NCBI RefSeq assembly: GCF_014640175.1
Contig: NZ_BMGL01000005.1
Location: 124,001 to 188,000 of the forward strand
Direction: 5' to 3'
Length of the DNA: 64,000 bases
From: Psychroflexus salis
GTDB taxonomy: Bacteria > Bacteroidota > Bacteroidia > Flavobacteriales > Flavobacteriaceae
Positions 1 through 64,000 of the stretch are shown here, in pieces. Under the pieces are notes generated by a model that was given only the letters and a program-made list of their open reading frames with translations, was not told the DNA's origin and did not search any database. The position numbers were made by a program, and so were the translations under genes. The first letter of the stretch is position 1, and every line of letters begins with the position of its first letter.

Positions 1-6
1 TGATTT

Positions 7-327
7 TTAATTCAGTTTCAGCAAACTGATTAAGGAATTATTTAAATCTGCTATTTCCGCATGTTTTAATTCTCCTAGTTTCCCAATGGCTAAATTTTTA
101 TTTAAGGTAACTATTTTCCCAACTCGGATGAGTGAATTCATTTTTAGACCATTCAATTCTGTAGGTTTAATAATCATGTCATGATTAGTTTTCCACTTTA
201 ATTGAGTTGTCATGAAACTTACCGTTATGTCATCTTTAGCTTCCACTAAAATTACTGCTGGTCGTTTTTTAATTCCAGATAAATCAGTAAACGGAAATGG
301 TATGAGTACAATATCTCCTTTTTTCAC
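7..327 (-). CDS. MazF/PemK-like toxin (endoribonuclease family)
   Basis: A 106-residue protein that opens with the GDIVLIPFPFTDLSG-type N-terminus of the PemK/MazF fold, followed by KRPAVIL (residues 21-27), where the conserved Arg of the family lies. A later MTTQ segment (about residues 39-42) matches the conserved Ser/Thr strand. MazF toxins cleave mRNA and are neutralised by an antitoxin encoded just upstream. Here the preceding gene (324..551) overlaps it by 4 bp (ATGA), the usual arrangement for a translationally coupled toxin-antitoxin pair. Family membership is seen; RNase activity and specificity are inferred. A MazF-fold protein that has lost toxicity is possible. Confidence 0.8.
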   Translation of the reverse strand: MKKGDIVLIPFPFTDLSGIKKRPAVILVEAKDDITVSFMTTQLKWKTNHDMIIKPTELNGLKMNSLIRVGKIVTLNKNLAIGKLGELKHAEIADLNNSLISLLKLN

Positions 328-551
328 TTAAAACGTTCTTTTAAATCTGATTCATCATACAAGTCATCGTCATCGGCTAAAAAGTCGAATGTCTTAGCAT
401 CTGTAGCTAATTGCTCAATATTTTTCTGTACTATCTGATTATCTAGCTTGCTCAGTAAGTATTCAACATAATCACTGACATCTTTAAGTTTATTCTCAGG
501 CAAATACTGTAAATTTTGAGTAGCTTGTTGTATTAATTTTTCTCGATTCAT
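324..551 (-). CDS. Probable antitoxin of the MazF-like pair
   Basis: A 75-residue acidic protein encoded immediately upstream of the MazF-like toxin with a 4-bp overlap. The N-terminal two-thirds look helical (for example NKLKDVSDYVEYLLSKL), and the C-terminus is rich in Asp/Glu (FLADDDDLYDESDLKERF), as expected of a disordered toxin-binding tail. No AbrB-type or ribbon-helix-helix DNA-binding motif is obvious, so this is not a textbook MazE; it resembles the DUF2281-like antitoxins paired with PemK proteins in Bacteroidota and Cyanobacteria. The assignment is mostly from context. Confidence 0.65.
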   Translation of the reverse strand: MNREKLIQQATQNLQYLPENKLKDVSDYVEYLLSKLDNQIVQKNIEQLATDAKTFDFLADDDDLYDESDLKERFK

Positions 552-731
552 TATGCTAGGATTTAGTTGTTAGCTGTTAGCTGGTAGCTGTTAGCCTGTA
601 GTTGTTAGTTGGTAATTTTAGTTGGTCGTTAGCTAGTCATTTTAAATTCTTAAATCTTGATTCTAAAATCTAATATCTCAATTCTTAAATCTTATTTCTA
701 AGCTGATAACTTTAAAGATTTGAATTATTTC

Positions 732-787
732 CTCCCTTGCTTGTGCTGAGTTAAACCGAAGTAAGGGAGTCCCGATAATTATCGGGA
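732..787. repeat. Two adjacent inverted repeats (REP-like)
   Basis: Positions 732-769 form a stem (TCCCTTGCTT with AAGTAAGGGA, one mismatch). They are followed directly by the perfect palindrome TCCCGATAATTATCGGGA at 770-787. Neither is followed by a clear T-run, so they look more like intergenic palindromic repeats than terminators. Confidence 0.6.
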
Positions 788-794
788 AAGGTGG

Positions 795-920
795 GTGTTT
801 AGCTTAGTAAATTATTTTTTATTCTGATTAATTAGACACTGAAACAAGCCTGTCTGACGGCAAAGGCAGGTTCAGTGTGACAGGTTTAATCAGTGTTTAG
901 CTTAGTGAATTATTTTTTAT
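795..920. repeat. Composite hairpin flanked by 28-bp direct repeats
   Basis: Direct repeats at 795-822 and 893-920 agree at 27 of 28 positions. Between them lies a nested inverted repeat: outer arms CTGATTAA (824-831) and TTAATCAG (886-893), middle arms ACACTGAA (836-843) and TTCAGTGT (871-878), and an inner imperfect stem around CCTGTC/GGCAGG. No ORF is present. It could be a miniature mobile or REP-type element, or a local duplication around a hairpin. Confidence 0.65.
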
Positions 921-1014
921 AATTAAAATTAAGTTTGCGATAAGTCTTGACTTTGATTCATAAGATTCCGCATAAACTTCTTTGAAATTTTACGGAATGA
1001 CAGTTGAAATTTGT

Positions 1015-2001
1015 TTATTCCCCTTTGGGGATTGAGGGGCTGAACTTCTCCCATGTAATTTTTAATCCATCTTTTACCGAAAACTTAGGTTTATAATCTA
1101 ATAGGTTTCTTCCTTTTGAAATATCGGCTAATGAATCTCTGACGTCTCCTTGTCGTGGCGGACCGTAATTGGCTTGTAATTGAATCCCTGAAATAGCTTG
1201 TAAATCTTTCCATAATTGATTTAAACTGATGCGTTCGCCAAAGGCTACATTATACACTTGGTTGGTAGCTTCTTTAGGAGCAAAAGCTGCTTTGATGTTG
1301 GCTTGAATGGCATTTTCTACAAAAGTAAAATCTCTGGTTTGCTCGCCATCACCATTGATTGTAGGTGCTTTTCCGTCTTTTAGTGCTTGCATGAATAGTG
1401 GAATTACCGCAGCATAAGCTCCATTTGGACTTTGTTTGGGTCCGAATACATTAAAGTAACGCAAACCTATAATTTCAATTCCATAGGTTTTTGCAAATAC
1501 ATCTGCGTATAACTCATTTACATATTTGGTCACTGCATAAGGCGAAAGTGGCTTTCCGATGTTCTCTTCTACTTTGGGAAGTGCTTTTGAATCGCCATAA
1601 GTGGAAGATGAAGCGGCATACACTAATCGTTTAACGGTGTTGGATTCTTTTTGGGCTACCAGCATATTTAGAAATCCATCGATATTGACTTTATTAGTGG
1701 TAATCGGATCATTAATAGAACGTGGAACAGATCCTAAAGCTGCTTGATGCAATACAATGTCGATACCAGTCATGGCTTTTTTACAGATTTCCAAATCACA
1801 TATATCGCCTTCTATAAATTCAAAGTTAGGATGGGTTTCAAATTCTTTGATGTTATGATAGTAACCATTTGAAAGGTTATCTAGTACAACTACTTTAGGA
1901 CAACTATTTTTTAATAAGAATTCAACGATGTTGGAGCCGATGAACCCTGCGCCCCCTGTTATCAGGAACTTGTTGTTTTTTATGTTTTTGTTTTGTGTCA
2001 T
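1015..2001 (-). CDS. UDP-sugar 4-epimerase (WbpP/TviC-like SDR)
   Basis: An extended short-chain dehydrogenase/reductase of 328 residues. The NAD-binding motif TGGAGFIG is at residues 15-22, the Ser triad SSS at 131-133 and the catalytic YxxxK (YAVTK) at 155-159. The GSVPRSINDP segment and overall length fit UDP-N-acetylglucosamine/-galactosamine C4-epimerases of the WbpP/TviC group rather than GalE. It would supply UDP-GalNAc-type precursors for surface polysaccharide, and pairs logically with the UDP-sugar 6-dehydrogenase at 3171..4457. Start ATG at 2001. It is separated from the rest of the capsule genes by the 132-bp tandem repeats and a broken gene, so it may have its own promoter. Substrate is inferred. 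Confidence 0.85.
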   Translation of the reverse strand: MTQNKNIKNNKFLITGGAGFIGSNIVEFLLKNSCPKVVVLDNLSNGYYHNIKEFETHPNFEFIEGDICDLEICKKAMTGIDIVLHQAALGSVPRSINDPITTNKVNIDGFLNMLVAQKESNTVKRLVYAASSSTYGDSKALPKVEENIGKPLSPYAVTKYVNELYADVFAKTYGIEIIGLRYFNVFGPKQSPNGAYAAVIPLFMQALKDGKAPTINGDGEQTRDFTFVENAIQANIKAAFAPKEATNQVYNVAFGERISLNQLWKDLQAISGIQLQANYGPPRQGDVRDSLADISKGRNLLDYKPKFSVKDGLKITWEKFSPSIPKGE

Positions 2002-2021
2002 GAATTATTATATTTCTTGCT

Positions 2022-2459
2022 CAGTTGCGTTTGCCCTAGACCTAAAGAGAACGCAACTTACTTGAATATTTAGTTTATCTGTTTTTAAATTCTTTTTGCT
2101 CTCTTTAGGGTTGGGGAAACAAAAGGAATAAAACTATGTTGGTTTTGGGTTTTCAGTTGCGTTTGCCCTAGACCTAAAGGGAACGCAACTTACTTGAATA
2201 TTTAGTTTATCTGTTTTTAAATTCTTTTTGCTCCCTTTAGGGTTGGGGAAACAAAAGGAATAAAACTATGTTGGTTTTGGGTTTTCAGTTGCGTTTGCCC
2301 TAGCCCTAAAGAGAACGCAACTTACTTGAATATTTAGTTTATCTGTTTTTAAATTCTTTTTGCTCCCTTTAGGGTTAGAGAAACAAAAGGAATAAAACTA
2401 TGTTGGTTTTGGCTTTTCAGTTGCGTTTGCCCTAGCCCTAAAGAGAACGCAACTTACTT
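2022..2459. repeat. 132-bp tandem repeat, about 3.3 copies
   Basis: Copies begin at 2022, 2154, 2286 and 2418, exactly 132 bp apart; the fourth is cut after about 42 bp. Each copy starts with an inverted repeat AGTTGCGTT...AACGCAACT. A second segment (CTTTAGGG, followed by a GGGGAAAC-type stretch) can pair with the CCTAAAG inside the first hairpin. All six frames contain stops within one unit, so it is non-coding. Copies differ at a few positions. The array lies just upstream of the epimerase start and abuts the end of the DUF559 pseudogene. Confidence 0.9.
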
Positions 2460-2864
2460 TATTTAGTCGTTAATTTTGTAATCACGGTTTTCAATTTATT
2501 CATGACGACTTCGATTTGGTTTTCAATTTCATGGTTGGTGAAACGTATTGTTGTAATTCCGTTAAACCTTAAGAACTCATCTCTTTTAGAGTCGTGTTCT
2601 CTTTGTTCTTTAGAATTATGATACTCTCCATCAACTTCTATACAAAGTTTAAGTTGATGATTATAAAAAATCTAATATATAATACCCTAGTGGATGCTGT
2701 CTTCGAAATCTGTAACCCACACTTTCTTTATTTTTAAGCAACTCCCACAGCTTCGTTTCAGATGAAGTCATTTTACTTCTTAATGTCTGTGCTCTTTTAA
2801 AGGTTTCTGGTCTAGCGCCCTTAAACATACTATTGTTATGATATAAATCTTTATTAGAACTCAA
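2459..2864 (-). pseudogene. DUF559 (Vsr-like endonuclease fold) protein, frameshifted
   Basis: The first 67 residues carry the DUF559 signature (RSKMTSSETKLWELLKNKE, then YRFRRQHPLGYYILDF). The frame then hits a stop at about 2664. A +1 shift restores a continuous frame to a stop at 2459-2461, reading FYNHQLKLCIEVDGEYH, then QREHDSKRDEFL and a typical C-terminus. The break lies in a run of six A (plus strand, about 2666-2671) where five would keep the frame, so a homopolymer sequencing error is possible. The intact frame would give about 130 residues, normal for the family. No ATG is available at the annotated end (codon is TTG). Function of DUF559 proteins is not established. Confidence 0.8.
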
Positions 2865-3170
2865 ATCATAATTTTATTTCTCCCTTCGTGGACTAGGGGG
2901 ATTTCCCCATGGCTTCGCCATAGCTAGTCCCATTTTACAATTGGAATAGCGATGCTGGTTTTATTAAATCTAGCTCAAATATACAGTTATCTTGAACTTA
3001 TAAAAAATTCTTAAATGCTAAAATTTTAGGATCTTATGAAAGACTTATTATGGTTTACCAAAAGCTTAGATAACTGACATCAAAAGTAGTAGCTATAAGG
3101 TAAGTATAAAAGATTCTTTTTTAAATTTACTTTCCAAATTTTTAGGAAAACAAAGTTTTTCATAAAATCA
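2865..3170. other. Spacer with a cruciform-type inverted repeat
   Basis: 306 bp with no credible gene. Positions 2890-2930 form a three-way junction: outer arms GGACTAG (2890-2896) and CTAGTCC (2924-2930) enclose two small hairpins, GGGGA/TCCCC and ATGGC/GCCAT. The remainder (2940-3170) is AT-rich and shows no recognisable signal. Confidence 0.6.
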
Positions 3171-4457
3171 TTATAATCTTCCGTCTACTTTATCTTTTGG
3201 TAAGCATGATTTTACATCGAAAATCACATGATTTTCGGCTGTTAATTGGTCAAAATCTAATGCTAAGAATTCATTATGCGAAACCGCTAAAACAACGGCA
3301 TCGTATGTTTTTGAAAAGCTATTGCATTGGGTTAGTAAATCTACATCGAATAGTGTTTTTACTTCCTGCGGATTTGCCCAGGGATCGCAAACATCTACGT
3401 TCATATTGTAAGACTTTAGCTCTTCAATAACATCAATTGCTTTCGTGTTTCTAGTATCTGGACAATTTTCTTTAAACGTAATTCCTAATACCAACGCATT
3501 TCCGTTTTTTACTTTTGCTTCTTTGTTAAGCATTAGTTTAATCACTTCGCCGGCCACATAGCGACCCATGCCATCGTTCATACGTCTTCCTGATAATATA
3601 ATCTCTGGGTTGTAGCCTACTTCTAATGCTTTTTGAGCTAAATAATAAGGATCTACACCTATACAATGCCCGCCTACTAAACCCGGTGTATATTTGGTAA
3701 AATTCCATTTGGTTGCTGCTGCTTCTAGTACATCGTCGGTATCGATATTCAACAATCTAAAAATCTTAGACAGTTCGTTTACAAAAGCAATATTAATATC
3801 TCTTTGTGAATTCTCAATTACCTTAGCCGCTTCAGCAACTTTAATGCTGGGAGCTAAATGTGTTCCGGCTGTAATTACAGATGCATACACATCGTCTACA
3901 ACTTTAGCTATTTCTGGTGTTGAACCCGAAGTTACCTTTAAAATTTTCGTAACGGTATGTTTTTTATCGCCTGGATTGATACGTTCTGGCGAATAACCTA
4001 CATAAAAGTCAGCATTCATTTTTAATCCAGATACATCTTCTAAAACTGGCACACAAACTTCTTCAGTAACCCCTGGATATACGGTTGACTCATATACCAC
4101 GATATCATCTTTTTGTAAGTGTTTCCCAATGGTTTCACTAGCCTTAATTAAAGGAGTTAAAACTGGTTGGCGGTTTTTATCTGTTGGGGTTGGTACGGTG
4201 ACTACATAAAAATTAGCTTCTACTAAATCTTCGGTATCTGCTGAAATTGTAAGTCCAAATTCTGTATTATGTAAAGCTTTTTGTAAATCTTCATCTTCTA
4301 CTTCAAGCGTATGGTCGTGACCTGATTGAAGTTCTTTTACACGTGCTTGGTTAATATCAAAGCCAATGACTTTGTATTTTTTTGCGAAAGCGACTGCCAA
4401 CGGAAGCCCCACATATCCTAGCCCGATAATTGCGATGGTGTGTTTTTTATTGTTCAT
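3171..4457 (-). CDS. UDP-N-acetyl-hexosamine 6-dehydrogenase (WbpO/TviB-like)
   Basis: A 428-residue nucleotide-sugar dehydrogenase that oxidises C6 of a UDP-N-acetylhexosamine in two NAD-dependent steps to the uronic acid. The Rossmann motif GLGYVG is at residues 12-17, the conserved VPTPTDK is near 88-94, the catalytic Cys265 lies in GGHCIGVDPYYL, and the C-terminal domain contains the ITFKENCPDTRNTK segment. Sequence style fits the WbpO/TviB branch, which makes UDP-GalNAcA; together with the WbpP-like epimerase it would form the UDP-GlcNAc to UDP-GalNAcA route. It lies 116 bp downstream of wzc on the same strand. The exact amino-sugar is inferred. Confidence 0.9.
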   Translation of the reverse strand: MNNKKHTIAIIGLGYVGLPLAVAFAKKYKVIGFDINQARVKELQSGHDHTLEVEDEDLQKALHNTEFGLTISADTEDLVEANFYVVTVPTPTDKNRQPVLTPLIKASETIGKHLQKDDIVVYESTVYPGVTEEVCVPVLEDVSGLKMNADFYVGYSPERINPGDKKHTVTKILKVTSGSTPEIAKVVDDVYASVITAGTHLAPSIKVAEAAKVIENSQRDINIAFVNELSKIFRLLNIDTDDVLEAAATKWNFTKYTPGLVGGHCIGVDPYYLAQKALEVGYNPEIILSGRRMNDGMGRYVAGEVIKLMLNKEAKVKNGNALVLGITFKENCPDTRNTKAIDVIEELKSYNMNVDVCDPWANPQEVKTLFDVDLLTQCNSFSKTYDAVVLAVSHNEFLALDFDQLTAENHVIFDVKSCLPKDKVDGRL

Positions 4458-4573
4458 AATATAGTTGTTAGTGGCTTCACTACGATTTCATTTTCATAAA
4501 ATCACTCAGCCTATAAGTTAGTTATCCTTCTTAAATTTTTAAATTATAAATCGCAAATCATATATCATAAATT

Positions 4574-7042
4574 TCAACTTTTAAATTTTCGTTTCAATTT
4601 AGACCAAGTGCTTTTTTTCTTATCTCTAGCTATGTATCCATCTCCATATTTACCATATCCGTAGCCGTAGCCATAACCATAGCCATAGCCGTAACCATAG
4701 CCATATTTTGCTTTTTGCTCGAAAAAGTTCATCACAAAACTGATGTTATTGATCTCACCCATTTTGTATTTTTCATTGATAATTTCGAGCATACCTTTTT
4801 TGGTATAGTTTTGTCTAACTAAATACAAAGTTGTATCTACATGTTTAATAATGTTTAAGGCATCGGACACCAAACCAATTGGTGGTGTATCAATAATAAT
4901 GTAATCGTATTCTTTTTTCAATTCTTCGATCATTTCATCCATTCGGTCACTTATAATAAGTTCTGATGGATTAGGGGGAATTGGTCCTGAAGTAATAATA
5001 TCTAAATTGGTAAAACCTGAATTTTGTTTTACATCTTCCAGACTAGTTTGACCTATTAAATAATTTACTACTCCTATTTTGTTGTTAATGCCAAAGTCGT
5101 CAAATATTTTTGGCTTTCGTAAATCTAAACCTATCAATACTGTTTTCTTACCGCTAAGCGACATGACAGAAGCGATGTTAATGGATGTAAAGGTTTTACC
5201 TTCTCCAGATATAGAAGAAGTACACATAATAACCTTTGAAGCTGATATATCATTCCCTTGTTTAAACGTAAACTGTAAACTAGTTCTTATAGCCCTAAAG
5301 CTTTCGGCTACTGCTCCTCTTGGTTTTTTAAGCACTGCCAAATTATTAGCAACTGGCGATTTACCAATTACGCCTATAATTGGAATGTTAGATTTCTTTT
5401 CAATATCTTGTGGATTATTTATTTTGTTATCTAGCAAAACAATAACAAATATAAAGAGCAATGGAATTAAACTTCCAAACAAAATAGCCATTACATAATT
5501 TAGCTGATTGTTAGGGCCTATTTTACCACCACCTGTATCTTTAGCAATATCTATAATTTTAATATCGCTTACACTAGCTGCCTTAATCAGTTTAGCTTCA
5601 TTTTTCTTAGTTAGAAATAAATCGTAGGTCGCTCTACTTAAATCGTATCTGCGTTCAATTTTCAGTAATTCTTGTTGATCTTGCGGAAGCTCTCTTACTT
5701 GTTCTTCAAACTTCATTACTTCTTTGCCAATACGTTTTAAATCGTTGTTTAACAATTTTAAGGAAGAATTGATGTTTTCTAATAAAACATTTTTAATAGC
5801 TTCAATATCGCGGTCTACTTCTACAAGACTTAAGTTTCCTTCTTGTGCAGTATAGCTTAACTGATTTCTACGATTGGACAATTGTATAATTTGTTGCACT
5901 AACAAACTAATACTATTTTCTTCTATTCCAGAAACTGTTGGTGCTGGAATTTCTGAATAATCTGTTTTGTTTTGAAGATATTCTTTTAAGTTTTTATAAT
6001 AGTCAATACTTCTAATAATTTCGCGTTCTTCGTTGTCTAATGAAGTTAAACGACTTCTCAATAGTGTACTTTCTGCATCTAAATCGAAAATATTGCGTTC
6101 TGTTTTGAACTCGTCTAGTTCATTTTGAACCATTTGTAGTTCTTCTCCCCGATCAATTAACATAGAATCGATAAATTGAATAGTACGCGTTGCAAATAGA
6201 TTTTTCTCTTCTAGCATTAACTTACTCAGTTCGTTTACGGTACCATTTAAATAATCTACTATCCGGTTTTTATTGTTACCCCTTAAACCAAGGTTAATTA
6301 CCGATGAACTCTTTTCACTTTCTGCCGAAATATTTTGGTAATTACTCACTTTTCCATTTAGAGATGAAAACTTAAAAAAATATTCACTACCATCGGATGG
6401 CCAGTATTTTAAATCTACTTTTTTAAGTTTACCTTTAAAGAAATGAGTATGGATTGGTTCGTTAAATTTATACTTTTTACTAAAATTAAGTGAATCAACA
6501 GGTTTTGTTAAATCGTCTTCTTTGTAATAATTATAAAAAGTACCATTAAACGGCAATTCGGGTTCAAAGCTTAGTGTAAATTCTTTTTCGTTAAGTATTT
6601 TAACTTTAAACAACTGATTTTGTAATTGATAAGCAGAAGTTTCTTGTTCGATTTTAAAAGGTGTATTACCATAGGAATCTACTAATTGATACTCTCCCAT
6701 TTTAAGGTAATCTATATAATATTCCAGATTTTTTACTACCCGTTCGTTGTGCGTACGAGATTGTAAAACAATAATGGTTGAAGTAACTTTGTTAGATGTA
6801 CCACCCCAGTTGAAGGTTAAGCTGGTATTTGATGTAAACAAAGGATTGGAATTATCTTTAATTTCAATCATGCTCTTCATCTCGTAGATAGGGAGTTTTC
6901 GTACACTGATGTAGTAAGCAATAAACAAGCCTATACTTATACTTCCTAAAAAAAGCCACCAATAACTTAACAACTTAAAAAGAAAGCCCTTAATATCAAA
7001 AGACCCTGTAACATCACCAATTTCAAATTCTTCTTCTGCCAT
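4574..7042 (-). CDS. wzc: Wzc-like polysaccharide co-polymerase and tyrosine autokinase
   Basis: An 822-residue inner-membrane protein controlling capsule/exopolysaccharide chain length and export. An N-terminal TM segment lies at about residues 25-46 and a long periplasmic region with coiled-coil stretches follows. A second TM segment at about 510-535 leads into a cytoplasmic BY-kinase domain: Walker A SISGEGKT (about 610-617), Walker A' LIGLDLRKP (about 636-644) and Walker B YIIIDTPP (about 714-721). The C-terminal tyrosine cluster, normally a short run, is here nine consecutive Tyr-Gly dipeptides (about residues 780-797) before KYGDGY. Six bases separate it from wza upstream, so the pair is co-transcribed. 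Confidence 0.92.
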   Translation of the reverse strand: MAEEEFEIGDVTGSFDIKGFLFKLLSYWWLFLGSISIGLFIAYYISVRKLPIYEMKSMIEIKDNSNPLFTSNTSLTFNWGGTSNKVTSTIIVLQSRTHNERVVKNLEYYIDYLKMGEYQLVDSYGNTPFKIEQETSAYQLQNQLFKVKILNEKEFTLSFEPELPFNGTFYNYYKEDDLTKPVDSLNFSKKYKFNEPIHTHFFKGKLKKVDLKYWPSDGSEYFFKFSSLNGKVSNYQNISAESEKSSSVINLGLRGNNKNRIVDYLNGTVNELSKLMLEEKNLFATRTIQFIDSMLIDRGEELQMVQNELDEFKTERNIFDLDAESTLLRSRLTSLDNEEREIIRSIDYYKNLKEYLQNKTDYSEIPAPTVSGIEENSISLLVQQIIQLSNRRNQLSYTAQEGNLSLVEVDRDIEAIKNVLLENINSSLKLLNNDLKRIGKEVMKFEEQVRELPQDQQELLKIERRYDLSRATYDLFLTKKNEAKLIKAASVSDIKIIDIAKDTGGGKIGPNNQLNYVMAILFGSLIPLLFIFVIVLLDNKINNPQDIEKKSNIPIIGVIGKSPVANNLAVLKKPRGAVAESFRAIRTSLQFTFKQGNDISASKVIMCTSSISGEGKTFTSINIASVMSLSGKKTVLIGLDLRKPKIFDDFGINNKIGVVNYLIGQTSLEDVKQNSGFTNLDIITSGPIPPNPSELIISDRMDEMIEELKKEYDYIIIDTPPIGLVSDALNIIKHVDTTLYLVRQNYTKKGMLEIINEKYKMGEINNISFVMNFFEQKAKYGYGYGYGYGYGYGYGYGKYGDGYIARDKKKSTWSKLKRKFKS
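4652..4705 (-). repeat. (Tyr-Gly)9 coding repeat in Wzc tail
   Basis: Nine TAY-GGN dipeptide codons in tandem encode the tyrosine cluster of Wzc. Codons vary between TAT/TAC and GGC/GGT/GGA, so the dipeptide repeat is maintained despite third-position differences. Confidence 0.9.
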
Positions 7043-7048
7043 AATGCC

Positions 7049-7843
7049 TTAAGGATTAAAACGAATAAGTAGTATTGAAATTGTAGCAAGAATACCTACT
7101 AAAGAAGTAATGGTTGAAAAGGCATTCTCTCCTAAGCCAAGTGTTTTTGAAGGTAAGGGATCGGCTATCAATATATCGTTGGGTTGTACGTAATAATACG
7201 GGGAGTTGATCGCATCAATATTGGTCATATCTACATGATGTATTCGTGTGCCATCAGGATATTTTCTTAAAATAACAATATTGCGCATGTCTCCTGTTAA
7301 ATTTATACCCCCTGCATTAGCTATGGCCTCCGTTAAGGTAACTTCGGGGCGATAAAAAACTTGCCCTCCTTGGCTACCAAACTCACCTAAAGTAGTATAA
7401 CGTATACCTGGCAAACGTACAGTTACATATATGTTAGCTTCTTTTTTAAAAGACTTATCTAGCAATTCTTTTTCTACCAAATGTTCTATTTCTTCTAAAG
7501 TTAAGCCAATCACTTTTATTTTTCCAAGATTAGGAATACGTATTTCTCCATGACGGTCTATTTTATACCCGTCGAAATAAGCTGCTTCTTCTGTGGTTGC
7601 TGTCGCATTAGCATCGGTAACTGGATTGAATATGTTTACCATTTCTTGGTCTAAAGCTTTTACTCGAATGCTCAATAAGTCATTAATTTGAACACGATAA
7701 GGTTCTTGAAATTTTTGTAGAGAAATTAATGAATCTGTTAAATCTTCATCACCTTGTTGTAAATAGGTAATTTGTTTTCTAGTGATACAAGATGAAGCGA
7801 GTATTAAACTCAATAATGCCAAAACTAATACGTTTCTGCTCAT
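7049..7843 (-). CDS. wza: Wza-like polysaccharide export lipoprotein
   Basis: A 264-residue outer-membrane polysaccharide export protein. The signal peptide ends in a lipobox (LASSC, Cys about residue 19). The poly_export domain follows (YRVQINDLLSIRV, then GYKIDRHGEIRIPNLGKIKVIGLTLEEIE), then a SLBB-type region (TLTEAIANAGGINLTGDMRNIVILR). It ends in a hydrophobic segment typical of the shorter Bacteroidota versions. With Wzc it forms the trans-envelope export channel. First gene of the capsule series; a perfect -7 element lies 21-28 bp upstream of its ATG. Confidence 0.92.
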   Translation of the reverse strand: MSRNVLVLALLSLILASSCITRKQITYLQQGDEDLTDSLISLQKFQEPYRVQINDLLSIRVKALDQEMVNIFNPVTDANATATTEEAAYFDGYKIDRHGEIRIPNLGKIKVIGLTLEEIEHLVEKELLDKSFKKEANIYVTVRLPGIRYTTLGEFGSQGGQVFYRPEVTLTEAIANAGGINLTGDMRNIVILRKYPDGTRIHHVDMTNIDAINSPYYYVQPNDILIADPLPSKTLGLGENAFSTITSLVGILATISILLIRFNP

Positions 7844-7863
7844 TTAACAAATAATTAGGTGAG

Positions 7864-7871
7864 CAAATATA
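7864..7871 (-). promoter_or_regulatory. -7 promoter element of the wza operon
   Basis: TATATTTG on the minus strand, a full match to the Bacteroidota -7 consensus TAnnTTTG, 21-28 bp upstream of the wza start. No convincing -33 TTG was seen at the usual distance. Confidence 0.6.
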
Positions 7872-8163
7872 GAGTTTCGTTTTTTAAAAGGAAAATAAAA
7901 AAAGCTTAAAATAAGGACTGGATGAAAAGAATTCTGTTTAGATGCTTTTGTAGGTGTTTTTACGTAGTAATACTTCTACAATCAATCATTTATAGTCTAA
8001 ACTATGAATTTTACTTTAAGTGTGTGCTATATATATGATGACCTAAAAATAACTGTAGAAATATGCTGCGCTTGATATAAAAATAAACGGGTATATTTAA
8101 TCAGATTATGCTTAAAATCTCTCTGAATCAGAATTTTAAGGAATGGCAGGTCAAAATTTAATT
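7872..8163. other. Gap between wza promoter and hisH
   Basis: About 290 bp with no gene, no hisA/hisF remnant recognisable by reading, and no clear terminator for hisH. Weak inverted repeats only. Confidence 0.5.
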
Positions 8164-8745
8164 TTAAAGTGCTAAGAAATTTTTTAGCAACTGCTCTCCT
8201 ACTTTTCCACTTTTTTCGGGATGAAATTGTACTCCGTAGAAATTATGTTTTTGTAAAGCTGAAGTGTAGTCTATTCCATAGTTGGTTGTAGCAATAGTAT
8301 GCTTATTTATGGGAACGTAATATGAATGTACCAAATACATATAATCTTTTTCCTTGATGTCTTTGCATATAGCTGATTTTAAATCGAATATTTGATTCCA
8401 AGCTATTTGTGGCACTTTTAATGCATTGCTGAATTTCTTTACTTCTGCATCAAAAATACCCAAACAATCGGTATTGCCTTCTTCTGAATACGTACACATG
8501 AGTTGCATGCCTAAACAAATGCCTAAAACCGGTTGTTGTAAACTGGGAATTAGCTTGTCTAATCCTGTTTTTTGTAATTGCTGCATTGCATAATTGGCTT
8601 CGCCTACTCCAGGAAAAATTACTCGATCAGCTTGCTGAATTTCTTCCCAATTAGACGAAAGCTTGGCTTCAACCCCTAAACGTTGAAATGCAAATTGAAT
8701 GCTTTTGATGTTGCCTACGCCGTAATTGATGATGATTAAATTCAT
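8164..8745 (-). CDS. hisH: Imidazole glycerol phosphate synthase glutaminase subunit
   Basis: A 193-residue class I glutamine amidotransferase that supplies ammonia to HisF in histidine synthesis. Catalytic Cys77 lies in GICLGMQLM, and the His/Glu pair in FYGVQFHPEKSG near residue 175. The length is standard for HisH. It is separated from hisB by 384 bp of low-complexity DNA, and hisA, hisF and hisI/E, which normally follow in this group, are not in the window. A HisH-like amidotransferase from a surface-sugar pathway is possible given the neighbouring capsule genes, but the sequence reads as the biosynthetic type. Confidence 0.9.
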   Translation of the reverse strand: MNLIIINYGVGNIKSIQFAFQRLGVEAKLSSNWEEIQQADRVIFPGVGEANYAMQQLQKTGLDKLIPSLQQPVLGICLGMQLMCTYSEEGNTDCLGIFDAEVKKFSNALKVPQIAWNQIFDLKSAICKDIKEKDYMYLVHSYYVPINKHTIATTNYGIDYTSALQKHNFYGVQFHPEKSGKVGEQLLKNFLAL

Positions 8746-9129
8746 TTTGGGATTTAGGATTTAGGATTGATGATTTTTGATTTAGGATTTTTGATTTAGG
8801 ATTTGATTTCGATACAATTTTAAAGTTTTTTTATTTGGAAAAGCTTTAAAACCAATCCATCTGACAATATCTTAATACAATTTTTTTTCAATATCGTGTA
8901 AAAAAATCATAGACACGTTATTTTAAGTTCGATATCTTCGACCAAAGCTCAGGATTAACTGAAGGCGAGAAGTGTTTCCATCTCGACTCCGCTCGATGCT
9001 CAAACCTATTGTAAAATTCAAAAAAAAAATCAAAAGTTCAAAAAATGATAGGATTAAAAGACTAAACTGACGAAAAAGAACAATTACATTATTTCTTAAT
9101 ACTTAATTCTAATATCTTCATTTTAAAAA
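8746..9129. other. Low-complexity spacer between hisB and hisH
   Basis: 384 bp without a gene. Positions 8750-8805 repeat the words GATTTAGGATT/GATTTTTGATT. A segment at 8938-9000 contains an imperfect inverted repeat with the TCTCGACTCCGCTCGATG motif resembling dispersed REP-like elements of flavobacteria. TAGGTTTG on the minus strand (9001-9008) matches the -7 consensus and could drive hisH, but it lies about 255 bp from the start. Confidence 0.6.
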
Positions 9130-10272
9130 CTACAGTATTCCTTTTGTGCTGGGTAAAATCATTTTTTCTGTGTTTCGTTTAGTTGCCATTTTAATGGTCT
9201 TGGCAAAGGCTTTAAAAATAGCTTCTATTTTGTGGTGTTCGTTAGCGCCGATGGCTTGTATATTTAGATTTGCTTTTGCGGCATCTGAAAAGGATTTAAA
9301 GAAATGCAAAAACATTTCAGTCGGCATTTTGCCAATCATTTCTCGTTTAAAATCGGCTTGCCATACCAACCAATTTCTTCCACCGAAATCGATGCTTACT
9401 TTGGCTTCACAATCATCCATGGGTAAACAAAATCCGTAGCGTTCTATTCCGAGTTTATCGCCTAAAGCTTCGTTAAAAACTTCTCCTAATACTATGGCCG
9501 TATCTTCTATGGTGTGGTGTTCATCTACTTCTAAATCGCCTTTAACCTGAATGTTTAAATCGACTTGACCATGTTTCGCGATTTGCGTTAACATATGATC
9601 AAAAAATGCAATTCCCGTTGAAATTTCACTTTTTCCACTTCCATCAAGGTTCAATTCGATGACTATTGAAGTTTCTGAAGTAATCCGTTTTATTTTTGAA
9701 ACGCGATTCCCAAACTTTAAAAAACGGTAAATCGCTTCCCAAGATTGGGTTTCTAAAGCAACAAAAGGGTTTAAATCTTCTGCTATTGATACTTCTTCGC
9801 TTCCTAAATCAGGATTTACGTTTAAAAAAATTGCTTTGGCTCCTAAGTTTTTGGCTAATTTTACATCGGTAATTCGATCGCCAATAACCAACGAATTGGC
9901 TAAATCGTATGCTTCTGAAAAATACTTGGTTAACAATCCCGTATTGGGTTTACGTGTCTCTGCGTTTTCTTCGGGAAAGGTTTTATCGATGAGTACCTCA
10001 GCAAATTGAACACCTTCATTTTTAAAACTACGTAAAATAAAATCGTGTACAGGCCAAAAATTCTCTTCTGGATGTGATTCCGTTCCTAAGCCATCTTGGT
10101 TGGTAATCATCACTAATTCGTAGTTTAATTCCCTTGCAATTTTACCCAAATAAAACAAGGCTTGTGGATAAAAATCGAGCTTTACAAAAGCATCGATTTG
10201 AAAATCGGCTGGCTCTTGAATTAAAGTACCATCCCGATCGATAAACAAAACTTTTTTTGGAAGTTGATTCAT
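9130..10272 (-). CDS. hisB: Bifunctional histidinol-phosphatase / imidazoleglycerol-phosphate dehydratase
   Basis: A 380-residue fusion. The N-terminal HAD phosphatase (about residues 1-165) has the nucleophile motif FIDRDGT (10-16) and the HAD motif [11 protein letters not shown]. The C-terminal IGP dehydratase (about 190-380) has the two metal-binding segments DEHHTIED and [14 protein letters not shown]. It catalyses steps 6 and 8 of histidine synthesis. It follows hisC with 5 bp between them, so it is within the operon. It is the last gene before the long gap to hisH. Confidence 0.95.
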
Positions 10273-10277
10273 GTAAT

Positions 10278-11324
10278 TTATTTTTGAGCATTTAAGTTCA
10301 GTAAAGCCTGAACTAACTTTATATTTTCTTTGGGTGTCCCGATACTAATTCGCAAACAATTTTCACAATGTAACTCGTTAGTTCGGTTGCGGACCACAAT
10401 TCCTTTTTCAATTAATTGATGGTAGCGTAAAATAGCATTATCTACTTTCATCAATAAAAAATTAGCTTCCGATGGAAATAGTTTTTCAACAAAAGAAATC
10501 TTTTTTAGTGCATTACGCAGTAATTCCCGTTCAGAAATTAACATTTCTACTTGATTCTTATAAGTTTCAGCTGAAGCTATTACTTCCATCGCTTTGGCTT
10601 GCGTTAACTGATTCACATTGTAAGGTGGTTTAATTTTATTGAGCAATTGAATGATTTCAGTTTGCGCAAAACCCATTCCTAAACGGATTCCTGCATGCGC
10701 AAATGCTTTTGAAAAGGTTTGTAAAACTACTAAATTTGGAAAATGATTCAACTCACTTACGAATGAAGCTTGTGTAGCAAAATCAATATAAGCTTCATCT
10801 AAAACTACCAATCCCTTGAAATTTTTTAAAATGAATTTAATGGCTTTGGTATTCATTACATTTCCACTCGGATTGTTAGGAGAACACAGAAAAATCAATT
10901 TTGTACGTGAGGTAATCGCTGCTAAAATCGCTTCGGTTTCTATCTGAAAATCTTTAGTTAAAGGAACTTCATTTAACTTAATCTCGTTTACTTCTGCCAA
11001 TACTTTATACATTCCGTAAGTTGGCGGAATGCTAATAACTTCGTCTTGTTTAGGTTCACAAAATGCACGAAAAAGCAGGTCTAAAACTTCATCGCTTCCG
11101 TTGCCTAAAATCATATTTTCTGCAGGAACACCTTTCAATTTTGCTAAAGCTATTTTTACTTTTGAAGCATGGGGGTCGGGATAGCGATTGTAACCCGAAT
11201 TAAACGGGTTTTCGTTCGCATCTTGAAAAATAAAATCCTGATGGCTTTCGGTAAATTCATCTCTGGCAGATGAATATGGCTTCATTTGAAGCACATTTTT
11301 ACGGGCTAATTCACTTAATTTCAT
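10278..11324 (-). CDS. hisC: Histidinol-phosphate aminotransferase
   Basis: A class I/II PLP-dependent aminotransferase of about 348 residues, converting imidazole-acetol phosphate to histidinol phosphate. The PLP-binding Lys lies in [14 protein letters not shown], and the motifs SPNNPSGN and DEAYIDF are present. The open frame reaches a TTG at 11330, but the ATG two codons later (11324) is the better start. It sits immediately after the hisD stop, so translation is likely coupled. Confidence 0.95.
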
Positions 11325-11331
11325 AACCAAG

Positions 11332-12618
11332 CTATTTTAATGATTCGATTCGTAAGCTCATGGCATTTTTGTGCGCATCCAATCCTTCGGCTTCAGCCAT
11401 CAATTCTACGGCCTTTCCTATATAATGAACACCTTCTGGCGAAATCTCTTGAAAAGTAATGCTTTTGGTAAACGCATCTAAATTTACTCCGCTGTATTGT
11501 TTGGCGTAGCCGTTAGTAGGTAAAGTATGATTGGTTCCTGAAGCGTAATCACCTGCACTTTCTGGGGTGTAATTTCCTATAAAAACGGAACCTGCGTTTT
11601 CAATATTTTCAATAAAAAAATCATTATCATTTGTACAGACTATAAAATGTTCGGGAGCGTATTCATTGATTAAATTCAATGCGTCTTCCTTATTTTCTAA
11701 GAGAATAATTTTAGAATTTTTAATAGCCTTTGTTGCGATTTCTTTTCGAGGTAATTCATTTAATTGTCTAATAATTTCCGTCTGAACTTCACCTACTAAA
11801 TTAGCTGAAGTGCTTACTAAAATTACTTGCGAATCGGCTCCATGTTCGGCTTGACTTAATAAATCCGAAGCGACAAATGCAGGTTTAGCCGATTCGTCTG
11901 CCATAACTAATAATTCTGATGGTCCAGCCGGCATATCGATACTCACATTGTATTGGGTAGCCAGTTGTTTGGCCACGGTTACATATTGATTACCCGGTCC
12001 AAAAATTTTAAAAACCTTAGGAATGCTTGCCGTTCCAAATGTCATTGCTCCAATAGCCTGAATTCCTCCTGCCTTGCATATTTTTGTAATTCCGCATAAC
12101 TGAGCTGTGTATAAAATAGCTGGATGAATTTTTCCTTCTTTATCGGGTGGTGTGCACAACACGATTTCTTTACAACCAGCTATTTTGGCTGGTAAAGCCA
12201 GCATTAAGACTGTTGAAAAAAGCGGAGCGCTACCACCAGGAATATACAAGCCAACTTTTTGGATCGGTCTTTTTTCTTGCCAGCATTTTACGCCAGGTTG
12301 TGTCTCTACTACTACCCGACTGGTTTTTTGGGCTGCATGAAAAGTTTCTATATTATGTTTAGCTAGTTGAATGGCTTCTTTTAAATCGGAAGTTATAAGT
12401 TGTTCAGCTTCTTGAACTTCTTCATTCGAAACCAGCAAATGATCTACTTCAACGCCATCGAACAAGCGTGTATATTTACTTACCGCTTCATCGCCTTGTT
12501 GAATTACTTCAGCAAAAATTTGTTCAACTGTTGCTTCAATATCTTTTAATTCTTGGGTAGGTCTTTTTAAAATAGTTTCCCATTCTTGTGGTGATGGATT
12601 TGTAATTAATTGCATCAT
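11332..12618 (-). CDS. hisD: Histidinol dehydrogenase
   Basis: About 428 residues; oxidises histidinol to histidine in two NAD-dependent steps. Family motifs visible include YIPGGSAPLFSTVLM, the GPGNQYV segment, the Zn/His segment SQAEHGADSQ, and the C-terminal SGTNHTLPTNGYA. The frame extends upstream to 12645 inside hisG. The ATG at 12616-12618 overlaps the hisG stop as TAATG and is preferred (a second ATG follows directly at 12613-12615). Confidence 0.95.
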   Translation of the reverse strand: MMQLITNPSPQEWETILKRPTQELKDIEATVEQIFAEVIQQGDEAVSKYTRLFDGVEVDHLLVSNEEVQEAEQLITSDLKEAIQLAKHNIETFHAAQKTSRVVVETQPGVKCWQEKRPIQKVGLYIPGGSAPLFSTVLMLALPAKIAGCKEIVLCTPPDKEGKIHPAILYTAQLCGITKICKAGGIQAIGAMTFGTASIPKVFKIFGPGNQYVTVAKQLATQYNVSIDMPAGPSELLVMADESAKPAFVASDLLSQAEHGADSQVILVSTSANLVGEVQTEIIRQLNELPRKEIATKAIKNSKIILLENKEDALNLINEYAPEHFIVCTNDNDFFIENIENAGSVFIGNYTPESAGDYASGTNHTLPTNGYAKQYSGVNLDAFTKSITFQEISPEGVHYIGKAVELMAEAEGLDAHKNAMSLRIESLK

Positions 12619-13472
12619 TAGATTACCATTTTTTCGATTGGACAAACCAAAATTCCTTCAGCTCCCGCTAGTTTTAGCTCGTCTATAATTTCCCAAAATT
12701 TTTCTTGTTGAATTACGGTGTGCAAAGAACTCCAGCCTTCTTTAGCTAACGGCAGTAAAGTGGGGCTTTTCATACCGGGTAAAATAGAAATAATTTGGTC
12801 GATTTTGTTGTTGGGTGCATTCAGCAACACATATTTAGACTCTTTAGCTTTTAAAACCGTTTGAATTCGGAATTGCAGCTTAGCCAATAGCTCTGCTTTC
12901 TCATTTGATAAATTAGGTGATGTAGCTAATACCGCTTCACTTTTTAAAATAATTTCAGTTTCCTTTAAATTGTTTTTAAAAAGCGTGCTTCCACTAGAAA
13001 CAATGTCGCAAATGGCATCGGCTAATCCAATATTTGGAGCAATTTCTACCGAACCACTAATTTTATGTAGTTCAGCTTCAACTTGGTGTTTTTTAAGAAA
13101 CTTTTGAACCGTATTGGGATACGAAGTAGCAATTTTTTTACCTTGTAAATCATCAACTGAATGGTAGAATTCATTTTTAGGTATTGCAATAGAAACTCGA
13201 CATTTGGAAAAGCCTAATCGTTCGACAATAGATAAATCTTCTCCTTTTTCGTATAATAAATTCTCGCCTATAATCGCTAAATCTGCAACGCCATCTCTTA
13301 GGTATTGTGGAATGTCTCCATTTCTAAGAAAAAGTACTTCCATAGGAAAATTAGTAGCTGAAACTTTTAGTTGATCACGACCATTATCGATGTAAATTCC
13401 GCAATCTTTCAATAATTTAAGCGATTGTTCGTTTAATCTACCCGATTTTTGAATTGCTATTTTTAATTTCAT
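12618..13472 (-). CDS. hisG: ATP phosphoribosyltransferase, long form
   Basis: A 284-residue long-form HisG: first and feedback-inhibited enzyme of histidine synthesis. The catalytic domain starts LKIAIQKSGRLNEQSLKLLKDCGI and includes the PRPP-binding stretch DAICDIVSSGSTLF (about residues 151-164). The C-terminal regulatory domain (about 210-284) ends GAEGILVCPIEKMVI. It is the first structural gene of the his operon and starts only about 22 bp after a strong intrinsic terminator, indicating transcription attenuation. Confidence 0.95.
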   Translation of the reverse strand: MKLKIAIQKSGRLNEQSLKLLKDCGIYIDNGRDQLKVSATNFPMEVLFLRNGDIPQYLRDGVADLAIIGENLLYEKGEDLSIVERLGFSKCRVSIAIPKNEFYHSVDDLQGKKIATSYPNTVQKFLKKHQVEAELHKISGSVEIAPNIGLADAICDIVSSGSTLFKNNLKETEIILKSEAVLATSPNLSNEKAELLAKLQFRIQTVLKAKESKYVLLNAPNNKIDQIISILPGMKSPTLLPLAKEGWSSLHTVIQQEKFWEIIDELKLAGAEGILVCPIEKMVI

Positions 13473-13493
13473 TTATATGTAATTATAAGTTTA

Positions 13494-13526
13494 TAAAAAA
13501 ACCCGTTTGATAAGCTCAAACGGGTT
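13494..13526 (-). terminator. Intrinsic terminator in the his leader (attenuator)
   Basis: On the minus strand an 11-bp perfect stem (arms 13526-13516 and 13510-13500) with a 5-nt loop is followed by a run of seven T (13500-13494). It points toward hisG and ends about 21 bp before its start codon. Such a position makes sense only if termination is conditional. Confidence 0.9.
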
Positions 13527-13554
13527 TTGAATTTTATTTATGATGTAGCACCAA

Positions 13555-13617
13555 TCATTTATTCAACGCCGTTTTGAGCGATGTGTGAAAATGATGTATG
13601 TGCCAAAATTTCTTCAT
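13555..13617 (-). CDS. hisL: His leader peptide, 20 residues
   Basis: A 20-codon frame reading MKKFWHIHHFHTSL and ending KTALNK, with His at positions 6, 8, 9 and 11. It lies 82 bp upstream of hisG and just before the terminator hairpin. Four His in six residues is far beyond chance for such a short frame and is the hallmark of an attenuator leader. The likely -7 promoter element ends only 8 bp upstream of the ATG, so the transcript may start within a few bases of the start codon. Confidence 0.85.
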   Translation of the reverse strand: MKKFWHIHHFHTSLKTALNK

Positions 13618-13624
13618 TATCCTA

Positions 13625-13654
13625 CAAAATTAAACCTTAAATTGAATATGCCAA
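13625..13654 (-). promoter_or_regulatory. his operon promoter (-33/-7)
   Basis: TAATTTTG (13632-13625, minus strand) matches TAnnTTTG. TTGG at 13654-13651 lies 18 bp upstream, as expected for the -33 element. The predicted transcription start is around 13618-13622, almost at the leader ATG (13617). Confidence 0.65.
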
Positions 13655-13862
13655 GTTTACTAACAATTATTTAAGTAAGTTGGAAGGTTTTTAGCTAGTG
13701 GTAGTTGGTAGTTAATAGTTGGTGGTTTTTCTATTTATATATGGGTTATTGTCAAGATCTTGATACATTTTTTTGAAGTTACTTGAATAAATAAGAAATT
13801 GATCTCTTTTAAATATTTTAAAATTAGATGAATTGGCTATTGTTATGCTTTAAACTTAATCC
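13655..13862. other. Spacer between the divergent his and marC promoters
   Basis: No gene. Positions 13690-13733 contain a TAGTTGGTAGTTAATAGTTGG-like low-complexity array, the same word family as at 560-640. The remainder is AT-rich. Confidence 0.5.
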
Positions 13863-13870
13863 TATTTTTG
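13863..13870 (+). promoter_or_regulatory. -7 promoter element of marC
   Basis: TATTTTTG, a full match to TAnnTTTG, 20 bp before the marC ATG; a TTG at 13843-13845 lies 17 bp upstream. Confidence 0.55.
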
Positions 13871-13890
13871 CAAGCTTAATTTTTTGAAAA

Positions 13891-14523
13891 ATGACAGATT
13901 ACATCACTTTTGGAATTTTGTGTTTCACTACTTTTTTTACCATTATTAATCCGCTAGGAGTTATGCCTATTTTTATGACTATGACGCGAGAAATGGAAAA
14001 AGAAGACCGAAACTTAACAGCTAAAAAGGCTATTTTAGCATCTTTTATTACTTTAGTGGTCTTTGCCTTTTCAGGACAAATATTGTTTAATTTTTTCGGG
14101 ATTTCTGTAAATAGTTTCCGTGTTGTTGGTGGAATTATCTTCTTTTTAATGGGTATGGATATGCTGCAAGCCCGATTAGGTACAGTAAAAGTAAAACCCG
14201 AAGAAATTAAAGCCTACGTTTCCGATATTTCAATTACACCACTTGCTATTCCTATGATTACTGGTCCTGGTGCCATTACCAATGCTATTGTTTTAATGGA
14301 AGATGCTAAAGAGATCGAGTTTAAGTTGGTTTTATTGGTTGCCATTTTAATTGTATTTGCTATTACGCTAGTAATTTTGCTTAGTGCAACTAAAATTATC
14401 AAGCTATTAGGTACAACTGGTAATAATGTATTGATGCGCTTAATGGGCTTAATTATTATGGTAATTGCTATTGAATTCTTTTTGAGTGGTTTCAAGCCGA
14501 TTATTCAAGACATTTTGGCTTAA
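13891..14523 (+). CDS. MarC family integral membrane protein
   Basis: A 210-residue membrane protein with six hydrophobic segments. It has the family signatures FFTIINPLGVMPIFMTMT near the N-terminus and PLAIPMITGPGAITNAIVL at about residues 115-133. The physiological role of MarC/UPF0056 proteins is unresolved; despite the name they are not established antibiotic-resistance factors. It appears monocistronic, divergent from the his operon, with its own -7 element. Confidence 0.9.
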   Translation: MTDYITFGILCFTTFFTIINPLGVMPIFMTMTREMEKEDRNLTAKKAILASFITLVVFAFSGQILFNFFGISVNSFRVVGGIIFFLMGMDMLQARLGTVKVKPEEIKAYVSDISITPLAIPMITGPGAITNAIVLMEDAKEIEFKLVLLVAILIVFAITLVILLSATKIIKLLGTTGNNVLMRLMGLIIMVIAIEFFLSGFKPIIQDILA

Positions 14524-14712
14524 ACAGTTTATGCTTATGTAGTTTATATTTCGACTAGACTTGCTATGCTAGAATCTTAAAATATGTTTGTTATATCTTG
14601 AGATTAGTACGGATTAATAGAGCCTATTTATTTAGAGCTCTAAACATTTACATTATTTAATTTTTAACTAAATATATAGGTTTACAAAAATGTTGATGTT
14701 TAATTTGCAGTT

Positions 14713-15108
14713 ATGAAAAATAGAGATGAATATTTGCGATCAATCAGACCTGAATTGAAGAAAGCAAAAGTAAAACCGGACACTTTAGCGCACGAAGCTT
14801 TTCAAAATAATACGCTACGACCAATTGCTAAATTTCAAAACGATTTGTTAGCTGAAGTTTTTAAGGTTTACATCAAGTACCGTAAAAATAAATTTTACGG
14901 TTTAAATTTAGAAAACAAACAAACTTATATAGAAGATGCTGTAAAAAAAGATGCTAAGTTAAGAAGACAATTACAAGGGGTTTTTATTGGTCTTTTTACA
15001 ATAGAAGAGTATGAAGTATATTCATCGGACTACAAAGCTTATAATAAACGTATTAACAATCTGTGTATTGAACGTTTAAAGAGTCAATTGCAATTGTTTG
15101 AAGCATAA
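14713..15108 (+). CDS. Conserved flavobacterial protein of unknown function
   Basis: A 131-residue soluble protein (MKNRDEYLRSIRPEL...), predicted mainly helical, with a TLRPIAKFQNDLL segment at about residues 31-43 and no signal peptide or membrane span. It resembles a short family conserved in Flavobacteriia that is often labelled 'glyoxalase'; I see no glyoxalase metal-binding pattern to justify that. A weak -7-like element (TTAATTTG) lies just upstream. It converges on the TPR gene. Confidence 0.75.
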   Translation: MKNRDEYLRSIRPELKKAKVKPDTLAHEAFQNNTLRPIAKFQNDLLAEVFKVYIKYRKNKFYGLNLENKQTYIEDAVKKDAKLRRQLQGVFIGLFTIEEYEVYSSDYKAYNKRINNLCIERLKSQLQLFEA

Positions 15109-15137
15109 AAAAACCGTCTCAATAATTTGAAACGGTT
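15106..15137 (-). terminator. Terminator of the gyrA/TPR unit
   Basis: Arms 15112-15121 and 15128-15137 pair over 10 bp. The single mismatch is a U-G wobble in minus-strand RNA, where the hairpin is followed by a run of six to seven T (15111-15106). It ends the minus-strand gene at 15164 and sits just past the end of the convergent plus-strand gene. Confidence 0.75.
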
Positions 15138-15163
15138 CTGTTATATGTATTAAGCTGCAAAAC

Positions 15164-16432
15164 TTAGTTCATTGCATCTAACTTTTCTTTCATATCTTTT
15201 GCCTTTTCATCTTCACCTGTTTGGTAGTAAATGTTCATTAAAGTTTGAACTACTCCTTTACTATCTGGATTAATTTTATAAGCTTCTAATAAAATAGGTA
15301 AGGCTTCTACATAAATTTCTTGTTTCTGTTGGTTTAATTTTTCATACTTTTTATTGTCAGCAGCACTCATGCCCAATTCATTCATTTGGTCGATAATGCC
15401 TTGCTCTTTAGCTAAAATTACACTGGCTAAATTTAAGTATGCATTCAACAATTCAGGGTTAAGCTCAATGGCTTTTTCGTAGAATTGCTTAGCCGCTTCC
15501 ATATCATCTAATTGTTCTGAAGAAATACCCAAATTTAAATATACATTAGCATCGTCTGGAGCCATATCTTTAACTTTATTCATAATTTCTCTGTACATTT
15601 CCAAATTATCCATTTGGTAATACAAATCAGCTTCTACTTGTAGCATGGTAATATCTTCTGGATCCATTTCTTTGGCTACTTGAACCGCTTGCATTGCTTT
15701 TTCTGGCTCTTCTAACTGTAAATACAATCTCGAAACTGTTTTTGCTATCTCAGCTTTTAGTGATGGAGATTTTTCATCTACAGGATCTTTATAATCGCCC
15801 GTTTTTAATGCGATATCTCGGTAGTCTTTATCTTGACCGAAACTTTCTTTTTGGCCAGTTTCTATATTGGTTGCAAAGTAAGTTACCGAACTCCCATCAA
15901 AACCTAATTCCATTAACGTTTTAAAATAATCAATAGCCGTATCGTATTTTTGAGCGTTTATTGCATTACCAGCTGCATAGTATAAATGAACCGTATCTTT
16001 TTTTCCTAATTGGTAAGATGTATAAAGTTTTTTGGATGCCAACTCAAACTTCTCTTCATTTTGATTATCTACTGCTCCATTAACGAGTGCATTTTTAATT
16101 TGGGTAATACCGTTTAACGCATCTTCATCGTTTGCATCATTAGCTAAGGTTTTATTATAAAATTCAGCTGCTTTTTTTAAATCTTCTAAAGATGCATCTT
16201 TTCCTTCATTTGGTCCGAAGTAAAATTTACCATAAGCATTGTAGTAACGGTTTACCCATTTTTCACTTTCGGCTTCAATATTTAATTCTTTTGCTTTTTC
16301 AAGTTCAGTTTTAGCATCAGCAAAATTGTTTTGGTCTAAAGCTTTCATTGCGCTTCGTACTTCTCCTTTTTGAGCATTAGCGACAAAACTTAAACATAAA
16401 GCCAATCCTAAGGTTATTAATTTAGTATTCAT
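15164..16432 (-). CDS. Secreted tetratricopeptide-repeat protein
   Basis: A 422-residue protein with a Sec signal peptide (cleavage after VANA, about residue 20) and several TPR units. The clearest are AEADLYYQMDNLEMYREIMNKV, VYLNLGISSEQLDDMEAAKQFYEKAIELNPE and the following AYLNLASV repeat. It probably acts in the periplasm as a protein-interaction scaffold. It lies 21 bp downstream of gyrA and shares its terminator, so it is probably co-transcribed. The specific partner cannot be told from sequence. Confidence 0.8.
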   Translation of the reverse strand: MNTKLITLGLALCLSFVANAQKGEVRSAMKALDQNNFADAKTELEKAKELNIEAESEKWVNRYYNAYGKFYFGPNEGKDASLEDLKKAAEFYNKTLANDANDEDALNGITQIKNALVNGAVDNQNEEKFELASKKLYTSYQLGKKDTVHLYYAAGNAINAQKYDTAIDYFKTLMELGFDGSSVTYFATNIETGQKESFGQDKDYRDIALKTGDYKDPVDEKSPSLKAEIAKTVSRLYLQLEEPEKAMQAVQVAKEMDPEDITMLQVEADLYYQMDNLEMYREIMNKVKDMAPDDANVYLNLGISSEQLDDMEAAKQFYEKAIELNPELLNAYLNLASVILAKEQGIIDQMNELGMSAADNKKYEKLNQQKQEIYVEALPILLEAYKINPDSKGVVQTLMNIYYQTGEDEKAKDMKEKLDAMN

Positions 16433-16453
16433 TTTGATGTATAATTTTTGTTA

Positions 16454-19012
16454 TTATTCGTTTGTTGGTGCATCATCTTGCGGTGCTGCATCAGTATTAT
16501 TCGTTTGTTGATTATTTTCTAAATTATCAGCTTCTTCGTCAATTTCTTCGTCTTCGATAGCTATTTTAGCAACTGCAGCAATGGAATCGCCATCTTTTAA
16601 ATTGATTAATCGAACTCCTTGCGTGGCTCTACCCATGGTTCGCAGTTCTTGCATAGACATTCTAATAGCCACTCCAGACTTTTTAATAATCATTAAATCG
16701 TCTGCATCGGTAACATTTTTAATCGATACTAAATCGCCAGTTTTTTCTGTAATTGAAATGGTTTTCACCCCTTTTCCACCACGATTGGTAGTACGATAAA
16801 TCGGGTCACCCGATTCTGGGTCATCTATAAATGTACGTTTACCATAGCCATTTTCTGAAACAACCAATACGGTTTCTTCTTTTGGGTTGTTAACGGTTAT
16901 CATACCAACAACTTCATCTTGATTAGAACCTAAGGTAATTCCGCGAACACCAGAAGCATTCCTTCCCATAGGACGAGTTTTGCTTTCTTCAAATCGGATA
17001 GCTTTACCTGATTTTAAAGCAAGCATAACTTCAGACTCTCCATTGGTTAGTGTAGCCGAAAGTAATTCGTCTCCTTCTTTAATAGTAATGGCATTAATTC
17101 CGTTGGTTCTTGGTCTTGAATACTGTTCTAAAGATGTTTTTTTAACCTGACCTTTTTTAGTAGCCATCAACACGTAATTTGAATTTACGTAATCTTCATC
17201 TTTTAAATCTTGCGTACAAATAAAAGCTTTTAGCTTATCATCTGGGTCGATATTAATTAGATTTTGAATAGCTCTTCCTTTAGAAGCTTTAGTTCCTTCG
17301 GGAATTTCAAAAACACGCATCCAGAAACATTTACCATTTTGTGTGAAAAACAGCATGTATTGGTGGTTGGTTCCCACAAACAAATACTCAGAAAAATCTT
17401 CGTCTCTTGTAGTTGTTGCTTTCTGTCCTACTCCGCCTCTACTTTGTGTTTTATATTCAGACAATGAAGTTCGCTTAACGTATCCTGCATGAGAAATAGT
17501 AATGACAACTTGTTCATTAGGAATCATATCCTCCATGCTCAAGTCACCACCAGCATATTCTATAACAGAGCGGCGTTCATCACCATATTTTTCTTTAATT
17601 TCAAGCAATTCATCTTTAATAATTTGCATTCTTCGTTCTTCGCTGCCTAAAATATCTTTTAAATCTTCAATCGTTTTCATCAAATCTTCATATTCAGATC
17701 TAAGCTTATCTTGTTCAAGACCGGTTAATTGTCTTAAACGCATTTCAACGATTGCCTTAGCTTGAATTTCAGATAATTCGAAACGCTCAATCAATTTAGC
17801 TCTTGCTTCGTCTGCGTTAGATGAGCCGCGAATAATTTTAATTACTTCATCAATATGGTCTGATGCGATAATTAAACCTTCTAAAATATGAGCTCGTTCT
17901 TCTGCTTTACGGAGTAAAAATTGTGTTCTACGAGTTACTACATCGTGTCTATGTTCTACAAAATGATGAACTAAATCGCGCAAATTCAACATTTGTGGTC
18001 TTCCTTTTACCAGTGCAATATTATTTACACTAAAAGAAGATTGCAATGCAGTATGCTTATATAAGGTATTAAGAACTACATTAGGAACCGCATCTTTTTT
18101 CATAAAATAAACAATACGCATTCCGTTTCGATCAGATTCGTCGCGTATTAAAGAGATGCCTTCAATTTTTTTATCGTTTACTAAATCGGCTGTTTTCTTA
18201 ATCATATCAGCCTTATTCACTTGGTAAGGAATTTCAGTTACGATAATACACTCTTTACCATTTACTTCTTCAAAAGAAGCTTTAGCACGCATAACTACTC
18301 TTCCACGTCCTGTTTTGTAGGCTTCTCTTACTCCGTCGTAACCATAAATAGTTCCTCCGGTAGGAAAATCGGGAGCTTTAATAAACTCCATTAAACCTTC
18401 CACATCAATTTCTTTATTATCGATGTATGCAGAAACGCCTTCAATTACTTCAGTTAAATTATGTGGAGCCATATTCGTGGCCATACCAACAGCAATTCCA
18501 CTAGCACCATTTACCAATAAGTTAGGAACTCGGGTAGGTAAAACAGTAGGTTCTTCAAGCGTATCATCGAAGTTTAATGAAAAATCTACGGTTTCTTTGT
18601 CTATGTCCGATAGTAATTCTTCACTAATCTTACGCATTCTCGCTTCAGTATATCGCATTGCTGCTGGGCTGTCTCCATCTACCGAACCAAAGTTACCTTG
18701 CCCATCAACTAATTGATAGCGCATACTCCAATCCTGTGCCATCCTTACCATTGCATCGTAAACCGAAGTATCTCCATGCGGATGATACTTACCAAGCACT
18801 TCACCTACAATTCTAGCTGATTTTTTATGTGGGCGATTCGATAGAACGCCTAATTCATTCATTCCAAATAAAACCCTTCTGTGTACTGGTTTAAGACCAT
18901 CCCTAACATCGGGTAAGGCTCTTGAAACAATTACAGACATTGAGTAATCAATGTAAGCTGTTTTCATCTCGTCTTCAATATTGATAGGAATCAATTGTTC
19001 GCCGTCTGCCAT
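16454..19012 (-). CDS. gyrA: DNA gyrase subunit A
   Basis: An 852-residue type II topoisomerase subunit. The winged-helix/tower region starts at the N-terminus, with catalytic Tyr121 in [10 protein letters not shown]. The quinolone-determining region is [20 protein letters not shown], with Thr82 where E. coli has Ser83. The C-terminal beta-pinwheel (about 500-820) includes the GyrA-box-like SRGGVGQKA and [10 protein letters not shown]. The acidic, Gln/Asn/Asp-rich tail is poorly conserved. The start ATG at 19012 gives the expected [16 protein letters not shown] beginning. Confidence 0.97.
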
Positions 19013-19099
19013 AAATTAAATTTTAATTAATTTGTTTGAGCCGCTAATTTACATAAAAAAATCACTATTTTGGCACTACTGAAGTCATAAAACCTGCTT

Positions 19100-19157
19100 T
19101 TTTGTTAACAAAAGATTATTAGCAACTTAATGCCATATTGGCATCATTTTATGGCAT
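19100..19157. promoter_or_regulatory. Operator-like palindromes between gyrA and clpC
   Basis: TTTTGTTAACAAAA (19100-19113) is a perfect 14-bp palindrome. ATGCCA-TAT-TGGCAT (19130-19144) is a perfect inverted repeat, with a third TGGCAT half-site at 19152-19157. They lie 80-140 bp upstream of clpC and 90-145 bp from gyrA. Binding by a regulator is inferred only. Confidence 0.4.
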
Positions 19158-19238
19158 GTTTAGTATATATTTTGTTATTTAGTATTTATTATTAATGGTA
19201 TTGTTTTTGAACAATAGTATACAAATGAAGATAGAAAT

Positions 19239-21800
19239 ATGGACGATAATTTTTCACCTAAAGTAAAAGATGTAATTAGTTTTAGCAAAGAAGAAGCCTT
19301 ACGTTTAGGCCATGATTTTATTGGCACTGAACATTTAATGCTTGGTTTGCTAAGAGATGATACTTGTAAAGCCGTCGAACTTTTAAACAGTTTTGATGTA
19401 GACCTCAACCGACTTCGAAAGAAGGTAGAAATTATAAATCCTACCGACTTTACTTCAAATAAAATTAACACTAACCAAAATTTACATTTAACTCGACAAG
19501 CTGAACGCGCTTTAAAAGCTTCATTTTTGGAAGCTAAGCTTTTTCAAAGTTCATCGATTAACACTGCACATTTGTTGCTTTGTATTTTACGAAATAACGA
19601 AGACCCTATTACCAAACTATTGGGTAAATTAAATGTTAATTACGATAATGTAAAACAAGAATTTAAGTCTATGATTTCAGAAAACGGAAATACGTTTAAC
19701 GAACCTAGAGCAGAATCCTATCCTGAAGATAATCCTGCTGGTGGTAGAAAATCTCCTTTTGAAGGCTCCAGCGACAGTGGTAAATCCTTCAAGTCTAATA
19801 AAAAATCTAAAACTCCCGTCTTAGATAATTTTGGTAGAGATTTAACCGCCATGGCAGAAGATGGAAAACTAGATCCTGTTGTGGGTAGAGAAAAAGAAAT
19901 TGAACGCGTATCGCAAATTTTAAGTAGAAGAAAAAAGAATAATCCTTTACTTATAGGTGAACCTGGTGTTGGTAAAAGTGCTATTGCTGAAGGCTTAGCC
20001 TTGCGCATTATTCAACGAAAAGTTTCCCGTATTTTATACGACAAACGCTTAATTACTTTAGATTTAGCTAGTTTAGTTGCTGGCACGAAATACCGTGGTC
20101 AGTTTGAAGAACGCATGAAAGCGGTTATGAATGAATTGGAAAAGAATGATGATATTATTCTGTTTATCGATGAAATTCATACTATAGTTGGTGCTGGTGG
20201 TGCAACGGGTAGCTTAGATGCTAGCAATATGTTTAAACCTGCTTTAGCGCGTGGCGAAATACAATGTATTGGTGCAACTACTTTAGATGAATACCGACAA
20301 AATATTGAGAAAGACGGCGCTTTGGAGCGAAGATTTCAAAAAATTATTATAGAACCAGCTTCTATTGATGAATCTATTGAAATATTACAAAATATAAAAG
20401 AAAAATACGAAGACCACCATAATGTAGAATTTACGGAAGAAGCTATTTTGGCATGTGTAAAGTTAACATCTAGGTATATGAATGATCGTTTTCTTCCAGA
20501 TAAAGCTATCGATGCTTTAGATGAAGCTGGATCTCGAGTACATATTACTAACATTAATGTACCACAACGAATTTTAGATCTAGAAGAGAAATTGGAAGAA
20601 ATTAGAAAAATAAAGAATACAGTTGTTAAAAAGCAAAAGTATGAAGAAGCAGCTAAGCTTAGAGATGACGAAAAGAATGTTGAAAAAGAGCTAGAAATTG
20701 CTCAAGAGGAGTGGGAAGCGGATGCAAAAGAGAATAAAATTGTTGTGCATGAAAACGACATTGCAGATGTAGTTTCGATGATGACGGGAATACCGGTTAA
20801 TCGAATTGCTAAAACTGAAGGCAATAAACTAGCAGAATTACCCAACACCATTAAAGGAAAAGTTATTGGTCAAGATGAAGCTGTTGTTAATATTGTAAAG
20901 GCCATTCAGCGAAATAGAGCTGGTTTAAAAGACCCTAACAAACCTATAGGTTCGTTTATTTTCTTAGGTCAGACTGGAGTTGGTAAAACTCAATTGGCTA
21001 AAGTACTTGCAACCGAGTTATTCGACAACGAAGATGCGCTAGTGCGTTTAGATATGAGTGAATATATGGAGAAATTTGCAGTTTCTCGTTTAATTGGTGC
21101 TCCTCCTGGCTACGTTGGTTATGAAGAAGGTGGGCAACTTACCGAAAAAATTAGACGTAAGCCATATGCTGTACTCTTGTTAGATGAAATTGAAAAAGCG
21201 CATCCCGATGTATTTAATATGCTGCTTCAAGTTTTAGACGATGGCCATTTAACCGACAGCCTTGGTCGAAAAATTGACTTTAGAAATACCATTATTATTA
21301 TGACATCGAATATTGGTGCACGAAAATTAAAAGACTTCGGTACAGGTGTTGGTTTTGGAACTAAATCTCAAAAAGAACAAGAAAAAGATAACAGTAGAAA
21401 AGTTATTGAAGGTGCTTTGAAAAAAGCTTTTGCTCCAGAATTTTTAAATCGTGTAGACGATGTAATTATTTTTAATGCATTAGATAAAAAACATATTCAT
21501 AAAATTATAGATATAGAATTAGCCAAATTATTCGCTAGAATTGAAGAAATGGGCTACACATTTAGCCTTTCTGATGATGCTAAAGATTTTATAGCAGAAA
21601 AAGGATTCGATGCTAAATATGGAGCTCGGCCTTTAAATAGAGCAATTCAGAAATACATTGAAGATGCATTAGCCGAAAAAATTATCAATACCGAAATTAA
21701 CGAAGGTGATGAAATTAAAATGGATTTTGATAAAGAAAGCAATAAGCTGGTGTTGAGCACAAGCAATACTAAAAACCCTAAATCAAAAGATAATGAATAA
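19239..21800 (+). CDS. clpC: ClpC-type AAA+ unfoldase
   Basis: An 853-residue class I Clp ATPase. Two N-terminal Clp repeats (about 1-150) are followed by AAA1 with Walker A GEPGVGKS (240-247) and Walker [13 protein letters not shown] motif ([15 protein letters not shown]) lies in the middle domain. AAA2 has Walker A GQTGVGKT and Walker [11 protein letters not shown], and a D2-small domain follows. The UVR-type linker and lack of a long ClpB coiled coil mark it as ClpC. It would feed unfolded proteins to ClpP (one is encoded at 45886). The next lipoprotein gene overlaps it by 8 bp. Confidence 0.93.
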
Positions 21801-22293
21801 GTTTTTAATTTCATTAAGTTTAATTGGATTGCTAACTTCTTGTAAGAATGAAAACAACAAGTCCAAAGAAGCTGAAATAGAAAACAAACAAGTTAAAGAA
21901 GTAACTCCTAGTATAGTTTCTCCTGAAATGGAAGAAATACCTGTTTTAAAAAAGTGTTACACCTATAGAGCTAAAGATCAAAAAGCTAAACTAAATTTAG
22001 AGCTGGAAGACGAAATGGTTACTGGTAAATTAAGTTTTAAAGGAAACGACAATAAAAATGGTTATGTAATAGGACAATTTCAACAAGACACTTTATACCT
22101 TACCTACAAATATGTAGAAGATAATCAAAAAATGGCAAAAGAATTAGTGCTACTAGAAAATAAAGATGATTTTACTTTACAAATGGCCACTGCCAATTAT
22201 ACACAGGTTAAAGGAATTGATGTTATTGCCGATCAAAGTAAAATTAAATTTAATGGACTTATATTCGAAAAGTTCGATTGTAAACAAGAGTAA
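21793..22293 (+). CDS. Putative lipoprotein of unknown function
   Basis: A 166-residue protein with a lipoprotein signal (lipobox LTSC, Cys at about residue 17) and a Lys/Glu/Asn-rich linker. A predicted beta-rich domain follows (LNLELEDEMVTGKLSFKGNDNKNGYVIGQFQ...DTLYLTYKY). It overlaps the clpC stop by 8 bp, so it is co-translated with clpC. A hairpin terminator follows. No known domain is recognised. Confidence 0.7.
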   Translation: MNKFLISLSLIGLLTSCKNENNKSKEAEIENKQVKEVTPSIVSPEMEEIPVLKKCYTYRAKDQKAKLNLELEDEMVTGKLSFKGNDNKNGYVIGQFQQDTLYLTYKYVEDNQKMAKELVLLENKDDFTLQMATANYTQVKGIDVIADQSKIKFNGLIFEKFDCKQE

Positions 22294-22317
22294 TACAATT
22301 TATTTTTCTGAAAATTT

Positions 22318-22344
22318 AAAAGCTGCTGTTTAGCAGCTTTTTTT
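22318..22344 (+). terminator. Bidirectional terminator between clpC unit and rluD
   Basis: Perfect stem AAAAGCTGCT (22318-22327) / AGCAGCTTTT (22332-22341) with a 4-nt loop and three further T on the plus strand. It also serves the convergent rluD gene, ending at 22343, though the T-run in that direction is shorter. Confidence 0.85.
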
Positions 22345-23374
22345 AATATTGCTTACTATGTTTTGCATAATTTCTCCATTTAGCAATACATTCTTGTATA
22401 TCCTGAGGTATTGGAGAATCAAATTGCATCCATTGCTTGGTTTCTGGATGCTCAAAACCAAGAGTTTTAGCATGTAAAGCTTGACGTGGTAAGACTTTAA
22501 AACAATTATCTATAAACTGTTTGTATTTAGAAAAAGCAGTACCTTTTAATATTTTATTTCCTCCGTAACGTTCATCGTTAAATAAGGTATGGCCAATGTA
22601 TTTTAAGTGAACTCTAATTTGATGCGTTCTACCCGTTTCTAGTTTACAACTAACTAAAGTTACATACGTAAAACGTTCAATAACTTTGTAATGCGTAACA
22701 GCAGGCTTGCCAAATTCAGCATCGTCTCCTTCAAAAACAATATTTTGCATTCTATTTTTGGGGCTTCTACCAATATTTCCATCAATGGTTCCTTCGTTAT
22801 TTTCTACATTTCCCCAAACCATCGCCACATATTCTCGTTGACTTGTTTTATGAAAAAATTGGTTGGTTAGGTGTTGCATAGCTGCTTCTGTTTTAGCAAC
22901 AACTAATAAACCACTTGTTTCTTTATCAATACGGTGAACCAAACCCGGACGCTGACTAGAATTGTTTGGGAGATTTTCAAAATGATAGATTAGGGCATTG
23001 ATTAAAGTACCCGAATAATTTCCGTGTCCAGGATGAACAACCATTCCCGCTGGTTTATTTACAACCAACAATGCATCGTCTTCATAAACAATATCGAGTG
23101 GAATATTTTCAGGTATAAGCTGAGATTCGTAGGGAGGATAAGACAAAAGCACTTTTACTTCGTCAAAAGCTTTTACCTTATAATTTTGCTTTACACTTAT
23201 ATTGTTTACATAAATATTACCATCTTTTGCTGCTTGTTGAATTTTAGAACGCGTTGCACTTTCTATGAAATTCATTAAAAATTTATCTATTCGAAGCGGC
23301 TCTTGGCCTTTTGCAGCAGTAAAATGATGATGCTCGTAAAGTTCGTCTTGATCCTGATCAAAGTTATTTTCCAT
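22343..23374 (-). CDS. rluD: Large-subunit rRNA pseudouridine synthase, RluD type
   Basis: A 343-residue RluA/RluD-family enzyme. The N-terminal S4 RNA-binding domain (about 15-85) includes RIDKFLMNFIESATRSKIQQAAKDG. The catalytic domain has the signature Asp in GLVHRIDKETSGLLVVAKT, and GRTHQIRVHLKYIGHTLFND follows. It isomerises uridines in 23S rRNA. Its start overlaps the stop of the upstream PASTA gene by one base, so the two are coupled. Confidence 0.9.
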   Translation of the reverse strand: MENNFDQDQDELYEHHHFTAAKGQEPLRIDKFLMNFIESATRSKIQQAAKDGNIYVNNISVKQNYKVKAFDEVKVLLSYPPYESQLIPENIPLDIVYEDDALLVVNKPAGMVVHPGHGNYSGTLINALIYHFENLPNNSSQRPGLVHRIDKETSGLLVVAKTEAAMQHLTNQFFHKTSQREYVAMVWGNVENNEGTIDGNIGRSPKNRMQNIVFEGDDAEFGKPAVTHYKVIERFTYVTLVSCKLETGRTHQIRVHLKYIGHTLFNDERYGGNKILKGTAFSKYKQFIDNCFKVLPRQALHAKTLGFEHPETKQWMQFDSPIPQDIQECIAKWRNYAKHSKQY

Positions 23375-24012
23375 TAGTTGTTTAAATTGGGATTTGTTTC
23401 TAAGTGCAACGTACTGTCTGCATTTGGCAAACTATCGCTTGGTGGTATTTTTTGACCATATTTCAATTTACCGTCGCCTACTACTAAATTTAGTGTAGAT
23501 GTTTTTTTAATTCGCTGACCAGGCTTAATGGTATCCTTTTCGTGTAACAAATGTAAGACTACATCTGCAATATTTGGTACTACTTTTATTTCGCCAACCT
23601 GCAAACCTACAGATAATAAACTTGGTTTAGCTTGTCGCAAAGATTTTCCAATAATGTTTTTAGGAATTTCAACTTCTGGATATCCGGAAGGGTTTAAACT
23701 AATATAAATCTTACGATTTTCTTTAACAGAGCTACCCGATTTTGGCATCTGATCGGTAACCGATTTTTTAGGAAAATCTGGGTTGTAAGAAGTAGAATCT
23801 ATAACTTCATATCGCAAATTAAGCGATTGGAGCTTTTTTTCTGCAATACTTAATTCTAATTTAGACAAATTTGGAACCTTAATATATTCTTGATGATTAG
23901 TAGAATATTTTAACCATACCAAAGTAGATAAAACAATTAAAGCTATTAAAATAACAGCAATGACAATTTGCTTTATAAAAGTTTTGCTTAAAAGAAATTG
24001 AAAAAAATTCAT
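23374..24012 (-). CDS. PASTA-domain membrane protein
   Basis: A 212-residue protein with one N-terminal TM helix (about residues 12-34) and then extracytoplasmic PASTA repeats: VPNLSKLELSIAEKKLQSLNLRYE, EIPKNIIGKSLRQAKPSLLSVGLQVG, and a third partial unit with IKPGQRI. PASTA domains bind cell-wall muropeptides or act as spacers; here no kinase or PBP domain is attached. It is the first gene of a two-gene unit with rluD, a pairing common in Bacteroidota. A -7 element lies 17-24 bp upstream of the start. Confidence 0.85.
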   Translation of the reverse strand: MNFFQFLLSKTFIKQIVIAVILIALIVLSTLVWLKYSTNHQEYIKVPNLSKLELSIAEKKLQSLNLRYEVIDSTSYNPDFPKKSVTDQMPKSGSSVKENRKIYISLNPSGYPEVEIPKNIIGKSLRQAKPSLLSVGLQVGEIKVVPNIADVVLHLLHEKDTIKPGQRIKKTSTLNLVVGDGKLKYGQKIPPSDSLPNADSTLHLETNPNLNN

Positions 24013-24028
24013 TTGGTACGATTTGGCG

Positions 24029-24036
24029 CAAAGATA
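24029..24036 (-). promoter_or_regulatory. -7 promoter element of the PASTA-rluD unit
   Basis: TATCTTTG on the minus strand matches TAnnTTTG, 17-24 bp upstream of the PASTA gene start. Confidence 0.55.
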
Positions 24037-24412
24037 TTAATTGGAATGACTTAATTATAGTAAAAAAGAAAATCAATTTAAAAGTTAATGCATACTTTGG
24101 CTAAGCTCAGCTTTTATTAGCAGTTAAATTAAGAGACATGACTTTCTTATTTATAACCATATCATCAAACAAATAATAGCATTGGTAAATAAAATCTGCC
24201 TAACACAAAAACACTTAAAATACATTCTTTTTGGAATAGATTAAGGTATTGTAATTAGTATCAACGATTATCAATACTTATAATGTATATTAAATTGAAC
24301 ATTCTAAAGCAAAATATTTACTAAAGTTTAGCTATAAAAACTTTAGATTGCTTATTTTAATTGATGTTTATTTTAATTATATACAAAGGAAGCTAACTAT
24401 AAGATTTAATAT
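24037..24412. other. Intergenic region upstream of the 46-aa membrane peptide
   Basis: About 375 bp, AT-rich, with no gene seen. An inverted repeat CTAAAGTTT (24321-24329) / AAACTTTAG (24338-24346) with an 8-bp spacer lies about 70 bp before the small ORF. It could be an operator or an RNA hairpin; it has no T-run. Confidence 0.45.
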
Positions 24413-24553
24413 ATGAAACTATCAAAATCAACATGGCTGTATATGGCTGCTGCAATTATTACCTTATATGGAATAATAACCGGTTTTTATTTATTTATTT
24501 TTCTTGCATTCCCTGTTGGTTTGTTTGGCTATCAAGATCAGAATAAGAAATAA
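24413..24553 (+). CDS. 46-residue single- or double-span membrane peptide
   Basis: A short frame beginning MKLSKSTWLYMAAAIITLYG, followed by FYLFIFLAFPVGLF and a charged polar tail ending QDQNKK. Two hydrophobic stretches (about residues 8-24 and 25-40) with a Lys-rich start fit an inner-membrane micropeptide. Amino-acid usage is clearly protein-like, there is no overlapping gene, and the spacing fits a unit with the next small gene and dps. Function unknown. Confidence 0.6.
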   Translation: MKLSKSTWLYMAAAIITLYGIITGFYLFIFLAFPVGLFGYQDQNKK

Positions 24554-24620
24554 TACGTTAAATTGAATTTAATCAAACCTAAATTCTCTATAAAAACAGC
24601 TATCTTGGAAAAAAACAATT

Positions 24621-24908
24621 ATGGATACACAAACATTATCACAAAAAATTGAAGAGCTTAAACAAAAGGGATATTTGGTTAATTATTCAGTAAAAGACAA
24701 CCGTATTGTTAATCAAGATGAAAAAATTGAACTAAAAATAGATGACTTAATTATAGATGATTTTTTTAGATTTGAAGGTATGTCAAATCCATCTGATACA
24801 TCCATACTCTATGCCATCAATACAGAAAATGGAAAGAAAGGGACTTTGGTTGAAGGTTATGGAGTAAATAGCAGTATTTCTAAAGCATTAGCTGAAAAAA
24901 TAAAATAG
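24621..24908 (+). CDS. Conserved small protein of unknown function
   Basis: A 95-residue soluble protein (MDTQTLSQKIEELKQKGYLVNYSV...) with a DDLIIDDFFRFEGMSNPSDTSILYAI core and a C-terminal GYGVNSSISKALAEKI segment. Similar small proteins occur across Bacteroidota and are sometimes labelled 'phosphoribosylpyrophosphate synthetase', for which no PRPP-synthetase motif is visible here. It lies upstream of dps, suggesting a stress-related setting, but no function is assigned. Confidence 0.7.
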   Translation: MDTQTLSQKIEELKQKGYLVNYSVKDNRIVNQDEKIELKIDDLIIDDFFRFEGMSNPSDTSILYAINTENGKKGTLVEGYGVNSSISKALAEKIK

Positions 24909-24998
24909 CAACTGTTAAACATAATTTAAAGTGAAGCAAATCCTTAACTATAACTAATATTTATTTTATATTCGTATTTAATAATAAAAACTTATAAA

Positions 24999-25475
24999 AT
25001 GACATATTTAAATTTAGACGAAAATAAAACAAAAGAAACCGTAAAAGAACTAAATAATCTATTAGCAGATTATCACTTGTATTACCAAAAGTTAAGAAAT
25101 TTTCATTGGAATGTAAGTGGAAAAAACTTTTTCGATTTACATGAAAAGTTTGAAGAATTATACGATGATGCAAAATTAAAAATTGATGAAATTGCAGAAC
25201 GTATACTTACTTTAAGACAAAAACCAAAAAGCAACTTATCAGATTATTTAAGTTTGAGTAATGTTAAAGAATCTGATGATGATTTGGAAGATTATAAAAT
25301 GGTCGAAATGTTAATTGAAGATCATGGAATAATTATACAACAAATGCGTAAAGTAGTTAACGTAGCAGATAATGCTAGTGATGAAGGTACGATAGATTTG
25401 GTTGGAGCTTACATCCGTGAGCTAGAAAAGTCTAGTTGGATGCTCGAAGTATGGTCTAAAAAGATTAAAGCATAG
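24999..25475 (+). CDS. dps: Dps family DNA-protecting ferritin-like protein
   Basis: A 158-residue ferritin-like four-helix protein. The Dps ferroxidase pattern is present: NFHWNVSG (about residues 33-40), then FFDLHEKFEELYDDAKLKIDEIAERI. Dps dodecamers oxidise and store iron using peroxide and shield DNA during starvation and oxidative stress. Its stop overlaps the GTG start of the mscS-like gene by one base (TAGTG), so the two are translationally coupled. Confidence 0.92.
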   Translation: MTYLNLDENKTKETVKELNNLLADYHLYYQKLRNFHWNVSGKNFFDLHEKFEELYDDAKLKIDEIAERILTLRQKPKSNLSDYLSLSNVKESDDDLEDYKMVEMLIEDHGIIIQQMRKVVNVADNASDEGTIDLVGAYIRELEKSSWMLEVWSKKIKA

Positions 25476-26392
25476 TGTTTAATTACTCACTACTAAATAA
25501 ATTCTCAGAACTCAAGTCTGAGCTAATTGACAAAATTTCAGGAATGGTAGATTCAATTATTTTGAATCTACCAAATTTTGTTATAGCTATATTAGTATTT
25601 ATAGTTTTTATTATTATAGCCAAATATACAGGAAAACTCGTTGATCGAATTTTTCAAAAAACTACAGCCCAGCGTTCTGTTCGCATCATAATTGTAAAAG
25701 TTACGAAAGTTAGTGTTATTTTACTAGGCTTTTTTATTGCTTTAGGAATACTAAACTTAGATAAAGTATTAACTTCAGTTTTAGGAGCAGCAGGTGTAAT
25801 TGGTTTAGCAATTGGTTTAGCACTACAAGGCACCTTAAACAATACCTTTTCTGGCGTAATTTTGAGTTTTTTACCACGAATCCAAATAGGCGATTGGGTA
25901 GAAACTAACGACTTTAGTGGTAGAGTTACCGATATAGATTTGCGTAGTGTTGTATTGCAAACCGCAGATCAAAATCAAGTAATTATTCCCAATTCCAAAA
26001 TAGTAGATACACCATTCAAAAATTTTTCAAGAACGCATAGAGGAAGAATTAGCCTGTCTTGTGGTGTCGGTTATGAAAGTAATTTGGAAGAAGTACAACA
26101 ACTTACAGAAAATGTAATTCAAAACACTTTTGAACAAAACATAGGCGAAGAAATTGAATTTTATTACCAAGAATTTGGAGACAGTTCTATCAATTTTATT
26201 GTTCGGTTTTGGACTAATGTTAGAGATCAAAAAGATGTATTAAAAGCTACTCATTTGGCTATACTAGCTATTAAAAGAACTTTTAATGAACATGATATCA
26301 ACATACCTTTCCCAATTAGAACCTTAGATTTTGGAAAGAATAAATTCCGATCTGAAACTATTCAGATTAACCAAGATTCAAAGCAAACTTAA
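25475..26392 (+). CDS. Small-conductance mechanosensitive channel, MscS family
   Basis: A 305-residue protein with three predicted TM helices (about 33-52, 70-90 and 95-115). The third is Gly/Ala-rich (GAAGVIGLAIGLALQGTLNNTFSGVIL), the pore helix signature of MscS. A cytosolic beta domain follows (QIGDWVETNDFSGRVTDIDLRSVVLQTADQNQVIIPNSKI). It gates on membrane tension and protects against hypo-osmotic shock. The start is GTG at 25475, overlapping the dps stop; ATG codons further downstream would still keep the pore. Confidence 0.9.
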   Translation: MFNYSLLNKFSELKSELIDKISGMVDSIILNLPNFVIAILVFIVFIIIAKYTGKLVDRIFQKTTAQRSVRIIIVKVTKVSVILLGFFIALGILNLDKVLTSVLGAAGVIGLAIGLALQGTLNNTFSGVILSFLPRIQIGDWVETNDFSGRVTDIDLRSVVLQTADQNQVIIPNSKIVDTPFKNFSRTHRGRISLSCGVGYESNLEEVQQLTENVIQNTFEQNIGEEIEFYYQEFGDSSINFIVRFWTNVRDQKDVLKATHLAILAIKRTFNEHDINIPFPIRTLDFGKNKFRSETIQINQDSKQT

Positions 26393-26411
26393 GTCACTTT
26401 AAAGTTTGCTT
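26381..26411. terminator. Hairpin spanning the mscS/bshA convergent ends
   Basis: A perfect 10-bp stem AAGCAAACTT (26381-26390) / AAGTTTGCTT (26402-26411) overlaps both stop regions. The T-tracts on both sides are short, so termination strength is uncertain. Confidence 0.5.
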
Positions 26412-27531
26412 ATTTACTCATTTTACGGTATAAATTTTCGTACATCGGCACAACTTCTTTAATATCAAATTTCCAAGCTTGCTTTTCTGCATTTAGCTTC
26501 ATTTTAGCTAACTTTTCTTCATCTTTTAAGATACGAATACCACGTTCTGCCATAGCATCAACATCGCCTATATCACATAAATAACCAGATTCACCATCGG
26601 TAATTACTTCAGGCAATCCTCCCGCATTCGAAGCTACAACTGGTAAACCATGCGCCATGGCTTCTAATGCCGCTAGACCAAAACTTTCTTTTTCAGATGG
26701 CAATAAGAATAAGTTAGAAAAACACAATATACGTTCAATCTCGTTCGATTTACCTAAAAATATAATTTGATCTCGGATTCCTAATTCGTGTGCTAACTTT
26801 GATGCATTTTCACGTTCAGGACCATCGCCAATGATAAGGAGTTTCACCTTAATTTCTTTTTGTATTTTATTGAAAATTTCAATTACATGGTCAATTCGTT
26901 TTACAGGCCTTAAGTTACTAACGTGAACAATAATTTTTTCATCTTCATTGGCCATTAAATGGCGCTTGCAATTTTCAAAATCTTTTTGAAGATTATTCAT
27001 ATCGATAAAGTTAGGAATAACATGAACTTCCTTTTCAATATCAAAAATTGCTAAGGTATCTGCTTTTAAACTAGCTGAAACAGAAGTTACAACATCGCTT
27101 TTATTAATACTAAAATTAACCGCAGGCTTGTAAAAATTATGGCTTCCTACTAAGGTGATATCTGTTCCGTGAAGTGTTGTCATCATGGGCAAATGAATAT
27201 TTTCTTCTGCTAGCATTTTTTGTGCCATATAACCAGCATAAGCATGTGGAATGGCATAATGTACATGTAAAACATCAATTTCAAACTTTTTAACTACGGT
27301 TACCAATTTACTTGAAAGTGCAAGTTCGTAAGGTTGATAATGAAACAAGGGATATTCGGGTACAATTACTTCGTGGTAATGAATATTATGTGTTAAATAA
27401 TCTAAACGAACAGGTTGTTTGTAGGTTACAAAATGAATTTCATGCCCACGTTTTGCCAAGGCAATTCCCAATTCGGTTGCTACTACTCCACTCCCACCAA
27501 AAGTAGGATAACACACAATGGCTATTTTCAT
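26410..27531 (-). CDS. bshA: N-acetyl-alpha-D-glucosaminyl L-malate synthase
   Basis: A 373-residue GT4 glycosyltransferase with the BshA hallmark start MKIAIVCYPTFGGSGVVATELG and the motifs LHVHYAIPHAYAGYMA, TLHGTDITLVG, and ESFGLAALEAMAHGLPVVASNAGGLPEVI near the C-terminus. It joins UDP-GlcNAc to L-malate, the first step of bacillithiol, the main thiol of many Bacteroidota. It lies 44 bp downstream of the GH3/beta-lactamase gene. bshB and bshC are not in the window. Confidence 0.93.
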   Translation of the reverse strand: MKIAIVCYPTFGGSGVVATELGIALAKRGHEIHFVTYKQPVRLDYLTHNIHYHEVIVPEYPLFHYQPYELALSSKLVTVVKKFEIDVLHVHYAIPHAYAGYMAQKMLAEENIHLPMMTTLHGTDITLVGSHNFYKPAVNFSINKSDVVTSVSASLKADTLAIFDIEKEVHVIPNFIDMNNLQKDFENCKRHLMANEDEKIIVHVSNLRPVKRIDHVIEIFNKIQKEIKVKLLIIGDGPERENASKLAHELGIRDQIIFLGKSNEIERILCFSNLFLLPSEKESFGLAALEAMAHGLPVVASNAGGLPEVITDGESGYLCDIGDVDAMAERGIRILKDEEKLAKMKLNAEKQAWKFDIKEVVPMYENLYRKMSK

Positions 27532-27575
27532 TTATTTAATTTTATTCAGATATTACTTTAAATCATCTTAAAAGT

Positions 27576-30488
27576 TTAATCACTTATTAGAGCTTCATAT
27601 ATAATTTCTTGGATTCTAGTTCTAACATTAGATTGTATTAGTTTTTTATTGTTAGCGTCTGGAAACGTACGATTAGATAAAAATACATAAATTATATCTT
27701 CATCGGGGTCAGCCCATGCATAAGTTCCCGTAAAACCAGAATGTCCAAAACTATTCATCGATAAGCAGCCACAAGTAGGACCCAAATCTTCAAGTTGTGG
27801 TTTATCGAATACAATTCCGCGTCTAACTTCATCATCACAATAATAGCAGGTATTAAATTTATCGATGGTTTCTGGTAACAAGTATTGTTTTCCTGCATAA
27901 TTTCCACCTGTATTATACATCATCATTATTTTGGCAACGTCTTCAGCATTACCAAATAATCCAGCATGTCCACCCACTCCACCTAACATAGCAGCACCTT
28001 GGTCGTGCACAGTTCCTTGTACAATTTGCTTGCGCCAAAGTAAGTCGTTTTCTGAAGGGACTATTTGTTCTAATTTAAAATAATTTAAAGGGAAATACCG
28101 TAAGTTTTCCAATTGCATGCTTCCATAAAAAAAGCTTTTAGCAAGTTGATTTATAGGTTTACCATAAATATTTTCTAAGTAAGGCTTTATTATATAAAAT
28201 GGCAAATCGCTATACTTGTATTCTTGTTTATTAAGTAATTCAGAATTTTTAATTTCTTTATAGATGCTGTCTTTATAGTCTGTACGTAAAAACAATTGCG
28301 ATGCTACTGGTATTGAAAATTCTTCTGAATAATTGGGTTGATAATACGTATCAAAATTATCTAAAGTATTTTTATAAAATGGTATCCAAGATTGCAAACC
28401 TGCGTAATGCGAAAAAAGTCTTTTTAAAGATAAATTTGCCTTATTTGTCGATTTATATTCTTCCAAAATATCACCTAACTTAGAAGTTTCTATATCTAGA
28501 TACGCTTGCTCCTGAGCAAGCATTAAGATGGGAAGCGTTCCTAAAATTTTGGTTAAAGAAGCCAAATCGTATATACTATTGCTCGTAACTGGAATTTTAC
28601 GTTCGTAAGTATGGTAACCAAAGTTTTTTTGATACACAATTTCGTTTTCTTTTGCCACTAAAATTTGAAAACCAGGTGCCATTTTTTCTGCTAAAATTTC
28701 ATCTGCTATGCTATCAATCTTAGAAAAAATAGAATAATTAAAATTCTTATTTATCGGGTTAGCATAGCCAAACAAATTAATGGCTTTAGTTTGTAAACCT
28801 GTTCCTTCGGGAAAGGAATTTCGAATACTAACCGGTAATTTTCCTGAAATAGGTTTTGCCCCAAATAGCATTTGAGCTGCTAAACTTTGCGCGATTTCAG
28901 TATTTTGATAAGCTTGTAAAATCACTTCTGTATTGATATAGCTTTGTAAGTCTGAAAGCGCGTAAGGACTAGAAAAATTAACTAAATAAACCCTGTTATT
29001 TTCACTGATAAAGTCGATAATTTCTTTGTCACTTTTAGATAAGGCATAAGATTTCCAAGGATTTGAATTAGAAACATGGTAACCGATAATGACCTGATCG
29101 TACTTTTCAAGATTATTTTTATTTGAAGCTTCCTTCAACGAAATTTGATCGATTTGATGGTATGTATTCAGTCTATTCAAAAAAGCCTGTCCATCCGCAT
29201 CTCCTAATTTTAAATAGGCCATTTTTTCTTTATGGTTATTTAGGATAGGTAAAGCAGCCATATCATTTTTAACTAAAGTAATTGCATTTTGAAAGGCTAA
29301 CTCTTCTATCGCTTCATTTTCAATTGTATGTAAATCTTCATATAAATGCTTTGTATTTACCAATCTATTTTCATGAAGGCCGGCTAAATACTTCGCCATC
29401 AGGATTTTTTTTACCGAATTCGCCAAACGCTTTTCAGAAAAAACTTCATCAACATAAGCTGCATGTATTTCTTCGATAGCTTGCGGTATATCTTCTGAAA
29501 TTAACAACACATCGTTACCCGCTAAAAATGCATCTAAATCTACTTTTCCTGGTTTACTATACTGGCTTACGCCCTTCATATTTAGGGCATCGGTAATAAT
29601 TAAACCTTTAAATTGAAGTTCGTTTTGAAGCAAATTAGTAACAACTTTTTGCGATAAAGTTGTGGGCAAACCCGATTTTGTTTCTAAAGATGGTACGTTG
29701 AGATGAGCTACCATGACACTGTGAACACCAGCTTCAAAAAGCTTATGAAAGGGATACAATTCTACTTCACGAATACGTTCTTCAGTAAATTCAATACTAG
29801 GTAAAGTTTTATGCGAATCTTGAGAAGTATCGCCATGCCCTGGAAAATGTTTTGCATTGCTCAACACACCAGCATCGCGCATTCCTTGCATAAATGCAAT
29901 GGCGTTGTTGGCAACACGCACTTTATTTTCACCAAACGAACGATTTCCAATTATAGGATTTTGGGGGTTGGTATTTAAATCGGCAACCGGGGCAAAATTA
30001 ATGTGAACCCCTAAACGTTTGTTGTGTTTACCAATTTGGTAACCTACTTTTTGAACTATTTCTGGATTTTGAATGGCTCCAAGAGTCATGTTCCAAGGAA
30101 AAGCAAAAGTTGAATCTAAGCGCATAGCCAAACCCCATTCTGCGTCCATACCTATTAGCAATGGCACTTTAGAAGCATTTTGGTAAGTATTGTTTAATTT
30201 AGCTTGCCGAACAGGTCCACCCTTAGAAAAAATAATCCCGCCAATACCATAATTTTCGATTAAGAATTTTGCTTTATTGGTATGCTTATCGTCTTTTTCT
30301 GAAAAAACATCGACCATAAAAAGCTGTGCAATTTTCTCTTTGGTACTTAGGCTTTGGTAAACTGAATCGACCCATTTTTGCTGAGCTTTTTCATTTTCAG
30401 CCAACAAAGGATTGATTTGTGCAATAGTTTCAGCGCATATAAAAAAACAAGTGAATAGGAAAATCCAGCTAAATTTAGTGTTTATCAT
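27576..30488 (-). CDS. Secreted GH3 beta-N-acetylglucosaminidase fused to a beta-lactamase-type serine hydrolase
   Basis: A 970-residue protein with signal peptide (about 1-23). Residues about 30-380 are a NagZ-like GH3 domain with KHFPGHGDTSQDSH (213-226, the acid/base His-Asp loop) and the nucleophile Asp300 in LIITDALNMKGV. Residues about 400-560 form the GH3 C-terminal domain. Residues about 585-965 are a class C beta-lactamase/DD-peptidase-like domain with SxxK (SLTK, 644-647) and a late HSGFTGT motif. It probably removes GlcNAc from muropeptides and cleaves or edits peptide stems in the periplasm. The fusion is known in Bacteroidota; the role of the second domain is inferred. Confidence 0.9.
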   Translation of the reverse strand: MINTKFSWIFLFTCFFICAETIAQINPLLAENEKAQQKWVDSVYQSLSTKEKIAQLFMVDVFSEKDDKHTNKAKFLIENYGIGGIIFSKGGPVRQAKLNNTYQNASKVPLLIGMDAEWGLAMRLDSTFAFPWNMTLGAIQNPEIVQKVGYQIGKHNKRLGVHINFAPVADLNTNPQNPIIGNRSFGENKVRVANNAIAFMQGMRDAGVLSNAKHFPGHGDTSQDSHKTLPSIEFTEERIREVELYPFHKLFEAGVHSVMVAHLNVPSLETKSGLPTTLSQKVVTNLLQNELQFKGLIITDALNMKGVSQYSKPGKVDLDAFLAGNDVLLISEDIPQAIEEIHAAYVDEVFSEKRLANSVKKILMAKYLAGLHENRLVNTKHLYEDLHTIENEAIEELAFQNAITLVKNDMAALPILNNHKEKMAYLKLGDADGQAFLNRLNTYHQIDQISLKEASNKNNLEKYDQVIIGYHVSNSNPWKSYALSKSDKEIIDFISENNRVYLVNFSSPYALSDLQSYINTEVILQAYQNTEIAQSLAAQMLFGAKPISGKLPVSIRNSFPEGTGLQTKAINLFGYANPINKNFNYSIFSKIDSIADEILAEKMAPGFQILVAKENEIVYQKNFGYHTYERKIPVTSNSIYDLASLTKILGTLPILMLAQEQAYLDIETSKLGDILEEYKSTNKANLSLKRLFSHYAGLQSWIPFYKNTLDNFDTYYQPNYSEEFSIPVASQLFLRTDYKDSIYKEIKNSELLNKQEYKYSDLPFYIIKPYLENIYGKPINQLAKSFFYGSMQLENLRYFPLNYFKLEQIVPSENDLLWRKQIVQGTVHDQGAAMLGGVGGHAGLFGNAEDVAKIMMMYNTGGNYAGKQYLLPETIDKFNTCYYCDDEVRRGIVFDKPQLEDLGPTCGCLSMNSFGHSGFTGTYAWADPDEDIIYVFLSNRTFPDANNKKLIQSNVRTRIQEIIYEALISD

Positions 30489-30497
30489 GAAATTTAC

Positions 30498-30980
30498 TTA
30501 AAGTAAGCGCTTATGCCAAGATTCCGTCATGGGAACTTCCCAAAACTCGTTAAATTCTTGTTTAGTATGTACTAGGTTATTAAAGACAATTGTATTAGGA
30601 GAAACCGACTTGTTTTTCACCATTTTTTTAAATTCCTTTAAATCTTTATAAGCAATAAACTTACCTTGTTTAAAACTCACATTCATTCGGTCTAACAATT
30701 CTACATCGTAGGTTTTTTCTAATCCTTGAATAAAGTGCACAGAAGCATCTATAGAACAACCCGATGCGGTAGATTCGTTTTGGTCTAGACCAAAAACAAT
30801 AAAACGATTGTAAGGCAATTGAAACCCAGCTTGAAGCTGTGCACCATGGGCAGTCCATTCTTCTAAAAAAGCCGAAATTCGAACTTTCAATTCTGCTACT
30901 TCATCTTCTGTAAAAGTTCGGTTGCATTGGTATACCCAAATGCGTGAATCATCTGGTAAGGCATTAAAGTCTATTAGCAT
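30498..30980 (-). CDS. Conserved Bacteroidota protein, role unknown (often mislabelled ABC ATPase)
   Basis: A 160-residue protein starting MLIDFNALPDDSRIWVYQCNR, with LEEWTAHGAQLQAGFQLPYNRFIVFGLDQ and GCSIDASVHFIQGLEK. It carries no Walker A or ABC signature, so the common database label 'ABC transporter ATPase' is unsupported. It is encoded 2 bp after the CCG-domain Fe-S protein stop, strongly suggesting a joint function in that electron-transfer unit. A Cys in GCSID is well placed but no cofactor site is evident. Confidence 0.75.
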   Translation of the reverse strand: MLIDFNALPDDSRIWVYQCNRTFTEDEVAELKVRISAFLEEWTAHGAQLQAGFQLPYNRFIVFGLDQNESTASGCSIDASVHFIQGLEKTYDVELLDRMNVSFKQGKFIAYKDLKEFKKMVKNKSVSPNTIVFNNLVHTKQEFNEFWEVPMTESWHKRLL

Positions 30981-30982
30981 AT

Positions 30983-31774
30983 TTAAAGGTCTTCAGCATT
31001 AGCAATCATTTCGGCAACATCAAGGACTTCAATCGAATCTTCTTTTTCTTTATTTTTAACACCGTCGGACATCATGGTGTTGCAAAATGGGCATCCAGCA
31101 GCAACTACATCAGGTTTGGTTTCCAAGGCTTCTTCAGTACGGTGAATGTTTACTTCTTTGTCTCCTTTTTCGGCATCCTTAAACATTTGCGCGCCTCCTG
31201 CTCCACAACACAAACCTCGGCTTTTGCACGATTTCATTTCAACAAGTTCGACTTCTAGTTTACGCAATAAATCCCTTGGTGCTTCATATTCATCGTTAGC
31301 TCTACCCAAGTAACACGGATCATGAAAAGTAATTCGTTTACCCTTGTATTTACCACCTTCCACTTTTAACCTTCCTTCATTTAAAAGGGATTTTAAAAAC
31401 TGGGTGTGGTGCATCACTTGGTAGTTTCCACCGAGTTCGGGGTATTCATTTTTTATGGTATTGAAACAATGTGGGCATGCAGTGACTACTTTTTCAATTT
31501 CGTAGGCATTCATCACTTCAATATTAGTCATGGCTTGCATTTGAAAGAGAAACTCGTTTCCAGCTCTTTTAGCTGGATCGCCAGTACAGCCTTCTTCAGC
31601 TCCTAAAACAGCAAAATCTACTCCTGCTTTATGCAATAACTTTACAAAAGCTTTGGTTATTTTTTTGGCTCTGTCGTCGAAACTTCCTGCACATCCAACC
31701 CAAAATAATACTTCAGGTTTTTTGTTTTCTGCCATATATTGTGCCATTGTTGGCACTGAAATCTGTTCGCTCAT
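30983..31774 (-). CDS. CCG-domain (cysteine-rich) Fe-S oxidoreductase subunit
   Basis: A 263-residue protein with two CCG/cysteine-rich domains of the kind in heterodisulfide reductase HdrB, GlpC and LutA. The first contains WVGCAGSFDDR and TACPHCFNTIKNEYPELGG. The second contains TFHDPCYLGRANDEYEAPRDLL, SRGLCCGAGGAQMF and AAGCPFCNTMMSDG. It should bind a non-cubane Fe-S cluster and transfer electrons. It is encoded with the membrane Fe-S protein (32219..33553), which supplies the missing [4Fe-4S] ferredoxin and quinone/heme part. The physiological substrate is unknown. Confidence 0.85.
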   Translation of the reverse strand: MSEQISVPTMAQYMAENKKPEVLFWVGCAGSFDDRAKKITKAFVKLLHKAGVDFAVLGAEEGCTGDPAKRAGNEFLFQMQAMTNIEVMNAYEIEKVVTACPHCFNTIKNEYPELGGNYQVMHHTQFLKSLLNEGRLKVEGGKYKGKRITFHDPCYLGRANDEYEAPRDLLRKLEVELVEMKSCKSRGLCCGAGGAQMFKDAEKGDKEVNIHRTEEALETKPDVVAAGCPFCNTMMSDGVKNKEKEDSIEVLDVAEMIANAEDL

Positions 31775-31785
31775 AAAGCTTTATT

Positions 31786-32208
31786 TTATTCTTTAAACAC
31801 TTCTATAGTTACATTTTTTTCGATTAAGTCTGTAAACTTACCTTTGTAGCGTGTTGCTCGTACTAAGTGGTTATCGATCCAGTGGTAATTTCCACCCCGT
31901 GGTTTACCCATTAATAGCGAATGGTATTTAAAGCCATTATCTGTAAGCCATTTTTCAGTAATTGCGCGATGATCTTCTGTTCTGGAAGTAAAAAAACAAA
32001 TTCGGTGTCCTTTTTCAAACCATCTATTAACTGTCGCTAAAGCATCTGGAAAAGCTATGCAGGTTGCCATTCTTTCAGGTTCTTCATTAGGAACGTCTTC
32101 GGTAATGGTACCATCTATATCAATTAAATAATTTTTTACATCGTCTGGTAAAACTGGACTAATATATTCATCTCCAGCTTTTGCTTTTTTCAATAAATCA
32201 TCACTCAT
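31786..32208 (-). CDS. HAD-superfamily phosphatase-like protein
   Basis: About 140 residues with the HAD motif I DIDGT (in YLIDIDGTITED), a motif II Ser/Thr (FFTSRTEDHRAITEKWL) and a C-terminal GGNYHWIDNH segment. The substrate is unknown; the frequent label 'phosphoheptose isomerase' is not supported by the fold. The open frame reaches a GTG at 32226, overlapping the upstream gene; the ATG at 32208, 11 bp past the upstream stop, is the more likely start. Conserved placement between the two Fe-S proteins suggests a linked role. Confidence 0.75.
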   Translation of the reverse strand: MSDDLLKKAKAGDEYISPVLPDDVKNYLIDIDGTITEDVPNEEPERMATCIAFPDALATVNRWFEKGHRICFFTSRTEDHRAITEKWLTDNGFKYHSLLMGKPRGGNYHWIDNHLVRATRYKGKFTDLIEKNVTIEVFKE

Positions 32209-32218
32209 AAACTTAGTT

Positions 32219-33553
32219 TTATACACCTTCTTCTGCCCATTTTAATCGGTCTTGCTGATTATATGGCCAAGGTGCAGCGTTATTTTCAATATTACTCATT
32301 GCATTATTTAATTCTGATGGAGCAGCACTTTGTTCCATAACCAAGTATTGACGCATGTCCATAATAATCGATAATGGATCAATACCAATTGGACAAGCTT
32401 CTACACAAGCATTACAAGTTGTACATGCCCAAAGCTCTTCTCGTGAAATATAATCGTCTAAGAGTTGCTTTCCATCGTCTTGAAACTCACCTTTGTTTTT
32501 ATTTAAATTGAGTCCGACTTCTTCTAAACGATCACGGGTGTCCATCATTATTTTTCGAGGTGAAAGCTTTTTTCCTGTTTGATTTGCAGGACATTCTGAT
32601 GTGCATCTTCCACATTCTGTACAGGTGTAAGAACTTAAAAGTTGAAACCAGTTTAAATCGGTTACATCTGAAGCGCCAAATTTTTCGGGTATTTCTTCAG
32701 CATCATCTTCAGCGAATTCTGCAAATGGGTCGGCATTGGGATCCATCATTAACTTCACTTCGTTGGTAACCGATGCTAAATTTTTAAATCTTCCCTTTTG
32801 CTCTAAATTGGAATAATACACATTTGGGAAAGCTAATAAAATGTGTAGATGTTTAGAATAGTATAAGTAATTCAAGAAAATTAAAATTCCTATAATATGA
32901 GCCCACCACGCACTGCGTTCTAGCACCACTAAAGATGGGTTGGACATATTTTCAATTAAAGGCAAAATAAATTGACTAATAGGATAAGCCCCTGCTTCTA
33001 CGTAACCTTGGTATTCGTTAAGTTGCAATTGGTAATCGGCCGCATTCATGGTTAAAAACAAAAGCATCAACACAACTTCAAAATACAAAATGTAGTTGGC
33101 ATCGTTTTTTGGCCAGCCTTTTAATTCTTTAGAAAGAAAACGCTTTATATTCATTACATTTCTTCTTATCCAAAAAATGATTACTGAAAGCAATACTAAA
33201 AAGGCTAAGATTTCGAAGCTACCGATTAAAAAATTATAAACTGGACCTAAAAATGAAAAAACACGGTGCGTGCCAGCGATTCCGTCGATAATAATTTCTA
33301 AAACTTCAATGTTTATAATTACGAATCCTACATACACAATAACATGAAGAAAACCTGCAATAGGACGCGTAAGCATTTTGGATTGGCCTAAAGCAACACG
33401 CATCATTTTTTTAAATCGCTCTTGTTTTTTATCTTTTCGTTCTACATCTTTTCCTAGTAAAATATTTCTTCTGAGTTGCTTCACATTTTTTACAAAAAAA
33501 AGGACGGCAGCGCTAAAGGCTAGCAAAAAAATTATTTGTGGTAAATACTGCAT
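32219..33553 (-). CDS. Membrane-bound [4Fe-4S] oxidoreductase (HdrC/NarI-like)
   Basis: A 444-residue fusion. The N-terminal part (about 1-260) has several TM helices in the style of NarI/cytochrome-b membrane anchors. The C-terminal part is a two-cluster ferredoxin domain with CTECGRCTSECPANQ and CTTCNACVEACPIG. With the CCG subunit at 30983..31774 it resembles membrane heterodisulfide-reductase-like or lactate/glycerol-3-P oxidation modules that feed quinone. Electron donor and acceptor are not determinable here. It starts 5 bp after the MlaD gene stop. Confidence 0.85.
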   Translation of the reverse strand: MQYLPQIIFLLAFSAAVLFFVKNVKQLRRNILLGKDVERKDKKQERFKKMMRVALGQSKMLTRPIAGFLHVIVYVGFVIINIEVLEIIIDGIAGTHRVFSFLGPVYNFLIGSFEILAFLVLLSVIIFWIRRNVMNIKRFLSKELKGWPKNDANYILYFEVVLMLLFLTMNAADYQLQLNEYQGYVEAGAYPISQFILPLIENMSNPSLVVLERSAWWAHIIGILIFLNYLYYSKHLHILLAFPNVYYSNLEQKGRFKNLASVTNEVKLMMDPNADPFAEFAEDDAEEIPEKFGASDVTDLNWFQLLSSYTCTECGRCTSECPANQTGKKLSPRKIMMDTRDRLEEVGLNLNKNKGEFQDDGKQLLDDYISREELWACTTCNACVEACPIGIDPLSIIMDMRQYLVMEQSAAPSELNNAMSNIENNAAPWPYNQQDRLKWAEEGV

Positions 33554-33558
33554 ATTGT

Positions 33559-34506
33559 TTATTTTTTCTCTTCTGGTTTAGAATATTCTTTATCTTTTTT
33601 ACCAAAAATAGAAAAATGCACATATCGCTTTGGATTCAGCTTCATATCTTCTAACAATTCTTCCAATTGTTTAGTAGATGCTTCTAAATTATTGTACAAT
33701 TTTTCATCTTTTAGTAACTTACCCATATTACCTTCACCATTTTGAAGACCTTTTGCAAGCCCATTCAAATTTTCAAGTGTTTCAGAAAGATTTGCAATGC
33801 TTTCGCTGATGTTAGCATTTGCGAGTGTATCGGATATATTTACTAGATTTTCGGATGCTTTATTAAAATTGCTAAGTGTTTCAGAAAAATTAGTTTTATT
33901 ATTTTTTAATAGCAGATTGGCTTCTTCTGAAGTATTTTTAAAAGAAACCAGTGCTTCATCTAAATGAGTAACTGAATTTTTTAACGAAGTCCTAGTTTCA
34001 GCATCAAAGATCTTATTAATTGATGTTAGCAGAGTATCTAAATCAACTAAAGTATTTTCCATTTTTTGCTGTAATGGAGCTAACTTATCATTAACCAATT
34101 CCATTAAGCCATCGTCTACTTGGCCAGGTAGTGTATCTCCAGATTTTGCGATTTCTTGGATATTGTAATCTGGAACTATAGCCATGGATTTACCTCCTAT
34201 AAAATCGCCACCATAAATTTTAGCAATTGAATTTTTTGAAAAATTAAAATCGTTATTAATACTTAAAGTTACTACTATTTTTCCGCTTTCATTTAAAAAA
34301 CGAATATTGGACACTGTACCAATGCGCAAGCCATTAATGGTAATTTCGGAAGATTGGCTTAAACCTTCTACATCGTCGTAAACTACATAAAATGTTCTAG
34401 ATTGTTCAAAAAGGTTTTCTCCTTTTAAGTAGTTGTACCCAAAAATAACCAGCAATACTGCTGTAATACCTAGAAGTCCAACTTTAAATTCGTTTGTAAT
34501 TTTCAA
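33559..34506 (-). CDS. MCE/MlaD-family lipid transporter substrate-binding protein
   Basis: A 315-residue protein with an N-terminal signal anchor (about 7-24) and one MCE domain (about 38-115: GLSQSSEITINGLRIGTVSNIRFLNE). A long predicted coiled-coil/helical tail with repeated Asn/Leu heptads (LSNFNKASENLVNISDTL...) follows. Such proteins carry phospholipids between membranes in Gram-negatives. The start codon is TTG at 34506, giving KITNEFKVGLLGI, the usual beginning for the family. The ABC partner genes are not adjacent. Confidence 0.85.
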   Translation of the reverse strand: MKITNEFKVGLLGITAVLLVIFGYNYLKGENLFEQSRTFYVVYDDVEGLSQSSEITINGLRIGTVSNIRFLNESGKIVVTLSINNDFNFSKNSIAKIYGGDFIGGKSMAIVPDYNIQEIAKSGDTLPGQVDDGLMELVNDKLAPLQQKMENTLVDLDTLLTSINKIFDAETRTSLKNSVTHLDEALVSFKNTSEEANLLLKNNKTNFSETLSNFNKASENLVNISDTLANANISESIANLSETLENLNGLAKGLQNGEGNMGKLLKDEKLYNNLEASTKQLEELLEDMKLNPKRYVHFSIFGKKDKEYSKPEEKK

Positions 34507-34545
34507 AATAATCGATTTATTAATTTGCTAATTTATGAATCTTAT

Positions 34546-35667
34546 TTAGTTCATTTTTGATTTTAAAGCTTTACTTAACGAAATTTTTTCACCTAGTGCA
34601 TTGTCGTATGCCACAATAAATGCAGATGTAAAACCTTTTTTCTTTACATGCTCTAAATTATCTTCAGCTTCTATATAATCTAATGTAGATTTATAGTAAT
34701 ATCTGTAAAAACGACCGTCGTATTCGCGCGTAAGGTTTTCTAATCCTTTAAAATTTTGTGGAGTCGGATCTAATTTACTGGAGCCTGCTGCTACTTGCAC
34801 TTTAAAAACAATACCATCTTCTACCTGAACATCTTCAACATTTTCTTTTTGTTCTTGTTTAATTTTGCTTACTTCTTCTGTGATGTCAATAATATTTATA
34901 TTTTCTTTATATTGTATTACTGCATCAACAATTTGTTTAGCTAACTGGTATTTTCCACTTTCTGATTTTAAGTAATCCGCATCGACTTTATTTGTTATAA
35001 AGCCTAGTTCTACTAATATGCTTGGCATGTAAGTTTCTCTTAACACCAAAAAGTTATCTTGTCTAACACCTCTATCTTTTTGCTTTAATTTTTGAATTAC
35101 ATTATTTTGTACGTAGCTAGCTAATAAGATACTTTGATCTAAGTATTCTTCTTGCATAAGCATATATGTTAAAATAGATTCAGGTGAATTAGAATTGTAA
35201 TTACTATAAGTTACTTCGTAATCTTCTTCTAAGTAAATTGCCGAATTTTCTCGCATTGCGGTGTTTAAATTATCTTTGGTACGGGCTATACCAAATACAA
35301 AGGTTTCAAAACCACGTGGATTTACACTACTAACCCCATTACAATGTATAGAAACAAATAAGTCGGCCTTACTTTTATTTGCAATGTCTGCTCTTCTTTT
35401 TAAGCCAATAAACTCGTCGGTAGTTCGGGTATATAGAACTTCAACATCATCTCTTTTGGCTAACAAAGCACCAATTTTTAAGGTAGTAGACAACGCAACA
35501 TCTTTTTCTTGCAAGCGATTGCCAATGGTTCCAGGATCTTTCCCACCGTGTCCTGCATCTAAAACTACTTTTATTTTATTGGAATAATCTTGTGCGTAGC
35601 AAGTTTCTTTTTGTAATACAAGCAAGCTTATAAACATACTAAAAGCCAGCCATTTTATTGCATTCAT
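34546..35667 (-). CDS. N-acetylmuramoyl-L-alanine amidase
   Basis: An Amidase_3 family zinc hydrolase that cuts the glycan-peptide bond of peptidoglycan. It has VVLDAGHGGKDPG (Zn His), later ADLFVSIHCNG (Zn His), and SILVELGFITNKVDADYL with the catalytic Glu. The C-terminal region (about 290-370) is SPOR-like (FKVQVAAGSSKL...YRYYYKSTL). The frame extends to an ATG at 35730, but the ATG at 35667 gives a clean signal peptide (NAIKWLAFSMFISLLVLQKETCYA), so it is preferred. It is divergent from lptD. Confidence 0.88.
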   Translation of the reverse strand: MNAIKWLAFSMFISLLVLQKETCYAQDYSNKIKVVLDAGHGGKDPGTIGNRLQEKDVALSTTLKIGALLAKRDDVEVLYTRTTDEFIGLKRRADIANKSKADLFVSIHCNGVSSVNPRGFETFVFGIARTKDNLNTAMRENSAIYLEEDYEVTYSNYNSNSPESILTYMLMQEEYLDQSILLASYVQNNVIQKLKQKDRGVRQDNFLVLRETYMPSILVELGFITNKVDADYLKSESGKYQLAKQIVDAVIQYKENINIIDITEEVSKIKQEQKENVEDVQVEDGIVFKVQVAAGSSKLDPTPQNFKGLENLTREYDGRFYRYYYKSTLDYIEAEDNLEHVKKKGFTSAFIVAYDNALGEKISLSKALKSKMN

Positions 35668-35726
35668 ATTAAAAATAGACAAAGACATAAAGATAGGATT
35701 AGATATAATTTGCATTTTTAGTTTAG

Positions 35727-35744
35727 ACATATAAAATTATATGT
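35727..35744. promoter_or_regulatory. 18-bp perfect palindrome in the lptD/amidase divergent region
   Basis: ACATATAAAATTATATGT is a perfect palindrome. It ends on the first base of the lptD -7 element and so lies between the -33 and -7 boxes. A repressor site or a DNA-structure effect is possible. Confidence 0.4.
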
Positions 35745-35751
35745 AATTTTG
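35744..35751 (+). promoter_or_regulatory. -7 promoter element of lptD
   Basis: TAATTTTG matches TAnnTTTG, 46-53 bp upstream of the lptD start. Confidence 0.55.
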
Positions 35752-35796
35752 GCAATTCAATTTTGAACAATAAATTCAAAAATAGCACAATTCATC

Positions 35797-38505
35797 TTGC
35801 GAACAAATATACTTTATATACTTTATATATTTGGCTTGTTTTTTACTCAATTTGCTTTTTCGCAAGAAGAAGAAAAGGTTGACTTAAATAAACTTTTTCA
35901 AAAAGATTCTACTTTAAACATCGATCCATCGTTTCAACCTGCTTATGGAATCATACAAGACAGTATAGTTAAGGACTCTATACCCGAAAAAAAGAGCATG
36001 ATTAGCGATATTGTAAAATCTTATGCCAAAGATTACAAACGCGTGGCACGTAAAGAAAATAAAATGTACTTGTACAATGAAGCCAAAATTGAATATGAAG
36101 ATATGGTTATTGAAGCAGGCGAAATTGTATTAGATAACACAACCAGCGAAGTTATAGCGCGTGGCATATCAGATTCTACAGGATACAAACAGCTGCCTGT
36201 TTTTAAGCAAGGTACAGACGAAATTAACCCAGACTCTTTACGTTATAACTTTAACACAGGAAAAGCCCTGGTTTACAATTCGAGAACTCAACAAGGTGGG
36301 TTTACCGTACGTGGACCGGTTTCAAAACGAGAAAACGATTCTGTATTTTTTATTAAGAATGCGAAATTTACTACAGATGATGATGTAGACAATGCTGATT
36401 ATTACTTTAAAGCAAACCGAATTAAATTTGTACCCAATAAAAAAATTGTAACCGGTTTAGTGCAAATGTATATTGTAGACGTGCCTATGCCGCTTGCTTT
36501 GCCTTTTGGTTATTTTCCAATGGTAGATAAGGCTACATCTGGCTTTGTTTTACCCTCGTTTGGAGATAATCGTCAACGCGGATTTTTTTTAATGAATGGT
36601 GGTTATTACTTCGCCATTAATGATTATGTAGATTTATCAGTATTAGGAGACTATTACACCAACGGTAGTTGGGCTACACGAATTGATTCTGACTATAACT
36701 TAAGATATAAATTTAATGGAACAGTCAGTTTTAGGTATGAAAATCTGCTTCTAGAAGAACGCGGATTTCCAGACTTTTCTGAACAAGTAATTTACAACTT
36801 TAGATGGAACCACCAGCAAGATGCTAAAGCCAATCCCAATAGTCGATTTTCTGCTTCTGTAAATATAGGAAGTAGTCGTTTTTTTAGAGAATCGGTAAAC
36901 CAGGCCAATCAAGGAAATTTTTTGAATAACACTATGAATTCATCTATTTCTTACAACAAAACCATCGCTGCTGGACCAGGTATGAATTTAAACCTTACCG
37001 CAACTCATAGTCAAAATACCAATACGCAAGAAATTAACATGACCTTGCCTACCCTGCAATTCAGTATTAATCGTGTGTATCCTTTTGAACCTAAAACTGG
37101 TACTAAAAAAGGAATAATTCACAATATCAATTTACAGTATAACTTACGTGGAGAAAATAGAATTAGAACCACAGACGAGCGTTTTTTAACATCTGGAATG
37201 TTTAATGACCTAAACGCAGGAATGCGGCATAGCATACCTATTAACACGAACTTTAAGGTTTTTGATAACTTTAGTGTTAGTCTTAATGCCAATTACGATG
37301 AAACTTGGGTAATGCAAACTTACGAGAAACGATTTGACGAACAAACTCAAGAAGTTGTTACCGATACCATACAAGGTTTCGATTCGTACAGGACTTATAA
37401 TTTTTCAACAAGTGTGGGTACTACGGTTTATGGAATGTTTCCTTTTGGAGAAAATGCAAAAATCAATGCAGTTCGGCATGTCATGCGACCGAGTATTAGT
37501 TACAATATAAATCCTGCTTTCGATCAATTTTACGATCAATTTACACGAACAGGCCTAGGCGCTAACGAAGATGAAATTATTGAATATTCTCGATTTGAAG
37601 GAAGTTTATTTGGTGCGCCAGGAAATCGATTTTCAAGTAGTATGAATTTTTCACTAGCTAACGATTTTGAAGCAAAAGTCCGAAACGACGACTCAACAGC
37701 TACTGGAGATGACCGATTTAAAAAAATTAAGTTGCTAAATAACTTCGCCTTAAGTACAAGCTATAATTTTGCAGCCGATTCGCTTAAATTTTCACCGATT
37801 GCACTTCGTGGAAATATTCCTATTGTAACCGATAAATTCAATATAAATTTAATTGCAGCTCTCGATCCTTATGCTTTAGATAACAACAACAGGAGGATAG
37901 ATAAATGGAATATTGATAATGGTGGAAGTTTATTTAGATTAACTAATGCTAACGTGAGTTTTAGTTACTCTTTATCCGACAAAACTTTTGCCAAAGAAGA
38001 AGATGAAGAAGATGAAGAAGAGCCCGACCCGCTAAATGATGACACCTTTAGCAGCGGTGGACGTCCAGATGATTTATTTGGTAACGGGCAAATGATGAAT
38101 GACCCCAGGTCTCAAAGGAGGCAACAAGATAAAAAACCAAAAGAAGACGAAAACGAATACTACAATTACAAAATTCCTTGGAATTTAAATCTATCGTATA
38201 CCATGACCTATGGAAACCAAACAAGACAAAACCAAATTACATCACACTCCGTAATGTTTTCTGGCGATATTGAGCTTTCCCCGCAATGGAAAGTTGGAGT
38301 TTCGTCTGGTTACGACTTGGCTAATCGTGGTTTTACTTTTACTCAACTACGATTTAACCGAGATTTAGGCAGTTGGAACATGAGCTTAAATTGGACGCCT
38401 ATTGGTCCAAGAGAATCTTGGTTTTTCTTTATAGGAATTAAAGCCAATATGTTGCGCGATTTAAAATTTGATAGAAACCGAGAACCAAACCGAAGACTTA
38501 ACTAA
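35797..38505 (+). CDS. LptD-like outer-membrane LPS assembly protein
   Basis: A 902-residue outer-membrane beta-barrel protein with a signal peptide ending FAFSQ (start codon TTG at 35797; no ATG is usable before the mature part). The N-terminal OstA/LptA-like region (about 80-230: MYLYNEAKIEYEDMVIEAGEIVLDNTTSEVIARG) is followed by the LptD-C-type barrel with many alternating aromatic strands. An acidic, low-complexity insert with EDEEDEEEPDP lies near residue 735. It would place LPS in the outer leaflet. Bacteroidota LptD proteins diverge from E. coli LptD, so no gene symbol is forced. Confidence 0.85.
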   Translation: MRTNILYILYIFGLFFTQFAFSQEEEKVDLNKLFQKDSTLNIDPSFQPAYGIIQDSIVKDSIPEKKSMISDIVKSYAKDYKRVARKENKMYLYNEAKIEYEDMVIEAGEIVLDNTTSEVIARGISDSTGYKQLPVFKQGTDEINPDSLRYNFNTGKALVYNSRTQQGGFTVRGPVSKRENDSVFFIKNAKFTTDDDVDNADYYFKANRIKFVPNKKIVTGLVQMYIVDVPMPLALPFGYFPMVDKATSGFVLPSFGDNRQRGFFLMNGGYYFAINDYVDLSVLGDYYTNGSWATRIDSDYNLRYKFNGTVSFRYENLLLEERGFPDFSEQVIYNFRWNHQQDAKANPNSRFSASVNIGSSRFFRESVNQANQGNFLNNTMNSSISYNKTIAAGPGMNLNLTATHSQNTNTQEINMTLPTLQFSINRVYPFEPKTGTKKGIIHNINLQYNLRGENRIRTTDERFLTSGMFNDLNAGMRHSIPINTNFKVFDNFSVSLNANYDETWVMQTYEKRFDEQTQEVVTDTIQGFDSYRTYNFSTSVGTTVYGMFPFGENAKINAVRHVMRPSISYNINPAFDQFYDQFTRTGLGANEDEIIEYSRFEGSLFGAPGNRFSSSMNFSLANDFEAKVRNDDSTATGDDRFKKIKLLNNFALSTSYNFAADSLKFSPIALRGNIPIVTDKFNINLIAALDPYALDNNNRRIDKWNIDNGGSLFRLTNANVSFSYSLSDKTFAKEEDEEDEEEPDPLNDDTFSSGGRPDDLFGNGQMMNDPRSQRRQQDKKPKEDENEYYNYKIPWNLNLSYTMTYGNQTRQNQITSHSVMFSGDIELSPQWKVGVSSGYDLANRGFTFTQLRFNRDLGSWNMSLNWTPIGPRESWFFFIGIKANMLRDLKFDRNREPNRRLN

Positions 38506-38511
38506 AAATAG

Positions 38512-38895
38512 ATGAAAAAAAATATTACTACCGAAAAAGCACCTCAACCCATTGGTCCGTATAACCAAGCTATTGTTTTCAACAATATGGTTTTTACATC
38601 AGGACAAATTGCTATTAATTTAGAAACTGGAAACTTAATTAAAGCTAGTATTGAAGAAGAAACCATCTTAGTTATGGAACATTTATCTGAAATACTACAA
38701 GCTGCAAATTCTAATTTTGAAAATGTAATAAAGGTAAGCATATTTGTGAAAGATATGCAAGATTTTGATGCTATTAATGCTGTATATGCAGCATATTTTG
38801 AAGACATGTTGGCGCCTGCAAGAGAAACTGTACAAGTTGTCCAACTTCCTAAAAATGCAAATGTTGAAATAAGTATGATTGCTGCTGTAAACTAA
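38512..38895 (+). CDS. ridA: RidA family imine/enamine deaminase
   Basis: A 127-residue YjgF/YER057c/UK114 protein. Signatures: EKAPQPIGPYNQAIVFNNMVFTSGQIAIN at the N-terminus, the conserved Arg in PARETVQVVQLP (about residue 105), and NVEISMIAA at the end. RidA hydrolyses reactive 2-aminoacrylate formed by PLP enzymes. It lies 6 bp after lptD and 4 bp before the symporter gene, probably one transcription unit. Confidence 0.93.
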   Translation: MKKNITTEKAPQPIGPYNQAIVFNNMVFTSGQIAINLETGNLIKASIEEETILVMEHLSEILQAANSNFENVIKVSIFVKDMQDFDAINAVYAAYFEDMLAPARETVQVVQLPKNANVEISMIAAVN

Positions 38896-38899
38896 ACCT

Positions 38900-40630
38900 A
38901 TGCAACTCGAGCTATTAGATTGGTCGCTTATAATTGGATTCTTTGTAATTAGCCTTGGTATTGGCATATTTGCTGCCAAACAGAGTGGTAAAAACAGTGA
39001 AAACTTTTTTTTATCGGGTAGAAACATGCCCTGGTGGTTGCTTGGTATTTCGATGGTGGCTACAACTTTTGCAGCAGACACACCAGGATTAGTTGCTGGA
39101 ATAGTTCGTGAAGATGGTGTAGCAGGAAACTGGATTTGGTGGTCTTTTTTACTCACCGGAATGCTGACTGTCTTTTTTTATGCCAAATTATGGCGAAAAA
39201 CGAATATAACTACTGATTTAGAATTTTATGAATTACGATATTCGGGAAAAAGCGCGGCATTTTTAAGAGGATTTAGAGCCCTATATTTAGGGGTGATTTT
39301 CAACATTATTATCATGGCAACGGTTTGCCTAGCAGCTATAAAAATAGGTCATGTAATTTTCGATTTTTCTGCTTTACAATCCTTACTTATTGCTTGTAGT
39401 GTTACCTTAGTGTATTCAACTTTGGGCGGCTTAAAAGGAGTTTTATTAACCGATTTTGTACAGTTTATTATTGCAATGACAGGCAGTATTTGGGCCACAA
39501 TTTATTTGGTTAATCTACCTGAAGTAAATGGAATAGAAAATCTGATTTCTCATCCATTAGTAGAAAGTAAAACTTCATTTTTTCCTGATTTTAGCGAACC
39601 TCAATTATTTGTGCCTTTGCTCGTAATTCCTTTGGCTGTTCAATGGTGGAGTGTTTGGTATCCTGGAGCAGAACCTGGTGGTGGTGGATATATTGTACAA
39701 CGTATGTTGGCAGCTAAAAATCAAAATCACGCTACTAAAGCTACTCTGTTTTTTACAATTTTTCATTACGCAGTTCGTCCTTGGCCATGGATAATTATGG
39801 GTTTAGCATCTATTATTCTCTTTCCAGATTTAAACAGTTTAGCAAAAGCCTTTCCGCATTTAGATGAAAGTTTCGTTAAAAATGATTTAGCCTATGCCGC
39901 AATGCTAAAATACTTACAGCCTGGTTTACTGGGTTTGGTAGTAACTTCTCTAATTGCTGCATTTATGAGCACTATTTCTACTCACTTAAATTGGGGAAGC
40001 AGCTATGTAGTAAACGATTTTTACACCCGTTTTATAGCACCGAAAGCAAGTGCTAAAAAACAAGTGTTAATAGGAAGACTTAGTACAGTATTAATGATGG
40101 TTGCAGCTGCTCTACTTGCTTTAATTTTAGAAGAAGCCAAAAAAGCATTCGATTTGCTTTTGCAAATTGGAGCCGGTACAGGCTTGTTATTTATATTAAG
40201 GTGGTATTGGAAACGCATTAATCCATACAGTGAAATTACAGCGATGTTAGTTTCTTTTGTAATTGCTTTGGTTTTTTTCTTAGATGAAACATATGAGTGG
40301 GAATTGTTTCACTTTTTAGCTTATCAAAAATTAATTATTGGTGTAGTTTTAACTACAATTGCCTGGGTTAGCGTAAGCTTCCTTACTTCTCCAGTAAATG
40401 CATCTAAGCAAAAAGACTTTAATACTAAAGTTTTTGGTAATGTTTCTAAATTTGAAAACTTCGGCACAAAAACACTCTGCTTCTTTGCAGGTGTTATTGG
40501 TGTATATGGTATTTTATTTGCTTCTGGTTTTTTTATATACCAAGACTTAATTTATGGTATAATTTGTAGTATAGTAGCAATCTTCTGTTTTTATTATATT
40601 CATTTGAAATGGAAAATAATTGTTCGTTAA
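38900..40630 (+). CDS. Sodium:solute symporter family transporter
   Basis: A 576-residue SSF (SLC5) membrane protein with about 13-15 TM helices. It begins LELLDWSLIIGFFVISLGIGIFAAK, has FLSGRNMPWWLLGISMVATTFAADTPG (first core helices), and the family signature VYSTLGGLKGVLLTDFVQFIIAM. The substrate cannot be named; many flavobacterial relatives are annotated only as Na+:solute symporters. It follows ridA with 4 bp. Confidence 0.88.
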   Translation: MQLELLDWSLIIGFFVISLGIGIFAAKQSGKNSENFFLSGRNMPWWLLGISMVATTFAADTPGLVAGIVREDGVAGNWIWWSFLLTGMLTVFFYAKLWRKTNITTDLEFYELRYSGKSAAFLRGFRALYLGVIFNIIIMATVCLAAIKIGHVIFDFSALQSLLIACSVTLVYSTLGGLKGVLLTDFVQFIIAMTGSIWATIYLVNLPEVNGIENLISHPLVESKTSFFPDFSEPQLFVPLLVIPLAVQWWSVWYPGAEPGGGGYIVQRMLAAKNQNHATKATLFFTIFHYAVRPWPWIIMGLASIILFPDLNSLAKAFPHLDESFVKNDLAYAAMLKYLQPGLLGLVVTSLIAAFMSTISTHLNWGSSYVVNDFYTRFIAPKASAKKQVLIGRLSTVLMMVAAALLALILEEAKKAFDLLLQIGAGTGLLFILRWYWKRINPYSEITAMLVSFVIALVFFLDETYEWELFHFLAYQKLIIGVVLTTIAWVSVSFLTSPVNASKQKDFNTKVFGNVSKFENFGTKTLCFFAGVIGVYGILFASGFFIYQDLIYGIICSIVAIFCFYYIHLKWKIIVR

Positions 40631-40660
40631 CTCAATTTAAACCAATTTTGGCATTATACT

Positions 40661-42631
40661 TTATTTGTCTTTTATTTCTGTAATAATAAATTCACTTCTA
40701 CGGTTTTGTTGATGCTCTTTTTCTGAACAATCTACATCATCTTTACAGTGATTAACTATTTTTGATTCCCCATAGCCTTTGGCTGTTATTCTATTTTCAC
40801 TAATTCCATTTTTAATAATCCACTCTTTTGTAGATTGGGCTCTATTTTGAGAAAGTTTTTGATTATAGCTTTTACTGGCCCGACTATCGGTATGCGAACC
40901 AATTTCAATAGAAACATCTGGGTAACTTTTTAAAACACTTACAATTTTAGCTAATTCTATTGCAGCATCAGGTCGAATAACATATTCATCTAAATCAAAA
41001 TATATCTTTTCAATTTCAATGATTTTACCAATATCCTTTCCCAATGCTACTGCTTTCATTCGCTTGGCTAAAGGAACAATTAAGGTGTCTTTTTGTAATA
41101 ATACAGATTTTGAAATAGGTATTTCTTTTACTTCATAATTTTCTTTTATAAAACGCAAATACATTTTAGCAACATCTTTGTTTTCAGATAAGCTTACATT
41201 TCCATTTACATCGGTAGAATCTAGTTTTATTTTTTGATAAGATGAATTGTAAATTTCAAACTTTACTTTGGCTAAATTCTCTCCATTTTCTTCATCAATT
41301 ACACGTATTTCTTTAATTAATAAATCATCAAAATTAGGCAAATAACGCTGTTTGATGCGGTAAATATTATCACGTTTGTATTTTCCTACACTGCGATTTG
41401 TTGAAAAGAAACCGGTTAAGCTAGAATCGATAATTAAAGCAAAGTCGTCGAACTTGGAGTTTATGCCTGCACCCAAATTGGTAATTTTAGGAAAGGATTG
41501 GTCGGGTTGTTTTTCGGCTGCAAATAAATCTAAGCCACCCAAGCCCAAATGTAAATTAGATGCAAAGTATAAGATATTGTTGTATGCCATAAAAGGAAAA
41601 CTTTCTGTTCCACTTGTGTTTACAGGTTTCCCAAGGTTTTCTGGCTCTCCAAACAAATCCTTTTCTAATAGTTTAACGCGCCAGATATCGGCTTTACCAA
41701 AACCACCTGGGCGGTCGGAAGCAAAATATAAATAATCTTCATCTGGACTCAGTGTTGGGTGTGCAGTATTAAATTCGTTGCTGTTAAAAGGTAATTCTTC
41801 TATATTTTGCCATGTACCATCTACAAAGGAAGCTTTATAAATCTTTAAAATTTGTTGTCCTTCAATATTAGTAGACCTTTCATTATTAATAAAAGCATTT
41901 CTTGTAAAAAACACAGTTTTAGCATCTTTTGTAAAACAAGTTGAAGACTCGTGATAGACCTGCGTATTAAGCTGGTTGGTAAACTTTTTAACTTGGCTTA
42001 ATTCTTTAGTACGCTTATCCATTTCTGCAACATACAATTGGGTAAAAGGAGAATCGTCCCATTGGTGTCGATTTTTTTTAAAATTACCTGTATCTCGAGC
42101 CGATGTAAATACTATTTTATTTTGATAATAACTCGGTGCATAATCCATTTCTAAGGAGTTAATAGCTGTTACACCAATGCTATAATCTTCACTTTTAGCT
42201 TCAATTTTTTGTAAATAATCTAATGTGTAATCTTCCTGTGCTAATTCGTCTGGAAATTTAGCTTTAAATTGTTTTAGTAAACTATTAGCTTCATTGTACC
42301 GATTAACCGATTTTAAACTGTGCAAATATCGTAGGTAATGTTCTTCATGTAAAGTATTTGGGTAACGCCTAAATAAAAGTTTGTATTTAGGGTAAGCGCT
42401 CCTATAATCACCTTGAAAAAAATAAGCATCGGCGGTTTTTTTCAAAATTTGCTCGCTAGTAACTCCATTTTGTATTAATGTTTTATAAATGGCAACTACA
42501 TCTACATAAGCTTTATTTTGATTATGCTTTTCTGCTTTTTCTTCATACCATTTCTGAGCAACAAGCGGTTGGAATGGTACAAAAATCAACCAAAAAACAA
42601 AAAACAAAAATGATATACTTCGTTGCTGCAT
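40661..42631 (-). CDS. OmpA-family protein with TPR and PD40 repeats
   Basis: A 656-residue periplasmic/outer-membrane protein. Its signal peptide ends PLVAQ (about 25). TPR-like helices (about 30-150) are followed by PD40/WD40-like beta-propeller repeats (FTSARDTGNFKKNR, LSPDEDYLYFASDRPGGFGKADIW, YFASNLHLGLGGLDLF). A small carboxypeptidase-regulatory-like domain comes next, and an OmpA peptidoglycan-binding domain (about 535-650: IYFDLDEYVIRPDA, NQKLSQNRAQSTKEWI) ends the protein. This is the PorE-like partner found next to PorP/SprF proteins. It overlaps or abuts the PorP/SprF gene by a 2-bp gap. Confidence 0.88.
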   Translation of the reverse strand: MQQRSISFLFFVFWLIFVPFQPLVAQKWYEEKAEKHNQNKAYVDVVAIYKTLIQNGVTSEQILKKTADAYFFQGDYRSAYPKYKLLFRRYPNTLHEEHYLRYLHSLKSVNRYNEANSLLKQFKAKFPDELAQEDYTLDYLQKIEAKSEDYSIGVTAINSLEMDYAPSYYQNKIVFTSARDTGNFKKNRHQWDDSPFTQLYVAEMDKRTKELSQVKKFTNQLNTQVYHESSTCFTKDAKTVFFTRNAFINNERSTNIEGQQILKIYKASFVDGTWQNIEELPFNSNEFNTAHPTLSPDEDYLYFASDRPGGFGKADIWRVKLLEKDLFGEPENLGKPVNTSGTESFPFMAYNNILYFASNLHLGLGGLDLFAAEKQPDQSFPKITNLGAGINSKFDDFALIIDSSLTGFFSTNRSVGKYKRDNIYRIKQRYLPNFDDLLIKEIRVIDEENGENLAKVKFEIYNSSYQKIKLDSTDVNGNVSLSENKDVAKMYLRFIKENYEVKEIPISKSVLLQKDTLIVPLAKRMKAVALGKDIGKIIEIEKIYFDLDEYVIRPDAAIELAKIVSVLKSYPDVSIEIGSHTDSRASKSYNQKLSQNRAQSTKEWIIKNGISENRITAKGYGESKIVNHCKDDVDCSEKEHQQNRRSEFIITEIKDK

Positions 42632-42633
42632 AA

Positions 42634-43566
42634 TTAGAAAAATCGGGGTGAAATTAATTTGCTTTTTCGGTTAAATAATTCGAAACGAATAAATAATTCG
42701 TGACTTCCTGAATGGTATTGTTGTAAAGAAGTAGTTTCTATATCGTATGCATAACCTATGAAGCATTTTTGATTGACTTGAAATCCAGCTAAAAAGCTAG
42801 CCGAAGCATCCCAACGCCAAGCTGCTCCTAAAGTAAATTTTTCATAAAATAAAAAATTTGCACTTAAATCTATTTGCAATGGCGAACCCTCTTGAAGCTT
42901 TAAAAAGCTAGCTGGCTTGAATTTTGTGAAGGGAAAAATATCGAACACATAACCACCATAAAAATAAGCGGTAGGTCTGTAAACAGAGATAGCTGTAAAC
43001 GAATTACTATCTAAATTACTACGTTGCAGTATAGCTGGAACAGATAAACCCATAAAGCTTTTTTCTGAATGCAAAAATAAACCAGCTCCTATATTAGGAT
43101 TAAATTCGCTATTAAAATTAGATAAAAGCGGATCGTTTGCTTGCTGTGGATTTAATCGGTTATTACTTATATTAAAAATATTAGCATTAAAACGCAATCC
43201 GAATGATAGCCTAAATTTTTTGCTGATTTGAATCCAATAAGAAACATCTACAGATGCATTGGTTTCATCGATTGGACCAATACTTTCTGACAAAAAATTA
43301 AGTCCGAAACCTAGTTTTGAATTCTGAATAGGTGTATGTGCAGAAAAAAGGTAGGTTTCAGGCGCATTATCAAAACCAAGCCACTGCGACCTGTGCATGG
43401 CAAACAAACTCAAAGCTCCGCGATTTCCAGCAAAAGCAGGGTTTATACTTTGGTTGTTATACATGTATTGAGAAAACTGTGCATCTTGCTGAGCAATTGC
43501 TCGGTTAGTTACTACAAAGCAAATAAAAATTGAGACTAGCAAAATGTTTTTGTGCTTCAACATCAA
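42634..43566 (-). CDS. PorP/SprF family type IX secretion membrane protein
   Basis: A 310-residue outer-membrane beta-barrel protein with signal peptide (about 1-25). The mature start QDAQFSQYMYNNQSINPAFAGNRG is the classic PorP/SprF beginning. These proteins partner with, and probably anchor or export, large type B CTD cargo. The cargo gene here lies directly upstream with a 4-bp overlap (ATGA). Confidence 0.92.
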   Translation of the reverse strand: MMLKHKNILLVSIFICFVVTNRAIAQQDAQFSQYMYNNQSINPAFAGNRGALSLFAMHRSQWLGFDNAPETYLFSAHTPIQNSKLGFGLNFLSESIGPIDETNASVDVSYWIQISKKFRLSFGLRFNANIFNISNNRLNPQQANDPLLSNFNSEFNPNIGAGLFLHSEKSFMGLSVPAILQRSNLDSNSFTAISVYRPTAYFYGGYVFDIFPFTKFKPASFLKLQEGSPLQIDLSANFLFYEKFTLGAAWRWDASASFLAGFQVNQKCFIGYAYDIETTSLQQYHSGSHELFIRFELFNRKSKLISPRFF

Positions 43567-45512
43567 TTTTCCCTTTTAATAAACAGTGTTCCTTTTTCTG
43601 TGATTTTTTCTTCTTGGTTGGTGTATTGAATAATGTAAAAATATACTCCAGAAGGTAAACCTTCATCGCTGTTGTAAATTGCCCTTGCAGAAGAATTTCC
43701 TGTAAAAACAACATCTTGATTATCGTACGATTTTGCACTAAATACTTCTACTCCCCAGCGGTTAAAAATTTTAACTGTATTATCTGGATAACAAGCTATT
43801 CCTTCAATTACAAAAACATCGTTAATGCCATCGTTGTTAGGAGTTATGGTATTAAATATACTTACATCGCAAGGTGGTATAGGTACTTCAGTAGGATTAT
43901 TTTCAATAAAAAATTCGTTATCAGACAAATCAGTAATTTCTTCATCTAACAAGGTATAACCAATTGCCGTTGCTTGATTAATAACTTTCCCAATAGCAAA
44001 ATCGGACAATTGCACATTATATTCTGCAGAAAAATTTGTTTCATTTTCTTCTTCCACGAGTAGCGTAATTGGCTCTCCAAAAAGACGCAAGCCTGGTAAA
44101 TTGTCTTCAATACGTACCGAAAACAAATCTACGTTTCCCGTGTTTTTAATATTGAAGTTATATTGAATTAAACTTCCTAAGTTTAGGTTTTCTTCATTAA
44201 ATGAAGCTTCTTTTATTAGTGATAATTCAGGATTTTGGGGTAATAAAACCACGTTACAATCAGGGCAATTTGAATTGTAAAAAGGGTGATTTTCGTCTAA
44301 AACATTCGAATTATCTGAAAGCCTTGAGAAATCAAATTCAGCATATGCATAATTAATTGAAGCGGTATTATATAAAGCCCCACGATTTATATCATCTTGA
44401 GTTATAAAATAAGGAAGTTCGAAACTAAAACTTTCATTTGGTGCAAGAATTAAGTCTGCCAAGCCTTCTATTTCATAATTTTCAAAGAAATTGTCTATAA
44501 AAACAAATTCATTTAAATTAACAAATCCGTTATTAATGATTTCAAAAACATAACGTACTTCATCTCCTACTTGTGCTTCATTTTCATCTCCCAAATAAAT
44601 CCCTTGTTTTGTAAAGCTCAATTCTGGTTCAACCAAAGGAGCGCGGATAGGCTTAAAAAAAACTCCAGAATCATAAATTGAATCTGCTGTGTCTGCCAAT
44701 GCAATTTTAACTTGATAAGTTTCACCAGGCAAAAGATTTATGGCGGTAGATTCTATTAAAGTGGTTAACCCGTTAAACTCAACATCTACAAGAAAAGGTC
44801 CAGGCTGATTTAAAGGATTTTCTTCTCCAGTATTTAAATGACCATTATTAATATACAATTCTGTTTGATTTAAATCTACATTTGCTTCACTCGAACCAAA
44901 AAATCCTAAAACTCCACCGTTTACAAAATTTACTGCTGTTGGGTTTCCGCTAGTTGGTATTTTAGCTATGTTTTCAGCACCTTCAATTCCAGGACCTTCA
45001 ATAAATATTGCAAAAACATCATTATAAATACTACCAACAAAATCAGGATACTCTTCTGAAGCAAATTGGTAAGAAAAGACTATAGAGTTACTTAAATTCC
45101 CAAGACTTACATCAAATTGAAAAAGCACAACATCAAAAGTAGCACTTTCTTCGATAGACTGTAAATCTTCATCTTCGTAGAAAATATTATTAGTTGAACT
45201 AGAATTACTACTAGCATTTACTTGAGACAATTCTGTATTTACATCTCCCGTAGAAAAATAGACCCCACTATCCATAAGAAAATTTGGGTTTATAAAATCT
45301 TGTTCAAAAAGAGCTATTTGAGACTCTGGATTACCAGATAAAATAACAAGGTTAGAAATTTGTAAGTTTTCACCTTCTAAAGCTTCAATTAAATTAGTTA
45401 AAGTTGGATTTGTAGTATAATCGATTTGAGCAAATGTTGCTAATTGAAAAAAGAAGAATCCACACAAAAGCAAATACTTTTTATAAGAAGATTTTTTACT
45501 AAATAGAAACAT
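43563..45512 (-). CDS. Type IX secreted surface protein, choice-of-anchor L and type B CTD
   Basis: A 649-residue secreted protein. A signal peptide (about 1-28) precedes a choice-of-anchor L domain (about 35-280: DVVLFQFDVSLGNLSNSIVFSYQFASEEYPDF). Two DUF11-like immunoglobulin-type repeats follow (ELSFTKQGIYLGDENEAQVGDEVRY and ELSLIKEASFNEENLNLGSLIQYN). A gliding-motility-type CTD closes it (ITPNNDGINDVFVIEGIACYPDNTVKIFNRWG). Likely a surface adhesin secreted by the T9SS, dependent on the PorP/SprF protein encoded next. Core T9SS genes are elsewhere. A 7-of-8 match to the -7 consensus lies upstream. Confidence 0.9.
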   Translation of the reverse strand: MFLFSKKSSYKKYLLLCGFFFFQLATFAQIDYTTNPTLTNLIEALEGENLQISNLVILSGNPESQIALFEQDFINPNFLMDSGVYFSTGDVNTELSQVNASSNSSSTNNIFYEDEDLQSIEESATFDVVLFQFDVSLGNLSNSIVFSYQFASEEYPDFVGSIYNDVFAIFIEGPGIEGAENIAKIPTSGNPTAVNFVNGGVLGFFGSSEANVDLNQTELYINNGHLNTGEENPLNQPGPFLVDVEFNGLTTLIESTAINLLPGETYQVKIALADTADSIYDSGVFFKPIRAPLVEPELSFTKQGIYLGDENEAQVGDEVRYVFEIINNGFVNLNEFVFIDNFFENYEIEGLADLILAPNESFSFELPYFITQDDINRGALYNTASINYAYAEFDFSRLSDNSNVLDENHPFYNSNCPDCNVVLLPQNPELSLIKEASFNEENLNLGSLIQYNFNIKNTGNVDLFSVRIEDNLPGLRLFGEPITLLVEEENETNFSAEYNVQLSDFAIGKVINQATAIGYTLLDEEITDLSDNEFFIENNPTEVPIPPCDVSIFNTITPNNDGINDVFVIEGIACYPDNTVKIFNRWGVEVFSAKSYDNQDVVFTGNSSARAIYNSDEGLPSGVYFYIIQYTNQEEKITEKGTLFIKREN

Positions 45513-45885
45513 TTACAAGTATTAAATTGCTAAATATACATAATTTAAAAGAAGCTTTCAACTCTTACAGTCCTTATAAGTATAGAACACCTAAAAGGTA
45601 TTGGAAAGAAAATTAAAAGAAAATACCAGCTAATGAAATGCATTGAAAGAATGCATCTATCTATAAAAGTTGATTTTTAAGAGCGGGAGAACGGGTTCGA
45701 ACTGATAACATTCAGCTTGGAAGGCTGGCTCTAAGAATTGAGCTACACCAGCATTTTAGTTTACAAATTTAGATTATGTAAAATATGAGCAACTAAAAGT
45801 TTTTGTTAATTGTAAAGCCATCTAAACTTGAAATCCTTAATAAAATGTAACTTTACAGCCAATAATTTCAAATAAATAATTCAAA
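45513..45885. other. Intergenic region holding a decayed tRNA
   Basis: 373 bp between the divergent T9SS cargo and clpP. It contains a tRNA-Gly remnant (45682-45752) and, near clpP, a -7-like element TAACTTTA (45848-45855, 7 of 8). Nothing else was recognised. Confidence 0.6.
45682..45752 (-). pseudogene. Degenerate tRNA-Gly (anticodon TCC)
   Basis: The minus strand reads as a tRNA-Gly(TCC). The anticodon loop CTTCCAA with stem arm GCTG, the D-stem GCTC/GAGC, the TTCGAAC T-loop and the 3' CTCCCGC are all recognisable. It is 71 nt against the usual 73 or more. It has lost the G18-G19 pair in the D-loop (AATTCTTA) and the base between the D and anticodon stems. It has two mismatches in the acceptor stem (GCTGGTG against CTCCCGC), two in the T-stem and one in the anticodon stem. 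Judged non-functional; a functional copy must exist elsewhere. Confidence 0.75.
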
Positions 45886-46440
45886 ATGAGTTCAAAAAAA
45901 GGAAAGGTAGAAGATTTAATTGAACAAAAATTTTTAGAAAATAGAACAATATTTTTAAACGGACAAGTAGATGGCAAATCTGCTAAACACGTAATTGACC
46001 GCTTGTTGTATTTAGACATGGACAATCACGATGAAATTAAATTTTACATCAATAGTCCAGGCGGTTACGTTACAGATGGTTTTGCAATTTACGATACCAT
46101 GCAAGCCATAAAAAGTCCTGTAAGCACAATTTGTAGTGGTCTAGCCGCTTCTATGGGTTCTATTTTACTCTCTGCTGGCAGCAAAGGTAGGCGTTTTATA
46201 CAGCCATTGGCCAAAGTTATGATTCACCAACCCATGGGTGGTGCTCAAGGTCAGGCTTCCAATATTGAAATTCAAGCAAAAGAAATTTTAAAAACCAAAG
46301 AACTTAGTGCAAAAATACTTGCCGAAAATTGCGGGCAAGATTTTGACAAAGTAATGGCCGATTTTAAACGTGATTATTGGATGGACGCTGAAGAGTCGAT
46401 AGCTTATGGTATTGTAGACGGGCATTTTAAGGATATGTAA
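45886..46440 (+). CDS. clpP: ATP-dependent Clp protease proteolytic subunit
   Basis: A 184-residue ClpP serine protease with catalytic triad Ser89 (in GLAASMGS), His114 (in MIHQPMGG) and Asp163 (in KRDYWMDA). It is slightly shorter at the N-terminus than housekeeping ClpP and differs in the handle region, so it may be a second paralogue rather than the main ClpP beside clpX/tig. It would form a 14-mer and work with an AAA+ partner such as the ClpC encoded at 19239. It lies immediately upstream of an acetyltransferase gene (1-bp gap). Confidence 0.88.
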   Translation: MSSKKGKVEDLIEQKFLENRTIFLNGQVDGKSAKHVIDRLLYLDMDNHDEIKFYINSPGGYVTDGFAIYDTMQAIKSPVSTICSGLAASMGSILLSAGSKGRRFIQPLAKVMIHQPMGGAQGQASNIEIQAKEILKTKELSAKILAENCGQDFDKVMADFKRDYWMDAEESIAYGIVDGHFKDM

Positions 46441-46441
46441 C

Positions 46442-46879
46442 ATGTTTATTCGGCAAGTTTCTGTTACAGATATCATTCCGATTCGGCACCAAGTATTACG
46501 TCAAGGCAAAGCAATTGAATCATCTTATTTTACAGGAGACACATCCAAAAACACCTTCCATTTAGGTGTTTTTTTAAACCATGAATTAGCTGGAATTTGT
46601 AGCCTTGTTAATCAGGAAAAAACTATAAATGCTAAGCTTTACACATATCAATTAAGGGGTATGGCTGTATTAGACAAATTTCAAGGAAAAAAAGTAGGCA
46701 CTTCGCTAATGCATTTTATTCCTGACTTTTTAAAGTCAAAATCCAATAGTAACTTATGGTGTAATGCAAGAACCAGTGCAGTTTTGTTTTACGAAAAATT
46801 TAATTTTGTAAAACAGGGCGATGTTTTTGAAATTCCAGATGTGGGTCCACACCAATTGATGCATATTACCTATGAATAG
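46442..46879 (+). CDS. GNAT family N-acetyltransferase
   Basis: A 145-residue GNAT-fold enzyme. The acetyl-CoA-binding motif A is visible as LRGMAVLDKFQGKKVGTSLM (about residues 73-92), followed by NARTSAVLFYEKFNFVKQGD, typical of the fold's C-terminal strand. The substrate is unknown. It is the second gene of a run with clpP and an M15 peptidase; the next gene overlaps it by 8 bp. Confidence 0.85.
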   Translation: MFIRQVSVTDIIPIRHQVLRQGKAIESSYFTGDTSKNTFHLGVFLNHELAGICSLVNQEKTINAKLYTYQLRGMAVLDKFQGKKVGTSLMHFIPDFLKSKSNSNLWCNARTSAVLFYEKFNFVKQGDVFEIPDVGPHQLMHITYE

Positions 46880-47612
46880 AAGAACATTTGTTGAATACCT
46901 TGGTTTTTCGTTTGTCATGTTAAATTCCTTATCGAGTTTAGCTTCTGTTTTTAAAACTAATGAAAAAGATTTCTTAATAGGAAAAAGCAAAACTTCGATT
47001 TTTAAAAAAACAGGAACACATTTTCTAGAAAAAGAAACAGCATTGCAGTTTCAATTAATGCAAAATGCCGCTCTACAGGATGGTATTGAAATTGAAATAG
47101 CTTCCGCTTTTAGAAGTTTTTCAAGACAAAAGAAAATTTTTGAAAGCAAGTTTGAAGCGCTTCAAAAAGAAAACAAAACAGCTCTTGAAGCCATTCAGCA
47201 AATTATTCGCTATTCATCCATACCAGGTACATCTCGCCATCATTGGGGTACGGAAATTGATATTATTCAGAAAATAGATAAGAATTTATATAAAGGCGAT
47301 GTACTATCAACTTCACATTTTAGCAAAGGGGGAGCTTTCTACAATTTGCATTTATGGATGCAAAAAAATGCAGCTTCATTTGGGTTTTACTTAAGTTACA
47401 CCGATGCAAAAGATAGAACTGGTTTTTTGTATGAGCCATGGCATTATTCGTATTTACCAAGTTCTAAAAAATATTTAAAAGCCTATCTTCAATACAATAT
47501 GCAAGACCTTATTCAAACTGAAAAAGTAAAAGGTTTTCAAGCCTTAGATAGAGAATTTTTCAACAATTATTTTACCAAATATATATTAGGAATTAACCCG
47601 ATTTTAAAGTAA
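46872..47612 (+). CDS. M15 family D-alanyl-D-alanine carboxypeptidase
   Basis: A 246-residue VanY/M15B-type metallopeptidase with an N-terminal hydrophobic export segment. Zn-binding and catalytic motifs: SRHHWGTEIDI (His and Asp ligands, about residues 121-131), and EPWHYSYLP near residue 190 with the catalytic Glu and third Zn His. It trims the terminal D-Ala of peptidoglycan stem peptides in the periplasm. It overlaps the acetyltransferase gene by 8 bp. Confidence 0.88.
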   Translation: MNRRTFVEYLGFSFVMLNSLSSLASVFKTNEKDFLIGKSKTSIFKKTGTHFLEKETALQFQLMQNAALQDGIEIEIASAFRSFSRQKKIFESKFEALQKENKTALEAIQQIIRYSSIPGTSRHHWGTEIDIIQKIDKNLYKGDVLSTSHFSKGGAFYNLHLWMQKNAASFGFYLSYTDAKDRTGFLYEPWHYSYLPSSKKYLKAYLQYNMQDLIQTEKVKGFQALDREFFNNYFTKYILGINPILK

Positions 47613-47675
47613 AACTAGCAAACAAGTTATGCTAAACCACAAGAATGCTTATTTTAGCAAAAACAAACAAAAAAC

Positions 47676-49190
47676 ATGGGTAAAAAAGTAATCTTAACTA
47701 TTTTAGATGGCTGGGGAATTTCTCCAAATCGACAAATTTCTGCAGTAGACCAAGCCAAAACGCCTACCATGGACGGATTGTACAAAACCTATCCGTATGC
47801 GACTTTACGAACTGACGGCCTGCATGTTGGCTTACCGGAAGGCCAAATGGGAAACAGCGAAGTAGGACACATGAATTTAGGTGCCGGCAGAATTGTTTAT
47901 CAAGATTTGGTGAAAATTAATATGGCTGTAGAAAAAGATACTTTAAAAAATGAACCTGTTTTAAAACAAGCCTTTCAATATGCTAAAGAAAATGATAAAT
48001 CTATTCATTTTTTAGGCTTAGTGAGTGATGGTGGTGTGCACTCACACACTAAACATGTAGAAGGCTTGGTAAAAGCTGCAGAAGATTATGGTGTTTCGAA
48101 AAAATATGTGCATGCTTTTACCGATGGTAGAGATGTAGACCCAAATTCTGCCAAAAGTTTTATAGAAGAATTGCTCCCTATCTTAAAAGAAAACAATGCT
48201 AAATTAGCTACAATTATTGGTAGATATTTTGCAATGGATCGAGATAAACGCTGGGAACGTGTTAGCAAAGCCTACCAATTACTGGTTCATGGTAAAGGAG
48301 AAGCCAGCGAAAATGCAATTGCTGCAATACAAAAAAGCTATGATCAAAATATAACCGATGAGTTTATTGAGCCTATTGTATTAACAGAAAAAAATCAAGC
48401 TATTGCTAAAATTAAAAATGGCGATGTGGTTATCTTTTTTAATTTTAGAACCGACCGTGGAAGACAACTCACTCAAGCTTTAAGTCAACAAGATTTTCCA
48501 GATTTTAACATGGAAAAACTAAACTTACATTATGTAACTATGACAAAGTATGACGATACTTTTAAAGGAATAGATGTGGTTTACAAAAAAGATAATATTA
48601 AAGACACCCTAGGCGAGGTGCTCGAAAAAAATAGTAAAACCCAATTAAGAGCCGCAGAAACTGAAAAATACCCACATGTAACCTTCTTTTTTTCAGGTGG
48701 ACGTGAAGATGCATTTAAAGGTGAAAAACGAATTATGGTAAACTCACCTAAAGTAGCTACTTACGATTTACAACCCGAAATGAGTGCATTTGAATTGAAG
48801 GATAAACTACTTGCAGAAATTGAGAATAAATCTAGCGACTTTATGTGTATTAATTTTGCTAATCCTGATATGGTAGGACATACCGGTGTTTTTGAAGCAG
48901 CTGTAAAAGCCTGTGAAACTGTAGATGAATGCTTAGGCGAATTAGTAAAAAAAGCCGAAGAAAACAATTATAGCATGATTGTAATTGCCGATCATGGCAA
49001 TTCTGAAACTATGTTAAATCCAGATGGAAGTGCAAATACAGCCCACACGACCAACCCAGTCCCCATTATTTTAATCGACCCAGAAATTAAACAAATTAAA
49101 AATGGTATTTTAGGAGATATTGCTCCTACGATCTTAAAATTAATGGACGTAAAACAACCTGAACTAATGACTCAAAAACCACTTGTATAA
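47676..49190 (+). CDS. gpmI: 2,3-bisphosphoglycerate-independent phosphoglycerate mutase
   Basis: A 504-residue alkaline-phosphatase-superfamily enzyme that interconverts 3- and 2-phosphoglycerate in glycolysis. It starts KVILTILDGWGIS with a metal Asp, and has the nucleophile Ser in GQMGNSEVGHMNLGAGR (about residue 61). It also has FTDGRDVDP, and the metal-binding MIVIADHGNSE and ANTAHTTNPVP. Length is standard. Its stop overlaps the next gene's ATG (TAATG). Confidence 0.96.
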   Translation: MGKKVILTILDGWGISPNRQISAVDQAKTPTMDGLYKTYPYATLRTDGLHVGLPEGQMGNSEVGHMNLGAGRIVYQDLVKINMAVEKDTLKNEPVLKQAFQYAKENDKSIHFLGLVSDGGVHSHTKHVEGLVKAAEDYGVSKKYVHAFTDGRDVDPNSAKSFIEELLPILKENNAKLATIIGRYFAMDRDKRWERVSKAYQLLVHGKGEASENAIAAIQKSYDQNITDEFIEPIVLTEKNQAIAKIKNGDVVIFFNFRTDRGRQLTQALSQQDFPDFNMEKLNLHYVTMTKYDDTFKGIDVVYKKDNIKDTLGEVLEKNSKTQLRAAETEKYPHVTFFFSGGREDAFKGEKRIMVNSPKVATYDLQPEMSAFELKDKLLAEIENKSSDFMCINFANPDMVGHTGVFEAAVKACETVDECLGELVKKAEENNYSMIVIADHGNSETMLNPDGSANTAHTTNPVPIILIDPEIKQIKNGILGDIAPTILKLMDVKQPELMTQKPLV

Positions 49191-49732
49191 TGCAAATTGT
49201 AAAAATATACAGCTTAATTATTTTAAGCTCTTTAAGCCTATTTTTGGAGACTTATCCTTCAGAATATTTAAATTCGATTGACCAAGAAGATATATTAATT
49301 GGAGATTTAGAAATTAGTGAAATTGAAAATTTTAATTGGTTCCAAAAAAATTACAAATCCTATAGTCCTAAAAAAGAAACTATAGATGCTATACATAAAC
49401 AACTCCAACAAAAAGATATACGTATTGAAATTTATTTTGGAACTTGGTGTTCAGATAGCCAAATTGAAGTGCCAAGCATAATAAAATTAATGGAGTTAGT
49501 TAATTTTGATACATCAAAAATTAGATTAATCGGTGTAAATCGAGACAAAGTGGTTCCTAATGTAGATGAAGCAAAAGCTAAACAATTAAATGTACAAATG
49601 GTTCCAACCTTTATTATTTACAAAAATGGAAAAGAATTAAATCGCTATGTAGAATTTGCTCAAGAAAGTTTAGAACAAGATTTACTTTCCATTTTAAAAG
49701 AAGAAGGTTATAAACATAGTTATAAATTTTAA
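49190..49732 (+). CDS. Thioredoxin-like periplasmic protein
   Basis: A 180-residue thioredoxin-fold protein with an N-terminal export signal (about 1-22). The active-site region reads FGTWCSDSQIEVPSI, so the CxxC motif is reduced to Cys-Ser-Asp-Ser with a single cysteine. The cis-Pro loop QMVPTFIIYKNG is present. A single-Cys site argues against a standard disulfide reductase; a monothiol or binding role is possible. It is coupled to gpmI by a 1-bp overlap. Confidence 0.8.
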   Translation: MQIVKIYSLIILSSLSLFLETYPSEYLNSIDQEDILIGDLEISEIENFNWFQKNYKSYSPKKETIDAIHKQLQQKDIRIEIYFGTWCSDSQIEVPSIIKLMELVNFDTSKIRLIGVNRDKVVPNVDEAKAKQLNVQMVPTFIIYKNGKELNRYVEFAQESLEQDLLSILKEEGYKHSYKF

Positions 49733-49742
49733 GTAAAGTATT

Positions 49743-50174
49743 ATGATTTCAAGTTCTAAGCCCACTTTAGCTGTAGATTTTGACGGCACCATTGTTGAAA
49801 GTAAGTATCCAAAAATAGGTAAGCCTATGCTTTTTGCTTTCGAAACTTTACAAAAACTCCAAAATGAAGGTTTTCCTTTAATTCTTTGGACGTACAGATG
49901 TGGCGATCGCTTAACAGAAGCTGTTGAATTCTGTAAAGACCATGGAATTGAATTTTATGCAGTAAACAAAAGTTACCCAGAAGAAGATTTTGACGAAAGT
50001 ATTAGCCGAAAAATAGCAGCCGATGTGTTTATAGACGATAGAAGTATCGGTGGCTTTATTGGTTGGGGAAATGTATATAAGGAATTGATAGGCGAAAATT
50101 TAAGCCCAGTAAAAATTCCAAAAAAAGAAAGTGGACTTAAAAAATTATTGAAAAAACTGAAGCTAAGTAAATGA
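49743..50174 (+). CDS. HAD-like hydrolase (BT0820-type)
   Basis: A 143-residue small HAD protein. Motif I is LAVDFDGTIVES (Asp nucleophile), LILWTYR is in motif II position, and ADVFIDDRSIGG is motif IV. It resembles capless Bacteroidota hydrolases related to 5'(3')-deoxyribonucleotidases, whose substrate is not established. The C-terminus is Lys-rich. It overlaps the map start by 4 bp (ATGA). Confidence 0.8.
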   Translation: MISSSKPTLAVDFDGTIVESKYPKIGKPMLFAFETLQKLQNEGFPLILWTYRCGDRLTEAVEFCKDHGIEFYAVNKSYPEEDFDESISRKIAADVFIDDRSIGGFIGWGNVYKELIGENLSPVKIPKKESGLKKLLKKLKLSK

Positions 50175-50986
50175 TTATAACAAAAAATCAAGAAGAAATT
50201 GAACTTATGCGCGAAAGCGCATTAATTGTATCTAAAACTTTAGGTATGCTGGCTAAAGAAATAAAGCCCGGTGTTACCACCCTTGAATTAGACAAAAAAG
50301 CTGAAGAATTTATACGAGACCATAAGGCCATTCCTGGTTTTTTAGGATTGTACGACTTCCCCAATACTTTATGTGTAAGTCCTAATGCACAAGTTGTTCA
50401 TGGAGTACCAAACAAAAAACCATTGCAAGAAGGAGAAATAATTTCGGTAGATTGTGGAGCCATTAAAAATGGGTTTTATGGTGATCATGCCTATACTTTT
50501 GCAGTTGGTGAAGTATCTAACGACATTAAGAAATTGCTAGAAGTAACAAAAGAATCTTTATATAAAGGAATCAAACAGTTTAAACTAGGAAATCGTGTTG
50601 GCGATGTTGGTTTTGCTATTCAAAAGCATGCAGAAAAACATGGCTATGGAGTAGTACGAGAATTAGTAGGCCATGGTCTAGGTAAAAAAATGCACGAAGA
50701 TCCAGAAATGCCAAATTACGGAAAACGGGGTCGAGGCAAAAAATTTATCGATGGTATGGTGGTGGCAATCGAACCTATGATTAATATGGGAAGCAAACGC
50801 ATAAAGCAACTTCCCGACGGCTGGACAATACTCACATCGGATGGCCTACCTTCTGCGCATTTTGAACACGATGTAGCTTTGGTGAATGGAAAGCCAGAAT
50901 TATTATCTACCTTTCATTACATTTATGAAGCACTTGGCATAACCAGCAATGAAGAAGATGAATTTAGAGTAAGTAGCACTAATTAA
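50171..50986 (+). CDS. map: Methionine aminopeptidase type I
   Basis: A 271-residue dinuclear metallopeptidase removing N-terminal Met. The ligand segments are VDCGAIKNGFYGDHAYTF (two Asp), VGHGLGKKMHEDP (His), VAIEPMI (Glu), and FEHDVALV near the end (Glu). It starts MIITKNQEEIELMRESALIVSKTL, usual for type I. A short unstructured tail extends past residue 255. Start ATG overlaps the stop of the HAD gene. Confidence 0.95.
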   Translation: MIITKNQEEIELMRESALIVSKTLGMLAKEIKPGVTTLELDKKAEEFIRDHKAIPGFLGLYDFPNTLCVSPNAQVVHGVPNKKPLQEGEIISVDCGAIKNGFYGDHAYTFAVGEVSNDIKKLLEVTKESLYKGIKQFKLGNRVGDVGFAIQKHAEKHGYGVVRELVGHGLGKKMHEDPEMPNYGKRGRGKKFIDGMVVAIEPMINMGSKRIKQLPDGWTILTSDGLPSAHFEHDVALVNGKPELLSTFHYIYEALGITSNEEDEFRVSSTN

Positions 50987-51093
50987 TCGAAACTTAAGAT
51001 AACAAATACAAGATAAAAACTACATTAAAGATCATTTATTCATTTTGTTTAATTTTTAACTTCATTTTTTGAACAAGAATACTAAAAATGAAA

Positions 51094-51101
51094 TATTTTT
51101 G
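51094..51101 (+). promoter_or_regulatory. -7 promoter element of the carotenoid operon
   Basis: TATTTTTG matches TAnnTTTG; a TTG (51069-51071) lies 22 bp upstream. The predicted transcript start falls near 51105, so the longer frame beginning at 51069 cannot be the translated form. Confidence 0.6.
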
Positions 51102-51119
51102 GTTTTGTTAAACGAAGAC

Positions 51120-52019
51120 ATGGAAAATATTAAACAAAATTTCAGCATTAAAGATTTAGAAACCCTAAGTGGTATAAAAGCGCATACCATACGCATGTGG
51201 GAAAAACGCTATGGGGTGTTGCAACCCCAGCGAACAGACACCAATATTAGGACCTATGGTGTTAATGGTCTCCAAAAAATCTTAAACATTGCGTTTCTAA
51301 ATGAAAATGGTTATAAAATCTCGCGGATTTCTAAAATGAGCGAAGATGAAATATCCGAATTAGTGCAGCGCATTACAACCAGTAAGAGCAATACAAATCG
51401 TGCGGTAAAGTCGCTTAAAGTAGCGATGATGAATTTTGACCAACCTTTGTTTTTAAGAACTTACGATGGTTTATTGCAAAACCTAACCTTTAGAGACATT
51501 TACAACCAAGTTTTTATTCCTTTGCTTCAAGAAATTGGTATTTTATGGCAAGCAGGTACTATAACTCCCGCACACGAACAATTTATTTCTTCGTTAATTA
51601 AACAAAAATTATTCATTAATATTGAAATGCTACAAAAAGAACAACCTAATAAAAAAGATAAGGTTTTTGTACTTTTTCTCCCTAATGAAGAAATACACGA
51701 TATTGGCTTGTTTTATGCTAATTACGAAATACTTTTGCATGGTTATAAAGTAATATTTTTAGGACAGAGTTTACCTATGGAAGATTTAGATTATCTTTCA
51801 AAATTGTTTGATAATACTGTTTTTGTAAGTTATCTTACCGTTAAACCTGAAAATGTAGAAGAATATATACATAAATTTACAAACCAAATTTGCACATCAG
51901 AATGTTGCGAATATTGGCTATTAGGACGTAAAGCACTAGAATTAATTGATAATAAAGTTAAATTACCCGAACGTGTTCGCGCCTTTAGAAATATTAATGA
52001 ATTAACATTGAATTTATAG
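51120..52019 (+). CDS. MerR-family regulator with B12-binding domain (CarH/LitR-like)
   Basis: A 299-residue regulator. The N-terminal MerR DNA-binding domain (about 5-80) contains LSGIKAHTIRMWEKRYGVLQPQRT. A four-helix B12-capping region holds W143-x9-E153-Q154 (ILWQAGTITPAHEQF), where CarH proteins have Wx9EH. The Rossmann-type cobalamin-binding domain (about 180-299) has ExHxxG as EIHDIG (191-196). Related proteins repress carotenoid genes in the dark with adenosylcobalamin and release DNA in light. It is the first gene of the crt operon, 1 bp before crtI. The start is ATG 51120, since the longer frame spans the -7 element. Confidence 0.87.
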   Translation: MENIKQNFSIKDLETLSGIKAHTIRMWEKRYGVLQPQRTDTNIRTYGVNGLQKILNIAFLNENGYKISRISKMSEDEISELVQRITTSKSNTNRAVKSLKVAMMNFDQPLFLRTYDGLLQNLTFRDIYNQVFIPLLQEIGILWQAGTITPAHEQFISSLIKQKLFINIEMLQKEQPNKKDKVFVLFLPNEEIHDIGLFYANYEILLHGYKVIFLGQSLPMEDLDYLSKLFDNTVFVSYLTVKPENVEEYIHKFTNQICTSECCEYWLLGRKALELIDNKVKLPERVRAFRNINELTLNL

Positions 52020-52020
52020 A

Positions 52021-53478
52021 ATGCATAAAAAAATATCCATCATTGGCTCCGGCTTCTCTTCGCTTTCAGCTGCATGTTATTTAGCTAAAGCAGGACATCA
52101 AGTTGAAGTTTTTGAAAAAAATGAAAGCATTGGCGGTAGAGCTAGGCAGTTTAAAGCCGAAGGTTTTACTTTCGATATGGGACCATCCTGGTATTGGATG
52201 CCAGATGTTTTTGAACGATTTTTTAAAGATTTTGGACATCAGGTTTCAGACTTTTATCAATTAGAAAAACTAAACCCAGCATACTCCGTCTATTTCGGAA
52301 AAAATGATAAAATTGATATTGAAGACTCCTTAGAAAAAATTGCCAAAGTTTTTGAAGCCGAAGAAGAAAAAGCATCCATAAAGCTTAAAAAATTCATGGA
52401 AGAAGCAGCTGAAAATTACGACATTGCAATAAAAGACTTAGTTTATAAACCCGGAGTTTCTCCATTAGAATTAGTGAACTGGAAAACAGCCACAAAAATA
52501 GACCAGTTTTTTGGAAACATTTCTAACGATGTTGATAAAGGTTTTCAAAATGAAAGATTACGACAAATTTTAAAGTTTCCTGTGTTGTTTCTAGGAGCAA
52601 AACCAAGTGACACACCTTCCTTTTATAATTTCATGAATCATGCTGATTTTGGTTTGGGCACATGGCACCCTGAAGGTGGAATGTATCAAGTAGTTGCGGC
52701 TATGGAAAAATTAGCCAATTCGCTTGGTGTTCAATTTCATACCAAGGCTAATGTAGAAAGCATAAAAGTTGAAAACAATCAAGTTAAAGGTATTGTTTGC
52801 AACGAAAAATTTATCGAGTCGCATGTTGTGCTAAGCGGAGCCGATTACCATCACACCGAAACATTATTAGAAGAAAAGCATCGCCAATATTCAGAAAATT
52901 ATTGGAAAAAGAAAACTTTTGCACCTTCTTCACTTTTATTTTATTTAGGTTTAGATAAAAAGCTAACTAATGTTAACCACCACAATTTATTTTTTGATGT
53001 GGATTTCGATAAGCATGCAGAAGAAATATATTCAGACCCAAAATGGCCAAGTGAGCCATTATTCTACGCTAACTTTACATCCTTAACCGACCCATCTACA
53101 GCACCAGAAGGCTGCGAAAATGCATTTTTCTTAGTGCCTATTGCTCCAGGGCTTCAAGACACTCCCGAATTAAGAGAACAATATTTTGATATTGTAATAG
53201 CTCGATTTGAAGAACTTACTGGAGAAAATATAAAAAATAATATTACTTTTAAAAGAACTTTTTGTGTAGACGATTTTAAAAACGACTATAATTCCTACGG
53301 AGGAAATGCATACGGTATGGCAAATACCTTATTGCAAACAGCGTTTTTAAGACCTAAACTTAAGAGTAAAAAAGTAAACAATTTATTCTTTACAGGCCAA
53401 TTAACCGTACCAGGACCTGGCGTTCCACCAGCGCTTATTTCTGGAAAATTGGTTTCAGAATTAATTGAAAAAAACTAA
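52021..53478 (+). CDS. crtI: Phytoene desaturase
   Basis: A 485-residue FAD-dependent CrtI-type desaturase. The Rossmann dinucleotide motif is IIGSGFSSLSAACYLAKAGHQVEVFEK at the N-terminus, and the C-terminal FAD/carotenoid motif is FFTGQLTVPGPGVPPALISGKLVSELI. It converts phytoene to lycopene. Its place before crtB and the standard flavobacterial order support this function over later desaturations. A second CrtI-like gene downstream (54794) is likely the CrtD-type enzyme. Confidence 0.92.
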   Translation: MHKKISIIGSGFSSLSAACYLAKAGHQVEVFEKNESIGGRARQFKAEGFTFDMGPSWYWMPDVFERFFKDFGHQVSDFYQLEKLNPAYSVYFGKNDKIDIEDSLEKIAKVFEAEEEKASIKLKKFMEEAAENYDIAIKDLVYKPGVSPLELVNWKTATKIDQFFGNISNDVDKGFQNERLRQILKFPVLFLGAKPSDTPSFYNFMNHADFGLGTWHPEGGMYQVVAAMEKLANSLGVQFHTKANVESIKVENNQVKGIVCNEKFIESHVVLSGADYHHTETLLEEKHRQYSENYWKKKTFAPSSLLFYLGLDKKLTNVNHHNLFFDVDFDKHAEEIYSDPKWPSEPLFYANFTSLTDPSTAPEGCENAFFLVPIAPGLQDTPELREQYFDIVIARFEELTGENIKNNITFKRTFCVDDFKNDYNSYGGNAYGMANTLLQTAFLRPKLKSKKVNNLFFTGQLTVPGPGVPPALISGKLVSELIEKN

Positions 53479-53489
53479 AAAAAATTGCT

Positions 53490-54329
53490 ATGAAATCAAT
53501 ATTTGACCAAGTTGCCAGAGATTGTAGTAAGAAAGTTACCCAATCCTACAGTACATCTTTCTCTATTGCAACCAAACTATTGGCACCATCGATACGCCAA
53601 GATATATACAACATATATGGTTTTGTGCGTTTTGCAGATGAAATTGTTGACACATTCCACGATTTTAATAAAGAAGACTTATTAAATGAATTTGAAGAAG
53701 AACTTTATAAAGCGCTAGAACGCAAAATTAGTTTAAACCCTATTTTAAATTCATTTCAAGAAACAGTACACAAATACAATATTCCTAAAAATTTGTATGA
53801 CGCATTTTTAAGAAGCATGCGTAAAGATTTATCTAAATCTACTTATAAAACACAAGAAGAATATGAAGATTATATCTATGGAAGCGCAGATGTTGTTGGT
53901 TTAATGTGCTTAAAAGTCTTTGTAAAAGGCGACGATGAAATGTATGAGCGGCTTAAGCAAGATGCTATGAAATTGGGTTCTGCCTTTCAGAAAGTGAATT
54001 TTTTACGCGATTTAAAAGCCGATTTCGAAGAGTTAAGCCGTTCTTATTTTCCTAATGCAAACTTAGAGCAGCTAGATGAAGCTACCAAAAAAGAAATTAT
54101 AGACGAAATTGAAGCAGATTTTAAAGCCGGTTTACGTGGTATAAGTCAACTTCCTGTAGAAGCAAAACTTGGTGTATATACTGCATACATTTACTATTTA
54201 AAACTATTGCACAAATTAAAACAGACTCCATCTTTAGAAATAAAAAACACACGTATTAGTGTTCCTAATTATACTAAAGCTAGTTTATTAGCAAAATCTT
54301 TTATTTCCTGTAGATTAAATTTAATTTAA
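53490..54329 (+). CDS. crtB: Phytoene synthase
   Basis: A 279-residue trans-isoprenyl diphosphate synthase head-to-head family enzyme joining two GGPP to phytoene. Both Asp-rich motifs are visible: FVRFADEIVDTFHDF (about residues 45-60) and KVNFLRDLKADFEELSRSYFP (about 167-188). Length is normal. It is 11 bp after crtI and 18 bp before crtZ. Confidence 0.95.
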   Translation: MKSIFDQVARDCSKKVTQSYSTSFSIATKLLAPSIRQDIYNIYGFVRFADEIVDTFHDFNKEDLLNEFEEELYKALERKISLNPILNSFQETVHKYNIPKNLYDAFLRSMRKDLSKSTYKTQEEYEDYIYGSADVVGLMCLKVFVKGDDEMYERLKQDAMKLGSAFQKVNFLRDLKADFEELSRSYFPNANLEQLDEATKKEIIDEIEADFKAGLRGISQLPVEAKLGVYTAYIYYLKLLHKLKQTPSLEIKNTRISVPNYTKASLLAKSFISCRLNLI

Positions 54330-54347
54330 TTACAAAACCTATTATTT

Positions 54348-56266
<1,919 letters not shown>

Positions 56267-56267
56267 C

Positions 56268-56912
56268 ATGAAAAAAATTACAGAAAAAGCGCACTCCTAC
56301 TCCATTGCAGCTGGAGTTTTATGGCTCTTCCATATCAGCGGAATTATTGGTATAAGCCTTGGCTATCTAGATTGGTTTGCCAGCCGAACTAGTTTAAACT
56401 TAGTTATTTTAAGTTTAGCTTTATTTATATTTTTTCCTGTCAACAAATTAAAATCAATTCTTGTTTTTATAAGCCTTGCCTTTTTAGGTATTTTAGTGGA
56501 ATATTTGGGTGTAAATTATGGTCTCTTTTTTGGAGAATATGCTTACGGCGAAAATATGGGACCTAAGGTCGGTGGTGTTCCATGGCTAATTGGATTAAAC
56601 TGGGCTTTACTTACCTTAGTAACAGGAGCAATGGCAAATTATTTAGCAGAACACTGGTTTTTAAAAGCGCTTTTAGGAACTTTTTTAATGTTGCTTCTTG
56701 ATATTTTTATGGAAGCATCTGCTCCAGTTTTCGATTTTTGGGAGTTTAAAGGTGGCTATGCTCCTATTGATAATTATATTGCTTGGGGTATTGTTGCGTT
56801 TATAATGCACTTAATTTTTAATGCATTTAAATTAAAAGGTAACTTATTTATTAGTTTACATTTATTTTTTGTTCAATTAGTGTTTTTTATTTATTTCTAT
56901 GTCTATTTCTAA
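56268..56912 (+). CDS. cruF: CruF-type carotenoid 1',2'-hydratase
   Basis: A 214-residue polytopic membrane protein (about six TM helices). It has the CruF/DUF422 signature EYLGVNYGLFFGEYAYGENMGPKVGGVPWLIGLNWALL and the later DIFMEASAPVFDFWEFKGGYAPIDNYIAW. It adds water across the 1',2' bond of the acyclic end of gamma-carotene, giving the 1'-OH of myxol and saproxanthin. It starts 1 bp after the crtD-like stop, and the crtY start overlaps it by 14 bp. Confidence 0.9.
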   Translation: MKKITEKAHSYSIAAGVLWLFHISGIIGISLGYLDWFASRTSLNLVILSLALFIFFPVNKLKSILVFISLAFLGILVEYLGVNYGLFFGEYAYGENMGPKVGGVPWLIGLNWALLTLVTGAMANYLAEHWFLKALLGTFLMLLLDIFMEASAPVFDFWEFKGGYAPIDNYIAWGIVAFIMHLIFNAFKLKGNLFISLHLFFVQLVFFIYFYVYF

Positions 56913-58053
56913 ATTTAATATAGCCATAGTTGGTGGAGGTGTTTCAGGATTACACCTAGCTCTTGCTTTAAACCAAGATAGCTACTTTAAAGATTATAGC
57001 ATTGTTTTATTTGAGAAGTCGCCTAAAAATGAAAACGACAAAACTTGGTCATTTTGGGAAGAAGGAAATGGAAATTGGGATAAATTGATTTCAAAACAAT
57101 GGAAAACTGCAAAAATATTTGCACAAAATAAAGAAGTCAATTTAACATTAGCTCCTTACACCTACAAAATGCTCAGGTCTATTGATTTTTATAATTATGC
57201 CTACACAGCGTTAAGTAGAGCAAAGCACATTAAAATTATTTATGAAGAAATAATAGATCTAAAAGAAAAATCTAATTCGGTTAACATACAAACTGCTTCG
57301 GTTGAATACGAAGCGGACTTGGTTTTTAACAGTAAATTACCCAATTTTGAAGAGCTTCAAAAAGAAGCAGATTACACTTTATTACAACATTTTAAAGGTT
57401 GGTTTATAGAAACTAAAGAAGATGTTTTTAATCCTGATGAATTTAGCATGATGGATTATCGTTTTAAAGATCGTAATTCAACAAGTTTTATGTATGTTTT
57501 ACCCACCCATACAAATAAAGCTTTGGTTGAATTTACTTACTTTACCCCAGAGCTTGTTAGCAAATCTCATTACGATTCATTTTTAAAAAAATACATTCAA
57601 CAGCATCTAAAAGTAAAAGATTTCAAAATTTTAGAACAAGAGTATGGCATTATTCCTATGACAACTTACCCCTTTGCTAAAAATAATACAAAAAACATCA
57701 TACATATTGGTACAGCTGGTGGTTGGGTTAAAGCTTCTTCTGGATATTCTTTTAAAATTGCTGAAAAAAAAGCAAATCAAATCACGCTTAATTTAAAACA
57801 AAACTTACCAGCTACACAGTACCTTTTTCAAAAAAAATATTCGCATTACGATTCCTTATTTTTAGATGTGCTCTACCATAACAATTCCTTAGGAGAGAAA
57901 GTGTTTTATAAATTATATGCTAAAAACAAGACCAAAACACTACTTCGCTTTTTAGATGAAGAGTCTTCCTTTACAGAAGACTTAAGCATTATATCTTCAT
58001 TAACTTCATTTAAATTCATAAGAGCTTTTTTTAAGCATATCAGTAAATTTTAA
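56899..58053 (+). CDS. crtY: Lycopene cyclase
   Basis: A 384-residue flavin-dependent lycopene cyclase. It starts FNIAIVGGGVSGLHLALALNQD with a dinucleotide motif and has NENDKTWSFWEEGNGNWDKL, a conserved segment of the CrtY/CrtL family. IGTAGGWVKASSGYSFKIAEK lies near residue 270. It makes a beta-ionone ring from the lycopene psi end. The ATG overlaps the end of cruF by 14 bp. In a myxol-type pathway only one end is cyclised; this enzyme's mono- or bicyclic specificity cannot be read. Confidence 0.93.
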   Translation: MSISKFNIAIVGGGVSGLHLALALNQDSYFKDYSIVLFEKSPKNENDKTWSFWEEGNGNWDKLISKQWKTAKIFAQNKEVNLTLAPYTYKMLRSIDFYNYAYTALSRAKHIKIIYEEIIDLKEKSNSVNIQTASVEYEADLVFNSKLPNFEELQKEADYTLLQHFKGWFIETKEDVFNPDEFSMMDYRFKDRNSTSFMYVLPTHTNKALVEFTYFTPELVSKSHYDSFLKKYIQQHLKVKDFKILEQEYGIIPMTTYPFAKNNTKNIIHIGTAGGWVKASSGYSFKIAEKKANQITLNLKQNLPATQYLFQKKYSHYDSLFLDVLYHNNSLGEKVFYKLYAKNKTKTLLRFLDEESSFTEDLSIISSLTSFKFIRAFFKHISKF

Positions 58054-58272
58054 ATGAAACTCAATTCAAAACATCTTGAAGAACTAGCGCATGCTAAGAT
58101 GCACTTTGGAAAATATAAAAGTTATTATTTAAGCGACATACCAGAATATTATTTAATTTGGTATAAGCAAAAAGGATTTCCAAAAAATAAACTAGGCCAA
58201 CAAATGCAAGAAGTACTCGAATTAAAAGTAAATGGATTAGAAGATATTCTTAGAAAAATTAGAAGAAAATAA
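58054..58272 (+). CDS. DUF3820 family small protein
   Basis: A 72-residue protein with the DUF3820 pattern MHFGKYKSYYLSDIPEYYLIWYKQKGFPKNKLGQQM. It starts on the base after the crtY stop and is therefore translationally coupled to the carotenoid operon. Family function is unknown, and related copies occur outside carotenoid operons, so a pigment role is not implied. Confidence 0.8.
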   Translation: MKLNSKHLEELAHAKMHFGKYKSYYLSDIPEYYLIWYKQKGFPKNKLGQQMQEVLELKVNGLEDILRKIRRK

Positions 58273-58303
58273 GCTTCAACTTATTTCAAAAGAAATTTAT
58301 AAT

Positions 58304-58311
58304 TAGCTTTG
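58304..58311 (+). promoter_or_regulatory. -7 promoter element of the NlpE-like gene
   Basis: TAGCTTTG matches TAnnTTTG. It overlaps the TTG (58309) where the longer frame begins, so ATG 58327 is the translation start. Confidence 0.55.
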
Positions 58312-58326
58312 TTTAAAACTTACACT

Positions 58327-58761
58327 ATGTTAAAAAAAATAGCATTATTTTGTATCGCCATCAGCATTTTTGGCTGTAAAAATGAGCAAAAGGAAACGGA
58401 ATCTACAGTTGATCAGACCGAATTTAAACAAGAGCACAATGCCAAAACTGCCTTAGATTATACCGGCGTTTATGAAGGCGAATTACCTTGTGCCGATTGT
58501 GAATATATTTTGTATAAAATAAGTATTTATGAAGATATGAAGTTTTACGCTAAATATATTTATAAAGGCAAAAGCAAAGAAATTTTTGTTGAAGAAGGAA
58601 ATTACGATTGGTCTGAAAGCGGAAATGTAATTATCCTTAAAAGCGAAAAACAATCTACACAATTTAAAGTAGAAGAAAATAGAATACAGATGTTAAGCCA
58701 GGATGGCAAAGAAATAGAAAGTAGTTTTAGTGAAAAATATTACCTTCAAAAAGTAAATTAA
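58327..58761 (+). CDS. NlpE-like copper-resistance/envelope-stress lipoprotein
   Basis: About 144 residues with a lipoprotein signal (lipobox IFGC, Cys at about residue 17). The NlpE N-terminal domain signature follows: DYTGVYEGELPCADCEYILYKISIYED, with the CxxC motif (CADC). The rest is beta-rich (GNYDWSESGNVIILKSE). In E. coli NlpE senses envelope stress; here only the small NlpE-N module is present. A strong terminator follows. Confidence 0.85.
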   Translation: MLKKIALFCIAISIFGCKNEQKETESTVDQTEFKQEHNAKTALDYTGVYEGELPCADCEYILYKISIYEDMKFYAKYIYKGKSKEIFVEEGNYDWSESGNVIILKSEKQSTQFKVEENRIQMLSQDGKEIESSFSEKYYLQKVN

Positions 58762-58765
58762 ATAC

Positions 58766-58797
58766 AAAACCCCATAAATTAAATTATGGGGTTTTTT
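58766..58797 (+). terminator. Bidirectional terminator between NlpE-like gene and trxB
   Basis: Perfect 12-bp stem (arms 58766-58777 and 58784-58795, AAAACCCCATAA / TTATGGGGTTTT) with a 6-nt loop. Additional T lie on the plus strand; A-rich upstream sequence gives some T-run for the minus-strand trxB. Confidence 0.85.
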
Positions 58798-58813
58798 AAA
58801 TTTACAAGTAAGT

Positions 58814-59803
58814 TTAATTTACAAATTCTTCTTCACTTACCTTTTCTTCTTCATCGCCTTCTAAGCTTGCCAAATAACGCTCAGCATCTAAAGCTGCCAT
58901 GCATCCAGTACCAGCGGCGGTTACAGCTTGTCTATATTCTTTATCTTGTACATCTCCACTTGCAAAAACTCCGGGTATATTGGTCTTGGTTGTTTTAGCT
59001 TCAGTAATAATGTAGCCTGTTATATCCATATCGATTAAACCTTTAAAGATATCGGTGTTGGGTTTATGCCCAATAGCAATAAACAAACCCGTAATTTGTA
59101 TTTCTTCAGTTTCTTTAGTTTGGTTGTTAATCATCCGTAATCCTTCAACAACTTGATCGCCTAAAACTTCATCAATTTCGGTATAGAATTTAACTACTAA
59201 ATTTTTAGTATTAAATACACGATTTTGCATAGCTTTAGATGCTCTCATTTCGCCACGTCTAACAAGCATAGTTACTTTGTTACAAATTTTAGCTAGATAA
59301 GTCGCTTCTTCGGCAGCTGTATCTCCACCACCAACAATAGCTACATCTTGGCCTTTGTAAAAGAAGCCATCGCAAACTGCACAGGCAGAAACACCACCAC
59401 CGCGTAAGCGTTGTTCACTTTCTAGACCTAAGTATTTAGCCGATGCACCAGTAGATATAATGATGCTTTCTGCTTCAATCCAAGTTTTATTATCAATTTG
59501 TACCTTGTGAATTCCACCTTCTTTTGTAGACAATTCAACTTTAGTTGCCATTCCAATGCGAACATCAGTACCAAAGCGTTCAGCTTGCGCTTGCAGCTCA
59601 TTCATCATTTTTGGTCCGTCAATTCCATTGGGGTAACCCGGAAAATTTTCAACTTCTGTAGTTGTAGTTAGTTGTCCACCTGGTTCCATACCTGTGTAAA
59701 CTACCGGACTTAAATCTGCTCTTGCTGCGTAAATTGCCGCTGTATAACCTGCAGGACCCGACCCAATAATTAAGCACTTAATTCGTTCTATTTGTTCTGA
59801 CAT
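58814..59803 (-). CDS. trxB: Thioredoxin reductase
   Basis: About 329 residues, FAD/NADPH-dependent. FAD motif CLIIGSGPAGYTAAIYAARADL, redox CAVC at residues 141-144 (in VSACAVCDGFFYKG), NADPH motif VAIVGGGDTAAEEATYLAKI, and GVFASGDVQDKEYRQAVTAAGTGCMAALDAERYL near the end. It reduces thioredoxin (and possibly bacilliredoxin-linked partners; a bshA gene is in the window). ATG 59803 is preferred over a TTG at 59812. Confidence 0.95.
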   Translation of the reverse strand: MSEQIERIKCLIIGSGPAGYTAAIYAARADLSPVVYTGMEPGGQLTTTTEVENFPGYPNGIDGPKMMNELQAQAERFGTDVRIGMATKVELSTKEGGIHKVQIDNKTWIEAESIIISTGASAKYLGLESEQRLRGGGVSACAVCDGFFYKGQDVAIVGGGDTAAEEATYLAKICNKVTMLVRRGEMRASKAMQNRVFNTKNLVVKFYTEIDEVLGDQVVEGLRMINNQTKETEEIQITGLFIAIGHKPNTDIFKGLIDMDITGYIITEAKTTKTNIPGVFASGDVQDKEYRQAVTAAGTGCMAALDAERYLASLEGDEEEKVSEEEFVN

Positions 59804-59819
59804 AATCTTCAATTTTATA

Positions 59820-59827
59820 CAAAAGTA
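59820..59827 (-). promoter_or_regulatory. -7 promoter element of trxB
   Basis: TACTTTTG on the minus strand matches TAnnTTTG, 17-24 bp before the trxB ATG. A TTG at 59846-59844 lies 16 bp upstream. Confidence 0.55.
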
Positions 59828-59974
59828 CTACCTTTTATTGAAACAATATAACTTCAAAATTTGTAGTTAATATAGATGGATAAGTTTAACTTATTTAATC
59901 AATCTTTAAAAGTAAGCCGTTTTTCATTTTGATAACAATTTATGGATTTTGTATTTTTTAGCAAATAATTGTAA

Positions 59975-59982
59975 TAAATTTG
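59975..59982 (+). promoter_or_regulatory. -7 promoter element of the tryptophan dioxygenase gene
   Basis: TAAATTTG matches TAnnTTTG, 17-24 bp before the ATG at 59999. A TTTTG at 59947-59951 is a possible -33 element, at a somewhat long distance. Confidence 0.55.
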
Positions 59983-59998
59983 CGAAAATTGAATTTAC

Positions 59999-60913
59999 AT
60001 GAGCAAAACACAAGAGCTTGTTGAAAAACTTGTAAAAAAATACGAATCTTTGGGTGAAAATCCAGACACATTTCTTGAAGGATTGCTCCATGCAAAACCA
60101 ATTAATTATTGGGATTATATTGAAGTTGAAACACTTTTAGCACTTCAAAAACCAAGAACTAATTTTAAAGATGAAGTTGTTTTTATCGGTTACCATCAAG
60201 TAACTGAATTAGTGTTAAAACTAATGATTCATGAATTAAAACAACTTACATCTTCTAGTCCAAATGAAGCCTTTTTTACTGAAAAAATAGAACGACTTAC
60301 TCGCTACACCGATATGCTAATTACTTCATTTAGTGTAATGAAGGATGGAATGAGCTACGAAGATTACAATGTGTTTAGAATGACCTTGGCACCCGCAAGT
60401 GGTTTTCAAAGTGCGCAATTTCGATTTTTAGAAATTTATTGTACAGAATTACCTAATTTAGTTAATGAAGAAGGCAAAAAACGCCTGCCAAAAAATCCGA
60501 GTACAGCAGATTATTTTGAGCATATTTATTGGAAAGATGCTGGACACGACCGAAAGACAGGAAAGAAATCGCTTACTTTACAAGCATTTGAAGAAAAATA
60601 TTTAAACGAATTTATTACATTAGCTAAACGATTAAAGGGAAATACACTCCATGAAATTTTTCAAAAAATAGAAAACCCGAGTGAAGCTTTAATTCGATGC
60701 TTGCGAGACTTCGATTATAATTACAATGTAAGTTGGCCTTTAACCCATTTGCGTACTGCCCAAAAATATTTAAACAAAAAAGGAGAAAATAAAGCTGCGA
60801 CAGGTGGTTCTAAATGGCAAAAATACTTGCATCCTAGATATCAGCAACGTTTATTTTTCCCTTCTTTATGGAAAGATGTTGCTATTTTAGACTGGAAAAA
60901 AGACAATGTTTAA
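59999..60913 (+). CDS. kynA: Tryptophan 2,3-dioxygenase family protein
   Basis: A 304-residue heme dioxygenase-like protein. Family positions are conserved: the substrate His in FIGYHQVTELVLKLMIHEL (about 61-79), the carboxylate-binding Arg in FRMTLAPASGFQSAQFRF, the proximal heme His in WPLTHLRTAQKYL, and the AATGGSKW loop matching the GTGGSS loop. It would open the tryptophan ring to N-formylkynurenine, the first step of the kynurenine route. No other kynurenine genes are nearby. The next gene overlaps it by 8 bp. Confidence 0.87.
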   Translation: MSKTQELVEKLVKKYESLGENPDTFLEGLLHAKPINYWDYIEVETLLALQKPRTNFKDEVVFIGYHQVTELVLKLMIHELKQLTSSSPNEAFFTEKIERLTRYTDMLITSFSVMKDGMSYEDYNVFRMTLAPASGFQSAQFRFLEIYCTELPNLVNEEGKKRLPKNPSTADYFEHIYWKDAGHDRKTGKKSLTLQAFEEKYLNEFITLAKRLKGNTLHEIFQKIENPSEALIRCLRDFDYNYNVSWPLTHLRTAQKYLNKKGENKAATGGSKWQKYLHPRYQQRLFFPSLWKDVAILDWKKDNV

Positions 60914-61400
60914 AAAAAAACTTGTACTAATTTTTACGATTGCATTAATTTGTTTTAAAATGAATGCACAGGAAGGGTCAATTCGATTTTTCGATTTAGA
61001 AACTAAACCTACTATTTCTGTTTTATACGATCAAACCCATAAACGTAAGGTAAAACCCATTTTTATTCCTAATAATATTTATAATCCATTAGCACAACGA
61101 AGAAATATAAATATTGCAAAACAGGTAGAAAAAAAGGAAAATGAAATTAGTTACCTAGCTCAAATATACCAATCAAGAATTAACCAACAACAAAATCGAA
61201 TTTCTCAAAGCAATAAGTCAAATTTAAAAACGCGTTTGGATAAAGATGATGAAGTTCGTTTTCAGCTCAGAGATACTTATAATTACCAGCCTTATGGTTG
61301 GGAAAATAATTATTACAACAGGTCCAGACAATGGCAACCAACGTTTTATCAAAATGCTACATACGGTAGATTTAGAGCCAATCGGTATTTGTCGTATTAA
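60906..61400 (+). CDS. Putative secreted protein of unknown function
   Basis: A 164-residue protein with a signal peptide ending KMNAQ (about residue 22). The mature region is rich in Arg, Asn, Gln and Tyr (QSRINQQQNRISQSNKS, then YNYQPYGWENNYYNRSRQWQPTFYQNATYGRFRANRYLSY). No domain is recognised. Its frame overlaps the dioxygenase gene by 8 bp, so it is co-translated, but a metabolic link is not evident. Confidence 0.65.
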   Translation: MFKKKLVLIFTIALICFKMNAQEGSIRFFDLETKPTISVLYDQTHKRKVKPIFIPNNIYNPLAQRRNINIAKQVEKKENEISYLAQIYQSRINQQQNRISQSNKSNLKTRLDKDDEVRFQLRDTYNYQPYGWENNYYNRSRQWQPTFYQNATYGRFRANRYLSY

Positions 61401-61484
61401 TTAAAATACTTATTCTATCTTCCATATATAGAAGATTACGAATAGTACTAAAGCGAAAAAGTACCTATAGTAAAAAATTAAAAT

Positions 61485-62318
61485 CTATTTTAAAGAAATT
61501 CCGACGCCATTTTCAATATCAATTTGTCGGTTTTTGTATAAAGTCCCGATAGCTTTTTTAAATGCCTTTTTACTCATTTTAAGCAATTTATTTATCATTT
61601 CAGGATCAGATTTATCATGTAATGGCAAAAACCCATCGGTTTCTTGAAGTACTTCTAAAACTTTTTGGGCATTGGGTTCTATACTTCGGTAACCTGGACG
61701 TTGTAAGCTTAAATCAATTTTATTTCCTTCTCTTATTTTTTTAATATAACCTTTTAAACGGTCTCCAACACGAAGTTTTTGATGTACGTCGCTTTCAAAA
61801 ATTAAACCTAAGTGAATATCGTTAATAATAGCATTGTAACCAAGGTCGGTTGGATTAGAAATAAGCAAATCTACTTCTTCAAAAGCTTCAACCGTTAGCT
61901 CTGTATTATCTACAAAATGATGTACTTTAGAAGAAGCTACAAGTCGATTGGTTTCTTCGTCTAAATAACAAAACACCAAATATCTTTCGCCTATTTTCAT
62001 TTTATTAGCTTGTTCCATATAAGGAACAAACAATTGTTTTTCTAATCCCCAATCCATAAAAGAACCAAATTTATTGGTATCTACACAGGAAAGCATGGCA
62101 AATTCGTCTAGTTTAATAAAGGGTTCTAGATTAGTAGCTACAGGACGTTCCTCGTGATCTAAGTAAACAAAAACACGAATTGAGTCTCCAATTTCAAAAG
62201 ATTCTGGTTTGTATTTGTTGGGTAGTAAAACTTCATTTTCTTGGTCGTCTTTTAAAAACAAACCTGGGTCTGTATCGCGATCTATTATTAGTTCATGGTG
62301 AACTCCAATGGCAAGCAT
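61485..62318 (-). CDS. CvfB-type S1 RNA-binding protein
   Basis: About 277 residues with tandem S1-like OB-fold domains followed by a winged-helix C-terminus. LGYNAIINDIHLGLIFESDVHQKLRVGDRLKGYIKKIREGNKIDLSLQ is the clearest S1 unit (about 165-215). The end, LLKMSKKAFKKAIGTLYKNRQIDIENGVGI, is the CvfB winged helix. CvfB is linked to RNA binding and virulence-factor expression in staphylococci; in Bacteroidota the role is unknown. ATG 62318 is preferred: the longer frame starts at a TTG inside the -7 element. Confidence 0.88.
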   Translation of the reverse strand: MLAIGVHHELIIDRDTDPGLFLKDDQENEVLLPNKYKPESFEIGDSIRVFVYLDHEERPVATNLEPFIKLDEFAMLSCVDTNKFGSFMDWGLEKQLFVPYMEQANKMKIGERYLVFCYLDEETNRLVASSKVHHFVDNTELTVEAFEEVDLLISNPTDLGYNAIINDIHLGLIFESDVHQKLRVGDRLKGYIKKIREGNKIDLSLQRPGYRSIEPNAQKVLEVLQETDGFLPLHDKSDPEMINKLLKMSKKAFKKAIGTLYKNRQIDIENGVGISLK

Positions 62319-62333
62319 AACTTTAATTTTGTG

Positions 62334-62341
62334 CAAAGATA
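62334..62341 (-). promoter_or_regulatory. -7 promoter element of the CvfB gene
   Basis: TATCTTTG on the minus strand matches TAnnTTTG and overlaps the TTG at 62336, excluding it as the start. Confidence 0.55.
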
Positions 62342-62375
62342 CGCAACTTAGTGCGAGAAGTTTTATTAGTTCGTC

Positions 62376-62888
62376 TTATTTGTACCAACTGGCATACATA
62401 AGGTAACTATTAGCAATACGATCAATTTCATCTGAAAACAATTCTGGACTTACTGTTTTTACTTTCTTAGCTGGTATTCCTCCATAAATACTGCCTTTTT
62501 CTACGCGTGTGTTTTCTAAAACTACAGCTCCAGCAGCAATTATACTGCCTTCTTCTACCACTACTCCATCCATTAAAATGGCTCCAATACCAATAAGTAC
62601 ATTGTTGTGAATAGTGCATCCATGGATAATAGCACGATGACCAATTGAAACATTGTTACCAATGTTTGTTGGCGCTTTTTTGTAGGTACAATGAATCATA
62701 ACTTGATCCTGAATGTTTACTTTATTGCCGATTTTAATGTAATGAACATCGCCCCGAATTACTGCATTAAACCAAACACTACAGTCATTTCCTATTTCAA
62801 CATTTCCTAAAATAGTGGCATTTTCGGCTAAAAAACAATTTTCTCCAAATGCTGGTGTGTGGTTTTGTACGGTTTTTATAAGTGCCAT
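62376..62888 (-). CDS. Gamma-carbonic anhydrase family protein
   Basis: A 170-residue left-handed beta-helix protein of the YrdA/PaaY type with hexapeptide repeats. The three Zn-binding His of the family are visible in VMIHCTYKK, IGHRAIIHGCTIHNN. A trimer with hexapeptide repeats is expected. Many members show weak or no carbonic anhydrase activity, so the biochemical role is uncertain. It is the gene upstream of cvfB on the same strand. Confidence 0.87.
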   Translation of the reverse strand: MALIKTVQNHTPAFGENCFLAENATILGNVEIGNDCSVWFNAVIRGDVHYIKIGNKVNIQDQVMIHCTYKKAPTNIGNNVSIGHRAIIHGCTIHNNVLIGIGAILMDGVVVEEGSIIAAGAVVLENTRVEKGSIYGGIPAKKVKTVSPELFSDEIDRIANSYLMYASWYK

Positions 62889-63030
62889 ATATCTAATTTC
62901 AAATTAAGATTAAATTTAAAAAATGTTTTGGTATAGGATTTACAATAATCGCTAAATTTTACAATTGTATAGTTTTCAAAAGAAATTTAAGATTTATTAT
63001 AAAGAATATTTCATTTATAAGATAGAATCC

Positions 63031-63038
63031 TATTTTTG
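63031..63038 (+). promoter_or_regulatory. -7 promoter element of cysH
   Basis: TATTTTTG matches TAnnTTTG. The longer open frame begins at the TTG inside it (63036), so ATG 63057, 18 bp downstream, is the start. Confidence 0.6.
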
Positions 63039-63056
63039 GCAGTTCGAAAATTGAAT

Positions 63057-63731
63057 ATGCAGGTAAATACCACAACAAATTTAGAAGCACTTAACCAAAA
63101 ATATGAAGCCTTAAGTCCTTCAGAACGTATTTCTACTTTTTACACAGACTTTAATGTAAATGAAATATTAGTTACTTCTTCCTTTGCTGCGAATTCAGCT
63201 TTTTTCTTGCATATATTTAGTAAATACGGACATGCTGAACAAAAAATCCATTTTATCGATACTAAATTTCATTTTAATGAAACCTTACATTACAAGGAAT
63301 TTTTGACTAAAAAATACAACTTAAATGTAGTTGATATTACGCCTAATCAAACTCAAAATAATTTAGCTAAACGAGAACAACTTTGGAAAAGCAATCCCGA
63401 TTTATGTTGTGAAGTAAATAAAGTGCAACCACTTTCTCATGTAGCTAAAAATTTTAAAGTTTGGGCTTCAGGTTTAATGCGTTCGCAGAACGAACATCGA
63501 AAAGAATTACGTGTTTTTGAAGAGAAAAAAGGAAATCTTCGCTTCTACCCGATTATAGATATTGACCCATCAAAGCGAGATGCATTTATACATCGAGAAA
63601 AGTTACCAACGCATCCTTTGGTTGAGCAAGGCTATCATTCTATTGGTTGTAAACATTGCACGGTAAAAGGCGAAAATAGAGAAGGCAGATGGGTTGGTTT
63701 GGCTAAGTCTGAATGTGGATTACATATTTAG
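63057..63731 (+). CDS. cysH: Assimilatory adenylyl-sulfate (APS/PAPS) reductase
   Basis: A 224-residue CysH-type reductase of sulfate assimilation. The [4Fe-4S]-binding cysteines are Cys117-Cys118 (DLCCEVNKVQPL) and Cys198/Cys201 (GCKHCTVKGENREGRW). The catalytic Cys220 is in the C-terminal ECGLH. The four Fe-S cysteines point to the APS-using subgroup rather than the cluster-free PAPS enzyme of E. coli. The thioredoxin or thiol donor could be served by trxB in the same window. Confidence 0.92.
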   Translation: MQVNTTTNLEALNQKYEALSPSERISTFYTDFNVNEILVTSSFAANSAFFLHIFSKYGHAEQKIHFIDTKFHFNETLHYKEFLTKKYNLNVVDITPNQTQNNLAKREQLWKSNPDLCCEVNKVQPLSHVAKNFKVWASGLMRSQNEHRKELRVFEEKKGNLRFYPIIDIDPSKRDAFIHREKLPTHPLVEQGYHSIGCKHCTVKGENREGRWVGLAKSECGLHI

Positions 63732-63771
63732 ATTGGCTTAATTTTTGAAACTCAATTCTTAAAATTTAACT

Positions 63772-64000
63772 ATGAAATTTTTTCTTTCGCTAATATTCTT
63801 AAGTTTTCAATTGTGTACACTTTATGTAAATGCTCAATTTAGTGGAAAAATCACTTACGAATTAGAATATGAAAATCCTACTTCTCAAAATTTGGAATCG
63901 CTTTTACAAGATGTGAAAATCGATAGTATTTTATATTATGTTAGCCATAAGGCATATAAATCTGTTAGTTATGCCGATGGAAAAGTGCACGAAGAATATG
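63772..64000 (+). CDS. Secreted protein, 5' part only (GLPGLI-like)
   Basis: Incomplete at the window end; 76 residues are visible. A signal peptide (KFFLSLIFLSFQLCTLYVNAQ) precedes FSGKITYELEYENP, a beginning resembling GLPGLI-family secreted proteins of Bacteroidota. The diagnostic GLPGLI motif would lie beyond the window, so the family call is tentative. Confidence 0.55.
   Translation, partial: MKFFLSLIFLSFQLCTLYVNAQFSGKITYELEYENPTSQNLESLLQDVKIDSILYYVSHKAYKSVSYADGKVHEEY

Follow-up and report, generated by a model that had tools for sequence, protein, structure and literature searches.

The hisG gene of Psychroflexus salis is preceded by an element that, judged from sequence and comparison, very probably works as a ribosome-mediated (classical) transcription attenuator of the hisGDCB(H) operon. 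We analyzed this element within a window of 64,000 nucleotides, the whole stretch of DNA under study, and followed it through hisG loci of relatives and of the wider class Bacteroidia. The element combines a short reading frame rich in His codons, an intrinsic terminator, and an antiterminator that shares sequence with the terminator, and each of these parts recurs in relatives.

The element lies in a divergent intergenic region, with marC (13891-14523, plus strand) on one side and hisG (13472-12618, minus strand) on the other, and is read on the minus strand. The leader peptide gene, MKKFWHIHHFHTSLKTALNK (13617-13555, minus strand, stop included), was read directly and translated; it is a frame of 20 codons running from ATG to a TGA at 13557-13555. 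His occupies codons 6 (CAC), 8 (CAT), 9 (CAT), and 11 (CAC), all within a regulatory stretch of codons 6 to 11 (13602-13585). These four His codons are not consecutive, and they give the leader the short frame rich in cognate codons that is a feature of classical attenuators. A sequence-only reading had placed both the frame and its His codons correctly. The first gene of the putatively controlled operon is hisG, encoding ATP phosphoribosyltransferase (Pfam HisG and HisG_C). The downstream genes presumed to be under the same control (8164-12645, minus strand) were assigned from open reading frames (ORFs) and Pfam matches: hisD, histidinol dehydrogenase (12645-11332); hisC, aminotransferase (11330-10278); hisB, IGP dehydratase with a HAD domain (10272-9130); and hisH, glutamine amidotransferase (8745-8164). 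Gene order and strand suggest that hisG to hisH form one transcript. The operon is otherwise tightly packed, and a 384-bp gap between hisB and hisH (8746-9129) holds no listed ORF of at least 60 amino acids.

Between the leader gene and hisG lies an intrinsic terminator (13528-13495, minus strand) with a 13-pair stem (13528-13498) and a run of seven T (13501-13495), recognized by reading, folding, relatives, and covariation. The earlier description of a strong terminator ending 21 bp before hisG is borne out, its end point of 13494 lying 21 bp 5' of the hisG ATG (13472). As had been proposed for codons 13 to 17 and the 5' half of the terminator, GCTCAAAACGG (13579-13569), which begins with the third base of codon 13 and ends with the first of codon 17, is complementary to CCGTTTGAGC (13523-13514) apart from a single bulged A. 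The former is the core of segment 2 (13579-13561, minus strand), the 5' strand of an antiterminator predicted to pair with 13532-13514. This 3' strand overlaps the terminator 5' arm (segment 3), and because the 2:3 and 3:4 helices have 13523-13514 in common, antiterminator and terminator are mutually exclusive. The leader folds at -34.7 kcal/mol against a mean of -17.8 kcal/mol for 200 dinucleotide shuffles, none of which was as good (z -5.6), and an RNAduplex computation for the leader after the first His codon against the terminator 5' arm gave -16.4 kcal/mol (z -5.1), a value equaled by 0 of 100 shuffles. A simple terminator scan of 8000-15000 found 5 terminator-like sites against a shuffle mean of 4.8, and it listed the hisG-leader hairpin on the plus strand only. 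Since the hairpin was listed on that strand only and the sites did not exceed those in shuffles, the scan alone would miss the terminator; its reality is settled by the relatives.

Three sets of loci were compared. The first came from 198 related genomes, 131 of which have a HisG match; 130 of the 133 HisG places were examined, leaving out two partial places of genome G135 and one of G176; locus L039 was dropped as too short. The class set drew on 295 genomes across the class, 127 of them with a HisG match, and 103 loci were examined; four of these (L294 and L305-L307) failed to align and were placed by coordinates, which gave a leader in L294 and none in L305-L307. A named set comprised 80 loci from a genome collection, the nearest being that of Psychroflexus planctonicus, whose HisG is 91% identical. 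Four loci are present in two sets (L002/L131, L007/L159, L010/L163, and L100/L221). A leader was counted when an ATG frame of 8 to 45 codons, at most 300 nt 5' of hisG, had at least 3 His in 6 codons, and a terminator when leader and hisG were separated by a hairpin that has a T tail and folds at -8 kcal/mol or lower. The terminator criterion overlooks weak hairpins, such as the short hairpin and T run visible by eye in L272, and "none" below means none by this criterion.

Of the 308 loci, 276 have a His-rich leader before hisG (relatives, 113/129; named, 80/80; class, 83/99), a figure that becomes 272 of 303 once repeated loci are removed. The same criterion was satisfied on the opposite strand at 1 of 308 loci and in 61 of 6,160 shuffles, and the equivalent test for other residues before hisG gave Trp at 1, Cys at 1, and Tyr at 4 of the 308 loci. 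A terminator stands between leader and hisG in 263 of the 276 (112/113, 80/80, and 71/83 in the three sets), compared with 7 of 238 control windows taken from within the operon. By these comparisons, the arrangement of leader and terminator is not due to chance. Measured from the first His codon, the segment complementary to the 5' arm begins at a median of 24, 22, and 27 nt in the three sets. Picking segment 2 as the best duplex with the arm favors the counts of pairing; where the segment lies relative to the His codons did not enter into the choice. The duplex of segment 2 with arm 3 averages -13.8 kcal/mol against -7.3 kcal/mol for shuffles and is better than all 50 shuffles in 163 of 263 loci.

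Covariation was assessed in an alignment, A1, of 94 nonredundant relatives selected because their arm resembles CCGTTTGAG. Pairing is kept in 92.2% of the cells of the 2:3 helix and in 98.7% of those of the 3:4 helix, and sliding the partner by 1 to 3 columns lowers pairing to at most 49.2% and 54.4%, respectively. Covariation scores for both helices exceed those of all 500 shuffles. At one position where arm 3 has C instead of U (14 sequences), G stands in both segment 2 and arm 4 in 13 of the 14. The number of pairs changed on both sides in A1 is not above that in shuffles (60 and 71 of 500 shuffles reach it), and the case for covariation thus rests on the scores, the slides, and replacement between families. 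Most other families have a different arm, often GGCTTACC or GGCTTGCC, and their leaders then have the complementary GGTAGGC, GGTAAGC, or GGTGAGCC. In the class set, the duplex reaches a z of -2 or lower in 52 of 71 loci, and a few loci (for example, L273, L274, and L291) have no good duplex. An arm-swap control, in which 108 of 236 native pairs were better than 95% of swaps and 95 of 236 were better than all 30 shuffles, is a weak test because the arms are alike between loci. The comparison with relatives that the sequence-only reading had called for therefore came out in favor of attenuation: the frame is present in 276 of 308 loci, both stems are kept, compensatory changes occur, and matching arms are found elsewhere.

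In the mechanism that we propose, RNA polymerase would start near 13620 and a ribosome would begin the leader peptide almost at the 5' end of the RNA. When charged His-tRNA is scarce, the ribosome would stall at His codon 6, 8, or 9, leaving segment 2 free to pair with 13532-13514 once the latter has emerged; the terminator would then form too late, and polymerase would read into hisG. When His-tRNA is plentiful, the ribosome would reach the stop codon and cover most of segment 2, and the 3:4 hairpin would end transcription near 13495. We modeled these states on the assumption that the ribosome shields 16 nt downstream of the P-site codon, as in E. coli. When polymerase has just cleared arm 3, a ribosome placed at any of codons 6, 8, and 9 is predicted to leave 13579-13561 paired with 13532-13514 (core P = 1.0). 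A ribosome at codon 11 masks part of segment 2 and leaves a shorter antiterminator (-11.7 versus -18.0 kcal/mol), and one at the stop codon leaves no antiterminator and a terminator free to form. Across the 263 loci, the predicted 2:3 pairing is above one half in 253 when the first His codon occupies the A site and in none when the ribosome is at the stop codon; in the latter state, at least half of segment 2 is covered in 251. Whichever ribosome state was computed, the full leader of the window folds stably into the terminator, and antitermination must therefore be kinetic. Even without a ribosome, the 2:3 helix forms in the window (P 0.98), as it does in 110 of the 263 loci, and for this reason a textbook 1:2 protector is not evident in the window. 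The earlier statement that the element matches textbook his attenuation thus stands for the frame, the terminator, the exclusive antiterminator, and the register; the protector helix does not show clearly in the window folding.

The leader appears to start very close to the 5' end of its transcript. Direct reading finds a promoter box, TAATTTTG (13632-13625, minus strand), that corresponds to the consensus TAnnTTTG of the Bacteroidota primary sigma factor, with a predicted transcription start near 13620. A TTG at 13654-13652 (minus strand) occupies the position of a -33 element, covering -34 to -32 relative to the predicted start, and the promoter may extend to about 13654, beyond 13632, where the earlier reading had ended the element. 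This TTG is weak as a promoter part because the TTTG motif near -33, described for Bacteroides fragilis, was not identified in Flavobacterium johnsoniae (PMC7366714). Of the 276 leaders, 177 have an exact TAnnTTTG no more than 70 nt from their ATG, a match seen in 59 of 1,375 random windows; with one mismatch allowed, the box ends 0 to 27 nt 5' of the ATG in 257 of the 276. The distance from box to ATG is bimodal, being 4 to 9 nt in 110 leaders and 15 to 22 nt in 118 (144 and 153 of 2,760 random windows, respectively). The gap is 7 in the window and 5 to 7 in the same-genus loci that pass the leader criterion (n = 15). In Flavobacterium psychrophilum, the promoter box is placed at -12 to -5 in the main text of PMC9723704, and this spacing together with a gap of 7 gives the predicted +1 at 13620 and a predicted 5' untranslated region (UTR) of 3 nt. 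For F. psychrophilum, the same text reports that 5' UTRs have a median length of 24 nt and that 5.5% of mRNAs are leaderless, and it states that Shine-Dalgarno sites are absent in flavobacteria (PMC9723704). Separately, a pattern search for HHH frames behind TTTG was abandoned as too unspecific, with 59 of 60 genomes matched many times and 5 places in P. salis against 10 in the reversed control.

Within the class sample, a leader was found by criterion in 32 of 42 families and a leader with terminator in 29 of 42, a spread that suggests old ancestry within the class more than recent transfer from enterics. An independent origin, as put forward from sequence alone, and deep shared ancestry would both accord with these data. 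Seven loci of one family (f16; L119-L125) had no leader by criterion; by their size, of about 0.6 Mb, these genomes look like those of reduced endosymbionts. A few loci negative by criterion have a His-rich frame under looser rules, among them L223, with a TTG start, and L294, positioned manually, with an uninterrupted run of six His. For 13 leaders the criterion found no terminator, including those at all five loci of family f55, two of three in f17, two of five in f30, and the single locus of f46. The f55 leaders (L300-L304) are His rich, and four of them (L300, L302, L303, and L304) share a related stretch, GTATG followed by TTTCTACG or a near form, 3' of the leader stop. In f17 and f30, the peptides of L264, L270, L276, and L277 end in HHSS, no terminator was found before hisG, and a hairpin lies over the stop codon, with CCTCC or CCTCTT paired with GGAGG.

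Leaders of this kind, kept in some families with no terminator found, are what one would expect if the His leader worked chiefly by a different route, for example Rho-dependent termination or translational coupling to hisG, with the intrinsic terminator secondary. We consider this very unlikely for the window, where the terminator is strong, conserved, and overlapped by the antiterminator, and where the 82 nt between the end of the leader and hisG are a long distance for simple translational coupling. Classical attenuation remains our reading of the window. For the class as a whole, we tentatively raise the possibility, which we hold to be somewhat less probable than its opposite, of an ancient Bacteroidia his attenuator to which the window element would belong: many members would be near-leaderless (predicted 5' UTR of 0 to 5 nt), with the ribosome engaging before polymerase reaches the terminator and without a pause hairpin, and in some families a terminator-less His leader would have a different, undescribed output.

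A T-box, a riboswitch, or a protein-binding attenuator could in principle control the operon, the His-rich frame being incidental. A permissive Rfam scan of 13400-13760 returned 15 matches, all below cut-off, among them PyrR (27 bits; cut-off, 54) and Trp_leader (24.2 bits; cut-off, 41) over the terminator region. These permissive matches align to the terminator, no Rfam cut-off is reached in the region, the His frame persists in 276 of 308 loci, and its register with segment 2 is preserved, so that control of this type seems scarcely credible. At the gathering cut-off, Rfam found one tRNA in the whole window and nothing at the hisG leader; the His_leader model (RF00514; gathering cut-off, 49 bits) gave no match in 13400-13760 even at E values up to 10. 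Nor did His_leader pass its cut-off in any of 198 class genomes, a result that supports the suggestion, made from sequence alone, of an under-annotated class in Bacteroidota. In a control set of 14 genomes, the model matched E. coli and Corynebacterium glutamicum, one of these two over cut-off. Sub-threshold His_leader matches in 27 of the 198 genomes were treated as chance: 14 of these genomes have a HisG place, and none of the matches lies there, and the other 13 have no listed HisG match. The hairpin might instead be just the terminator of a neighboring gene, without regulatory role; in favor of this are a stem close to a palindrome, with A and T runs, and the listing of the hairpin on the plus strand by the simple scan. 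This reading is hardly plausible. The nearest upstream gene, marC, is on the plus strand and points away, leaving no annotated minus-strand gene that ends at the hairpin. In 263 of 276 loci, moreover, the hairpin keeps to the interval that separates the leader from hisG, and it covaries with a segment belonging to the leader frame.

Elsewhere in the P. salis genome, the his pathway is split over two loci. A second cluster on another contig (contig C3; L355:1486-3666) contains hisA-hisF (PF00977) and a third ORF, presumably hisI, and no His leader was found upstream of it. Two further leaders were noted in the genome. A Trp-rich leader, MKILNNNWWWSKLRLRS, with a terminator hairpin read by eye lies upstream of a trpE-like gene (PF00425; contig C9, L362:778-831); TATATTTG stands five bases 5' of its ATG, making it another near-leaderless leader. 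A Phe- and Tyr-rich leader, MLNKVYFWNYFYFAFSSETGEF, again with a terminator hairpin seen by eye, precedes the prephenate dehydratase gene pheA (PF00800; contig C16, L365:1362-1430). The occurrence of these two leaders in the same genome speaks in favor of attenuation at hisG. The homoserine dehydrogenase domain PF00742 had no match in the whole P. salis genome and matched in all 14 control genomes, and P. salis is possibly a Thr/Met auxotroph; PF00682 had two matches.

Our comparisons support the view that histidine synthesis in much of the class Bacteroidia is usually controlled by classical attenuation. Annotation could name these His leaders, which Rfam His_leader misses. The element also offers a system for studying transcription-translation coupling with a leader start at the very 5' end and Shine-Dalgarno sites absent. 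What merits following is the near-leaderless start, along with those leaders in which no terminator was detected. In the open-access literature searched, outside which most subscription papers lie, we found no account of the class-wide spread, the covariation, or the terminator-less His leaders. A comparative study of attenuation in bacteria reportedly published by Lopatovskaya et al. in 2010 may already list Bacteroidetes his leaders.

The window element belongs to a kind already reported for a relative, F. psychrophilum, and is less novel than the sequence-only reading supposed (PMC9723704). That 2021 study describes a structured, transcribed 5' element at hisG, present in other Flavobacteriaceae genera and without an Rfam hit, which resembles that of the window in all these respects save that transcription is only predicted here (PMC9723704). 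Leader-peptide attenuation of amino acid operons is reported there for F. psychrophilum, with pheA also named; the main-text passages considered here do not outright call the hisG element a leader-peptide attenuator and do not give its leader peptide, pairing, covariation, or occurrence outside the family (PMC9723704).

More distant systems supply both likenesses and differences. A near-leaderless leader has a precedent in the ilvBNC attenuator of C. glutamicum, but that system responds to branched-chain amino acids and belongs to the Actinobacteria. Its leader peptide is said, in the title of a paper by Morbach et al. from 2000, to be formed without a ribosome binding site. The his leader of E. 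coli has seven consecutive His codons, and the enteric attenuator forms an A to F series of helices. The window element, in contrast, has four interrupted His codons, a single antiterminator helix, a predicted 5' UTR of 3 nt, and no match to the Rfam model. With the his attenuator of E. coli and Salmonella (RF00514) it shares a His-rich peptide, an exclusive antiterminator and terminator, and a place before hisG (PMC9413887). Attenuators of his genes in the Bacillus cereus group, Peptostreptococcaceae, and Erysipelotrichales belong to another phylum, Firmicutes, and the consulted text of PMC9413887 does not contain "Bacteroid"; having His-codon leader peptides, a terminator, and an antiterminator before his genes, all predicted by comparison, they are by that description like the attenuator of the window (PMC9413887).
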